The translations under genes and the position numbers were made by a program. Source: Bacteroidales bacterium (GTDB taxonomy: Bacteria; Bacteroidota; Bacteroidia; Bacteroidales; F082). Taken from it: a DNA stretch of 43,369 nucleotides. The notes beneath the pieces are model-generated. The model saw only the letters and a list, made by a program, of their open reading frames with translations, had not been told where the DNA came from and ran no database searches. Positions 1 through 43,369 of the stretch are shown piece after piece; the first letter of the stretch is position 1; the number at the start of each line of letters is the position of its first letter. Location of the stretch: positions 1 to 43,369 of the forward strand of contig JAUXMV010000084.1 in assembly GCA_030683155.1 (NCBI GenBank), written 5' to 3'.

Positions 1-133
1 AGCTGTTTTCTATTTATCAAACCAATAACTTGCATTTGTCTTTCGATAAGTGCCCTCTTTTGTTTTGTCTAAATTATTGCATTGCTATACTAATAAATTA
101 AAAATGAATTAATTACAACTTAAATCTTTACGT

Positions 134-2605
134 ATGAAAAAGCAAGTTATTCTATTGAGTTTTGTGCTGATAATAATCAGTTTGTTTTCGGGATGTCGTA
201 AAGATCGTGAACAGATTCAGAAGAAAGCTGAGAAAACATCTGAGCTGCAAGTGCCTTCAGATTTTCAGTGGAAAACTACGCTGGACGTGAGTTTAAAGGT
301 TTCATTGCCTTCAAGTGGGTTTTTCCCTTTAACCTCCAAACTTTCGATATATCAGGGAAATCCCTTTTCTGGCGGTTTGTTAATTGCCAGTGGTAGTGTT
401 TCAAAAGAAAATTCCTTTGAGCAGATTGTCAGAATTCCGGCTTATCTGAAGTCACTTTTTTTGTATTTGGAAACAACGGCAGGAACTCAGCAAATTGTTG
501 AAGTTCCAGTTTTGGGAAACCAATTAAGTTATACATTTGAAGGGCCTAATGTAAAACAGCAATTCAAATCTTCGAGTGCAGTGCAGGAAGTTGGTCCGGA
601 GTGCAACGATTGTGATCAGATAATTTCCGGTAGCGGAAGCTACAACATTGGCAATGGAAAAACCTATTGTGTTCAGGATAACTTTACTGGAACAATAACC
701 TTTCAGACCTGGAACGGGGGAGGAACGCTTAAAATTTGCGGAACTGCAACTATCAACCAAAATATTTCGCTTGGAACGAATAGCTGGATCATTGTCACTC
801 AGGGTGGAAGTCTTAATATCAATGGCATTCAGATGTGGGGATCCGGTAACGGTGTAAAAGTTTACGCCAATTCCAGCATTCAAATAAGTGGAGGCTTGAG
901 TACAACGGGAACATTTGTAAATCATGGAACAATGACAATTGGTGGGTTTACAACATTTCAATTACTTAGCGTCCCTTTTGTAAATACCGGTGAACTTAGC
1001 GTTGGTTCAGGTGTAAATTTGAATAATGCTGTTTTATTAAACAGTGGAACTTTCAGTGCTACTGGTGTTATAAAGCTCAATACCGGAAGTAGCATCACTA
1101 ATGATGGAACAATCACAGCCGGCGACCAAAGTGAACTGAATGGAAGCTCTTTGGTCAACAATGGAAGTTTTACTATAACCAATTCGAGGTTCAATATCAA
1201 TGGAGGTAGCACTTTCACCAACAACGGCGATATGGATGTTGTGGCAGGAAGCTTTAATGTGAATTCAAGCGGTTCAGTTGTAAATAATGGTTCTATTAAT
1301 GCTGCAAGTCAGATAAACTTTAATTCTGGCAGCAATGTCACCAACAATTGTAAGATGACTTGTGGTGGCCAAGCGGAATTCAATTCAGGAAATATTGTTT
1401 TTCAAAACGGCTATTTTCGCAGTGACAATCGCATCCAGATTAATGGTGGTGCTAATACAATCCTTAAAAATGGGAGCATGCTGTCAGCACCGAAGTTTTT
1501 CCTTTATACAAATATTTCTGGTCAGGGGTCGAGCAACAGCATTAAGGCAACTACGGATTTTACAATGTCATCACAAACTGTGTCCGGACCAATAGAATTA
1601 TCAACAGACAATCTGATAATTTTGCCTGGAACCCCAGCTTCTCAGCATTTCATAAATGGAGCCACGGTTGTTGCTATTGGCGCAGAGCAAAATTTTATGG
1701 CAGTTACTGCTTGTAATCCTGAGGGACTTGGAAGCATTACGGTAACTGATATGGATGGTGACGGTGTTCCAGATGAGCTAGATGCATTTCCAAATGATCC
1801 GAACAGGGCGTTCCGTTCATGGTATCCAAATGAGAATAATTTTTCGACGATTGCATTCGAGGATTTATGGCCTGGAATGGGCGATTTTGACTTTAATGAC
1901 ATGGTTGTAATTATGCAGTACGAAATTGTTACTAACGCTGCAAATGAGCTTGTTGATTTGAATGGTAAATTCAGATTGATGGCTGCTGGAGCCAGTCTGA
2001 ACAATGGTTTTGCTGTTGCGATTGATGTTGCGCCTGATCATGTTGCATCGGTTAACGGAGGCGCTATTGCAGGTTCTTTGATTAATTTTGATGCCAAAGG
2101 TTTCGAAGCCGGTCACACAAGCCAGACTGTATGGATTGTTATGGATGCCATAAACGATCTTTATCCAGGTCCGGATTTCCTGAATACCGTGCCAGAACTT
2201 GCTTATGTTGAGACAGATACAATTACTGTTTCGATGACACTCAGTACGCCTCAGGCAAATTATGGAATTGCACCTTTCAACCCATTCATCTTTGTGAATC
2301 AGGAACGCGGAAAGGAAATCCATTTACTTGATTTCCCGCCTACAGCTTTAGTTGATTCGGCTTATTTTGGAATGTGGGAAGACAATTCGATGCCTCAGTC
2401 AGGAAAATATTACAAAACAGACTCCAATCTGCCGTGGGCAATTGAAATACCTGTAACCTTTGATTACCCAAAAGAAAAAGTAGATATTTTACAAACACAC
2501 CTAAAATTTGCTGATTGGGCCACATCAGGAGGAACACTATTTCCTGACTGGTATCTCAATTTGTCGGGCTATCGAAATCAGGGAAATGTTTATGTGAAAC
2601 CATAG
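134..2605 (+). CDS. LruC-domain beta-helix surface lipoprotein
   Basis: The protein has 823 residues. An SPII signal ends in a lipobox LFSGC with Cys21, so it is probably a lipoprotein on the cell envelope. Residues about 200-470 carry degenerate repeats of roughly 20-24 residues built around NNG/NxGS with alternating hydrophobic and polar positions, the look of a right-handed beta-helix. A calcium-binding thrombospondin-3-like stretch, DMDGDGVPDELDAFPND, begins at residue 539. The C-terminal part contains W-P-G-M-G-D-F-D-F-N-D-M-V, the hallmark of the LruC domain (named from a Leptospira lipoprotein), which in Bacteroidota often occurs with DUF4842. Function is unknown; adhesion or binding of an extracellular polymer is only a guess. 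The gene stands alone with a strong terminator after it. The ATG at 134 starts a good signal peptide. Confidence 0.85.
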   Translation: MKKQVILLSFVLIIISLFSGCRKDREQIQKKAEKTSELQVPSDFQWKTTLDVSLKVSLPSSGFFPLTSKLSIYQGNPFSGGLLIASGSVSKENSFEQIVRIPAYLKSLFLYLETTAGTQQIVEVPVLGNQLSYTFEGPNVKQQFKSSSAVQEVGPECNDCDQIISGSGSYNIGNGKTYCVQDNFTGTITFQTWNGGGTLKICGTATINQNISLGTNSWIIVTQGGSLNINGIQMWGSGNGVKVYANSSIQISGGLSTTGTFVNHGTMTIGGFTTFQLLSVPFVNTGELSVGSGVNLNNAVLLNSGTFSATGVIKLNTGSSITNDGTITAGDQSELNGSSLVNNGSFTITNSRFNINGGSTFTNNGDMDVVAGSFNVNSSGSVVNNGSINAASQINFNSGSNVTNNCKMTCGGQAEFNSGNIVFQNGYFRSDNRIQINGGANTILKNGSMLSAPKFFLYTNISGQGSSNSIKATTDFTMSSQTVSGPIELSTDNLIILPGTPASQHFINGATVVAIGAEQNFMAVTACNPEGLGSITVTDMDGDGVPDELDAFPNDPNRAFRSWYPNENNFSTIAFEDLWPGMGDFDFNDMVVIMQYEIVTNAANELVDLNGKFRLMAAGASLNNGFAVAIDVAPDHVASVNGGAIAGSLINFDAKGFEAGHTSQTVWIVMDAINDLYPGPDFLNTVPELAYVETDTITVSMTLSTPQANYGIAPFNPFIFVNQERGKEIHLLDFPPTALVDSAYFGMWEDNSMPQSGKYYKTDSNLPWAIEIPVTFDYPKEKVDILQTHLKFADWATSGGTLFPDWYLNLSGYRNQGNVYVKP

Positions 2606-2625
2606 TTGGTTCAAAAAAAAATACG

Positions 2626-2660
2626 AAACAGAGAGCAGCAATGTTCTCTGTTTTGCTTTT
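2626..2660 (+). terminator. Intrinsic terminator of the LruC gene
   Basis: A 12-bp stem (2626-2637 with 2642-2653, one G-T pair) closes a GCAA tetraloop of the GNRA type and is followed by TGCTTTT. It lies 20 bases after the stop codon. Confidence 0.8.
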
Positions 2661-2683
2661 AATCATTGATATCCAGTGAAAAA

Positions 2684-2830
2684 TGTCTCTCCTCCCTAAC
2701 GGGACTTTCAATGTTTTTTATCTTATTCACTACTACCAATCTATTGTCCCTAACGGGACAGTCCCAGAGGGACAATAGATTGGTAGATAAAAAGTAATCC
2801 AATATCCAGAAGTCCCGTAGGGACGAGAGA
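2684..2830. repeat. Nested palindromic extragenic repeat
   Basis: An inner perfect inverted repeat has 18-bp arms at 2733-2750 and 2769-2786, with a smaller GGGAC/GTCCC dyad in its loop (2755-2765). An outer imperfect pair lies at 2684-2706 and 2811-2830, built on TCCCTAACGGGACT and AGTCCCGTAGGGAC. The whole can fold into one long cruciform. The arms share the core GTCCC-TA(A)C-GGGAC. This resembles dispersed REP-like palindromes in other genomes. No transposase lies next to it. Confidence 0.7.
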
Positions 2831-2881
2831 TGTCAGGCATTTAAGAACATTTTATAAAATTTAACTGGACAACAATGTTAA

Positions 2882-3580
2882 TCAATAAGCAAAGTAATCA
2901 ATCTTATTCAACGACCTTCCAAAAGGCTCAGGGATTTGAACAGCGTAGGTGGTTGAAGGACTAATTCCGGTAGTTTTCATTACAGTTTTTCTACCTTTAG
3001 GTGTGATGGATGTAATTTCCATGACAAAACCCTTTTCTGAAAGTGTCTGATAATACTTTCCTGTTTTGCTGGCTTTTAAAACGCCCACATCATTCGGTAA
3101 ATCAATGGCCTCAGTGATCCACATTTCACCTTTAAATTCTTCTGCTTCAAACGTATAGCGTGTGCAATGATAATCCAGAATTTGTCTGTTTTCTCCTGAA
3201 TGAATAAGTTTTAGTTCTTTCAAGATACGACCTTCGTTGTCTTTCATTACAGCAGCGCTGCCAGTCAGATTGTTTTCTTCACCCAGCAAAATCAAACAGT
3301 TGTTGTTAGGCATGTCAAAAATTGTTTGATAGACTGTCCTGCCGCGAACATGCTTAATGCAAGTATGCGTGAAGTCGCTGTTAAAATAACTGAAGTAAGG
3401 AATCATCATTTCGTGCTTGCCTTTTCGGTCATAAAAATCAAATTCCATCTCTACAGATCCGGAAAAGCTATAGGTGCTTTCATATTGAATTCCCGGAATC
3501 TTTTTGCTTAGATCAATCTGGGCTTTCGTCGTGAGAAAGGGAATAACCATCAATACCAGGAAGAATACTTTTGATTTCAT
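2882..3580 (-). CDS. Secreted protein, possibly DUF4412-like
   Basis: The protein has 232 residues with a Sec signal peptide (hydrophobic residues 4-17, cleavage likely after TKAQ near 21) and no lipobox. The rest is soluble and beta-rich, with paired motifs such as GRTVYQT, YHCTRYTFEAEE and GEMWITEAIDLP. The pattern of a stored-value check, then a text of the type 'x-ILDYHCTRY', then 'W.TE' recalls DUF4412 periplasmic proteins, but I cannot confirm membership. No catalytic motif is visible. It lies upstream of the palindromic repeat and downstream of two beta-barrel genes on the same strand, with a 77-base gap. Confidence 0.65.
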   Translation of the reverse strand: MKSKVFFLVLMVIPFLTTKAQIDLSKKIPGIQYESTYSFSGSVEMEFDFYDRKGKHEMMIPYFSYFNSDFTHTCIKHVRGRTVYQTIFDMPNNNCLILLGEENNLTGSAAVMKDNEGRILKELKLIHSGENRQILDYHCTRYTFEAEEFKGEMWITEAIDLPNDVGVLKASKTGKYYQTLSEKGFVMEITSITPKGRKTVMKTTGISPSTTYAVQIPEPFGRSLNKIDYFAY

Positions 3581-3657
3581 GATAATTTTGTTTGGATTAA
3601 TAAACTAAATACAAAGTCTAATCACAACAAAAATACTCAACGTTTCTTTCACCAACC

Positions 3658-4254
3658 CTATTTGAACGAATAAACCTTATAAGCTAAGTTTACAAGAAAA
3701 ATGCGGTTAAAATACCTAAAATCCGAACTATGAAGGTAGCCAATTCCAACCGCATCCTTCAACCCATAATAATGGGTGAGACTTCCTCTCCAATTTTTGT
3801 ATTTAAAGTATATGGCTGGTTGCATGGCGATATCCCAATCGGGTACTTCCGGGAAATCTGTGTTGCTGGCAACCCGAAAACTGTTAACACATGTAGCTTC
3901 AAGACCAAATGATTTATAGATGGGTACTCTAAACCCTATGGGTAAAGTGATATATGAGAACCTGAAATAAACAGGAGATATTTCATATGCATTGTATTTA
4001 CTGTATTCATTAGCACCTGTAAAAACATAATTTATCCCTACTAATGGTTGAACTACCTTGAGTTTCTCCCAGCTAAGCTCAGCGCCGATACTGCCCGCCA
4101 ATGTTGGTTTTAATTCAAATCCGGCACTATAGGGATCTCTTTCAATGGTGTTGAAATAATTTCCTGTGCCGAGTCCGGTAGTAAGATAAAGGTCGAACTG
4201 ACTGAAGGCATTGGAAGAAACGAATGCCAGAATGATGATTAGTTTTATTTTCAT
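3658..4254 (-). CDS. Outer-membrane beta-barrel protein, paralog 1
   Basis: The protein has 198 residues with an N-terminal signal peptide (cleavage near SNAFSQ, residue 19). Alternating hydrophobic and polar strands and the ending NLAYKVYSFK, rich in aromatics, fit a small 8-stranded barrel. It is clearly paralogous to the next upstream gene: both share DLY(L/F)TTG(L/I)G near the mature N-terminus, a GF.LKP.(L/V).G segment, a VQP/IQP..GI segment, and (H/T)YYG(L/V)(K/R)D near the C-terminus. The function is unknown; no ligand motif can be seen. Confidence 0.65.
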   Translation of the reverse strand: MKIKLIIILAFVSSNAFSQFDLYLTTGLGTGNYFNTIERDPYSAGFELKPTLAGSIGAELSWEKLKVVQPLVGINYVFTGANEYSKYNAYEISPVYFRFSYITLPIGFRVPIYKSFGLEATCVNSFRVASNTDFPEVPDWDIAMQPAIYFKYKNWRGSLTHYYGLKDAVGIGYLHSSDFRYFNRIFLVNLAYKVYSFK

Positions 4255-4336
4255 TGTTTTTGTGTTTTATTCCTTATTTGTTAAAGCGACAATACCACCT
4301 TCAGTGATTTTTTTGAGAAGGCGTATTGACTTTGAT

Positions 4337-4948
4337 TCAATCATTGAAAGTTTTTAGTTTGTATGATAGGTTAAAATGCCAGGCGTGGTTAAAAAACCTC
4401 ATATCAGTATTGTAGATTATTCCAACGCCAAAAACATCTCTCACCCCATAATAATAGGTCGTACTAATCCGCCATCTTTGCAAATTGACATAGAGGCCCG
4501 GTTGGACAGCCACATCCCAAACTCGTGGATTGCCGATGATTACACTTGATCTGTCGGAAAGATTCCAGCCATTCACAATAGAAAATTCAACACCAACCGA
4601 TTTGTAAACCGGGACATAAAAGCCAACAGGCAGCGAAAGATAGGTTTGTCGGAAAAGATGAGTGTTTCCTGGATTTAGAGGATAATGATCCTCGGTTTTG
4701 TTTAGCGAGCCGAGCAGGTTAATTCCAATGCCAGCATAGGGTTGAATAAGAGCATGCTTTGACCAGACAAACATGGCTCCAAATTTTCCTGAAACCACAG
4801 GTTTCAGTGAAAAACCAATCATTTTATAACGAAAAGAATCAAAACTGAAATGTTTGCTTTGGCCAATGCCGGTAGTAAAGTACAAGTCTTGCTGACCAAT
4901 TACAGGATAGGTCACAATTAAAAGGAAGACTAAAAGTTTCGTTTTCAT
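4337..4948 (-). CDS. Outer-membrane beta-barrel protein, paralog 2
   Basis: Starting at the ATG at 4948, the protein has 203 residues. The longer reading from a TTG at 4987 adds 13 residues with no signal character, whereas the sequence from 4948 begins MKTKLLVFLLIV and gives a normal signal peptide ending near VIGQQ. It is homologous along its length to the gene at 3658-4254 and is probably a tandem duplicate that has diverged strongly. The stop codon of a tiny upstream lipoprotein frame lies 11 bases before the start, as expected for co-transcribed genes. The role is unknown. Confidence 0.65.
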   Translation of the reverse strand: MKTKLLVFLLIVTYPVIGQQDLYFTTGIGQSKHFSFDSFRYKMIGFSLKPVVSGKFGAMFVWSKHALIQPYAGIGINLLGSLNKTEDHYPLNPGNTHLFRQTYLSLPVGFYVPVYKSVGVEFSIVNGWNLSDRSSVIIGNPRVWDVAVQPGLYVNLQRWRISTTYYYGVRDVFGVGIIYNTDMRFFNHAWHFNLSYKLKTFND

Positions 4949-4959
4949 GTCTTTTCGTA

Positions 4960-5174
4960 TTAATATCCACATGTAACTTCTGCCCAATTGTTTACTCCCA
5001 CTGGTGTTTCCTGTCTAGGATGGGATGCTGCTTCCTGTTCCTTTTTGCAACCAAAGAGCAGCAGTGTCACTGTAATGATTAGGAAGGAAGGAAGGAAGGC
5101 GTGAAACCTTCGCCGGTGCGGCTTTTGTTGGTCGGGTTTGCCGCTGAAAACCCCGCTAAAGGAAAGGATTTCAT
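4960..5174 (-). CDS. Mini-lipoprotein frame without an in-frame start; possible phase-variable gene
   Basis: On the minus strand the frame ending at TAA 4962-4960 reads as a hydrophobic stretch FLPSFLIITVTLLLFGC with a good lipobox LFGC (Cys codon 5049-5047), then KKEQEAASHPRQETP and on to a 29-residue mature peptide. There is no ATG, GTG or TTG upstream that would include the signal; the frame is open back to about 5181. An ATG at 5174-5172 lies in another frame and reads 31 codons to a stop just past a (TTCC)n tract. Adding one 4-base unit would fuse that ATG to the lipoprotein frame. It could be a phase-variable gene in the off state, a decayed gene, or a gene with a rare ATT start. It sits 11 bases before the barrel gene at 4948. 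Confidence 0.4.
5081..5099. repeat. Tetranucleotide repeat (AGGA)n, 19 bp
   Basis: The tract is four full AGGA units plus three bases. It falls within the signal-peptide codons of the mini-lipoprotein frame on the minus strand (read as TTCC units). A change of one unit shifts the frame, so this is a candidate for slipped-strand variation. Confidence 0.75.
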
Positions 5175-5334
5175 AGAAAATTTATTAATTGGTTATGTCC
5201 GTAAAGGTAAAACGGATTTGGAGGTTTTTTACAAATCATGAAAAATATTTTTTTTAAAAATATTGGATATTTTCATGAAAAAAATCAGGATTGCAAAAAC
5301 ATCTTACTCACTGACATAAACCTTAAACCGATTA
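5175..5334. other. AT-rich spacer between the mini-lipoprotein and purE
   Basis: There is no gene here. The only structure seen is an imperfect AT-rich inverted repeat with CATGAAAAATA at 5237-5247 and TATTTTCATG ending at 5277. This could be a weak terminator or an upstream element for the lipoprotein/barrel genes, but no promoter match was found. Confidence 0.4.
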
Positions 5335-5832
5335 TTATCCCATAAGTTTTTCCGATTTTTCCATTACCTGAGCAGTTTGCTCTTTCATGAATGCATTCAT
5401 TTTTTGTCTCAATGCAACATCTGCAACACCAAGAATGCGGGCAGCAAGCAGCCCTGCGTTGGCGGCTCCATTGATAGCAACCGTGGCAACAGGTATTCCT
5501 TTTGGCATTTGAACGATCGAAAGCAATGAGTCGATGCCTTCAATGGAATTGGATGATTTTACCGGAACACCAATCACCGGAAGAGGAGTGAGGCTGGCCA
5601 CCATGCCCGGTAAATGTGCTGCTCCACCAGCGCCGGCAATAATGACATCAATGCCCTTTGATTCAGCTTCTTTCGCAAATTGAACCATAAACTCCGGGGT
5701 TCGGTGTGCTGAAACAATCCTTATTTCGTAGCCAATTTCAAAACGGTCAAGACTGTTTGCAGCTTCTTTCATCACGGGAAGATCCGAGTCTGAACCCATT
5801 ATGATGCTAACCTGAATTTTTTTCTCACTCAT
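5335..5832 (-). CDS. purE: N5-carboxyaminoimidazole ribonucleotide mutase PurE
   Basis: The protein has 165 residues, the usual length of class I PurE. It converts N5-CAIR to CAIR in de novo purine synthesis in the cytosol. Visible signatures are GSDSDLPVM near residue 13-21 (phosphate binding), SAHRTP with the catalytic His43, and the glycine-rich [13 protein letters not shown] loop near residues 65-77. It lies 26 bases after purK on the same strand; the two act in sequence, since PurK makes the N5-CAIR that PurE rearranges. This pairing indicates the two-step bacterial route rather than the direct class II PurE used in animals. Confidence 0.97.
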
Positions 5833-5858
5833 AAAGCTTTTCTTAGAAGTTTAATATA

Positions 5859-7013
5859 TTATGCCTGAACCTTAAGTGTTTCGAGAACCCTTTTCGCTTT
5901 AATTAAAGCCATGTTTATATCAGGATCTAATATTGTTGCGTGCCCCATTTTTCGGTAAGGGCGGGTCATTTTTTTTCCGTAAATGTGAAGTTTTACGCCT
6001 TCGATAGCCAGAACTTCATTGAGTCCTTTATAAACAGCAGCGCCGGAAAAGCCTTCGTCTCCCAGGATGTTCACCATTACAGCAGGCATTTTCAGTTTTG
6101 TTGAACCGGGGTGATAACCGAAAATAGCGCGAAGATGCTGTTCATATTGAGACGTCATTGCACTCTCAATTGTTTGGTGACCGCTGTTATGTGGTCGGGG
6201 AGCTACTTCATTTATCAGAATATTTTGATCTTGATCCACAAACATTTCTACAGCCAGAAGACCTGTGATATTTAAAGCTTCAGCGGTTTTTTTTGCCAAT
6301 TTGCTTGCTTCTTCAGCGAGATTCTTATTAATTCGGGCAGGCGACAAAAGGTATTCAACCAAATTGGCAACCGGATTGAAGATCATTTCTACTGCAGGAA
6401 AACAAGCCAGTTCACCTGATTGATTTCTTGAGACAATGACAGCTATTTCAACCACGTCCTCAATAAAATCTTCTACCATCGAAGGGACATCAAAAAGCTG
6501 ATTTAGTTTTTGCTCGTCTTTAACAACCAAAACACCTTGTCCATCATATCCAGAGAGACGTGTCTTTTGGACAAAAGGATATTTTATTGCGTCTTTTTCC
6601 AATGCCAAACGAATTTCATCTGCATTTTCAAACAGTTTAAAATTAGCTGTTGGCAAAAAGTTGTCAGCAAAAAATTGCTTTTGTAGTCCTTTATCACGAA
6701 TAATTCGCAAACAAGATGGTTCAGGGTAAACGGGCAAACCATTTGTAGCAAGTTCTTCTACAGCTTCGATATTAACGCCTTCAATTTCAATTGTCAGCAA
6801 ATCTACATCCTTTGCAAAATTCATTACGGTTTCATAATCACGGAACGATCCGACAGTAAATTTTGTGGCAATGCTGGCTGCGGAGGCTTCGGGGTCGGGA
6901 TCAAGTACGTATGTGGCAATATCCCAGCTACTTGCAGCCTGACACAACATTTTTCCAAGTTGACCTCCGCCAAGAATCCCTAATTTGAAGCTTGAACTTA
7001 TGGTTTGTTTCAT
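5859..7013 (-). CDS. purK: N5-carboxyaminoimidazole ribonucleotide synthase PurK
   Basis: The protein has 384 residues, normal for the family. PurK is an ATP-grasp ligase that carboxylates AIR with bicarbonate and ATP. The N-terminal nucleotide-like fold shows LGILGGGQLGKM (residues 12-23). The middle ATP-grasp region has QKTRLSGYDGQGV, and the conserved C-terminal block has NEVAPRPHNSGHQTIE, which carries metal and substrate ligands. It is followed directly by purE and is probably co-transcribed. On the minus strand a -7 box TATTTTTG lies at 7056-7049, 36 bases before the ATG, without a clear -33 TTTG. Confidence 0.97.
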   Translation of the reverse strand: MKQTISSSFKLGILGGGQLGKMLCQAASSWDIATYVLDPDPEASAASIATKFTVGSFRDYETVMNFAKDVDLLTIEIEGVNIEAVEELATNGLPVYPEPSCLRIIRDKGLQKQFFADNFLPTANFKLFENADEIRLALEKDAIKYPFVQKTRLSGYDGQGVLVVKDEQKLNQLFDVPSMVEDFIEDVVEIAVIVSRNQSGELACFPAVEMIFNPVANLVEYLLSPARINKNLAEEASKLAKKTAEALNITGLLAVEMFVDQDQNILINEVAPRPHNSGHQTIESAMTSQYEQHLRAIFGYHPGSTKLKMPAVMVNILGDEGFSGAAVYKGLNEVLAIEGVKLHIYGKKMTRPYRKMGHATILDPDINMALIKAKRVLETLKVQA

Positions 7014-7071
7014 TATCTTGAAGTAAGTTTTATTCTAAAAACGTTCAGCAAAAATAAGTCATAAATATAAC

Positions 7072-7105
7072 AAAACAGCAGAAGACCAATTTCCTCTGCT
7101 GTTTT
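7072..7105 (-). terminator. Hairpin after the ACT-like gene
   Basis: A perfect 11-bp stem (7072-7082 with 7095-7105) has a 12-base loop. The T tract is weak on the minus strand, so termination strength is uncertain. It separates the phosphatase run from purK. Confidence 0.55.
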
Positions 7106-7144
7106 TCATGATAAGCTTTTTTGCTGTTTGGTTACGATAGTTTC

Positions 7145-7402
7145 TCAGGCTGTTGTAAGGCTTGTGAGCTTTGCATCAACTGATTTTACAAGATTGAGTT
7201 TTCGCTCAAGTTCCTGCATTTTTTCCAGTTCGCCTTTGAGTTCAAGAAAAATAAGTCCTGATTGTGTGCAGTTTTCAAGCACATCATCGTGTAAACCAAG
7301 GCGCGTTTTGATAAAACAACCCCAGCCGGTTAAAATTTTTTGCACTGTTTCGGCAGCCTCCTGACGCGAGCCGATGAGAATGAGCATTACATGTCTTGTC
7401 AT
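7145..7402 (-). CDS. Small ACT-like protein, TM1266 (hydrogenase-system regulator) family-like
   Basis: The protein has 85 residues with no signal peptide. The order of short motifs, an opening beta strand HVMLILIGSRQEA, then FIKTRLGLHDDV, then GLIFLELKG and a final LNLVKSVDAKLTSL, matches the ferredoxin-like fold of the TM1266 group of small proteins, which are often annotated as iron-only hydrogenase system regulators. I place it there on motif spacing only. The role is unknown, and there is no hydrogenase gene in the window. It lies 46 bases after the PhoD-like phosphatase and may share its transcript. Confidence 0.55.
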   Translation of the reverse strand: MTRHVMLILIGSRQEAAETVQKILTGWGCFIKTRLGLHDDVLENCTQSGLIFLELKGELEKMQELERKLNLVKSVDAKLTSLTTA

Positions 7403-7448
7403 TTCTTTTGGGTTTAATTATTTAAGATTTTAAATGAAATCCAATTCT

Positions 7449-8777
7449 TTATTCTTGCTTGATAATTCTTTGCCACTTCAGTTCGTTGTCTGTGTTGAAA
7501 CACTCAACCACGAGCTCACGATTTTTGTTTTCACCTCTGAAACTGACTTTGCCGAAATTTCTTTCAGTCACAACTGTTCCAGGCACACGAAGGTTGTTTT
7601 TCCAGTCATTTCCATAGGGGTTCGCTCCGGCAGTCATTGTTGAAAAAGTTAAATCCCAGATTGTTGGTTTTCCTTCATCTTTTAGAACCGACATTTCTGT
7701 AAAATGCACATCACCGGTAACAAATACAACATTTTTGATTTTGTGCTGATGAATGAAATCGATAATTTTCTGTCGTTCTTTGTCAAAACCGTAATTGCTA
7801 TAGAGTTCATAAACAGCGGCATCACTAAGAAATTGTCCGCCTAAAGCAACAATTTTGAAGGTTGCAGTGCTTGTAACAAGGTTTTCAAAAAGCCATTGGA
7901 GCTGCGCTTCTCCAAGGATAGTTTTATTTTCTTTTTGCAGAAAATCCGGATCACGATACCAACGGTTGTCGAGAAGAAAGAAATCAGCATCGCCCCATTG
8001 AAAACTTGTTATTGCTCCTTTGATATCTCCAACTCCGTAAGTCGGATTTCCCCAGAAAAGCTCAAAAGCTTTCATGGTCTGGTTTTTATTAAAAAACCCT
8101 TTGTCACTGTCGTTTGGGCCAAAATCATGGTCATCCCAAATCGCATAATGATGTGTGGCAGCAAGAAATGGCTGCAATTCTTTGATAGATCGGCCATGGG
8201 TATATCGCTCAGTAATTCCTGTCCATGAGTTCCAGTCAGGCTCTCGAAGATAGATATTGTCACCCAGCCAAAGCATGAAATCGGCATTTTGTGTTGCCAT
8301 ATTTTCAAAAATCCGGTAATCACCTCCATATGTATTGCCGGGTCTATCATGCTCTACTTGATTGATGTAGGTACAACTTCCGGTAAGAAAACTAAATTCC
8401 GGCGGATCACCACGCCATTTCCAGATCGTCTGTGTCTGGAATTCTGTTTTGTATGGGAATGAAACCGCCTCTCCATCAATCTTAAGTTGATACGTATATT
8501 TTTTCCCTGGCATTACTGAATCAGCAATCAGATGGGCTATAAAAGCATTTTCTTTGGAGGTTTTGACTGTTTTTGTGCGTCTAGAAACATCTGATCCATC
8601 TTTGGACTGATAAATAATCTGTACCTGAGCCTCCCGGTTTGTTTGCACCCACAACATCACTTCGCGCATTTCAGAATAACCGAGCATTGGTCCCGATTGA
8701 AGCAAAGGATGCTGAGCTTGTAAGAACAATGAAAGCCCTGCTAGAATCAAAGTTATTAAAATGCTGAATCTATTCAT
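7449..8777 (-). CDS. PhoD-like alkaline phosphatase/phosphodiesterase
   Basis: The protein has 442 residues, with a signal peptide ending near LFLQAQ (about residue 22) and then an N-terminal beta-sandwich region (about 25-120) as in PhoD. The metallophosphatase core follows, with GSCTY, then MLWLGDNIY, a WDDHDFGPND block, VALGGQFLSD and VVFVTGDVHFTEM; the D, N and H residues are the expected metal ligands. PhoD enzymes cleave phosphomonoesters and diesters outside the cytoplasm with Ca/Fe centres. It lies 30 bases after an ENPP-type phosphodiesterase on the same strand, so the two are probably made together for phosphate-ester scavenging. The exact substrate cannot be told. Confidence 0.88.
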   Translation of the reverse strand: MNRFSILITLILAGLSLFLQAQHPLLQSGPMLGYSEMREVMLWVQTNREAQVQIIYQSKDGSDVSRRTKTVKTSKENAFIAHLIADSVMPGKKYTYQLKIDGEAVSFPYKTEFQTQTIWKWRGDPPEFSFLTGSCTYINQVEHDRPGNTYGGDYRIFENMATQNADFMLWLGDNIYLREPDWNSWTGITERYTHGRSIKELQPFLAATHHYAIWDDHDFGPNDSDKGFFNKNQTMKAFELFWGNPTYGVGDIKGAITSFQWGDADFFLLDNRWYRDPDFLQKENKTILGEAQLQWLFENLVTSTATFKIVALGGQFLSDAAVYELYSNYGFDKERQKIIDFIHQHKIKNVVFVTGDVHFTEMSVLKDEGKPTIWDLTFSTMTAGANPYGNDWKNNLRVPGTVVTERNFGKVSFRGENKNRELVVECFNTDNELKWQRIIKQE

Positions 8778-8807
8778 GGGAGTGATTTTATAGTTTACTT
8801 ACGGAAG

Positions 8808-10031
8808 CTATTTATTTTCTTTCAGAACATCCTTTATGGAGTCAAAATTACCATCAATTGCTGCAGGCTGTATTTTCAGAAGCTTTGCAAGGAGAGGATA
8901 CAAATGGATGTTTTGAAATGACTCTTTCATATATTGTTTTTTGAAATCCGGCCCTGTTGCATAGAAAATGGCATGCATATCCTTATTGGTATTGTCATAA
9001 CCATGCGTTCCGCGCACGTTGGCAATAGCATATGACCAGTAAAGGCTGTATCCGCTATCCGCAACGATGGAAACATCATGGGTTCGAATATGGTTGCCAT
9101 GGTGCAATCTTTCAGGACCTTGCCCGCTCTTCCAGTACTGAAGATTTGGTACATTTTGTAACTGACTCACAACCTGATCCAGATATCCATCTTTCACCTT
9201 AATATTCATTGTGGGATTCCATCCATCTACAAAAGCGAGCATACTTGTATCAACAAACTGATCCAAAATTATTTGCTTGTCATCCGTCAGCTGTCCCATT
9301 CCATGGTCAGATACAACGATGAAATTTATTTTGTCAGCGTGTGGTAAAGCTTTCATTTTAGATAAAAATACTCCAACAAGACTGTCAAGTTTTGTTATCA
9401 AAGGCATTAAACTGTCGTTTTCAGGACCAAATCTATGGCCGCTGGAATCAGGTTCGTCAAAATAATACATAACCAGTTTCGGGCGTTTTTCTTTTGGCAA
9501 ACCAAGCCAATAGACCACAGTGTCAATTCTGTCGCCGTAAGGCATGCTGTGATCATATCTTTTCCAATAAGTTGGCCTGACGCCTTGCACATCTGCTTCA
9601 CTACCCACCCAAAAGCATGTTGCCGTTTTAACATTTTGTTTTTCTGCAGTCACCCATATTGGTTCGCCACCATAGAATCTTCCATCTTCAACTGAGCCTC
9701 TGTTATTTTTGTCATTAAAATGTTCATCAAGATCAGGCGCATAAAAACGATTTACCAGAATTCCATGGTTGTCGGGATACAATCCTGTGGCCATAGTGTA
9801 ATGATTTGCAAAGGTGGTTGTTGGAAAACTCGGAATCATGCTTTCGGCTATTACACCATTTTCGGCGATCCAGTCTAAATTTGGTGTTTCAGTTCGAGAT
9901 GCATAATCCCATCTGAATCCATCCATTGAAAGGATGACTACATAATTTTCATCAATTTCTTTTGGGGTGTTTTTACACGAAATGACTGCAAAGGAGAGTG
10001 CAATTAAGGCAATTAAAATTCTGTAATTCAT
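8808..10031 (-). CDS. ENPP-type nucleotide pyrophosphatase/phosphodiesterase lipoprotein
   Basis: The protein has 407 residues. The lipobox VISC gives a lipid-modified Cys19. It belongs to the alkaline phosphatase superfamily, nucleotide pyrophosphatase/phosphodiesterase branch: the first metal Asp is in ILSMDGFRWDY (D37), and the nucleophile Thr is T73 in SFPTTTFANHYTMATGLYP. Further metal ligands appear in YYFDEPDSSGHRFGP and VVSDHGMG, with a late His in RGTHGYDN. Family members hydrolyse nucleotide di- and triphosphates or phosphodiesters at the cell surface. The next gene downstream is a PhoD-like phosphatase 30 bases away. Upstream lies a TonB receptor, separated by a clear terminator. 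Confidence 0.92.
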   Translation of the reverse strand: MNYRILIALIALSFAVISCKNTPKEIDENYVVILSMDGFRWDYASRTETPNLDWIAENGVIAESMIPSFPTTTFANHYTMATGLYPDNHGILVNRFYAPDLDEHFNDKNNRGSVEDGRFYGGEPIWVTAEKQNVKTATCFWVGSEADVQGVRPTYWKRYDHSMPYGDRIDTVVYWLGLPKEKRPKLVMYYFDEPDSSGHRFGPENDSLMPLITKLDSLVGVFLSKMKALPHADKINFIVVSDHGMGQLTDDKQIILDQFVDTSMLAFVDGWNPTMNIKVKDGYLDQVVSQLQNVPNLQYWKSGQGPERLHHGNHIRTHDVSIVADSGYSLYWSYAIANVRGTHGYDNTNKDMHAIFYATGPDFKKQYMKESFQNIHLYPLLAKLLKIQPAAIDGNFDSIKDVLKENK

Positions 10032-10056
10032 AGATTAGTATTTAAGGTGTAAAGCT

Positions 10057-10089
10057 AAAAAAAAGGAGGCTTGCACAGGCAAGCCTCCT
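10057..10089 (-). terminator. Intrinsic terminator of the Oar-like TonB receptor
   Basis: A perfect 11-bp stem, AGGAGGCTTGC at 10064-10074 with its complement at 10079-10089, has a 4-base loop. It is followed on the minus strand by a run of eight T (10064-10057). It begins about 20 bases after the stop codon. Confidence 0.9.
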
Positions 10090-10109
10090 AAAATATTTAT
10101 AACTATTTT

Positions 10110-13100
10110 TTAGTTGAAGATGTAACGGATGGTAACCTGTCCTTGCCATCTTGAGCTTAAGATACCTGAATCGTCAATAGCCCAAACTTCACCTTTAGGT
10201 TTAGTATAGGAGTATTTTGGGGTTGTTTTGTCAGCTTCGAAGCCTTCAAATCTCAAGAGTGGATAGTTATTGTAATATGCACCTGAAGCATAATAAATTC
10301 TGCCCCAATCTTTGTTAAGCATGTTTCCAACATTGAAAATGTCCAATGCAACCTGTAGAGTGTTACGTTTGCCACCAACATTCATATAGAAATCCTGAGC
10401 GATTCTCATGTCAAAAAGATTCATAAAAGGAACACGTGAGCTATTTCTTTCAGCATAGCTTCCACGTCTTTCTTTCAAATATTTATCGTTTTCGATAAAT
10501 GCATTTAAGTCAGCCCATTGTTGAGCAGCAGATAGCGTGATATTTCCGTTTGCATCAAATTTATCAATCAGATTGATGTCGTTTTGATCTTTTGGAACGT
10601 ACATGAGTTCAAGGCTTTGGTTGTCTTCACCCAAGAAAACTGAAGAGCCATCAGCATGACCATAAGAATAAAGATCTCCTGACTGACCAGTGTAGAACAA
10701 CGAAATAGAAGTTGCCATCGAGTTGAAATATTCTTTTTTGTACGAAACAAAACCTACAACTCTATGACCCATTGCGAAATCACTTCTTGCCAAATCGATA
10801 TCATTCTTTCCGCGTACGTTAGGAACACGCCATTGTGATGAGTTTTGTGAAGAAACACCGTCATTCATTGATTTTGCTTCTCCGAATGTGTATGCTAAAC
10901 TACCTGCAAAGCCATTTTGGAAACTCTTCTGAAGTTGAGCAGTGATATTGTAGCTGTGTCCTTTGTTTGTGTTTGAACCTAAGATAATATCTGTGTAAGC
11001 GCGATTTTTATCTGTAACTAGATCTTTTCCAAGATCAAGACGACGGTAAATAGGTCTGTTATCGCCAGTGCCTGTCAGAGCGCCATCCTGAACAAATCTT
11101 AAGTTCTCGTACATAACATTATTAACATTCTTAGTATAAATTGCCTCAAAAGTACCTACGAGACCCCAAGGTAATTTCTTGTCAATTCCTAAACTTGTAC
11201 GGAAAACTTTAGGATACTTGAAGTTCTTTGCAAAAATATCAACCTGTCCTGATGGTTGTGTTGGAGGTACTGATGGCTGTGCATTCCAATTAGGATTGAA
11301 TAACAATTCAGGTGAGCCGGCAGCTGTAACACGCATACCACCAGTTAAGACAGCATTATTTTGGAAAGAAGCACCTGGCCATACATAAGGAATACGACTT
11401 GTAAACAATCCTGCACCTCCTCTGATTTGGAATGATTTATCACCATTCACATCATAGTTGAAACCAAAACGTGGATTTAGCATAACAGTAGGAGTAGGCA
11501 TCTGACCTGTTTTGGCTTCTTGCATGTCCCAACCAGCTGCTTCCAAAATTGGAATCACGTTGTTATTAAAATCTTCGTTTGTAATTGGAGTAGAAAGGAA
11601 CATAGGAATATCAACACGCAATCCGGCGGTAATCTTGAGTTTATCATTTACCTGAATTTCGTCTTGTGCATAGAATCCAATCTGAAGGGCATTAAATTCA
11701 GCAGCAGCTGCAGAACCATCACCAGTAATGTTGTCAACAGCAGAAAATGTACGATCAAACTGGAATGCTGGGCCATCATTTAGGAATGTCTGAAGATTTG
11801 CAAATTGATATGATCCAAAATTTTGACGAACGAATAAGTTATACATGCTGTAGAACTCATTGTGTGTTCCAAATGTAAAAGTGTGTTTTCCTTTATATAA
11901 CTCAAAGTTATTGGTTAGTGTGATGATATCCTGATTCAGCTGATTGGCAGTAGAGAATTCTTCTGACCCAAAATAGATGTTATTTCCACCATCACGGATA
12001 CGTACAAATGGGAAATTATCGCCCATTGGATTACGGTCGTCACGCACGAATGTAAAGCCGAGTATCAAACTGTTGCTCATTTCACTGCTGATATTGCTCT
12101 TCAACTCAATGGCTGTAGTGTTGGTTGTTGAAGGGAAATAAATACCTGAGTTCGCAAACCTAAGGTTTGTAGTGCTCGAATTTGAAGGGCTAAACTGCTC
12201 ACCATATGTATATTGATGACGCAACATCAGACGATGTACTTTATTGATATTCCAGTCCAATCTGGCGAAGAACTTTGTTCCATCCAGTTTTCTGATTACA
12301 TTGGTGTAATTTCCTGGGTCGTAACCGTATCCCTTCAATTTATTAACTAATAAAGAAAGATCAGCCTCAGTTACAGCTCCATTATAAGTAGAGAATTCAA
12401 ATGGCTGAGGGGTTTCATCTTTTTGAATTTCAGCATTCATAAAGAAGAATAACTTGTCTTTAATCACAGGACCACCAAGACGGAAGCCATAAGTTTTTGA
12501 TGTAAAGTCAGCAAGTTTTTTGCGCTCTAATTCTTCATCATCTGTTGGGGTTAATCCAGCTAAATTTTGATTTCTGAAGAAATAATAACCTGAACCTGAA
12601 AACTCGTTTGTTCCTCTGCGTGTAACGGCATTGATACCTGCGCCGGCAAAACCACCAAGCTTAATGTCATAAGGAGCTACCTGTATAGAAATTTGGTCGA
12701 TGATGTCAATAGAGAAAGGGGAAATACCAGTCTGTCCACCATTTGTTCCTTGATTGGTCAAACCGAAAACGTCATTATTTACTGCACCATCAATATAGAT
12801 GGAGTTGTAGCGGTTGTTTGAACCTGCTATTTCAATACCACCAAGCTGTGTTACCTTTGCTTGAGGTGTCAAACGTGTGTAGTCGGAAAGATTTCTACCT
12901 ACAGTAGGCATAGCTTCAATCGACTGCATCGTAATTGTAGTTTCAGAACCTGTGCGGTTTCCGTCAAATACGTCATTACGAACAGCTACAACTTCGACGT
13001 CAGAAAGTGTTATGGCTGTAACACTCAATTTTTCATCAAGTCTAAGGTTCTGGCCTAATGTAAGATAAATGTTTTCTTTAACAGTTGGCTCATAACCAAC

Positions 13101-13358
13101 GAAAGAAATAGTTACTCGATAAGGTCCTCCAACGTTCATGTTTGGCATACGATAAAAGCCATTTTGATCGGTTACGGTTCCATATTGCGTTCCAGTCGAG
13201 AGCTCGACAGCAACAACAGTAGCACCGGGTAATGTGCCACCATCTGAGGCGGATATTCTACCACTTAATGTAGCAGAGGTAGAGCCCTGCCCAAAAGCAT
13301 TGCTTAAACCAAAGATCATTAGCAAAGCTAACAAACTGAATTGTAGGTTTTTTTTCAT
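10110..13358 (-). CDS. Oar-like TonB-dependent receptor
   Basis: The protein has 1082 residues. A signal peptide ends near SNAFGQ (about residue 24). Residues about 28-115 form a carboxypeptidase-regulatory (CarboxypepD_reg) domain with SGRISASDGGTLPGATV and FYRMPN. A plug domain follows with TVGRNLSDYTRLTPQAKV and a segment NRYNSIYIDGAVNNDVFGL, as in Oar/OmpA-related TonB receptors. The rest is a 22-strand barrel that ends WQGQVTIRYIFN with the usual terminal aromatic region. It probably imports or binds a large ligand at the outer membrane with TonB energy. The ligand is unknown; the phosphatases downstream hint at a phosphorylated compound, but a terminator lies between. A -7 box TACTTTTG is present about 45 bases before the start. 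Confidence 0.88.
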   Translation of the reverse strand: MKKNLQFSLLALLMIFGLSNAFGQGSTSATLSGRISASDGGTLPGATVVAVELSTGTQYGTVTDQNGFYRMPNMNVGGPYRVTISFVGYEPTVKENIYLTLGQNLRLDEKLSVTAITLSDVEVVAVRNDVFDGNRTGSETTITMQSIEAMPTVGRNLSDYTRLTPQAKVTQLGGIEIAGSNNRYNSIYIDGAVNNDVFGLTNQGTNGGQTGISPFSIDIIDQISIQVAPYDIKLGGFAGAGINAVTRRGTNEFSGSGYYFFRNQNLAGLTPTDDEELERKKLADFTSKTYGFRLGGPVIKDKLFFFMNAEIQKDETPQPFEFSTYNGAVTEADLSLLVNKLKGYGYDPGNYTNVIRKLDGTKFFARLDWNINKVHRLMLRHQYTYGEQFSPSNSSTTNLRFANSGIYFPSTTNTTAIELKSNISSEMSNSLILGFTFVRDDRNPMGDNFPFVRIRDGGNNIYFGSEEFSTANQLNQDIITLTNNFELYKGKHTFTFGTHNEFYSMYNLFVRQNFGSYQFANLQTFLNDGPAFQFDRTFSAVDNITGDGSAAAAEFNALQIGFYAQDEIQVNDKLKITAGLRVDIPMFLSTPITNEDFNNNVIPILEAAGWDMQEAKTGQMPTPTVMLNPRFGFNYDVNGDKSFQIRGGAGLFTSRIPYVWPGASFQNNAVLTGGMRVTAAGSPELLFNPNWNAQPSVPPTQPSGQVDIFAKNFKYPKVFRTSLGIDKKLPWGLVGTFEAIYTKNVNNVMYENLRFVQDGALTGTGDNRPIYRRLDLGKDLVTDKNRAYTDIILGSNTNKGHSYNITAQLQKSFQNGFAGSLAYTFGEAKSMNDGVSSQNSSQWRVPNVRGKNDIDLARSDFAMGHRVVGFVSYKKEYFNSMATSISLFYTGQSGDLYSYGHADGSSVFLGEDNQSLELMYVPKDQNDINLIDKFDANGNITLSAAQQWADLNAFIENDKYLKERRGSYAERNSSRVPFMNLFDMRIAQDFYMNVGGKRNTLQVALDIFNVGNMLNKDWGRIYYASGAYYNNYPLLRFEGFEADKTTPKYSYTKPKGEVWAIDDSGILSSRWQGQVTIRYIFN

Positions 13359-13614
13359 AGGTTTTTGATTTGATTAGTAATGAGATTTTTCACACTTCAA
13401 AAGTATAGATAAACATGTTTGACTGGATTAAGAAAATGTTAACAAAAATTTACAATTATTACCAAAAATCGTTAAAAAAATGATTGCCAAATGATTATGT
13501 GAATATTAATGTTGAAAACATGTCAATAAATTTTTGGTTATTTTTCAACTGTTATTTGTAATGCAGAATTCAATCGTTTAAAAACATTTTTGTGCACTTT
13601 TTCATCGTCAAAAG

Positions 13615-16176
13615 CTAAAATTTAATCCTGAATCCGAAGTCAAAAGTACGGCCAAAAGACCAAAATCCTCTAAAGGTTTCAAGATTGTGTGCTGCACCAT
13701 CTTCCCCTTTTAGAATGTAGGTTTCGTTGAAAAGATTATTGATATTCATATAAAGTAGTGCATCTTTTGCAAAAACCTGGATAGGGTAAGATATATGAAA
13801 ATCAGCTAGCATGAAAGAAGGTAGTTTGAAGGATTGTTCCCTGTCCTCGGGACTTTGACGCCCCGAAGGGTCGAATGATGCATAATGGCGGTCATAATAA
13901 TTGACTTTCAGACTAACTTCAGCTTTTTGTAGTAATGTGGTTTGTGCCATTAGGCCCACTTGAAATTGCGGTTGTCCTCCTACATAAAGTCCCCTTGCAT
14001 ATACATTTACTGTGTCAACAACAATGTCCTTATCATTAAAAAGACGCGCTTCAACATCATTTTGCCATTTCCAGTCTCCAAAGGATAAAATGCCTCCAAC
14101 CTTTAAAACAGGAAGAAATTCATGCATCCATTCCAGCTCTATTCCTCTGTGCAGGGCATCCAATCCGTTAACCATTGCGCGTGTTTGCTGATTGTTTTCG
14201 AGCTGAATGTATTCGTTAGACAAAAATGAAACATCTTGCCAAAATGTGTAATATGCTGAAAAAATCACCGTGTTTTTTGCTTCTTTCAATGAATATCCAC
14301 CTTCAACTGTGCTGACTTTTTCGTTTCGGATGTTTCTGACAGGTGTATTGCTGAAGTTGCCAAAAACATATTTGTAATAAGGTGCTTTGCTAAAATAAGC
14401 TGCATTTATATAAAGGTTGCTGAAACGATCGAGATTATAGTTATAACCTGCTTTGATATCAAAGCCCGGTTTATTGACCCATTCGCTCCATTTGTTTGTC
14501 GGGTAGTTGTAGACATCATGCCTGCGGAAACGGCTGTCTGATAAGGTTACAGCGCTAAAAAATCTTGATCTGCCTTTTGTTTTTTCTATTTGGGCAAAAA
14601 CACTTGAGTTGTGTAATAATGCTCCGTTATGAACTCGGATTATATCTCCCGGCATTTTAATCTGCTCTCTGTCAGCTATTCCAGCAGCTGACCAGCTAAA
14701 ATCATCAATGTAAAATTGCCCTCCTAAAAGATCGGCAACTTCTTGTTTGAGATTGGATTTGAAATACCTGTAATGAATCCCACCAATGATTTTTGTTGAT
14801 GGATTAATCATGGTTTCAAAGGTTGAAAGCGCCCCTGTCCATATATGACTTGCCAGAAAATGGGTTTGAACCAGTTTGCTATAACCCGTGACTGATTGCC
14901 CGTTTCCAAGTGTGTAACTGTCTTCATTTGAAGAATTGTAGTTATAGATTCCATCCCAGTCAATTTGTCCTGATGGATTTCTGAATGAAAATACATTTGG
15001 ACCGTAGTTGAAGCTGTCATTCCATTTGCCGCCTCCCCAGCCCGGAGAAAAGTACAAAGAGGTTGCAAGCAATGATTCTGCGCCGATTCCCAAATAATGT
15101 GTCAATGAAATATGGGGTTTATGGTAAAAATTTTCTGATGCATTGTTTATTTTCCCATTGTATGAACCCCATTCTTTGTTGTAGCGTGATCCAAAGCGTT
15201 CAATCTCCTCCTGACTCATTTTCAGGTTGCGCTGTCCATGTTTTTCAGGACCGCCTAGAACAGTAAATACAAGCCTTTGCCGATCATTTATTTCTTTACT
15301 CAGGTTCAAAAAATATGCCCATCCATCGACATATGTTCCGTCGATGTATCCATTGCCCTGAGTTCGTGAGCCAAGAAAACTCAAAGCCCAACCTTTGTCG
15401 TCGGTGCCACTATGATATGTAAGTGTTGTTTTTCGGTTTCCATAATTTGTAAGCTGTTGAGAGATAATGCCTCCACTTTCCTGTCGTGGAAACATGGTTA
15501 GAATATTGACTGTACCTCCAACAGAGTTAAGTGCAGCTTTTGAAGCGCCGATGCCTCTCTGAACCTGAATTCCTGCTGCCACTTCCGTTAAACCCATCCA
15601 GTTATTCCAATACACAAGCCCATTCTCTGCTCCATTGATGGGGATGCCGTTGAGCAAAACTGCAATATTTTCCTGCTGAAAACCTCTTATGCTTAATGTT
15701 GCATCTCCAGATCCGCCGCCATCGCGTGAAGCATAAACGCCAGGTGTGAAATTCATTACTTCTGGTAAAGGCTTGTCTCCGAGTGTTAATGCAATTTTCT
15801 CTGCGCTGATATTGCTAAAGGCGATGGCACTGTATCGATTTTGTGCATAATCCGAAAGAATACTGATCTCTTCAAGTTGAAAATCAACTCTTTCTAAATA
15901 GATTTTGATAATCTCCTTTTGGTCAGTGAATTCGATAACTTTTGTTTTGAACCCAATATGACTAACATGAATCTGTCCACGGGTCTGTTCTATGTCAAGT
16001 GTAAAACTTCCATCAGTTTTGCTAATTGTTCCTTTGCGGCTTTTCACTTCGTATATCTCAACTCCAGATAAAGGCACTTTACCATCAATATCTGAGACAA
16101 TTCCATTGATTGAATACTGTCCAAAGGAATTTAAAGAGGCTGCTAAAAGGAAGAATAGAATTAAATTTTTAAACAT
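13615..16176 (-). CDS. TonB-dependent receptor under FMN riboswitch control, putative flavin importer
   Basis: The protein has 853 residues. The signal peptide MFKNLILFFLLAASLNSFGQ is followed by a CarboxypepD_reg domain (about 22-105: NGIVSDIDGKVPLSGVEIY). The plug (about 125-230) has LPEVMNFTPGVYASRDGG, IRGFQQENIAVLLNGIP and GGTVNILT. A barrel follows, ending GRTFDFGFRIKF with a terminal Phe. The overall type is like FecA/CirA-class receptors. The leader carries a clear FMN riboswitch followed by a terminator hairpin, so expression should fall when FMN is plentiful. The best inference is uptake of riboflavin or another flavin, but the ligand is not proved by sequence. No rib biosynthesis gene lies nearby. 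Confidence 0.88.
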   Translation of the reverse strand: MFKNLILFFLLAASLNSFGQYSINGIVSDIDGKVPLSGVEIYEVKSRKGTISKTDGSFTLDIEQTRGQIHVSHIGFKTKVIEFTDQKEIIKIYLERVDFQLEEISILSDYAQNRYSAIAFSNISAEKIALTLGDKPLPEVMNFTPGVYASRDGGGSGDATLSIRGFQQENIAVLLNGIPINGAENGLVYWNNWMGLTEVAAGIQVQRGIGASKAALNSVGGTVNILTMFPRQESGGIISQQLTNYGNRKTTLTYHSGTDDKGWALSFLGSRTQGNGYIDGTYVDGWAYFLNLSKEINDRQRLVFTVLGGPEKHGQRNLKMSQEEIERFGSRYNKEWGSYNGKINNASENFYHKPHISLTHYLGIGAESLLATSLYFSPGWGGGKWNDSFNYGPNVFSFRNPSGQIDWDGIYNYNSSNEDSYTLGNGQSVTGYSKLVQTHFLASHIWTGALSTFETMINPSTKIIGGIHYRYFKSNLKQEVADLLGGQFYIDDFSWSAAGIADREQIKMPGDIIRVHNGALLHNSSVFAQIEKTKGRSRFFSAVTLSDSRFRRHDVYNYPTNKWSEWVNKPGFDIKAGYNYNLDRFSNLYINAAYFSKAPYYKYVFGNFSNTPVRNIRNEKVSTVEGGYSLKEAKNTVIFSAYYTFWQDVSFLSNEYIQLENNQQTRAMVNGLDALHRGIELEWMHEFLPVLKVGGILSFGDWKWQNDVEARLFNDKDIVVDTVNVYARGLYVGGQPQFQVGLMAQTTLLQKAEVSLKVNYYDRHYASFDPSGRQSPEDREQSFKLPSFMLADFHISYPIQVFAKDALLYMNINNLFNETYILKGEDGAAHNLETFRGFWSFGRTFDFGFRIKF

Positions 16177-16199
16177 AACACATTGGTATTAAATTAAAT

Positions 16200-16227
16200 A
16201 AAAAAAGCCCTGACTGTTTATCGGGGC
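16200..16227 (-). terminator. Expression-platform terminator of the FMN riboswitch
   Basis: On the minus strand, GCCCCG at 16227-16222 pairs with CAGGGC ending at 16207 (one mismatch), and seven T follow (16206-16200). It lies 23 bases before the ATG of the TonB receptor and downstream of the aptamer, so it fits riboswitch-controlled transcription termination. The antiterminator partner was not worked out. Confidence 0.7.
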
Positions 16228-16341
16228 ATTATTTAATTCAACCAATGAAGCACATGCAACAGCGTCATAAAAATGACTCTATCACAAATACCAGCACTAT
16301 GCAATTCAGCGAACTGATTGCATACACTTTCAAAGGTTTGC

Positions 16342-16470
16342 TCTTCTCCCATCCAGACTATAACTGTCGGTTCCGGAATTACACCGGCTCAACCCTTACA
16401 CTGCTTTATCAACAGCAATCGGATTCGCGGACTTTAACCGCCGATCGGGAATTTCACCCTGCCCCGAAGA
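16342..16470 (-). promoter_or_regulatory. FMN riboswitch (RFN element)
   Basis: Read on the minus strand, the segment has the RFN core blocks in order: TCTTCGGGGCAGGGTGAAAT, then TCCCGATCGGCGGT, AAAGTCCGCGA, later GAGCCGGTGTAATTCCGGA, ACCGACAGTTATAGTCT and GGATGGGAGAAGAG. The first and last blocks pair to close the P1 stem (CTTC with GAAG). These blocks are nearly invariant in FMN aptamers. The aptamer ends about 165 bases before the start codon of the TonB receptor, and the spacer includes a terminator. Confidence 0.96.
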
Positions 16471-16481
16471 ACAATTCACGG

Positions 16482-16489
16482 CAAAAATA
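16482..16489 (-). promoter_or_regulatory. -7 promoter element of the riboswitch transcript
   Basis: TATTTTTG followed by C on the minus strand matches the Bacteroidota -7 box TAnnTTTG. It lies 12 bases before the riboswitch begins, where a start site would be expected. The -33 region is only CTTGCC at about 20 bases, a weak match to TTTG. Confidence 0.55.
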
Positions 16490-16576
16490 ATTCAATTTGC
16501 GAAATTAAGGCAAGCAAGTGTGAATTTATAAACAATATAAATAAGAAAATACCTTTTCAATGCAAAGTAGAAATAT

Positions 16577-16613
16577 AAAAAAAGGCAGTTAAATTCTGTT
16601 TTAACTGCCTTTT
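16577..16613 (-). terminator. Terminator after trxB
   Basis: A perfect 13-bp stem, AAAGGCAGTTAAA at 16581-16593 with its complement at 16600-16612, has a 6-base loop. A T run follows on the minus strand (16583-16577). It isolates the trxB transcript from the riboswitch transcript. Confidence 0.85.
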
Positions 16614-16636
16614 ATTCAATTGAATAAATCAAAAAT

Positions 16637-17590
16637 TTACACTACCTGAAGTGCATTAGTTTTTAATTTATTAATGTAATCCATCGCATTTAATGCAGCA
16701 ATTGTGCCATCGGCAGTTGCCAATGTGATTTGTCTGTAGCGTTTTGCATTGGCATCACCTGCTGCAAAAACACCCGAAACGTTTGTTTGCATCTGACTAT
16801 CGACAACGATTTCATTGCGTTCATTTAATTTTATACATCGACCTTTTAAAAAGTCGGTATTGGCTTCATAACCAATGAATACGAATACACCATCAAGGTT
16901 TAGTTCATATTGTTCATGCGTTACAAGATTTTCAACATTTACTGATTCAAGTCCATCTTTTCCATTGAAAGCGGTTATTCTTGAATTGAGACGTATCTCA
17001 ATTTTTGGATTTTTTAATGCTTCATCTTGTTCATGCTGAAATCCCTGAAAGCTATCAAGCATGTGGATTAAAGTAACTTTAGTGGCATATTTTGTTAAGG
17101 AAACTGCTTCCTCCAATGCGGTATTTCCACCACCAACAACAGCGATTTCTTTACCAGTAAAAAAATCTCCGTCGCATGTGGCACAGTAGGATATTCCACG
17201 ACCTTTGAATATATCTTCTCCGGCTACACCTAAATTGCGGGATCTTCCTCCGGTTGCCAATATAATCGTATCTGCCGTAAATTTTTTCCCATTCGACAAG
17301 CGAAGTGATTTTATTGAGGACTCGAAATCTATTTCAACAATTGAAATTCCTGACATTATGTCACAGCCAAAGTTTTTTGCTTGTTTTTTCATCCTGCTGC
17401 TCAACTCATAGCCCGAAATACTCTCGAATCCCGGGTAGTTGGCTATTTCGTGTGACAGAATCATTTGTCCGCCCGCTACACCTGAATCCAGAATAAGTGT
17501 TGTAGCTCTGGCTCTTGATAAATATATTCCTGCAGTCAGTCCTGCCGGACCAGCACCTATAATGATGCTGTTGTAGTGTTTACTTTCCAT
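16637..17590 (-). CDS. trxB: Thioredoxin reductase TrxB
   Basis: The protein has 317 residues, the usual low-molecular-weight TrxB length. It is an FAD flavoprotein that passes electrons from NADPH to thioredoxin in the cytosol. The FAD-binding GAGPAGLTAGIYLSRA lies at about residues 12-27. The redox pair is CATCD with C136 and C139. The NAD(P)-binding loop is VVGGGNTALEEA, and GVFAAGDANA closes the FAD domain. Just upstream is an atypical CX6C thioredoxin-like gene on the same strand, separated by a short hairpin that may limit read-through. Confidence 0.96.
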   Translation of the reverse strand: MESKHYNSIIIGAGPAGLTAGIYLSRARATTLILDSGVAGGQMILSHEIANYPGFESISGYELSSRMKKQAKNFGCDIMSGISIVEIDFESSIKSLRLSNGKKFTADTIILATGGRSRNLGVAGEDIFKGRGISYCATCDGDFFTGKEIAVVGGGNTALEEAVSLTKYATKVTLIHMLDSFQGFQHEQDEALKNPKIEIRLNSRITAFNGKDGLESVNVENLVTHEQYELNLDGVFVFIGYEANTDFLKGRCIKLNERNEIVVDSQMQTNVSGVFAAGDANAKRYRQITLATADGTIAALNAMDYINKLKTNALQVV

Positions 17591-17601
17591 AGCATTTGAA
17601 T

Positions 17602-17639
17602 TTAAAAATAAGGCCCGGATTTTTCGTAAACCCAGGCCT
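17602..17639 (-). terminator. Hairpin between the CX6C thioredoxin-like gene and trxB
   Basis: On the minus strand AGGCCTGG (17639-17632) pairs with CCGGGCCT (17618-17611) with one G-T pair and a 13-base loop. A T-rich run TTATTTTTAAA follows. It lies in the 65-base gap between the two genes, so it may attenuate trxB relative to the first gene. Confidence 0.65.
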
Positions 17640-17655
17640 CAGATTAATCATTAAA

Positions 17656-18009
17656 TTAATTCGATTGACCAAACTCGCGATCAAGAATTGTTGTTATCTG
17701 ATCTCTCGATTGAATACTACTTGTAGCAGCAGCAACTTTTCCGTCTTTAAAATATACAGTGAATGGCAAGCCCATAAAACTGCGACATTCGGGCAGGTTG
17801 CGGATGGCTGCAGCTTCCGGAGAATCAAATGCCATGTCTCTGAATGCGATGTGGGTATATTCTTCCTGAAGTTCCTCCATAACGCCATAAACAGGGATAC
17901 ACATTGGGCCCATGCGACCACAGCATACCATTACGTTTGGATGATTTTTTATTGTTTCGTTCAACTCTGCAGCTGATGCAATGTGTTCAAGATTTGTAGG
18001 TAGTACCAT
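17656..18009 (-). CDS. Atypical thioredoxin-family protein with a CX6C site
   Basis: The protein has 117 residues, thioredoxin length, with no signal peptide. Where normal thioredoxin has WCGPCKMIAP, this has VMVCCGRMGPMCIPVYGVMEE: Cys29, Cys30 and Cys37, so the two outer cysteines are separated by six residues in place of the CXXC pair. The cis-Pro segment is kept as GLPFTVYFKDGKVAAAT, and the C-terminal helix is normal. It is immediately upstream of trxB on the same strand, so TrxB is a likely partner. A 24-bp element shared with another thioredoxin locus lies 67 bases upstream. The reaction is unknown; a dedicated thiol or persulfide carrier is possible. Confidence 0.7.
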   Translation of the reverse strand: MVLPTNLEHIASAAELNETIKNHPNVMVCCGRMGPMCIPVYGVMEELQEEYTHIAFRDMAFDSPEAAAIRNLPECRSFMGLPFTVYFKDGKVAAATSSIQSRDQITTILDREFGQSN

Positions 18010-18076
18010 TTCTTTTAATTTATTAAATGTTATTGTGATAAATTTTCATACTAAAATAGCATAAATTGTGCCAGAT

Positions 18077-18100
18077 AGTGATACTTAAGCGATTTAAAAA
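18077..18100 (-). promoter_or_regulatory. 24-bp element shared with the thioredoxin-lipoprotein locus, copy 1
   Basis: On the minus strand the element reads TTTTTAAATCGCTTAA-G-TATCACT. It matches 23 of 24 positions with 22776-22799. It contains a direct repeat ATCGCT-TAAGT-ATCACT, with an 11-base period. It lies 67 bases before the start of the CX6C thioredoxin-like gene. It is probably a regulator site. Confidence 0.6.
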
Positions 18101-18153
18101 GATTGCTAAATAATCTTTCTTTATCTAGATGTGTTTAAATAATTATAATTCAA

Positions 18154-18933
18154 TTATATACGTTTGATAATCCGCAGATGATGGGTGTATTTACCAAGTT
18201 TTTCATTAAAAATCCCATGATGATCGATACTGTCAACTCTGACACATCCTGAAGCATGAATGACAGTTTTACTGTCGGACAAAATCCCAACATGTACAAT
18301 TTGTCCTTCTTCATTATCAAAAAATGCCAGATCACCGGTTTCAGCTTCCTGAATGAAATTCACGATAATTCCTTGATTTGCCTGTAAACTTGCATCGCGC
18401 TTCAGTCGAAAACCTGCAGCTTTAAAAATAATTTGTGTAAAGCCGCTGCAATCCATTCCGAAAACAGTGCGTCCGCCCCAAAGGTATGGAACGTCTATCA
18501 TTTTTTTTGCATAATTAATAAGTTGGTCTTTGTTGAAGTTTTTGACTTCATAAAATTCTCCTTCAACAATTGAGTCTTTGCAGTTTCCAGTCAATGGATC
18601 AATTTGCAGACTGCTGCCAAAACTGATCAGCAAATTCTTTTTGTCATGTGTTATGATTTTTCCGGTTAATGAAGTAAGTAATGTTTCCTTCTCTGACTGG
18701 TAAATGTTTTCAAATTGCTCAGGAACTTCTTCCAATTGGTTTATACTTATCCAGCCCTCATACGCATCAAAATGTGTGTGAATTAAAGCCCATTTAGGCT
18801 GAAAATCAAGAACATCATAGGTTTCACCAAATAGTAATTGTGAAACCATTTCGCTTTTTTCTGATGGCTGCGCACGCATCGCTATAACAGGCAAATTGCA
18901 AATTCCTGCTTTCAAATTGTTATGTTTTATCAT
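18154..18933 (-). CDS. NlpC/P60 cell-wall hydrolase with N-terminal SH3 domains
   Basis: The protein has 259 residues. The N-terminal half (about 10-125) reads as two bacterial SH3-like modules (VSQLLFGETYDVLD... WALIHTHFDAYEGWI). The C-terminal NlpC/P60 domain has the catalytic Cys162 in FGMDCSGF and His214 in QIVHVGIL, followed by VIHASGCVRVDS with another His. Such enzymes cleave the gamma-D-Glu-diaminopimelate bond in peptidoglycan peptides. No signal peptide is visible from the ATG at 18933, so it may act on imported muropeptides in the cytosol or use an unrecognised export route. On the minus strand a -7 box TACTTTTG lies at 18978-18971. Confidence 0.9.
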   Translation of the reverse strand: MIKHNNLKAGICNLPVIAMRAQPSEKSEMVSQLLFGETYDVLDFQPKWALIHTHFDAYEGWISINQLEEVPEQFENIYQSEKETLLTSLTGKIITHDKKNLLISFGSSLQIDPLTGNCKDSIVEGEFYEVKNFNKDQLINYAKKMIDVPYLWGGRTVFGMDCSGFTQIIFKAAGFRLKRDASLQANQGIIVNFIQEAETGDLAFFDNEEGQIVHVGILSDSKTVIHASGCVRVDSIDHHGIFNEKLGKYTHHLRIIKRI

Positions 18934-19089
18934 TTATTGATATAAAACTGTGATTAAGAAAATCTGTTTTCAAAAGTACATCCTTTTTATAAAGATTTTT
19001 CTGCTGTAAAGTATTTTAGCAGCAACTAAAATTCAAAAATTAATTTTCAATCCTTTTAAATACTAAATTTGTGTCTATTTCATAATCAG

Positions 19090-21144
19090 ATGAACAAAAA
19101 ATTTATTAGCAAGGTCTTACATAATTACTATGGAATTTTTAAAATACTGAGCTTCATCGCTGCTGCAGTGTTGGTAATGTGGTTTATGCCCAGAATCGGA
19201 AAATTCCGGTTTGAGTTTCAGCAAGGTAAACCATGGCAGCATGCCAGTCTTTACGCACCATTTGATTTTTCTATCTTAAAATCATCGGCGCAAATAAAGG
19301 ATGAGAAGGAGAAAATTACCAGACAGATTTATCCTTATTTCGTTTATAACCTTGATGAAACAAAAAAAAACAGAGAAAATCTTGAGTTAATTATTGAAAC
19401 GGAGTTTTCTCAAAACAACAAAAAAAAGCTGCAATATTTTAAGACAGGACTTTTGCTTTTTGACAAGATTCACTCCCGCGGTATTGTTCAACACCACAAA
19501 ATCCTGGATAATCTTGGTCCTGAAAATCTTATCAGTACTGTAAAAGACCGGGTTGTGACTGTATATCAACTAAATGATCTTTTTACAATTACTTCAGCCT
19601 ATGAATATTCCCGACGTGTCATTGACACCGCAAAACTTGATAACCCAAACGAGCTTCTTTCAATAATGAGCGATGTATTTGTTCAGAATCTTGTTTATGA
19701 TGAACGAATAACGAAACAGGAGCTTGAGCAAGCGCTGCAGCGCATTTCAACAACATTTGGGCTTGTACAAAAAGGAGAACTTATAATTGCAGAAGGAGAA
19801 CCGGTTGAAGAAGACAAGTACTTAATATTAAATTCATTAAGGCTCGAAACCGAAAAGCGGACAGGCAGTGCAAATCGTATAAAAGCCCTCATGACAGGCC
19901 AATTGATTTTGGTGCTTTCAATCTTTACTATTTTATTTCTTTTCATTCGTTTTCTTAGAAACGATGTCTTTCGAGAATTGAAAAAGATAAATATGATCTT
20001 GTTTTTGATGTTGTTAAACATAATTCCTTCATATCTTATTCTACACCAGTCACCTACATTTGTTTACCTATTACCTTTTGGAATCTTACCTATACTTTTG
20101 ATCACATTTTTTGACTCACGGACAACAGTTTTGGTTCATTTATTAACCATCTTTTTGGTCTCCATAGTTGTTCCCAATGCTTTTCAGTTTGTTTTTTTGC
20201 AGCTTGTTGTAGGCTATGTAGTTGTTTTTGGACTCGAAAAGCATAACAAAAGGCTTTATTTTTTCAGAGTTTCGGTTTTGATTTTTCTGACATATTTAAT
20301 CATTTATGCAGGCTTCAGTTTAATGCAGGTTTCAAGTCTCATGTTGATTGATGCGTCCATGATATGGATGTTTGCTGTGAGCGCATTGTTAACATTACTT
20401 GCCCTTCCAATGATTTTTCTGCTTGAGCGTATTTTTGGACAGATTACTGATCTGACCTTGCTTGAGCTTAGCAATACAAATAGTCCTTTATTGCGTGAAA
20501 TGGCTTCCCGCGCACCCGGAACATTTCAACACTCCATTCAGGTTGCAAATTTGAGCGAAGAGGCGCTGTATGAAATTGGTGGCGATGTTTTGCTTGCCCG
20601 AACCGGTGCATTATACCATGATATTGGTAAAATGAACAATGCATATTATTTTATTGAAAATCAGTTGGGAGGATATAATCCACATGATGATATTACACCC
20701 GGCGAAAGCGCTGCCATCATTATCGATCACGTTTTGAATGGGATTGAGATGGCACGAAAAGCGAACTTGCCGGAACAGATTATTGATTTCATCAGAACCC
20801 ATCATGGTACGAGCCGCGTAAATTACTTTTATGTCATGCAGCAGCGCCAGAATCCTGATCTGACAATAGATGAGCGAGATTTTCGCTATAAAGGTCCGAT
20901 TCCTTTTTCAAAAGAAACGGCTGTTGTGATGATGGCCGATTCAGTGGAAGCGGCTTCCAGAAGTTTGAAAAATCCTTCGGAGCAAAAGATTAACGATTTG
21001 ATTGAAAACATTATAAGCAAGCAAATCGAATCCAATCAATTCCTTAATGCAAATATTACCTTTAAAGAAATCCATCAGGTTAAGAAAATTCTGAAAAAGA
21101 AGCTTCTCAATATTTATCATGTCAGAATTGCCTATCCTGAATAA
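19090..21144 (+). CDS. pgpH: 7TM-HD family cyclic-di-AMP phosphodiesterase, PgpH-like
   Basis: Starting at the ATG at 19090, the protein has 684 residues; the frame opens earlier at a TTG, but the ATG gives MNKKFISKVL and a good first membrane helix. An extracytoplasmic 7TMR-HDED region (about 40-260) follows the first helix. A block of about seven hydrophobic helices runs from about 275 to 455, and a cytosolic HD domain follows with H510-D511 in YHDIGKMNN and a later HHGTSRVNYFY. PgpH-type enzymes degrade c-di-AMP, and this protein has the same architecture. Its last 13 bases overlap the converging WbqC-like gene. A -7 box TAAATTTG lies at 19064-19071. Confidence 0.92.
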   Translation: MNKKFISKVLHNYYGIFKILSFIAAAVLVMWFMPRIGKFRFEFQQGKPWQHASLYAPFDFSILKSSAQIKDEKEKITRQIYPYFVYNLDETKKNRENLELIIETEFSQNNKKKLQYFKTGLLLFDKIHSRGIVQHHKILDNLGPENLISTVKDRVVTVYQLNDLFTITSAYEYSRRVIDTAKLDNPNELLSIMSDVFVQNLVYDERITKQELEQALQRISTTFGLVQKGELIIAEGEPVEEDKYLILNSLRLETEKRTGSANRIKALMTGQLILVLSIFTILFLFIRFLRNDVFRELKKINMILFLMLLNIIPSYLILHQSPTFVYLLPFGILPILLITFFDSRTTVLVHLLTIFLVSIVVPNAFQFVFLQLVVGYVVVFGLEKHNKRLYFFRVSVLIFLTYLIIYAGFSLMQVSSLMLIDASMIWMFAVSALLTLLALPMIFLLERIFGQITDLTLLELSNTNSPLLREMASRAPGTFQHSIQVANLSEEALYEIGGDVLLARTGALYHDIGKMNNAYYFIENQLGGYNPHDDITPGESAAIIIDHVLNGIEMARKANLPEQIIDFIRTHHGTSRVNYFYVMQQRQNPDLTIDERDFRYKGPIPFSKETAVVMMADSVEAASRSLKNPSEQKINDLIENIISKQIESNQFLNANITFKEIHQVKKILKKKLLNIYHVRIAYPE

Positions 21145-21761
21145 ACAGAACTTGCTTTTTTCAGATAGTGAAAAGCGTCAGGACCTTTATTGAAAAGCAA
21201 ATCAAGGATGCTAAGGTCTGGCTGAAATTGGTGGCGGTCAGAGAAGACCTGATAATAAGGTTCAAACCGAAAAATACTTTTTTTGTCTGAGAAAATGTGT
21301 CTTAGGTCTGTATAATCTGCTGAATCTTTTTGCCATTTTGTCGTATAGGCAAGACCTTTTTCTGATTTTAACATGTTTAAAACCAGTTGTATTGTCGCAT
21401 GGTTAAGCTCAGTCAGAAGTTCAAATCGCTTTGCATAAAACGCTTCAATAAGATGACGATAGTGATAAAAAAATGGCGATTTGTTGTAGGCAGATTCAAT
21501 TGAACGAAGATGATTCTGCTGCCAGTTCTCGTTATATAACACTTTAATATCTAATGTTTTACTTTGGTTTCCATTGCATTTCTCAATAGGAACACTCAGT
21601 CTTAATATGCCGTTTGCACTGAGAATGCGACATCTGTTCCTGATAGTTTGCTTTGGATAAGTTTCATGTATTTCAAGAAGAGCATCATCTGAATTAAGCA
21701 ACATTGCCATCCATGACAAAGGCGGGAAAAAGGCAGTTGGCAGTAAATATTTTCTTGACAT
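21132..21761 (-). CDS. WbqC-family protein
   Basis: The protein has 209 residues from the ATG at 21761 (MSRKYLLPTAFFPP); the frame opens earlier at a TTG but that start adds only unlikely residues. The sequence has the WbqC layout: LLPTAFFPP at the N-terminus, a conserved YPKQTIRNRCRILSANG segment, RLSVPIEKC, and NWQQNHLRSIESAYNKSPFF. WbqC proteins occur in O-antigen or lipopolysaccharide loci and are of uncertain enzymatic function. It is transcribed toward pgpH and overlaps its end by 13 bases. A terminator stands between it and the thioredoxin genes upstream. Confidence 0.85.
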   Translation of the reverse strand: MSRKYLLPTAFFPPLSWMAMLLNSDDALLEIHETYPKQTIRNRCRILSANGILRLSVPIEKCNGNQSKTLDIKVLYNENWQQNHLRSIESAYNKSPFFYHYRHLIEAFYAKRFELLTELNHATIQLVLNMLKSEKGLAYTTKWQKDSADYTDLRHIFSDKKSIFRFEPYYQVFSDRHQFQPDLSILDLLFNKGPDAFHYLKKASSVYSG

Positions 21762-21807
21762 ATTGTCTTGTTGAACGCGCAAAATTAGGCTTTGGAAAAA
21801 CTAAATC

Positions 21808-21847
21808 AAAAAAAAAAGTCGTGCGCAATTTGCACACGACTTTTTTT
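21808..21847. terminator. Bidirectional terminator after the thioredoxin pair
   Basis: GTCGTGCGCAA at 21818-21828 pairs with TTGCACACGAC at 21830-21840 (one mismatch). A run of ten A (21808-21817) lies on one side and seven T (21841-21847) on the other, so it can end transcripts from both strands. It lies 17 bases after the stop codon of trxA. Confidence 0.9.
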
Positions 21848-21863
21848 CTTACTGATTGTGAAA

Positions 21864-22217
21864 TTAGTTTTTCAACAACACATCGTTGATAGCCTGACGC
21901 ATGGATTCAACTGGCAGCGCACCCATTGCCATCTGAGGCTGTCCATCTTTAGGACAGAAAAGCAATGAAGGAATGCTTCTGATTCCAAATGCTGCAGCTA
22001 ACTCAGTTTGGTCCTCAGTATCAATTTTATAGATGTTAATTTTGCCGGCAAATTCTTTCGAAAGTTCCTCAAGGATTGGGGCAACCATTTTACATGGCTG
22101 ACACCAATCAGCGTAAAAATCAATTAAACAGGGCAGTTCGCCTTCAAATTTCCAGTCTTTATTTTGTTCGTAGTTGAATACTTTTGTAAGAAAAGTCTCT
22201 TTTGTTAAATGCTCCAT
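21864..22217 (-). CDS. trxA: Cytosolic thioredoxin
   Basis: The protein has 117 residues, thioredoxin fold, with no signal peptide. The active site is DWCQPCKMVAPILEE with Cys39 and Cys42. The cis-Pro loop is RSIPSLLFCPKDGQP. The N-terminal half HLTKETFLTKVFNYEQN is like that of the next upstream gene (YLTYDTFLTKVWNFESN), and the two share the FYADWC core, so they are tandem paralogs. The gap is 33 bases and they are probably one transcript that ends at the terminator beyond this gene. It is the likely cytosolic partner of TrxB. Confidence 0.93.
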   Translation of the reverse strand: MEHLTKETFLTKVFNYEQNKDWKFEGELPCLIDFYADWCQPCKMVAPILEELSKEFAGKINIYKIDTEDQTELAAAFGIRSIPSLLFCPKDGQPQMAMGALPVESMRQAINDVLLKN

Positions 22218-22250
22218 TTTGAAACGTTTTATGAATTAATTTGTGGTTTA

Positions 22251-22727
22251 TTATTTCTTAAGAAGTTGTTCTTCAATGATCTTGACATACATTTCTTCTG
22301 TCATTGCACCGGCCTGCATCATTGGCTGACCTGAAACCGGTGTAAACAAAATCGAAGGGATACTCCTGACCTGAAAAACTCCGGCAAGCTTTTGTTCTTT
22401 ATCAACGTCTATCTTATAAACCTTGAGTTTGCCATCGTAATCTTTTGCGATTTTTTCCATAATTGGAGCTATTTTGCGACAAGGTGCACACCAGTCAGCA
22501 TAAAAGTCAATTATTGCTGGCACTTCGCCTTCATAAACCCAATTTTGAGGGTTGGATTCAAAGTTCCAAACCTTGGTAAGAAATGTGTCATATGTGAGAT
22601 ACTCAACTTTTCCGGACTCTTTTTTTACTTCCGAAGCGCTGCTATCACTGGTTTTACCTGTAGTGCTGCTGCAACCGGTGGTCAAAATAATCATGATGGT
22701 CGATAAAATCAGAATGTTTTTGATCAT
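22251..22727 (-). CDS. Membrane-anchored thioredoxin lipoprotein
   Basis: The protein has 158 residues. The lipobox LTTGC gives Cys19 and a Ser/Thr/Lys-rich linker (20-41), so it is a lipoprotein with an exported domain. The thioredoxin domain has DWCAPCRKIAPIMEK with Cys81 and Cys84, and RSIPSILFTPVSGQP as the cis-Pro loop. It is paralogous to the downstream cytosolic thioredoxin. It may reduce or oxidise extracytoplasmic thiols; no DsbD/CcdA-type reductant partner is in the window. On the minus strand a -7 box TATTTTTG lies at 22770-22763, and the shared 24-bp element overlaps the expected -33 position. Confidence 0.9.
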   Translation of the reverse strand: MIKNILILSTIMIILTTGCSSTTGKTSDSSASEVKKESGKVEYLTYDTFLTKVWNFESNPQNWVYEGEVPAIIDFYADWCAPCRKIAPIMEKIAKDYDGKLKVYKIDVDKEQKLAGVFQVRSIPSILFTPVSGQPMMQAGAMTEEMYVKIIEEQLLKK

Positions 22728-22775
22728 TTGTTTTAGATTTTTATGTGTGTAAAAAAGTTTTGCAAAAATAATAAT

Positions 22776-22799
22776 TTTTTAAATCGCTTAACTATCACT
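22776..22799 (+). promoter_or_regulatory. 24-bp element shared with the CX6C thioredoxin-like locus, copy 2
   Basis: The plus strand reads TTTTTAAATCGCTTAA-C-TATCACT, with a direct repeat ATCGCT-TAACT-ATCACT at 11-base period. It lies between divergent genes, 49 bases before the thioredoxin lipoprotein and 91 bases before the zinc-ribbon gene. Relative to the zinc-ribbon gene it has the same orientation as copy 1 has to its own gene. Confidence 0.6.
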
Positions 22800-22889
22800 T
22801 TTTAATTAATTTTGCAATCAAATTCTGTACCAAAGACTATAATTGATTTTTTATAGTTTTTTGACTGGCCAAAAATAGTAGAAAGCATA

Positions 22890-23276
22890 ATGGAACAAGA
22901 AGAATTATTGTTAAAATTTCTTTCTGATCAGAAATGGAAGGATGGCTTTAAGTGTCGCAAATGTGGAAACGAAAATTTCTGTAAGGGAAAAAAGCCATTT
23001 TCACGTCGTTGCACCCGATGTAAGTCAGAGGAGTCTGCAACGGCACACACCATTTTTCACAGATGCAAAATATCTTTAACAGAAGCTTTTGCTCTGGCTC
23101 AAATAATTTGTAATGAGCCAGATATTTCAACCTATGAAATTAGCAGACAACTTGATAAAAGACAAATGACATGTTGGAAATTTAAATCCAGAATGCTTGA
23201 ATGTCTTGAAAACCCTGAGAAAGCGGCCATACTTCAAAAGATGATTGCATTGCCTCTTGAACTTAAGGAAAACTAG
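22890..23276 (+). CDS. Orphan IS1595-type transposase zinc-ribbon protein
   Basis: The protein has 128 residues. The N-terminal zinc ribbon has ligands C22-X2-C25 and C41-X2-C44, followed by SATAHTIFHRCKISLTEAF, the signature of the domain found at the start of IS1595/ISXO2-type transposases. A helix-turn-helix-like region follows (STYEISRQLDKRQMTCWKFK). The DDE nuclease that would come next is absent: the frame stops after LELKEN, and no remnant is seen downstream. No terminal inverted repeats were seen. It could be a domesticated DNA-binding protein or a truncated transposase. A -7-like TAATTTTG lies at 22807-22814. Confidence 0.75.
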   Translation: MEQEELLLKFLSDQKWKDGFKCRKCGNENFCKGKKPFSRRCTRCKSEESATAHTIFHRCKISLTEAFALAQIICNEPDISTYEISRQLDKRQMTCWKFKSRMLECLENPEKAAILQKMIALPLELKEN

Positions 23277-23334
23277 CAAACTCTAAAGGGGTTACGATTA
23301 TCTTTTCAGTGATTGTCAGGTTTAGGTGAGACCG

Positions 23335-23745
23335 CTACTTACACCATTTTGTGTAATCGACAATGTTTTGCTTGCCCAATTCTTCAGCCTTCAAATAGTA
23401 AGAGCACGCTTTTTGGCTGTCTTGCAAATAATCATAAATCAATCCAAGAGCAAAATAGGGCTCATCATACAGTGGGTTTTTTTCTATTGAGGCCTGATAA
23501 TCCTGAATAGCCCCATCGATATCATTTAATTGCCGCTTACATGATCCTCTGTAATACAATGCCTCATGTGAATCACGGTCATATTTTAGCACTAGATTAA
23601 GCTCTTTTATAGCCTCCTCGGTTTGTGCTTTGAAAATTAACTCAATTGCATTTTCTAAATGAAAACGGGCTTTTGTTGGATTTGGCCCACACGAAACAAG
23701 CCACAAGGACAATAGAATAAGAATAAATACGAAATGTCTTTTCAT
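23335..23745 (-). CDS. Small TPR lipoprotein
   Basis: The protein has 136 residues. The lipobox LVSC gives Cys19. Three TPR-type motifs follow: FHLENAIELIFKAQTEEAI, HEALYYRGSCKRQLNDIDG and EPYFALGLIYDYLQDSQKA. Such small TPR lipoproteins usually act as binding partners at the inner face of the outer membrane; none is known here. It lies 83 bases downstream of the phosphohexomutase gene on the same strand, and may be the last gene of that run. Confidence 0.8.
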   Translation of the reverse strand: MKRHFVFILILLSLWLVSCGPNPTKARFHLENAIELIFKAQTEEAIKELNLVLKYDRDSHEALYYRGSCKRQLNDIDGAIQDYQASIEKNPLYDEPYFALGLIYDYLQDSQKACSYYLKAEELGKQNIVDYTKWCK

Positions 23746-23828
23746 TGATGTAAATTATTGTAATATAACCACTTGATTATATTGGGTTCATTGATTAGCC
23801 TGAGAAACAGTCATTATTGAGAAGGTAA

Positions 23829-25172
23829 CTATTCAAAACCTTGTAAAAGATCTTTTACTTTTTCAATGATTTCATTTAATTTTGACTCACTTTTAGCCTC
23901 AGCGATGAAGCGCAAATAGGGCTCTGTATTAGATGGCCTGATATTAAACCAAAAATCTGAATAGTCAAGTCTGTAACCATCAAAATCAAGAAAGCGTAAA
24001 GGTTTTTCGATGTCGCTAAAGTGATTTTTAATCGCATCCATGGCCTCTTGTTTCTGATTAATTTTAAAATTCAGCTCCCCTGAATTGTAATATGGTGTTA
24101 TTGTTTTAATCAATTGCGAGAAAGTGAAACCAGCTGCCTTAAAGTCACTTAACAGATTTAAAACAATCAAGGCTGCGACCAATCCGGAATCTGAGTAGTA
24201 GAAGTCTCTGAAATAGTAATGTCCTGCAAGTTCGCCTCCGAAAAGACCATCAATTTCGCGAAGTTTTGCAGCACCATATGCTCGACCAACCCTCCAGGTT
24301 TCAACGCTGGCTCCGAATTGCTCAAGATATTCTGCTACAGCACGCGAACTCCTGATATCTTGTAAAACAAGACCCTTTTGACCTTGTTTTTCAAAAAAGT
24401 AATGCCCCATTAATGCAATAATCAGGTCAGGAGATACAAACCGGCCGTTTTCATCGATAAACATCACCCTGTCTGCATCACCATCGAAAATGATTCCAAA
24501 ATCACACTGTCTGTTGATAACCAGTTTTTTAATTTGTTCCTGATTTTCTGGTTCAAGTGGATTTGGTTCGTGACCGGGAAAATTCCCATCTGCAATATCA
24601 TTGATGTAATATGCTTGATTTCCAAGTAATTGCTTTATAAATATTGAAGCCATACCATTGCTGCAATCCACTCCAAAATGAAGATTGCTAAAGTCAGAAT
24701 TATATTTATCAAGGTATTTCAAATATTCGGATGAAAAATCAATTTTGGTGATTTCTCCTTTGGTTTCTGAAACCTTTATTTCGGACTTTTCGACCATTGC
24801 TTCCAATTTGTTGAGTCCGTTGTCATAACCAACCGGAACTACATTGGCAGCTGACACTTTCAACCCATTATGTTCTTTTGGATTGTGTGATGCGGTTATC
24901 ATAACCGAACCGCCAAATTCAAATTTTCCTGTTCCCCAATAGATCATCGGAGTTGTTGTTAATCCAGCATCAGACACATCCGCACCGCTATCTGTTATAC
25001 CTTTTGTAAGTGCTTCAAAAACTTCATCTGATGATGCCCGGCAATCACGTCCAACAAGTATATGTTTGGTATTGAGTACCTGAGGAAGAAAGTAACCAAT
25101 TTTATAAACGTCCTCAGAATTAAAATCTGTGTTCCATACTCCTCGGATATCGTATGCTTTAAATGCTTTCAT
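23829..25172 (-). CDS. manB: Phosphomannomutase/phosphoglucomutase (alpha-D-phosphohexomutase)
   Basis: The protein has 447 residues, normal for the family. It interconverts hexose 1- and 6-phosphates to feed nucleotide sugars for polysaccharide and glycan synthesis. The catalytic phosphoserine is Ser95 in ITASHNPKEHNG. The metal loop is FDGDADRVMF, the sugar loop is GGELAGHYYFRDF, and the phosphate loop near the C-terminus is RPSNTEPYLRF. The exact preference (Man or Glc) cannot be told from the sequence, so the symbol is provisional. It lies 20 bases after mltG, probably in the same transcript. Confidence 0.9.
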   Translation of the reverse strand: MKAFKAYDIRGVWNTDFNSEDVYKIGYFLPQVLNTKHILVGRDCRASSDEVFEALTKGITDSGADVSDAGLTTTPMIYWGTGKFEFGGSVMITASHNPKEHNGLKVSAANVVPVGYDNGLNKLEAMVEKSEIKVSETKGEITKIDFSSEYLKYLDKYNSDFSNLHFGVDCSNGMASIFIKQLLGNQAYYINDIADGNFPGHEPNPLEPENQEQIKKLVINRQCDFGIIFDGDADRVMFIDENGRFVSPDLIIALMGHYFFEKQGQKGLVLQDIRSSRAVAEYLEQFGASVETWRVGRAYGAAKLREIDGLFGGELAGHYYFRDFYYSDSGLVAALIVLNLLSDFKAAGFTFSQLIKTITPYYNSGELNFKINQKQEAMDAIKNHFSDIEKPLRFLDFDGYRLDYSDFWFNIRPSNTEPYLRFIAEAKSESKLNEIIEKVKDLLQGFE

Positions 25173-25192
25173 AGTTGTAATTTAGGGAAATG

Positions 25193-26281
25193 TTATTTTC
25201 TGATATTCAGCCTGTCCAGTGCCTGACGGTATCTCCAGGCGTTCATCTCATGTTGCGCATTGGTTTCAGCAAAAGCGTGATAGCCTGATAGATCATCTTT
25301 GGCGCAAAAGAAAAAATATTTGTGATTCTCATAGTTGAGCACAGCATCGATGGAAGCTATTGACGGAATACAAATCGGGCCGGGTGGCAATCCGCCATAC
25401 TTATAGGTGTTGTAAGGAGATTCGATGGTTTTATGAATATCCAGAACACGCCGGATCTCAAAATCTCCGACAGCAAAAACCAGGGTGGGGTCTGCTTGTA
25501 GCCGCCAACCGTTTCTGAGTCTGTTGATATATACGCCGGCCATTCTTGCTTTTTCGTCATTCTTATTGGTTTCTTTTTCAATGATAGATGCCAATGTCGA
25601 AACTTGTATCTCATTCATATTTAGCACTTTCATTTTATCAATGCGTGTACTGTTCCAAAATTTCTTATTTTCCTGAAACATACGTGAGATAAAACTTTCG
25701 GCATTGGTTGTCCAATAAAATTCGTAAGTATTTGGAATAAATAGTGCAGGAATTGTTTTTTCATTAAATCCCAGAAAACTCAGATAGGCTGTATCTGTTA
25801 GTAAACTTACAATTGAATTTGAATCTGCTTCAATCTGTGTTGATACCCTTCCGGCAAGTTGAAAAACATCGCGCATATTGTTAAAAGTCACCATTACAGG
25901 TGATTGCGCTCCAGAACGCAACAATCGCACGACTTCAAGGTTATTCATGCCTTGTGCCAACAAATAGCGTCCCGGCTTTACATTTTCATCATACTTTAAC
26001 CATTTGGAAACGAGTTCAAAGCTTTGCCTGTGGATTATAACTCCTTTTCTAAATAAAATTTCTTTAACACCTTCGAAATCTGTGCCTGTTGGAATTTCAA
26101 CATCAGCGTGGTTTTCTCCTCCAACCCAAACATTTTCCTCCAACACAGTTTTATAAAAAGCATAAGTGAATAGGGCAAAAATTAAAAATAAAATAACAGA
26201 GGTAACGAAAAGGAATTTCCTGTTAAATCTTCGTTTTCGCCTTTCTCCAATGTTGCCAAAAGAAGGATGGTAATATGCCAT
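25193..26281 (-). CDS. mltG: Endolytic transglycosylase MltG
   Basis: The protein has 362 residues. A single N-terminal membrane helix (about 22-46) anchors it, then a LysM-like region (about 60-130) and the YceG catalytic domain. The catalytic Glu is in ASIIEKETNKNDEKARMAGV. Other conserved blocks are LQADPTLVFA, YNTYKYGGLPPGPIC and HAFAETNAQH near the end. MltG cleaves nascent glycan strands at the inner membrane and sets their length. It lies 3 bases after the GNAT gene and 20 bases before the phosphohexomutase gene, a tight envelope cluster. Confidence 0.95.
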   Translation of the reverse strand: MAYYHPSFGNIGERRKRRFNRKFLFVTSVILFLIFALFTYAFYKTVLEENVWVGGENHADVEIPTGTDFEGVKEILFRKGVIIHRQSFELVSKWLKYDENVKPGRYLLAQGMNNLEVVRLLRSGAQSPVMVTFNNMRDVFQLAGRVSTQIEADSNSIVSLLTDTAYLSFLGFNEKTIPALFIPNTYEFYWTTNAESFISRMFQENKKFWNSTRIDKMKVLNMNEIQVSTLASIIEKETNKNDEKARMAGVYINRLRNGWRLQADPTLVFAVGDFEIRRVLDIHKTIESPYNTYKYGGLPPGPICIPSIASIDAVLNYENHKYFFFCAKDDLSGYHAFAETNAQHEMNAWRYRQALDRLNIRK

Positions 26282-26284
26282 GTT

Positions 26285-26821
26285 TTATTTTTGGTTAAAT
26301 GGATTAATTAATTGATATTGAAGCTGATCTGTATATGAATTAATGTTTTTTAACCAATCTTTTCGTGTCCCGGTGTGCAAATAATTTCTGCCCTCAAATA
26401 GCTTTTTACTTTGATGATTTTCAGCTGAGATCAAACAATAAATCTGATGAAGGTCAAGAGTGTTAAAAACATAATCCTCAGTGAGTTCAAGAGCGATATT
26501 TGCAAAACCTTTGTTTCGAAATGCATCTTCGATAAAGATGCCGACTCCTGCTCGCTTGTGCAAGGGATCAAAATCGTAAATATCAACTGAGCCAATCGAT
26601 CTGACAACTTCACCCTCCTTAAGATCTATCATAATGCGCAGTTGTTTGTTTGCGAAAATGTCACCACCATTAAGAATGAATTGCTCAATCTGAAACATGG
26701 AGTAGGGGGCAATCGTATCGCTTACCTTCCAAACAAGCATGTCATTTTCCCACATGTAAATTTGATGCGCATCTGAAGGCTCTACAGCTCTTAAAAAAAC
26801 ATTTCCCTTTCTTAAAAACAT
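26285..26821 (-). CDS. GNAT-family N-acetyltransferase
   Basis: The protein has 178 residues. It opens VFLRAVEPSDAHQIYMWEND in the style of RimJ/RimL or SpeG-type acetyltransferases. The acetyl-CoA binding region is KRAGVGIFIEDAFRNKGFAN, followed by ALELTEDYVFNTLDLHQIYCLI and a final NHQSKKLFEG. The substrate is unknown; the neighbours dapF and mltG suggest an envelope or amino-acid substrate, but that is inference. The gap to mltG is 3 bases. Confidence 0.85.
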   Translation of the reverse strand: MFLRKGNVFLRAVEPSDAHQIYMWENDMLVWKVSDTIAPYSMFQIEQFILNGGDIFANKQLRIMIDLKEGEVVRSIGSVDIYDFDPLHKRAGVGIFIEDAFRNKGFANIALELTEDYVFNTLDLHQIYCLISAENHQSKKLFEGRNYLHTGTRKDWLKNINSYTDQLQYQLINPFNQK

Positions 26822-26889
26822 CTTAATCTATTGCGTTATCCAAAAGTGCAAATATATGTATTTGGTCTTTGAAAAAATCTTCAAATGGT

Positions 26890-27672
26890 TTATATAGTTG
26901 CTTTTCCATTGAAAACGAATTTAACGGGTCCTTCAAGTATGATGTTGAAAAATCTGTTTTCATCTCTTTCCAGATGAACTTTGAAATCTCCTCCCCGTGT
27001 ATGGATAACAGGTGATTTGATCCCAAACCATAGATTTGCAGCAATTGCGGTTGCAGTAACGCCTGTGCCACATGAAAGTGTTTCATTTTCAACCCCACGC
27101 TCGTAGGTTCGCATATGTATTTCATTATTAATTAGTTCCATGAAATTAACATTGATACCTTCTGAAGAGATTGTTTTATCATTTCTGATTTTTTTTCCTT
27201 CTTTTACCACATCATGCGTTGCCAATTTGTCAGAAACTGCCACATAATGTGGCGATCCAGTATTCACAATCAGTCTGTTTTGGGTAAGATCAAAAGAATT
27301 GACGTCTTTCATGCTTATAGTGACATGAAACTTTGAAGGGCTGATAGATTGCACTTCAGCATGATGAAGTCCATCAAAAGCTTCAAAAACACATTTTTCA
27401 GGAACAATCTTTTCATTCATAGCAAACGCTGCAACTGACCTTCCGCCATTACCACACATGCTCCCTTCATTGCCGTCGGCATTATAATAAACCATTTTAA
27501 AATCAGCTACTTGAGAAGATTCAACAAGTATCAACCCATCACTTCCTATTCCCAGATTGCGATGACATAAAAGTGAAATTTGTTCTGTAGTAAGCTTGAT
27601 TTTCCCTTCAAGATTATTTATTAAAATAAAATCGTTACCCGCTCCGTGATATTTACTGAATAGAAAATCCAT
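26890..27672 (-). CDS. dapF: Diaminopimelate epimerase
   Basis: The protein has 260 residues, normal length. It converts LL- to meso-diaminopimelate for lysine and peptidoglycan. The start is KYHGAGNDFILIN. The two catalytic cysteines are in MCGNGGRSVAAF and ETLSCGTGVTATA. It heads the minus-strand run of dapF, GNAT, mltG and phosphohexomutase, with 68 bases to the next gene. Its presence shows that the peptidoglycan is of the meso-DAP type. On the minus strand a -7 box TACTTTTG is about 90 bases upstream of the start. Confidence 0.96.
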   Translation of the reverse strand: MDFLFSKYHGAGNDFILINNLEGKIKLTTEQISLLCHRNLGIGSDGLILVESSQVADFKMVYYNADGNEGSMCGNGGRSVAAFAMNEKIVPEKCVFEAFDGLHHAEVQSISPSKFHVTISMKDVNSFDLTQNRLIVNTGSPHYVAVSDKLATHDVVKEGKKIRNDKTISSEGINVNFMELINNEIHMRTYERGVENETLSCGTGVTATAIAANLWFGIKSPVIHTRGGDFKVHLERDENRFFNIILEGPVKFVFNGKATI

Positions 27673-27895
27673 TTTAATTGGATTATTTTGGTAATGAACC
27701 TGTTAATAAACGTTAATCGCTCAAAGCACATGAATTATGGAGCAATTTTTGTAAGCAAAAGTAAAGAAAATTATTTTAATTTATAGAGTTTTCAATGTGT
27801 TTCAGCATGTTATCAGGTGGTTAACATCAATTAACAAAAACAAAAAAACTTTAAGAACAAAAAAACGTTTCATCATTGAACTAAAAATTTGTGCT

Positions 27896-29374
27896 ATGAG
27901 ACAAGGATTTAAAAATCTAATTTTTGGAATGACTGGCGGAGCCATCATCTTATCCATCTATTTAATTTTCTCTTCAGGCAATCCAGCGCAAGGGGATTTT
28001 GAACAAGAAAACACTGTTAGATCGACAGTGCAGCCTGAAAATTTAAGTGTATATAGTGCTCGGTTTGCATCGATACCGCAAGAAATCAGTTTCGTTGATG
28101 CTGCTGAAAGTACTGTGAATGCTGTAGTTCATATTCGGACTGAAATCAATCAACGTTCAACATCTTATGATGACTTTTTTGGATCCCTCCGCGAATATTT
28201 ATATGGAAGTCCGTATCATGGAAATTCGAGGAGCCTGGTTGGATTTGGTTCAGGTGTGGTTATTTCAGACGATGGCTTCATTGTTACAAACAATCACGTT
28301 GTTGAAGGAGCAGATAAAATCGAAGTTACTTTTAACGACAAACGAAAGATGACCGGAGTGATTGTTGGCACCGATCCAACAACAGATTTGGCATTGATTA
28401 AAGTTGAAGCGAAGCAATTGCCATTTCTGGTTTTTGGAAATTCTGATAATGTCAGGGTAGGTGAATGGGTGCTTGCTATTGGCAACCCATTTAATCTGAA
28501 TTCAACTGTAACTGCTGGCATTGTAAGTGCCAAAGCCAGAAATATTAACATACTCGGAAACAGATCATCGGTCGATTCCTTTATACAAACAGATGCTGTA
28601 ATCAACCGTGGAAATAGTGGTGGGGCACTTGTAAACACTGCCGGAGAGCTTATTGGTATAAATGCGGCAATTGCTTCAAGAACAGGCGTTTATGAGGGGT
28701 ACTCCTTTGCTATTCCTGTAAATATAGTGCGAAAGGTCGTGGATGATATCATACGTTTTGGTGAGCCGCAAAAAGCGTTTCTTGGTGTCGAAATCAGAGA
28801 AATGAATGAAGAGCTGTCCAGGGAGGTTGGAGATACAGAGATAAGAGGTGTTTATATTGCAAGAGTTGTCGAAAATGGCGGTGCTGCTGAGGCAGGATTA
28901 CAATCAGCTGATGTTATTCTTGAGGTTAATAAACGTACAGTTAATACTTTATCTCAACTTCTTGAAGCTGTGGGTCAGTACCGTCCGGGCGATAACGTTG
29001 AAGTTTTAGCCCTTCGCAAGGGCAAGACACGCACTTTTAATGTGAAATTAAGAAATCAGGATGGTACAACTGAGGTAAAGAAGAAAGAAGAATTTTTCTT
29101 TAATAATGAACTTGGAGTTACTTTAGAACGACTTTCTACAAGTGACCGACAAAGATTTAATGTGTCTAATGGTTTGAAAGTTACTGAAGTAAGAGATGGG
29201 GTTTTGCGCAGAGGCGGCATCTCGAAAGATTTCATTATCATTCAAATTAATGGACAAAGGGTTGATAATAAGACAGATTTGGAAAATGCCTTAAAATCTG
29301 GACGTTCAAAAACAGTGAAGGTTCAGGGCATGTATCCAAATGGTATGAAAATAAGTTTTGAGTTTTTGAGTTAG
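27896..29374 (+). CDS. degP: HtrA/DegP-type periplasmic serine protease
   Basis: From the ATG at 27896 the protein has 492 residues; the open frame begins 99 bases earlier, but MRQGFKNLIFGMTGGAIILS gives the membrane-anchor or signal segment. The trypsin-like domain has the triad His134 (TNNHVVEGADK), Asp164 (TTDLALIKV) and Ser241 (RGNSGGALVN). Two PDZ domains follow (about 295-385 and 395-490). It degrades or refolds misfolded envelope proteins. It is followed 188 bases later by rpoD on the same strand. Confidence 0.95.
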   Translation: MRQGFKNLIFGMTGGAIILSIYLIFSSGNPAQGDFEQENTVRSTVQPENLSVYSARFASIPQEISFVDAAESTVNAVVHIRTEINQRSTSYDDFFGSLREYLYGSPYHGNSRSLVGFGSGVVISDDGFIVTNNHVVEGADKIEVTFNDKRKMTGVIVGTDPTTDLALIKVEAKQLPFLVFGNSDNVRVGEWVLAIGNPFNLNSTVTAGIVSAKARNINILGNRSSVDSFIQTDAVINRGNSGGALVNTAGELIGINAAIASRTGVYEGYSFAIPVNIVRKVVDDIIRFGEPQKAFLGVEIREMNEELSREVGDTEIRGVYIARVVENGGAAEAGLQSADVILEVNKRTVNTLSQLLEAVGQYRPGDNVEVLALRKGKTRTFNVKLRNQDGTTEVKKKEEFFFNNELGVTLERLSTSDRQRFNVSNGLKVTEVRDGVLRRGGISKDFIIIQINGQRVDNKTDLENALKSGRSKTVKVQGMYPNGMKISFEFLS

Positions 29375-29411
29375 TTTAGAATAAATTTAAATAACTTGCG
29401 TTCGAAATTCC

Positions 29412-29431
29412 GGGGATTTGAAAAAGTCCCC
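29412..29431 (+). terminator. Weak hairpin after degP
   Basis: GGGGATT (29412-29418) pairs with AGTCCCC (29425-29431), one G-T pair, loop of 6. No T tract follows, so it may be an RNA end-stabiliser or a factor-dependent stop. Confidence 0.35.
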
Positions 29432-29562
29432 ATTCGACGTTTGAAAGAATTTCAAGACTCAATACAAATTATATCAAAATTAAAATCGATTTTGATTATT
29501 TTAACGGAATAAATTGAGTGAACAAAGAGTCTAATAAAGATGTTATATAACAAAATAAATAA

Positions 29563-30429
29563 ATGAGGCAGCTAAAAATAACCAAGTCTATTACCAATCG
29601 AGAAACTGCATCGCTGGATAAGTACTTGCAGGATATTGGTAAAGAGAGCATGATTACTGCGGACGAGGAGGTGGAGCTTGCCAGAAAAATCAGAACAGGC
29701 GATCAGCAAGCGCTTGAACGTCTGGTGAATGCAAATCTTCGTTTTGTAGTTTCTGTTGCTAAACAATATCAAAATCAGGGGTTGAGTCTTCCTGACCTTA
29801 TTAACGAAGGAAATCTGGGTTTAATTAAAGCCGCCAGGCGGTTTGATGAAACCCGTGGGTTTAAATTTATTTCATATGCAGTTTGGTGGATTCGACAGTC
29901 CATTCTGCAGGCTCTCGCAGAGCAGTCAAGAATCATCAGGCTCCCTCTGAATCAGGTTGGGTCGTTAAATAAAATCAAAAAAGCCTCATCGAAACTTGAA
30001 CAGCTATTCGAAAGGCCTCCTTCAGCAGATGAAATTGCAGAGCAACTTGATCTGCCTGAGCATAAGATTGAATCAGCTCTTAAGATTTCGACAAGATATA
30101 TTTCGATGGATGCTCCTTTAAAAGCAGATGATGATCTTCTGTTTTTAGATCAATATATTCCAGAAGATGTGGAAGATACTGATGAGCCCTTGATGAGAGA
30201 ATCTCTCGGTCGTGAAATTCAGCGCTCTCTTGCCTCACTGAGTGAGAAAGAACGCGATGTCATAAATATGTATTACGGAATTGGCTTAAGTCATGGATAT
30301 ACTTTGGAGGAAATTGGTGCAAAATTTGACTTGACCCGCGAACGTGTCAGACAAATAAAAGAGAAGGCAATCAGAAGGCTTAAACATACTGCCAGAAACA
30401 GGTTGTTGAAAGCATATCTGGGTCAATAA
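29563..30429 (+). CDS. rpoD: Primary sigma factor RpoD (short Bacteroidota form)
   Basis: The protein has 288 residues. It has regions 1.2, 2, 3 and 4 but no region 1.1 and no long non-conserved insert, as usual for Bacteroidota primary sigma factors. Region 2 shows [17 protein letters not shown] and [17 protein letters not shown]. The region 4 helix-turn-helix is [21 protein letters not shown]. It should direct transcription from TTTG/TAnnTTTG promoters such as those seen here. It is alone in its transcript, with a terminator beyond. A dyad with the core AAAATCGATTTT lies 70 bases upstream. Confidence 0.96.
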
Positions 30430-30451
30430 AACGATAGAACTAAATAAATTA

Positions 30452-30486
30452 AGCGGCGAAAGTGTTACTCTCGCTGCTTTTTTTTT
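30452..30486 (+). terminator. Intrinsic terminator of rpoD
   Basis: AGCGGCGA (30452-30459) pairs with TCGCTGCT (30471-30478), one G-T pair, followed by a run of nine T (30478-30486). It lies 22 bases after the stop codon. Confidence 0.85.
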
Positions 30487-30621
30487 GTATTTTAGAAATT
30501 GATCGTGAGTATAATTTTTATTTCAAGGATGAAAAAATGTTGATTATCAGTTAGGTTTAATATGAAAAAGGTATCAAAATAATTTTTTTCTATTTTACCG
30601 AAATCGATTGCGGAAGTTTTA

Positions 30622-30629
30622 TAAATTTG
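30622..30629 (+). promoter_or_regulatory. -7 element upstream of the GAPDH gene
   Basis: TAAATTTG followed by C matches the Bacteroidota -7 box. No clear -33 TTTG lies 18-20 bases upstream. The leader to the ATG at 30696 would be about 60 bases. Confidence 0.4.
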
Positions 30630-30695
30630 CTTGATATCGAATTATGAAGATTCATGTAATCAACCAAAAAGTAATAACAAGTCTAAAGTAAGTTT

Positions 30696-32141
30696 ATGGA
30701 AAAATTTAACTCCTCATTGAAGTCGTGGATAGACAATGAGATGGCAGCTTCAGAACTAATAAATCTAGTTAGCAGACTTTGGTACGAAAAATCAATCGAA
30801 TTGATTCTGCTTCGCTCTGTATTGGTTAACAGGGGCTCTGGAAAAATACTGAATAAGCACATCAGAGCTGAAACAATTTTGAAGAAACCTGTAAAAGTTC
30901 AAGATTCGTTGCTAATCGCAAAAGCAATTTTGGAAGAAGATGTTGCGCCTGCTCGTATTGATATCGGAAGACTGAACTCAGAATGGACAGATGAGAAAGA
31001 CCAGTTTCCATCCGTAAATGCATTTGTACGCAGAAAATTGAAAGCTTTTATAGGTGTTCCTCCACGGAGCACAAAAACCCAGGATGTTGTTCTATATGGT
31101 TTTGGTCGTATCGGTCGTCTTTTAGCACGCGAGATAACACAGTTTGCCGGCAACGGATCACATTTACGCCTGAGAGCTATAGTGACCAGAAGCAATAAGC
31201 CTGAAGATGTTAAAAAGAGAGTATCATTGTTCCGAAAAGATTCGGTGCATGGGCCATTTAATGGCGTTGCCAACGAGGACCTTGAAAATCTGAGCATGAC
31301 TGTAAACGGGCAGATAATAAAATTTATTGAAGCTAAAAACCCTGAAGATGTTGACTATACCGAATATGGCATTCACGATGCACTCGTTATAGACAACACT
31401 GGTGTTTTTCGTGACAGAGAAAATCTTTCACGTCATTTGAAGGCCAAAGGCGTTGGCAAAGTGCTGCTTACGGCTCCAGGCAAGGGTGATCTTCCAAATA
31501 TCGTTTATGGGGTTAACCAAAATGCAATAAACATTGATGAGGAAAATATCTTTTCAGCTGCATCCTGCACAACAAATGCCATTGTACCGGGTCTGGAAAT
31601 TATTGAAAAAAACTATGGAATCATAAAAGGACATATCGAAACAATTCATGCCTACACCAATGACCAGAATCTGCTTGATAATTACCACAGCAAAACAAGA
31701 AGAGGACGTTCAGCTCCTTTAAATATGGTAATAACCGAAACAGGAGCAGGTTCGGCAGCAGCCAAAGCCATCCCTTCTCTAAAAGGAAAGCTTTCATCAA
31801 ATTCAGTGCGCGTGCCTGTTCCAAATGTTTCATTGGCCATCCTTACCCTCGAAGTGAAAAAGCAAGTTACATTAGAAGAAGTAGATGCATTGTTTTTAGA
31901 GTCATCTTTGAAGGGAACATTGATCGAGCAGATCAGATACAGCAACTCAACCGAATTTGTATCTTCTGACGGTATCGGTGATTCTTGTGCATGCATTTAT
32001 GACAGTCCGGCAACGAAAGTTTCTGAGGATGGACATAGTATCATCCTGTATTTATGGTATGACAATGAATTTGGCTATACAAGTCAGGTTGTTAGACTAG
32101 CGCGCCACATAAGCAAAGTAAAGAGTTATAGATACTATTAG
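30696..32141 (+). CDS. gap: Glyceraldehyde-3-phosphate dehydrogenase, long form with N-terminal extension
   Basis: The protein has 481 residues, about 140 longer than ordinary GAPDH (about 335). The extra part is at the N-terminus (about 1-125), helical, with no signal peptide. The Rossmann start is DVVLYGFGRIGRLLAREIT (about residue 128). The catalytic Cys291 is in SAASCTTNAIVPGLE. Further GAPDH blocks are HAYTNDQNLLDNYH, RRGRSAPLNMV and WYDNEFGYTSQVVR. It catalyses the NAD(P)-linked oxidative step of glycolysis, or the reverse. The long form is common in some Bacteroidota as a second GAPDH, and may have a separate role in gluconeogenesis; that is inference. A hairpin follows it. Confidence 0.92.
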   Translation: MEKFNSSLKSWIDNEMAASELINLVSRLWYEKSIELILLRSVLVNRGSGKILNKHIRAETILKKPVKVQDSLLIAKAILEEDVAPARIDIGRLNSEWTDEKDQFPSVNAFVRRKLKAFIGVPPRSTKTQDVVLYGFGRIGRLLAREITQFAGNGSHLRLRAIVTRSNKPEDVKKRVSLFRKDSVHGPFNGVANEDLENLSMTVNGQIIKFIEAKNPEDVDYTEYGIHDALVIDNTGVFRDRENLSRHLKAKGVGKVLLTAPGKGDLPNIVYGVNQNAINIDEENIFSAASCTTNAIVPGLEIIEKNYGIIKGHIETIHAYTNDQNLLDNYHSKTRRGRSAPLNMVITETGAGSAAAKAIPSLKGKLSSNSVRVPVPNVSLAILTLEVKKQVTLEEVDALFLESSLKGTLIEQIRYSNSTEFVSSDGIGDSCACIYDSPATKVSEDGHSIILYLWYDNEFGYTSQVVRLARHISKVKSYRYY

Positions 32142-32172
32142 GAAGAAATATTTGTTGTTTTATCCAGACTTT

Positions 32173-32207
32173 AGCAGGAACATTAAAATTAATTTGATGT
32201 TCCTGCT
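32173..32207 (+). terminator. Hairpin after the GAPDH gene, overlapping the pyrG promoter
   Basis: AGCAGGAACAT (32173-32183) pairs perfectly with ATGTTCCTGCT (32197-32207), with a 13-base loop. Only a few T follow (TTG). Its last base is the first base of the -33 TTTG of the pyrG promoter. Confidence 0.6.
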
Positions 32208-32236
32208 TTGATTCACCAATTACATCACTAAATTTG
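32207..32236 (+). promoter_or_regulatory. Promoter of pyrG
   Basis: A -33 TTTG (32207-32210), an 18-base spacer and a -7 TAAATTTG (32229-32236) match the Bacteroidota consensus TTTG-N19-TAnnTTTG. The leader to the ATG at 32263 is then about 20 bases. Confidence 0.7.
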
Positions 32237-32247
32237 CACGCTTATAA

Positions 32248-33879
<1,632 letters not shown>

Positions 33880-33958
33880 GTTAATACTGTTTAGCAGGTT
33901 CTCCAGCTCTCAATTTATTGAATTTATTGAATCTACATTTTAATTATCCTTAAATGAC

Positions 33959-33987
33959 ATTTGCTTTTTAACGGGTAAAAGGCAAAT
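33959..33987 (+). terminator. Stem-loop between pyrG and yidC
   Basis: ATTTGCTTTTTA (33959-33970) pairs with TAAAAGGCAAAT (33976-33987), one G-T pair and a 5-base loop. It ends five bases before the -7-like box TATTTTTG (33993-34000) of yidC, so it may be a pyrG terminator or an operator over the yidC promoter. Confidence 0.45.
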
Positions 33988-34024
33988 AATGCTATTTTTG
34001 CAACTGTAAAATTAATTTGCGAAC

Positions 34025-35953
34025 ATGAATAAAGATACCACGATTGGTTTCATTCTTATTGCCCTCATCCTTGTAGGCTATTCTATTTGGATGACTCCTT
34101 CAAAAGAAGAAATTGCTCAGCGTCAGCATCGTGCTGACTCAGTTTTACAGGTGAGACAGCAACAAAGAATGCTGGACTCCCTGCGCATGATTGCTGAATT
34201 TCAGCAAGCACAAAGTTTAGTTGATCAAAATCAGCTTCCAATCCTTTCAGATTCCTTGTCAAATGTTGACAATGTCGCTCTTGCTGATCGTTATGGCTTT
34301 TTTGCCGTTTCCGCTCAAGGTGATGATGGATTTATTGAAGTCGAAAATGACCTGATGAAAATTTCTTTTTCAAAAAAAGGAGGTCATGTTAGGCAAGTAG
34401 AATTGAAGAATTATCAAACATGGGATTCATTACCGCTCATAATTTTTGACCCCAATACAGCAAATTTTGATATCTCTTTCTTTTCTCGAAATCGCACTAT
34501 TAATACTAAAGACCTTTTTTTCAAGCCTTTTGTGAATGGTAAGCCCTATGAAAGCGGCGGCCTCAAAACAACTGAGTCGGATAGTCTGGTGATTGGATTG
34601 CGCCTCTATGCTGATGCCGGTGCCGGAGAAGAAGTGGGTTCACGTTATATAGAGTTTCAGTATACTTTAAAACATGAAGAGTATATGCTGGGATTCAACG
34701 TGAATCTTTCTGGAATGGAACAGATTATTGCTTCCAATGCAAGTTTTTTGAATCTCGAATGGGATGTTGATTTGTTGCAACAAGAAAAATCTGTTGACAG
34801 ATTCAATGGATCTACGATCTACTACAAGCATTTTGCAGATGATGTTGACTATTTGTCTGAAACGAAAAACGATGAGCAATCAATCAAAACCAGAATTAAA
34901 TGGATTTCATTTAAACAGCGTTTTTTCAGTTCATCCTTGATTGCAAAAGAGTATTTTGACAATGCTGACTTAAAGACATACGACAAAGAAAGGCCATCAC
35001 ATCAAAGATATTTGAAATCAATGAGGGCCTCAATGGATTTGCCTTTGAATCTGGCAATGGATAAAACAATTCCAATGGCCTTCTATTTTGGACCAAATAG
35101 TTTCAAAGAACTTAGAGCATATAAACTTGATCTCGAACGTCAGATTCCTTTAGGCTGGGGCTTCTTCCTGTTAGCATGGATCAATATTTATCTTGTGATT
35201 CCAATTTTTGACTTTTTAGGTGGTTATGGATGGAATTACGGGATTGTAATTTTTGTATTAACACTTATTTTGAAGACCTTCCTGTTTCCGATAGCTTATA
35301 AAACCTATTTGTCATCAGCAAAAATGAGGGTTTTGAAACCTGAAATTGATGAGATTTCGGCTAAGTTTCCAAAGCAGGAAGATGCAATGAAAAAGCAGCA
35401 GGCTGTAATGGGATTGTATAAAAAAGCCGGCGTAAATCCAATGGCTGGCTGTGTTCCAATGTTGCTGCAAATGCCTATTTTGATTGCAATGTTCAGGTTT
35501 TTCCCTTCAAGCATCGAGCTAAGGCAAAAAGCATTTCTATGGGCGAACGACCTTTCTAGTTATGACAGCATTCTGGACTTGCCTTTTGATATTCCATTTT
35601 ATGGCGCACATGTTAGTTTGTTTACCTTATTGATGACTATATCCACAATCATCTACACCTATCTGAACAATCAGATGATGGGTTCGCAAAGCACGCAGTT
35701 GCCTGGGATGAAAACAATGATGTATCTCATGCCTATCATGTTTCTTGGCCTTTTCAATAACTATGCATCTGGTTTAAGTTACTATTATCTGCTTGCAAAT
35801 CTCATCACTTTTGCGCAGATGTATATTTTTAGAATCTCGATCAACGAAGATAAACTTCGGGCAAAAATTGAGGAAAACAAAATGAAGCCTGTAAAAAAAT
35901 CTGCTTTCCAAAAGCGACTTGAAGATGCAGCCAAGCAAAGAGGGATGAAATAG
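34025..35953 (+). CDS. yidC: Membrane protein insertase YidC
   Basis: The protein has 642 residues, with the Gram-negative long form: one N-terminal helix (about 6-23), a large periplasmic beta domain (about 95-360) and a C-terminal bundle of about five helices (from about 375). The C-terminal part shows NPMAGCVPMLLQMPILIAMF and GLSYYYLLANLITFAQMYIF, conserved in the family. It inserts and folds inner-membrane proteins with or after the Sec machinery. A truncated haemoglobin gene begins three bases after its stop codon, so the two are likely co-transcribed. Confidence 0.97.
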   Translation: MNKDTTIGFILIALILVGYSIWMTPSKEEIAQRQHRADSVLQVRQQQRMLDSLRMIAEFQQAQSLVDQNQLPILSDSLSNVDNVALADRYGFFAVSAQGDDGFIEVENDLMKISFSKKGGHVRQVELKNYQTWDSLPLIIFDPNTANFDISFFSRNRTINTKDLFFKPFVNGKPYESGGLKTTESDSLVIGLRLYADAGAGEEVGSRYIEFQYTLKHEEYMLGFNVNLSGMEQIIASNASFLNLEWDVDLLQQEKSVDRFNGSTIYYKHFADDVDYLSETKNDEQSIKTRIKWISFKQRFFSSSLIAKEYFDNADLKTYDKERPSHQRYLKSMRASMDLPLNLAMDKTIPMAFYFGPNSFKELRAYKLDLERQIPLGWGFFLLAWINIYLVIPIFDFLGGYGWNYGIVIFVLTLILKTFLFPIAYKTYLSSAKMRVLKPEIDEISAKFPKQEDAMKKQQAVMGLYKKAGVNPMAGCVPMLLQMPILIAMFRFFPSSIELRQKAFLWANDLSSYDSILDLPFDIPFYGAHVSLFTLLMTISTIIYTYLNNQMMGSQSTQLPGMKTMMYLMPIMFLGLFNNYASGLSYYYLLANLITFAQMYIFRISINEDKLRAKIEENKMKPVKKSAFQKRLEDAAKQRGMK

Positions 35954-35956
35954 CAA

Positions 35957-36322
35957 ATGGAAAGGACTTATTACGAGCGCATTGGACGCGATACGCTGAA
36001 GGAAATGATTTCATATTTCTATGAGCAAGTAAAAGAAGATCCTATTCTGCTTCCTATGTATCCCGGTGATCTTGAAGCCGCTGAGCTGAGATTATTCCTT
36101 TTCATGGTTCAATATCTGGGCGGACCTGCCACATATTCAGAGCGCAGAGGTCATCCAAAGTTAAGAATGCGGCATGTGACGTTTCCGATAGATGAAAAAG
36201 CAAAGAATCATTGGCTGAAATGCATGAATGCTGCTATGCAAAAAGTTGAAATGGATGGTGAGTCCCGTCAGTTTTTATGGAATTATTTTGTCCACACTGC
36301 GAATTTCCTTAAAAACAGATAG
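35957..36322 (+). CDS. glbO: Truncated haemoglobin, group II (trHbO)
   Basis: The protein has 121 residues, the size of a 2-on-2 globin. Group II markers are the run YLGGPATYSERRGHPKLRMRH with the proximal His73, the Tyr at B10 (about Y22) and a Trp at G8 (W86). No leader or other domain is present. Such globins bind O2 or NO and help in NO detoxification or redox sensing; the exact role here is unknown. The start lies three bases after the yidC stop codon, an unusual pairing. A bidirectional terminator follows. Confidence 0.9.
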   Translation: MERTYYERIGRDTLKEMISYFYEQVKEDPILLPMYPGDLEAAELRLFLFMVQYLGGPATYSERRGHPKLRMRHVTFPIDEKAKNHWLKCMNAAMQKVEMDGESRQFLWNYFVHTANFLKNR

Positions 36323-36350
36323 ATTCCAATAATATTTTCGTAAAAATTAT

Positions 36351-36386
36351 AATCAGGGGTAAAAAATCACTCCTGATTTTATTTTT
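36351..36386. terminator. Bidirectional terminator between glbO and the SH3-like gene
   Basis: AATCAGGGGT (36351-36360) pairs with ACTCCTGATT (36369-36378), with one G-T pair and an 8-base loop. A T-rich tract TTTTATTTTT follows on the plus strand. The stop codon of the minus-strand gene overlaps the tract. Confidence 0.7.
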
Positions 36387-36912
36387 GATCGCCAACGAAA
36401 TAATCTTCCTTGTCAGCAAAAAGTACATTAAAGGTTGTCAAACTGCCATAAATTCTTGTAAGATATTGCTGAAGGTTGACTTTTTCTTCATCTGTTAGAT
36501 CTGAACTGTTTATGCGTTGCTCCATCACGCGAAGACGGTCGCGTACCATAACAATTTTGTGAAAAAAAGCTTCAATTGGCACTTCTTTTGGCTTCAGATT
36601 TCTGTCTCCCGGTTGAAGAGTCATTATCCCGCCATTCCATTTTGTTCCCATTGGAACGTTTTCCTGAATATCTGAGAACTTTCTGATTATTTTAGTAAAA
36701 ATCCTTTCAACTTTTTCAAAACTCAATAAATCTGTGTCGCCACCAACATAGTCCAATACCTCCAATCCGGCAAAAGATCTGAGAATTGTTTTTGTGCCAA
36801 AATCGATGAATGTTATTTCGTATGCGTCAGCATAGACTTGAATCACAACACCTTTTCCGTATTGTGAGTGGTTTACCCGTGATCCTATTCCAAGCGTTAA
36901 GTCATTTGTCAT
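36379..36912 (-). CDS. Conserved hypothetical with an N-terminal SH3/Tudor-like fold
   Basis: The protein has 177 residues with no signal peptide. Residues 8-55 (GSRVNHSQYGKGVVIQVYA, then ITFIDFGTKTIL) have the pattern of an SH3-like barrel seen at the C-terminus of UvrD helicases and in CarD-like RNA-polymerase binders. The remainder is helical, with a predicted coiled segment EAFFHKIVMVRDRLRVMEQRI. The family is unknown to me by name. A nucleic-acid or RNA-polymerase contact is possible from the first domain only. It lies 214 bases downstream of trmD on the same strand. Confidence 0.65.
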   Translation of the reverse strand: MTNDLTLGIGSRVNHSQYGKGVVIQVYADAYEITFIDFGTKTILRSFAGLEVLDYVGGDTDLLSFEKVERIFTKIIRKFSDIQENVPMGTKWNGGIMTLQPGDRNLKPKEVPIEAFFHKIVMVRDRLRVMEQRINSSDLTDEEKVNLQQYLTRIYGSLTTFNVLFADKEDYFVGDQK

Positions 36913-37126
36913 GATAAAAAGGTTTTACAAATGAATGTGTTAGACAATATTTTTATTTTTTTATTTCGTTTAAAAAGCCTGCTATACTATATAAATACAA
37001 GAAATGTTTTAAGCACAAGCTGAAAAATATATAACTAGCCGAATTGCAAATTATTTTATTTCCATTGTAAAAAAGGTTTAATGGACTTCATTTTTGTCTT
37101 GTTCAAAAGCAAAAATAGGTTAGAAT

Positions 37127-37804
37127 CTATATGTCTAGCATATCCGGTCTTCGCTTTGCAGTTCTTTCAATCGCTTTTTGGTGTTTCCATTCTTCTATTA
37201 TTTTATCGTCACCTGACAGTAAAATATCAGGAACCTCCCAGTTTTTATAAATTCTTGGCCTTGTATAAGCAGGTGGAGAAACCAATCCGTTTTGAAAAGA
37301 ATCAGACAAAGCAGAAGTTTCGTCATTTAAAACTCCGGGAATCAAGCGCACAAGACTGTCTGTCAATACCGCAGCTGCAAGTTCTCCGCCCGAAAGCACA
37401 TAATCACCTATTGAAATTTCCTTTGTAATCAAGTGCTCTCTAACACGCTCATCTACACCTTTATAGTGCCCACAAAGTAAAATTAGATTTCCCTTCAGCG
37501 AAAGCCGATTGCTTAAACTTTGATTGAGAATCTCACCATCCGGACTTAAATAAATGACTTCGTCGTATGTTCGATCAAGTTTTAATTGCGTGATGCAACG
37601 GTCAATTGGTTCGATCATCATCACCATTCCTGCTCCGCCGGAGAATGCGTAATCGTCAACTTTCCTGTGTTTGTCTGTCGCATAATCCCGCAAGTTGTGC
37701 AAATGTATTTCTACAAGTCCTTTCTGAACAGCCCTTTTTATTATTGATTCTGAAAAAGGCCCTTCGAACATGCCGGGAAAAATTGTGATGATATCTATTC
37801 GCAT
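37127..37804 (-). CDS. trmD: tRNA (guanine-N1)-methyltransferase TrmD
   Basis: The protein has 225 residues, the usual TrmD length. It methylates G37 of tRNAs next to the anticodon with S-adenosylmethionine. Visible SPOUT-class blocks are [50 protein letters not shown] and the trefoil-knot loop [15 protein letters not shown]. The start ATG shares one base with the stop of the upstream aldehyde dehydrogenase gene (TAATG), so the two are likely translationally coupled. Confidence 0.97.
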
Positions 37805-39162
37805 TATTCTATCCAGTTTGTTTTGATATTCAAAAATTCCATTACACCTTCGAAAGCTAGTTCACGACCATAACCTGAATTTTTTATTCCTCCAAAAGGC
37901 ACTCTGGGATCAGATTTTACAATGCTGTTAACAAATACAGCGCCTGCTTCAAGTTGTGGCATAATTTCATGGGCTAGTTCAATATTTTGTGTCCAGATAC
38001 TTGCCCCAAGTCCAAATCTTGTGTCGTTGGCAATTTTTACAGCTTCCTCTTTTGTGTGAAAAGGAATTGCTACCATTACCGGGCCAAAAGTTTCATCGTC
38101 ATAAACAGGCATCCCTTTTCTTACATCGGTCAAAAGTGTTGGCTCAAATATTTGTGAGTGAAATGTACTTCTTTTACCACCGCAGATTACTTTTGCCCCC
38201 ATTTTTACAGATTCATTCACTTGATATTCAATTTGATCAACAAGATCTGGGCGCGCCATGGGGCCTAAATCTGTTTGGGTCATCATTGGATCACCCAAAA
38301 CCTGTGCCTCAAGTGCTTGCTTTTGCTCAAGAAGAAAATTATCGAAAATGCTGTCCTGAACAATGAACCGCTTTGCTGCGATGCAAACCTGACCTGAATT
38401 CAGCATCCTCGATCGCAACCCTGAACTGCAACTCAAATGGAGTTCAGCATCTTCGAAAATGATAAATGGATCTGAGCCGCCAAGTTCAAGAACCGTTTTC
38501 TTTAGATATTTACCACAAAGTGAAGCAACTGACTGCCCAGCTTTTTCACTACCGGTTAAAGTTACACCTTTAATATAGGAGTGACTTATTATTTCTTCTG
38601 ATCTTTCAGCCGGGATGACAACATATCTGAATACATTTTCTGAAAAGCCACTGGACAGAAATGCCTCTTCAATAGCTAAAGAACAACCTGTGACATTGGG
38701 TGCATGCTTAAGTATGACTGTGTTTCCAGCCGTAATTGTTGGAATGGCAAATCTAAATACTTGCCAAAACGGAAAATTCCAGGGCATGATGGCAAAGATT
38801 GTACCTAACGGTTCAAAACTTAAATACACCGCTCTTGCTTCAGTATTAATCCTTTTTGGTTGAATGTCAAAAGACTCAGGACTTGCATAATGTTTGCACA
38901 GCCAGATGCATTTCTCAACTTCAGCTGTTGATTCTTTGATAGGTTTGCCCATTTCTTTTGTAATCAGCTGTGCAAAGTGTTCCTTCTTTTCTTCTAGTTT
39001 TTCCGCAAGTTTAAGATTTAATTGCCTCCGCTCAATCAATTGAATATTTTTCCATTTTTGATAAGCTTGATTAACTTTTTCGATGATTTCGTTTACCTGA
39101 AACTGATCATGCACTGCATAAGTACCTATAATTTCCTGACTAAATGGATTGATGCTTTTCAT
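37804..39162 (-). CDS. NAD(P)-dependent aldehyde dehydrogenase, succinate-semialdehyde type
   Basis: The protein has 452 residues. It has the ALDH fold without a leader. The catalytic Cys260 is in [12 protein letters not shown], and the general base Glu is in [14 protein letters not shown]. The N-terminal block [15 protein letters not shown] carries the catalytic Asn. The C-terminal block is [14 protein letters not shown]. The sequence is like the GabD/Sad branch that oxidises succinate semialdehyde or related aldehydes, but the substrate is uncertain. It is coupled by one base to trmD, with no metabolic link apparent. Confidence 0.9.
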
Positions 39163-39286
39163 AGTGGGTTAAAACAAATGAATGAGTTTGCAAAATAAAG
39201 AAAACTATTTCACGAAATGGCCGGAATTAACCAAAATAGCTACTTTTACAACTTCAAATCATAAAGGGCTAATAGATTATTGAATT

Positions 39287-41185
39287 ATGCACGTTTCTCG
39301 TTTTTGTATCACGTTTTGTTTGGTTTCGCTGTTTTTAGGACTGCATGCACAGCAGGATTCTTACCACATATCAAGAACTTTTCAAAAAGCTATTTCGAAA
39401 CAAACCCGTTCCTCCTCCGGATTGCCGGGAAAAAACTACTGGCAGAATGAGTCGAAGTATATAATGAAGGTAGATTTTGAACCTGAAACCGGTTTAGTTA
39501 ATGGAATTGCTGATATTGCATACTTTAACAATAGTCCTGACACTTTAAAGCGCCTTGTATTTAATTTATATCAGGATATTTTGCGTAAGGGCAACAGCCG
39601 TGACTGGGATCTGGGTACAGACGATCTTCATGATGGAACACTCATCAGAAATATGAAGATAAATGATAATTATTTGGATATGAACAACTCACGTAAGTCA
39701 TTCAGGCAAGGGACAAAGTTGATTGTTTTACCAGACGAAGCTATATTGCCAGGTGATTCTGTAAATGTTTCAGTTTCCTGGGAAGTTAAGATTCCCACAA
39801 AACGCACTGTCAGAATGGGAAAATACAGCGATTCAGTTTTTTTTGTTGCCTATTGGTATCCTCAGATCGCAGTTTATGACGATATCGATGGCTGGGATAT
39901 GATTTCCTATGGTGGAAGTGTTGAATTCTACAACGACTTCAATGATTATGAAGTTGAGATCACTGTTCCAGGAAATTTTGGCGTTTGGGCAACTGGTCTT
40001 TTACAAAATCCAGATGAAGTTTTTCACAAGGAAATTGTTGACCGATATTCTAATGCATGGGAAAGTGATGAGATTGTTTCAATCATCACCGCTGAGGATT
40101 ATCTCAAGAACAAAGTCTTTAATAAATCAAAAAAACTTTGCTTTAAATTTAAAGCAGAAAGTGTACCTGATTTTAGCTTTGGTATCGGTGCAGGAATGCT
40201 GTGGGATGCAGTAAGTTTAGAAGTCGATGAAAAAACAGAAAGAAGAATTCTTGCTGATGCGGTTTATACGATAGGAGACGCTCATTATGATAATGTTGCA
40301 AAATATAGCAAAATGAGCATCAACTATATGTCAAAAGTGATGCCTGGTGTCCCTTTCCCTTATCCCCAAATGACAACTTTTAGCAGTGGACGAAAATCTG
40401 GCGGCATGGAAAGTCCGATGATGGCTATCAATGGCGCTCCTGATGATGCTCCAAACACACTTGGACTCACTTTTCATGAAATAGCGCATACTTATATGCC
40501 ATTTTTCATGGGTACAAACGAAAAAAAATATGCCTGGATGGATGAAGGCTGGGCAACACTTTGGCCTCATGTTTTGGTGGATAGCATTTTTCCTGATTAT
40601 CGCTATCTGGAAAGAACTGTTTCCGGCTTTGAAGATGTTGCTGGTTTTGAAATGGACATTCCACCAATGGTGCCGAATCACCTTTTGGGAGCTGCATATC
40701 CTAGCTTAAGACTTGGCAGTTACGTTCGCCCTGCAATGGCTTATCATTTTCTGGAAGATGCTCTTGGGGCAGAAGTATTCAGTTTTGCGCTAAAATCCTA
40801 TATGCATTTTTGGCATGGTTTGCACCCTTCTCCATTGGACTTTTTCAAAGTTTTTGAATTGGCAGCTGATCAAGATCTGTATTGGTTTTTTAAACCATGG
40901 TTTTATGATAACGCATATCCTGACCTTTCGATAAGAAAGATTACAAAAGACAAAATGATTGTTATCGAAAATACAGGAGGACTGCCTTTGCCTGTGTATC
41001 TTGAAATGTTTTTTACGGATGGAAGCAAAGAAATAGTTGACTATAATACTTCAATCTGGAATAATGGTGACAAAACTGTTGTCATAAAGAGTCCGGAAGA
41101 TAAGTTTTTGCAGGAAGTCAGGCTTGGCAATAAGCTAATCCCGGATGTTAATAAAAAAGACAATGTTATGTTGTTGATTGATTGA
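39287..41185 (+). CDS. M1-family metallopeptidase, secreted
   Basis: The protein has 632 residues, with a signal peptide ending near GLHAQQ (about residue 23). The zinc site is HEXXH-X18-E: His397, Glu398, His401 and Glu420 in LTFHEIAHTYM and MDEGWATLW. The exopeptidase-type motif GGMESPMMA precedes it (about residue 369). These are the usual features of gluzincin aminopeptidases. It is a likely periplasmic or surface peptidase acting on imported peptides. It has no T9SS tail. It lies 38 bases before the subtilase gene on the same strand. Confidence 0.92.
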   Translation: MHVSRFCITFCLVSLFLGLHAQQDSYHISRTFQKAISKQTRSSSGLPGKNYWQNESKYIMKVDFEPETGLVNGIADIAYFNNSPDTLKRLVFNLYQDILRKGNSRDWDLGTDDLHDGTLIRNMKINDNYLDMNNSRKSFRQGTKLIVLPDEAILPGDSVNVSVSWEVKIPTKRTVRMGKYSDSVFFVAYWYPQIAVYDDIDGWDMISYGGSVEFYNDFNDYEVEITVPGNFGVWATGLLQNPDEVFHKEIVDRYSNAWESDEIVSIITAEDYLKNKVFNKSKKLCFKFKAESVPDFSFGIGAGMLWDAVSLEVDEKTERRILADAVYTIGDAHYDNVAKYSKMSINYMSKVMPGVPFPYPQMTTFSSGRKSGGMESPMMAINGAPDDAPNTLGLTFHEIAHTYMPFFMGTNEKKYAWMDEGWATLWPHVLVDSIFPDYRYLERTVSGFEDVAGFEMDIPPMVPNHLLGAAYPSLRLGSYVRPAMAYHFLEDALGAEVFSFALKSYMHFWHGLHPSPLDFFKVFELAADQDLYWFFKPWFYDNAYPDLSIRKITKDKMIVIENTGGLPLPVYLEMFFTDGSKEIVDYNTSIWNNGDKTVVIKSPEDKFLQEVRLGNKLIPDVNKKDNVMLLID

Positions 41186-41223
41186 ACTTTAATTAAATAT
41201 ACCTGTTATAAGGAAAAACTTTT

Positions 41224-42888
41224 ATGAAAAATCTAATTACAATTTTCGCAATCTTGCTGTTTGTTCAAGTCAATGCGCAGATAGCCCCGAACAAGTACTT
41301 TGTGCAGTTTACGGATAAAAATAACTCGCCATATAGCTTAAATAGTCCTCAGGAGTTTTTAACAGAAAGGGCTCTCCAAAGACGTGAAAATCAGAATATA
41401 CAGCTTGTTGAGAATGATCTGCCTGTAAATCCAGTCTATTTGCAGGGCGTTGCCCAAACAGGTGCTGCCTTATTATTTCCATCGAAATGGCTAAACGGCG
41501 TAACCATACAAACTTCAAGTCAAAGCGTTTTGAATGCCATTGCAGCTCTTCCATACGTTTCGGGTGTGAGAGGTCTTGTTGAAGAACCACTTAAGCAAAA
41601 GATCAAAGAAAAAGATTTTTTTGAGCAGGAAAGCATTTCCGACGATTTGAAACCTGACTTGTCTGAAGATAAAACCGGATCATTCTTTGATTTTGGAAGT
41701 GGATTCACACAAATAAACCAGCTCAATGGTATCCCTTTGCATACAGCAGGATTCAGAGGTCAGGGGATGGTGATGGCTTTGCTTGATGGTGGATATTCAG
41801 GCGTTGATACCCATATTGCTTTTGACAGCATCAGACTCAACGGGCAAATACTTGGAACAAAGGATTTTACTGAGCCGGGTGGAAGTGTATACAATCAAAG
41901 TTCTCATGGTACCGCAGTACTCAGTACGATTGCTTCAAACCGCCCCGGCCAGTTGATTGGAACAGCCCCTAAGGCATCTTTCTGGCTTTTGCGTCCCGAA
42001 TTTGTAGCAACAGAGCATGTAATTGAGGAGTATAACTGGGTTTCTGCTGCTGAATTTGCCGACAGTGTCGGTGTTGATCTTATTAACTCCTCATTAGGTT
42101 ACATTGATTTCGATTTTTCGCAATGGAATCATTCTTATAATCATATGGATGGAAATACTTGTGTGGTAACAATTGGTGCTGATATTGCATCGAGTAAAGG
42201 GATTCTTGTTGTAAACAGTGCTGGTAACTCTGGAGGCAGTTCATCTTTTCCTTATATCGGTGCTCCTGCAGATGGGTTTAATGTTTTTTCTATTGGCGCT
42301 GTTAATGGATCTGGCGTTCGCGCAAGTTTCAGCTCTATCGGACCTACTTTTGATGGCCGAATCAAACCTGATGTAATGGCCATGGGTGCTGGCACTGCTG
42401 TAACTGGTTCTGGTAATGGTTTTTCTTTTAGCAACGGAACCTCTTTTTCCTCACCTGTTTTGGCTGGTATGGCTGCTTGTCTTTGGCAGGCCAGACCTGA
42501 TTTCTCAAATCTGGAAATCAAACAGGCCATTATGATGAGCGCCGACAATGCTTCAAACCCTAATGTGACATATGGACATGGAATCCCAAATTTTATGATC
42601 GCTTATTCTTTACTTACCTCTATTGATAGTGGGGATAAACTTCAGACAAAATTTATCGATGTCTATCCAAATCCTTATTCAAGTTCTCTTTTCATCTATT
42701 TCAGAGATAACAAAGTTTTGAGCATAAAAGTTTACGACATTCAGGGCAGGCTTCAAATCGAAGGAGAATTTGATTCTTTTCAGGCAACCCGGTTACAAAG
42801 TAGCCTTCTGGGACTCCGCACAGGCATATACATGGTTCATGTTAAATCAGAAAATGCTGTTCAGAAAATTAAAATCATGAAAAATTAA
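41224..42888 (+). CDS. S8 subtilase with T9SS C-terminal sorting domain
   Basis: The protein has 554 residues. A signal peptide ends near VNAQ (about residue 19). The peptidase S8 domain has the triad Asp188 (MALLDGGYSGVD), His228 (SSHGTAVLS) and Ser407 (NGTSFSSPVLAGMAA). The last ~75 residues form a type A T9SS sorting domain: VYPNPYSSSLFIYF, VYDIQGRLQIEG, GLRTGIYMVHV and the basic tail KIKIMKN. It is thus exported by the type IX system and anchored or released at the surface. The region between the signal and the peptidase domain (about 20-180) is the likely inhibitory propeptide. It probably shares a transcript with the M1 peptidase. Confidence 0.95.
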   Translation: MKNLITIFAILLFVQVNAQIAPNKYFVQFTDKNNSPYSLNSPQEFLTERALQRRENQNIQLVENDLPVNPVYLQGVAQTGAALLFPSKWLNGVTIQTSSQSVLNAIAALPYVSGVRGLVEEPLKQKIKEKDFFEQESISDDLKPDLSEDKTGSFFDFGSGFTQINQLNGIPLHTAGFRGQGMVMALLDGGYSGVDTHIAFDSIRLNGQILGTKDFTEPGGSVYNQSSHGTAVLSTIASNRPGQLIGTAPKASFWLLRPEFVATEHVIEEYNWVSAAEFADSVGVDLINSSLGYIDFDFSQWNHSYNHMDGNTCVVTIGADIASSKGILVVNSAGNSGGSSSFPYIGAPADGFNVFSIGAVNGSGVRASFSSIGPTFDGRIKPDVMAMGAGTAVTGSGNGFSFSNGTSFSSPVLAGMAACLWQARPDFSNLEIKQAIMMSADNASNPNVTYGHGIPNFMIAYSLLTSIDSGDKLQTKFIDVYPNPYSSSLFIYFRDNKVLSIKVYDIQGRLQIEGEFDSFQATRLQSSLLGLRTGIYMVHVKSENAVQKIKIMKN

Positions 42889-43242
42889 CCATAACATCTT
42901 TGATTTACTTTATTTGTGAATTTGCACTTACCAAGGTATTTTCAAACCAGAATCTTCATGATCTTCCTCTAATAATCAAACCTTTAGTCAACTTTAGTTT
43001 CAAATTATGGTTGTATAAAAGGTTAACTGATCTTGTCAACCTGCAAATTAATCACACTGATTTTAATGTTATAAAATTTATTTAAAACAATGATAATCAG
43101 TGATATGTAGCTATATTTAAATTGATATTTGCATTAAACGTACCTGAATTGTTCTTTAGTCCTTACTATCGTTTTTCTTTAATTATTGAGAAGCCTGGTT
43201 TAGTGATAATTAACAAATTATTAATAATTTTTTCAAAAAACA
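42889..43242. other. Non-coding spacer before the rRNA-type promoter
   Basis: This AT-rich spacer of about 350 bases has one plus-strand open frame of 61 codons (42900-43085) with no start context, family motif or codon pattern, which I regard as chance. No tRNA, terminator or repeat was seen. Confidence 0.5.
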
Positions 43243-43273
43243 TTTGGATGGAAAGAAAAAGGTATTACTTTTG
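43243..43273 (+). promoter_or_regulatory. Strong Bacteroidota promoter, probably of an rRNA operon
   Basis: A -33 TTTG (43243-43246), a spacer of exactly 19 bases and a -7 TACTTTTG (43266-43273) match the consensus. Upstream is AT-rich, with several A and T runs as in UP-like elements. Confidence 0.8.
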
Positions 43274-43369
43274 CACTCCCAATCGCGGAGAAAGATAGAA
43301 TGAGAGAGAGAAGGTTGGGGATACAGAAAGAGAAAGAAAGTTCTTTGAAAGCTTGAAGCCAAAGCCTGG
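43274..43369 (+). ncRNA. Start of a leader transcript, likely the 16S rRNA leader
   Basis: A purine-rich stretch of repeated GAGA/GAAAG is followed by GTTCTTTGAAAG (43340-43351), a boxA-like antitermination signal that precedes 16S rRNA genes in many Bacteroidota. No rRNA bases are in the window, so the assignment rests on promoter and leader style. The leader runs off the right edge. Confidence 0.6.

What the first reader, a model, noticed from the sequence alone, without database searches (positions are those of the whole stretch)
18077..22799. Same 24-bp element in front of two separate thioredoxin loci
The element at 18077-18100 (minus) and at 22776-22799 (plus) agrees at 23 of 24 positions, although the two sites are 4.7 kb apart and the surrounding sequence differs. 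Each has the direct repeat ATCGCT-N5-ATCACT, at one helical turn, which suits a regulator that binds as a tandem dimer. Both sites are within 100 bases of genes for thioredoxin-family proteins. This could define a small redox regulon.
Basis: partly seen in the sequence, partly recalled or inferred. Interest (0 to 1): 0.75.

Follow-up and report, generated by a model that had tools for sequence, protein, structure and literature searches.

The report
Transposase-derived regulator of thioredoxin genes
The repeated 24-letter sequence is a conserved control switch in front of thioredoxin-system genes in many Bacteroidota, and its likely reader is a small protein encoded right beside it that is the DNA-binding piece of an old jumping-gene enzyme, put to use as a regulator of the cell's thiol balance.

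Summary
In detail: 23 of 24 positions match, 67 and 48 bp from thioredoxin-fold genes, the only zero-mismatch sites in the 4.74-Mb genome. The "redox regulon" reading is supported and extended. The element precedes orthologs of both thioredoxin genes in 51 of 60 loci, trxB in 11 genomes including this one, dsbD in two, and in other families more thioredoxin and thiol/sulfur genes. Of 80 ZnR loci from named genomes, 80 carry the element upstream and 79 a divergent thioredoxin. In 198 genomes of the order: both 45, ZnR only 9, element only 0, neither 144; a column-permuted control hit 1 of 198. Three of 61 nearer relatives have an element but no ZnR found. Best model: ZnR is a domesticated-transposase, thiol-sensing, autoregulated transcription factor, probably a repressor, of the thioredoxin system. 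DNA binding, sensing and sign of control are inferred.

The parts
18077..18100 (-). Element 1 (ATCGCT-N5-ATCACT direct repeat with TTTAAA flank), 67 bp upstream of the thioredoxin-fold gene 17656-18009
   Evidence: element found in 23 of 30 ortholog loci
22776..22799 (+). Element 2, in the divergent promoter region between the thioredoxin operon (-) and the ZnR gene (+)
   Evidence: found in 28 of 30 ortholog loci and 80 of 80 ZnR loci
22890..23276 (+). ZnR: 128-aa IS1595-type zinc ribbon + HTH protein without DDE catalytic domain; candidate regulator that binds the element
   Evidence: PF12760, model pLDDT 90, alignment A2, co-occurrence
22251..22727 (-). Thioredoxin with N-terminal lipoprotein-like signal (by eye) and CAPC active site; first gene of the divergent pair, predicted target
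   Evidence: PF00085; TIGR01068 just below cut-off, 95.5 vs 96.8 bits
21864..22217 (-). Thioredoxin (CQPC active site), next gene on the same strand, probably same operon
   Evidence: PF00085, TIGR01068 over cut-off
17656..18009 (-). Thioredoxin-fold protein with CCGRMGPMC motif, predicted target of element 1
   Evidence: A3 alignment, PDB profile hit, fold
16637..17590 (-). Thioredoxin-disulfide reductase, next gene after 17656-18009 on the same strand (a terminator-like hairpin lies between them at 17609-17641)
   Evidence: TIGR01292 over cut-off
22807..22814 (+). TAATTTTG, Bacteroidota -7 box (TAnnTTTG, consensus recalled) on the ZnR side, 7 bp after the element core
22763..22770 (-). TATTTTTG, -7 box on the thioredoxin side, 7 bp from the element core
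18059..18072 (-). Sigma54-like GG-N10-GC box starting 4 bp after element 1, reading toward 17656-18009
   Evidence: rpoN present in the genome
22818..22831 (-). Sigma54-like GG-N10-GA box upstream of element 2 on the thioredoxin strand
   Evidence: a similar box recurs in relatives (by eye, not counted)
21807..21851 (-). Terminator-like hairpin after the two-thioredoxin operon

Best explanation
The 24-bp element is the operator of a thioredoxin-system regulon. The regulator is ZnR (22890-23276), the zinc-ribbon plus helix-turn-helix half of an IS1595-family transposase that lacks the catalytic domain and now works as a transcription factor. Two ZnR protomers bind head-to-tail on the 11-bp direct repeat (inferred). 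At the shared site 2 the element overlaps the expected -33 regions of both divergent promoters, so bound ZnR represses its own gene and the thioredoxin operon (inferred from geometry). Oxidation or persulfidation of its extra conserved cysteines, or release of zinc, would loosen binding and raise thioredoxins, thioredoxin reductase and, in some lineages, DsbD, OsmC and other thiol/sulfur proteins (inferred). Shown: the conservation, the regulon content, the ZnR-element co-occurrence, the domain structure, the extra cysteines. Not shown: DNA binding, sign of regulation, signal.
For: 198 genomes of the order: ZnR+/element+ 45 (28 families), ZnR+/element- 9, ZnR-/element+ 0, ZnR-/element- 144; permuted control 1 of 198. 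Of the 9, seven have weaker matches upstream of ZnR (scores 13.9-26) and two none. Outside the order the one further genome with a short close ZnR (G395) has the element right upstream of it. G010 and G025 lack ZnR; their first thioredoxin gene has the sigma54-like box but not the element. Targets are largely thioredoxin/thiol genes. TAnnTTTG boxes flank the element within 30 bp on both sides: 76 of 80 and 80 of 80; random windows 69 of 4000. C31, C74 and C95 are present in 29 of 29, 80 of 80 and 12 of 12 ZnRs, C59 in 29, 80 and 9 of 12 (the sets overlap); in 10 IS1595 relatives C31 occurs once, C59 and C74 never, C95 once. IS1595 zinc ribbons are also fused to 7TMR-DISM receptor proteins, i.e. 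apparently used as regulator domains.
Against: No binding or expression data. Co-occurrence is phylogenetically correlated, so the Fisher p (6e-36) overstates independence; the ZnR cut (E<=1e-40, open frame up to about 210 aa) was set after seeing the list. Five of 28 ZnR-distant sites have no sensible target. In G013 and G056, which have ZnR, the ortholog of 17656-18009 lacks the element. G003, G014 and G015 have an element but no ZnR found; no divergent thioredoxin-ZnR locus was found there either, so loss and an assembly gap cannot be told apart. The phylum sample gave 9 further element hits at E 0.009-0.018 in genomes without a close short ZnR, near the chance level for 296 genomes. C59 is missing in three ZnRs (G059, G062, G075), so it cannot be essential everywhere; G059 also lacks the element. 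The element-to-start distance at trxB differs from that at the other targets, so one repression geometry does not fit all. Zinc or cysteine sensing is only read from conservation.
Confidence: 0.8

Rival explanations
1. The element is the site of a different, unlinked regulator of the thioredoxin system, and ZnR is merely one of its targets.
For: The element also precedes many genes far from ZnR. The sequence data alone do not identify the binder. G003, G014 and G015 have the element without a ZnR found.
Against: 0 of 144 ZnR-less genomes of the order have the element at E<=0.02, and where ZnR is absent other target genes can persist without the element, e.g. the first thioredoxin gene in G010 and G025. 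ZnR is a predicted DNA-binding protein with the element in front of itself in 80 of 80 loci, as expected of an autoregulator.
Confidence: 0.13
2. ZnR binds the element but activates: the element acts as an activator site at the trx, trxB and 17656-18009 promoters (with sigma54-like boxes at the latter), while repressing or tuning its own gene.
For: At the 17656-18009 orthologs the element ends 4 bp before a GG-N10-G[AC] box in 18 of 25 elements (2 at 5, 1 at 3, 4 without; 32 loci examined, 7 without element), a near-fixed spacing; at trxB the element lies well upstream of the start; rpoN is present in 38 of 41 genomes.
Against: Sigma54 activators normally bind much further upstream and need an AAA+ domain (recalled), and ZnR shows no such domain. 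At the divergent promoters the element overlaps both expected -33 regions with spacing that varies over several bp, which suits a repressor.
Confidence: 0.35
3. The element is a repeat of a mobile element (MITE or IS end), and ZnR is a decaying transposase.
For: ZnR descends from the IS1595 family.
Against: No inverted repeat of 12 bp or more in window 22700-23500 or 17900-18200; 2 exact copies in the genome; 26 invariant columns in 29 ZnRs that are 46-73% identical to the window protein; same side and orientation in 80 of 80 loci; targets are largely thiol genes.
Confidence: 0.02
4. The similarity of the two sites is chance plus shared promoter sequence.
For: The bare core with 2 mismatches is at chance level in the window.
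Against: Conservation in 51 of 60 loci, permuted-model control, and presence of the promoter-like box without the element in G010 and G025.
Confidence: 0.01

Closest known systems
IS1595-family transposases (PF12760, NF033547)
   Same: N-terminal zinc ribbon (CxxC...CxxC) and the following HTH; the closest full-length relative compared (L236, 307 aa) is 39% identical over the aligned part
   Different: No DDE catalytic domain, fixed locus beside a thioredoxin, extra conserved cysteines, conserved operator in front of its own gene
Sigma-R/RsrA of Streptomyces (recalled, not tested)
   Same: Zinc- and cysteine-based thiol-redox control of trxA/trxB with autoregulation
   Different: RsrA is an anti-sigma factor; ZnR carries its own predicted DNA-binding HTH and an operator; no sigma partner was looked for
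NrdR (zinc-ribbon repressor with tandem boxes; recalled)
   Same: Small zinc-ribbon repressor that binds tandem boxes in promoters
   Different: No ATP-cone domain found in ZnR; targets are thiol-redox genes, not ribonucleotide reductases
BmoR of Bacteroides fragilis (MarR family; PMC6158253, passages seen)
   Same: Bacteroidota regulator of thiol/disulfide balance that represses a neighbouring disulfide-oxidoreductase gene
   Different: MarR fold and inverted-repeat operator; effect on a thioredoxin gene described as indirect; unrelated protein
CstR / BigR / SqrR persulfide-sensing repressors (recalled)
   Same: Regulons with TauE-type transporters, quinone oxidoreductases and thiol proteins, sensing by cysteine pairs
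   Different: CsoR or ArsR folds; no homology
FHY3/FAR1 plant factors from MULE transposases (PMC13306707, start of abstract in search listing only)
   Same: Transposase DNA-binding part turned into a transcription factor
   Different: Eukaryotic, different transposase family, light signalling

Membership tests
IS1595-family transposase | N-terminal zinc-ribbon domain | tested here: met
   PF12760 over cut-off (26.3 vs 25.4 bits); matched at E<=0.01 in 29 of 29 orthologs
IS1595-family transposase | DDE catalytic domain after the HTH (full length about 300 aa) | tested here: not met
   128 aa; model ends after the HTH helices; NF033547 matches only positions 2-64 of 215 and is below cut-off, 26.6 vs 75 bits
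IS1595-family transposase | Terminal inverted repeats and target-site duplications around the gene | tested here: inconclusive
   No inverted repeat of 12 bp or more in window 22700-23500; target-site duplications not looked for; the gene holds the same place beside a thioredoxin in 79 of 80 loci, unlike a mobile element
Thiol-redox transcription factor | Operator conserved upstream of thiol-redox genes | tested here: met
Thiol-redox transcription factor | Conserved cysteines beyond the structural ones | tested here: met
   C31, C74, C95 in 29 of 29, 80 of 80, 12 of 12; C59 in 29, 80 and 9 of 12; in 10 IS1595 relatives C31 1, C59 0, C74 0, C95 1
Thiol-redox transcription factor | Specific DNA binding that changes on oxidation | not testable with these tools
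   needs EMSA with reduced and oxidised protein
NrdR | ATP-cone domain | tested here: not met
   only PF12760 found at E<=0.001; over the 29 orthologs only PF12760 and one stray hit at E<=0.01
Sigma54-dependent promoter (at 18059-18072) | GG-N10-GC at -24/-12 | tested here: met
   CTGGCACAATTTATGCT; in relatives mostly GG-N10-GA, which fits the recalled consensus less well
Sigma54-dependent promoter (at 18059-18072) | Transcription depends on RpoN and an AAA+ activator | not testable with these tools
   rpoN gene present (PF04552, G000:C74)

The most novel reading that the evidence does not exclude
A transposase DNA-binding fragment was domesticated in Bacteroidota as a cysteine- and zinc-based sensor of disulfide or reactive-sulfur (persulfide) stress, and became a lineage-wide regulator of the thioredoxin system and of a sulfur-detoxifying module (OsmC, DUF302, YgaP-like, TauE, DUF6132-like, methyltransferase-radical SAM-Trx/TrxB fusion); the same kind of domain was also fused to 7TM receptors as their DNA-binding output.
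Probability: 0.35. Interest if true: 0.87.

Novelty: new variant of a known kind. Interest (0 to 1): 0.73.

Why it matters
For B. fragilis the thioredoxin system is described as the main thiol/disulfide system (passage of PMC6158253), yet how the thioredoxin genes of Bacteroidota are coordinated is little known (my own judgement). Here is a predicted operator, a predicted regulator and a target list, seen in 45 genomes of 28 families of the order and testable with one EMSA and one deletion. ZnR genes match a transposase domain model, so they may be annotated as transposase remnants and overlooked; one scan returned 428 relatives, of which only the best 80 were inspected. It would also be a clear bacterial case of transposase-to-transcription-factor domestication. 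My searches of the open PMC library showed no paper on it in their listings (subscription papers and preprints not covered).

Tried and rejected
Bare core motif ATCRCT-N5-ATCRCT with 2 mismatches: chance level. The weaker own-genome matches other than C49 (for example L003, L004) were not pursued: their flanks do not match the element. Classical sigma70 scan: 20 promoter-like sites against 19.7 expected, uninformative. PDB by sequence and by fold for ZnR: nothing at E<=1 and nothing at E<=0.001. Literature for OsmC/DUF302/YgaP/TauE plus persulfide: one irrelevant hit, so the persulfide reading rests on gene content and recall. A mobile-repeat (MITE) reading was rejected: no inverted repeats at either site and fixed synteny. 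Four of 20 regions fetched gave no thiol target: L142, L145, L148 lie inside coding sequence, L146 did not reach my score threshold. Sigma54 control was considered as the main story and demoted: the box occurs where the element is absent. On checking I corrected one claim: C31 is not absent from all ten IS1595 relatives, one (L232) has it, and C59 is not invariant in ZnRs beyond the first alignment; odds left unchanged because C74 and C95 still hold.
Full report
Observation. The two sites are as described: 23 of 24 positions identical, direct repeat of 11 bp, 67 and 48 bp from the start codons of thioredoxin-fold genes. They are the only two zero-mismatch matches to ATCRCTTAANTATCACT in the 4.74-Mb genome. 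The bare core with two mismatches is not enriched in the window. The first gene (17656-18009) had no Pfam or NCBIfam match, but its family is thioredoxin-like by profile and by predicted fold, with an unusual CCGRMGPMC motif.

Conservation. I took homologs of both genes in 61 related genomes (found in 31 and 61 of them) and examined the 30 best loci of each. A position-weight search, refined on these same loci, finds the element in 23 of 30 loci of the first gene and 28 of 30 of the second. Those without it: G010, G025, G046, G052, G056, G013, G043 (first gene) and G012, G034 (second gene).

A third target. A sequence-only model of the element (R1) run over the 61 genomes returned these loci and others. 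I fetched 20 regions, chosen from hits with E up to about 0.08. Eleven lie before a second thioredoxin reductase gene, trxB, including G000:C49:45206 in the window's own genome; two before a dsbD-like gene (G005, G014); one before a thioredoxin (G041); two are ZnR/thioredoxin loci (G011, G042); four have no sensible target. Pfam was run on one trxB and one dsbD, the others were recognised by sequence. In the window's genome R2 has three hits at E<=0.02: the two window sites and trxB.

The neighbour. Site 2 lies between the thioredoxin operon and a divergent gene at 22890-23276. Its product matches only the IS1595 transposase zinc ribbon (PF12760; 29 of 29 aligned orthologs) and the start of the IS1595 transposase model, below cut-off. 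The model (pLDDT 90) shows an N-terminal helix, the ribbon and a helical HTH part, and no catalytic domain. Relatives are present in 37 of 61 genomes at E<=0.001; in 32 of these 37 the gene lies within 600 bp of, and divergent to, the best match of the 22251-22727 thioredoxin. I call it ZnR.

Linkage of ZnR and element. A scan of named genomes with the ZnR alignment found 428 loci and kept the best 80. All 80 have the element 94-482 bp upstream of ZnR on the same strand, 79 have a divergent thioredoxin (the other is at a contig edge), and no further element reaches the threshold in the remaining 426,630 b. In 198 genomes of the order drawn by the tool, model R2 (E<=0.02) hits 45, its column-permuted control R3 hits 1, and a short ZnR (E<=1e-40, open frame up to about 210 aa, a cut set after seeing the list) is in 54. 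The table is 45 / 9 / 0 / 144. At least 7 of the 45 genomes contributed sites to R2. Of the nine ZnR-bearing genomes without a hit, seven have weaker matches upstream of ZnR (scores 13.9-26) and two none. Against this, in the 61-genome sample G003, G014 and G015 have an element at E<0.02 and no ZnR found. A phylum-wide sample of 296 had one close short ZnR besides the window's own, G395, and the best element hit outside the window's genome is right upstream of it. Nine more weak hits there, in genomes without a close short ZnR, are at about the level expected by chance.

Targets in other families. Of 74 R2 hits in the order sample, 46 are within 500 bp upstream of a ZnR and 28 are not. Flanking genes of the 28: thioredoxin-system 11 (orthologs of 17656-18009 four, thioredoxins five, a thioredoxin followed by a thioredoxin-TrxB gene one, trxB one); other thiol, sulfur or redox genes 12 (OsmC two, one of them shared with DUF302; TauE with methyltransferase one; methyltransferase two; YgaP-like membrane protein three, one shared with a DUF6132-like protein; DUF6132-like one; Pyr_redox_2 oxidoreductase one; molybdopterin oxidoreductase one; 2Fe-2S thioredoxin-like one); none obvious five. 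The grouping is mine, and part of the names rest on likeness by eye to proteins that were run against Pfam; two of three DUF6132 matches are below the Pfam cut-off. A Trx-TrxB fusion in this module was confirmed for L275.

Mechanism. Around the shared site, TAnnTTTG boxes (the Bacteroidota -7 consensus, recalled) flank the element within 30 bp on the ZnR side in 76 of 80 loci (commonest offset 8 bp) and on the thioredoxin side in 80 of 80 (commonest 13 bp), against 69 of 4000 random windows of the same loci, coding included. The element thus covers the expected -33 regions of both promoters, which argues for repression of both. At the first-gene orthologs the element is followed after 4 bp by a sigma54-like GG-N10-G[AC] box in 18 of 25 elements; rpoN is present in 38 of 41 genomes. 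That box occurs without the element in G010 and G025, so the two are separate signals. Whether ZnR represses or activates there is open. Eight cysteines are invariant in the 29 aligned ZnRs. Four fit the ribbon. Of the others C31, C74 and C95 are also in 80 of 80 and 12 of 12 further ZnRs, C59 in 80 of 80 and 9 of 12. Among ten IS1595 relatives C31 occurs in one (L232), C59 and C74 in none, C95 in one, the closest (L236). Conserved extra cysteines in a protein that sits on thioredoxin promoters suggest thiol sensing. This is inference.

Known or new. I found no paper linking IS1595 proteins to thioredoxin control (listings only). The nearest described Bacteroidota case is BmoR, a MarR repressor of thiol balance (PMC6158253, passages), unrelated in fold and operator type. 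ZnR would work like a one-component redox repressor and descends from, but is no longer, an IS1595 transposase. I rate it a new variant of a known kind: a new family of predicted thiol-redox regulator.

Limits. The records are mostly metagenome bins. E-values of short sequence models are rough. Counts are not phylogenetically independent, and motif models were trained on part of what they found. No binding or expression data exist here.

Noticed in passing
L303:2068-3489 (G486) and L304:117-1841 (G097): IS1595-type zinc ribbon plus HTH-like part at the C-terminal end of 7TMR-DISM membrane receptors (PF07695 with PF12760; the ribbon is over cut-off in L303, below it in L304): looks like a membrane one-component regulator with a transposase-derived output domain.
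   Followed up: partly
L144, L273, L275, L278, L302: Recurrent module near the element: Cys-rich-start methyltransferase, radical SAM protein (Pfam-tested in L144), thioredoxin-TrxB fusion (tested in L275), in some also class-V aminotransferase, DUF302-like, DUF6132-like and Crp-type regulator; function unclear.
   Followed up: partly
L277 (G130), L144 (G042), L292 (G062), L293 (G075): Two whole elements in tandem about 20-22 bp apart, i.e. longer arrays of the 11-bp half-site.
   Followed up: no
L129, L132, L133, L139, L141 and other trxB loci: A second short motif (about CTGTCAG / CTGGCAG) 15-30 bp after the element and a TGGCAYNNTTTT-like box further down recur in trxB upstream regions (by eye).
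   Followed up: no
window 17656-18009: Thioredoxin-fold family with CCGRMGPMC in place of the usual WCGPC, no Pfam or NCBIfam match for the window protein, well conserved; active-site chemistry unknown.
   Followed up: partly
L238 (G000:C70) and L237 (G004:C15): Other short IS1595 relatives (120 and 158 aa) without the extra cysteines; remnants or further domesticated copies.
   Followed up: no
L291 (G059): A ZnR-like gene without element, without C59, and with a thioredoxin match on the same strand rather than divergent: perhaps a different subtype.
   Followed up: no
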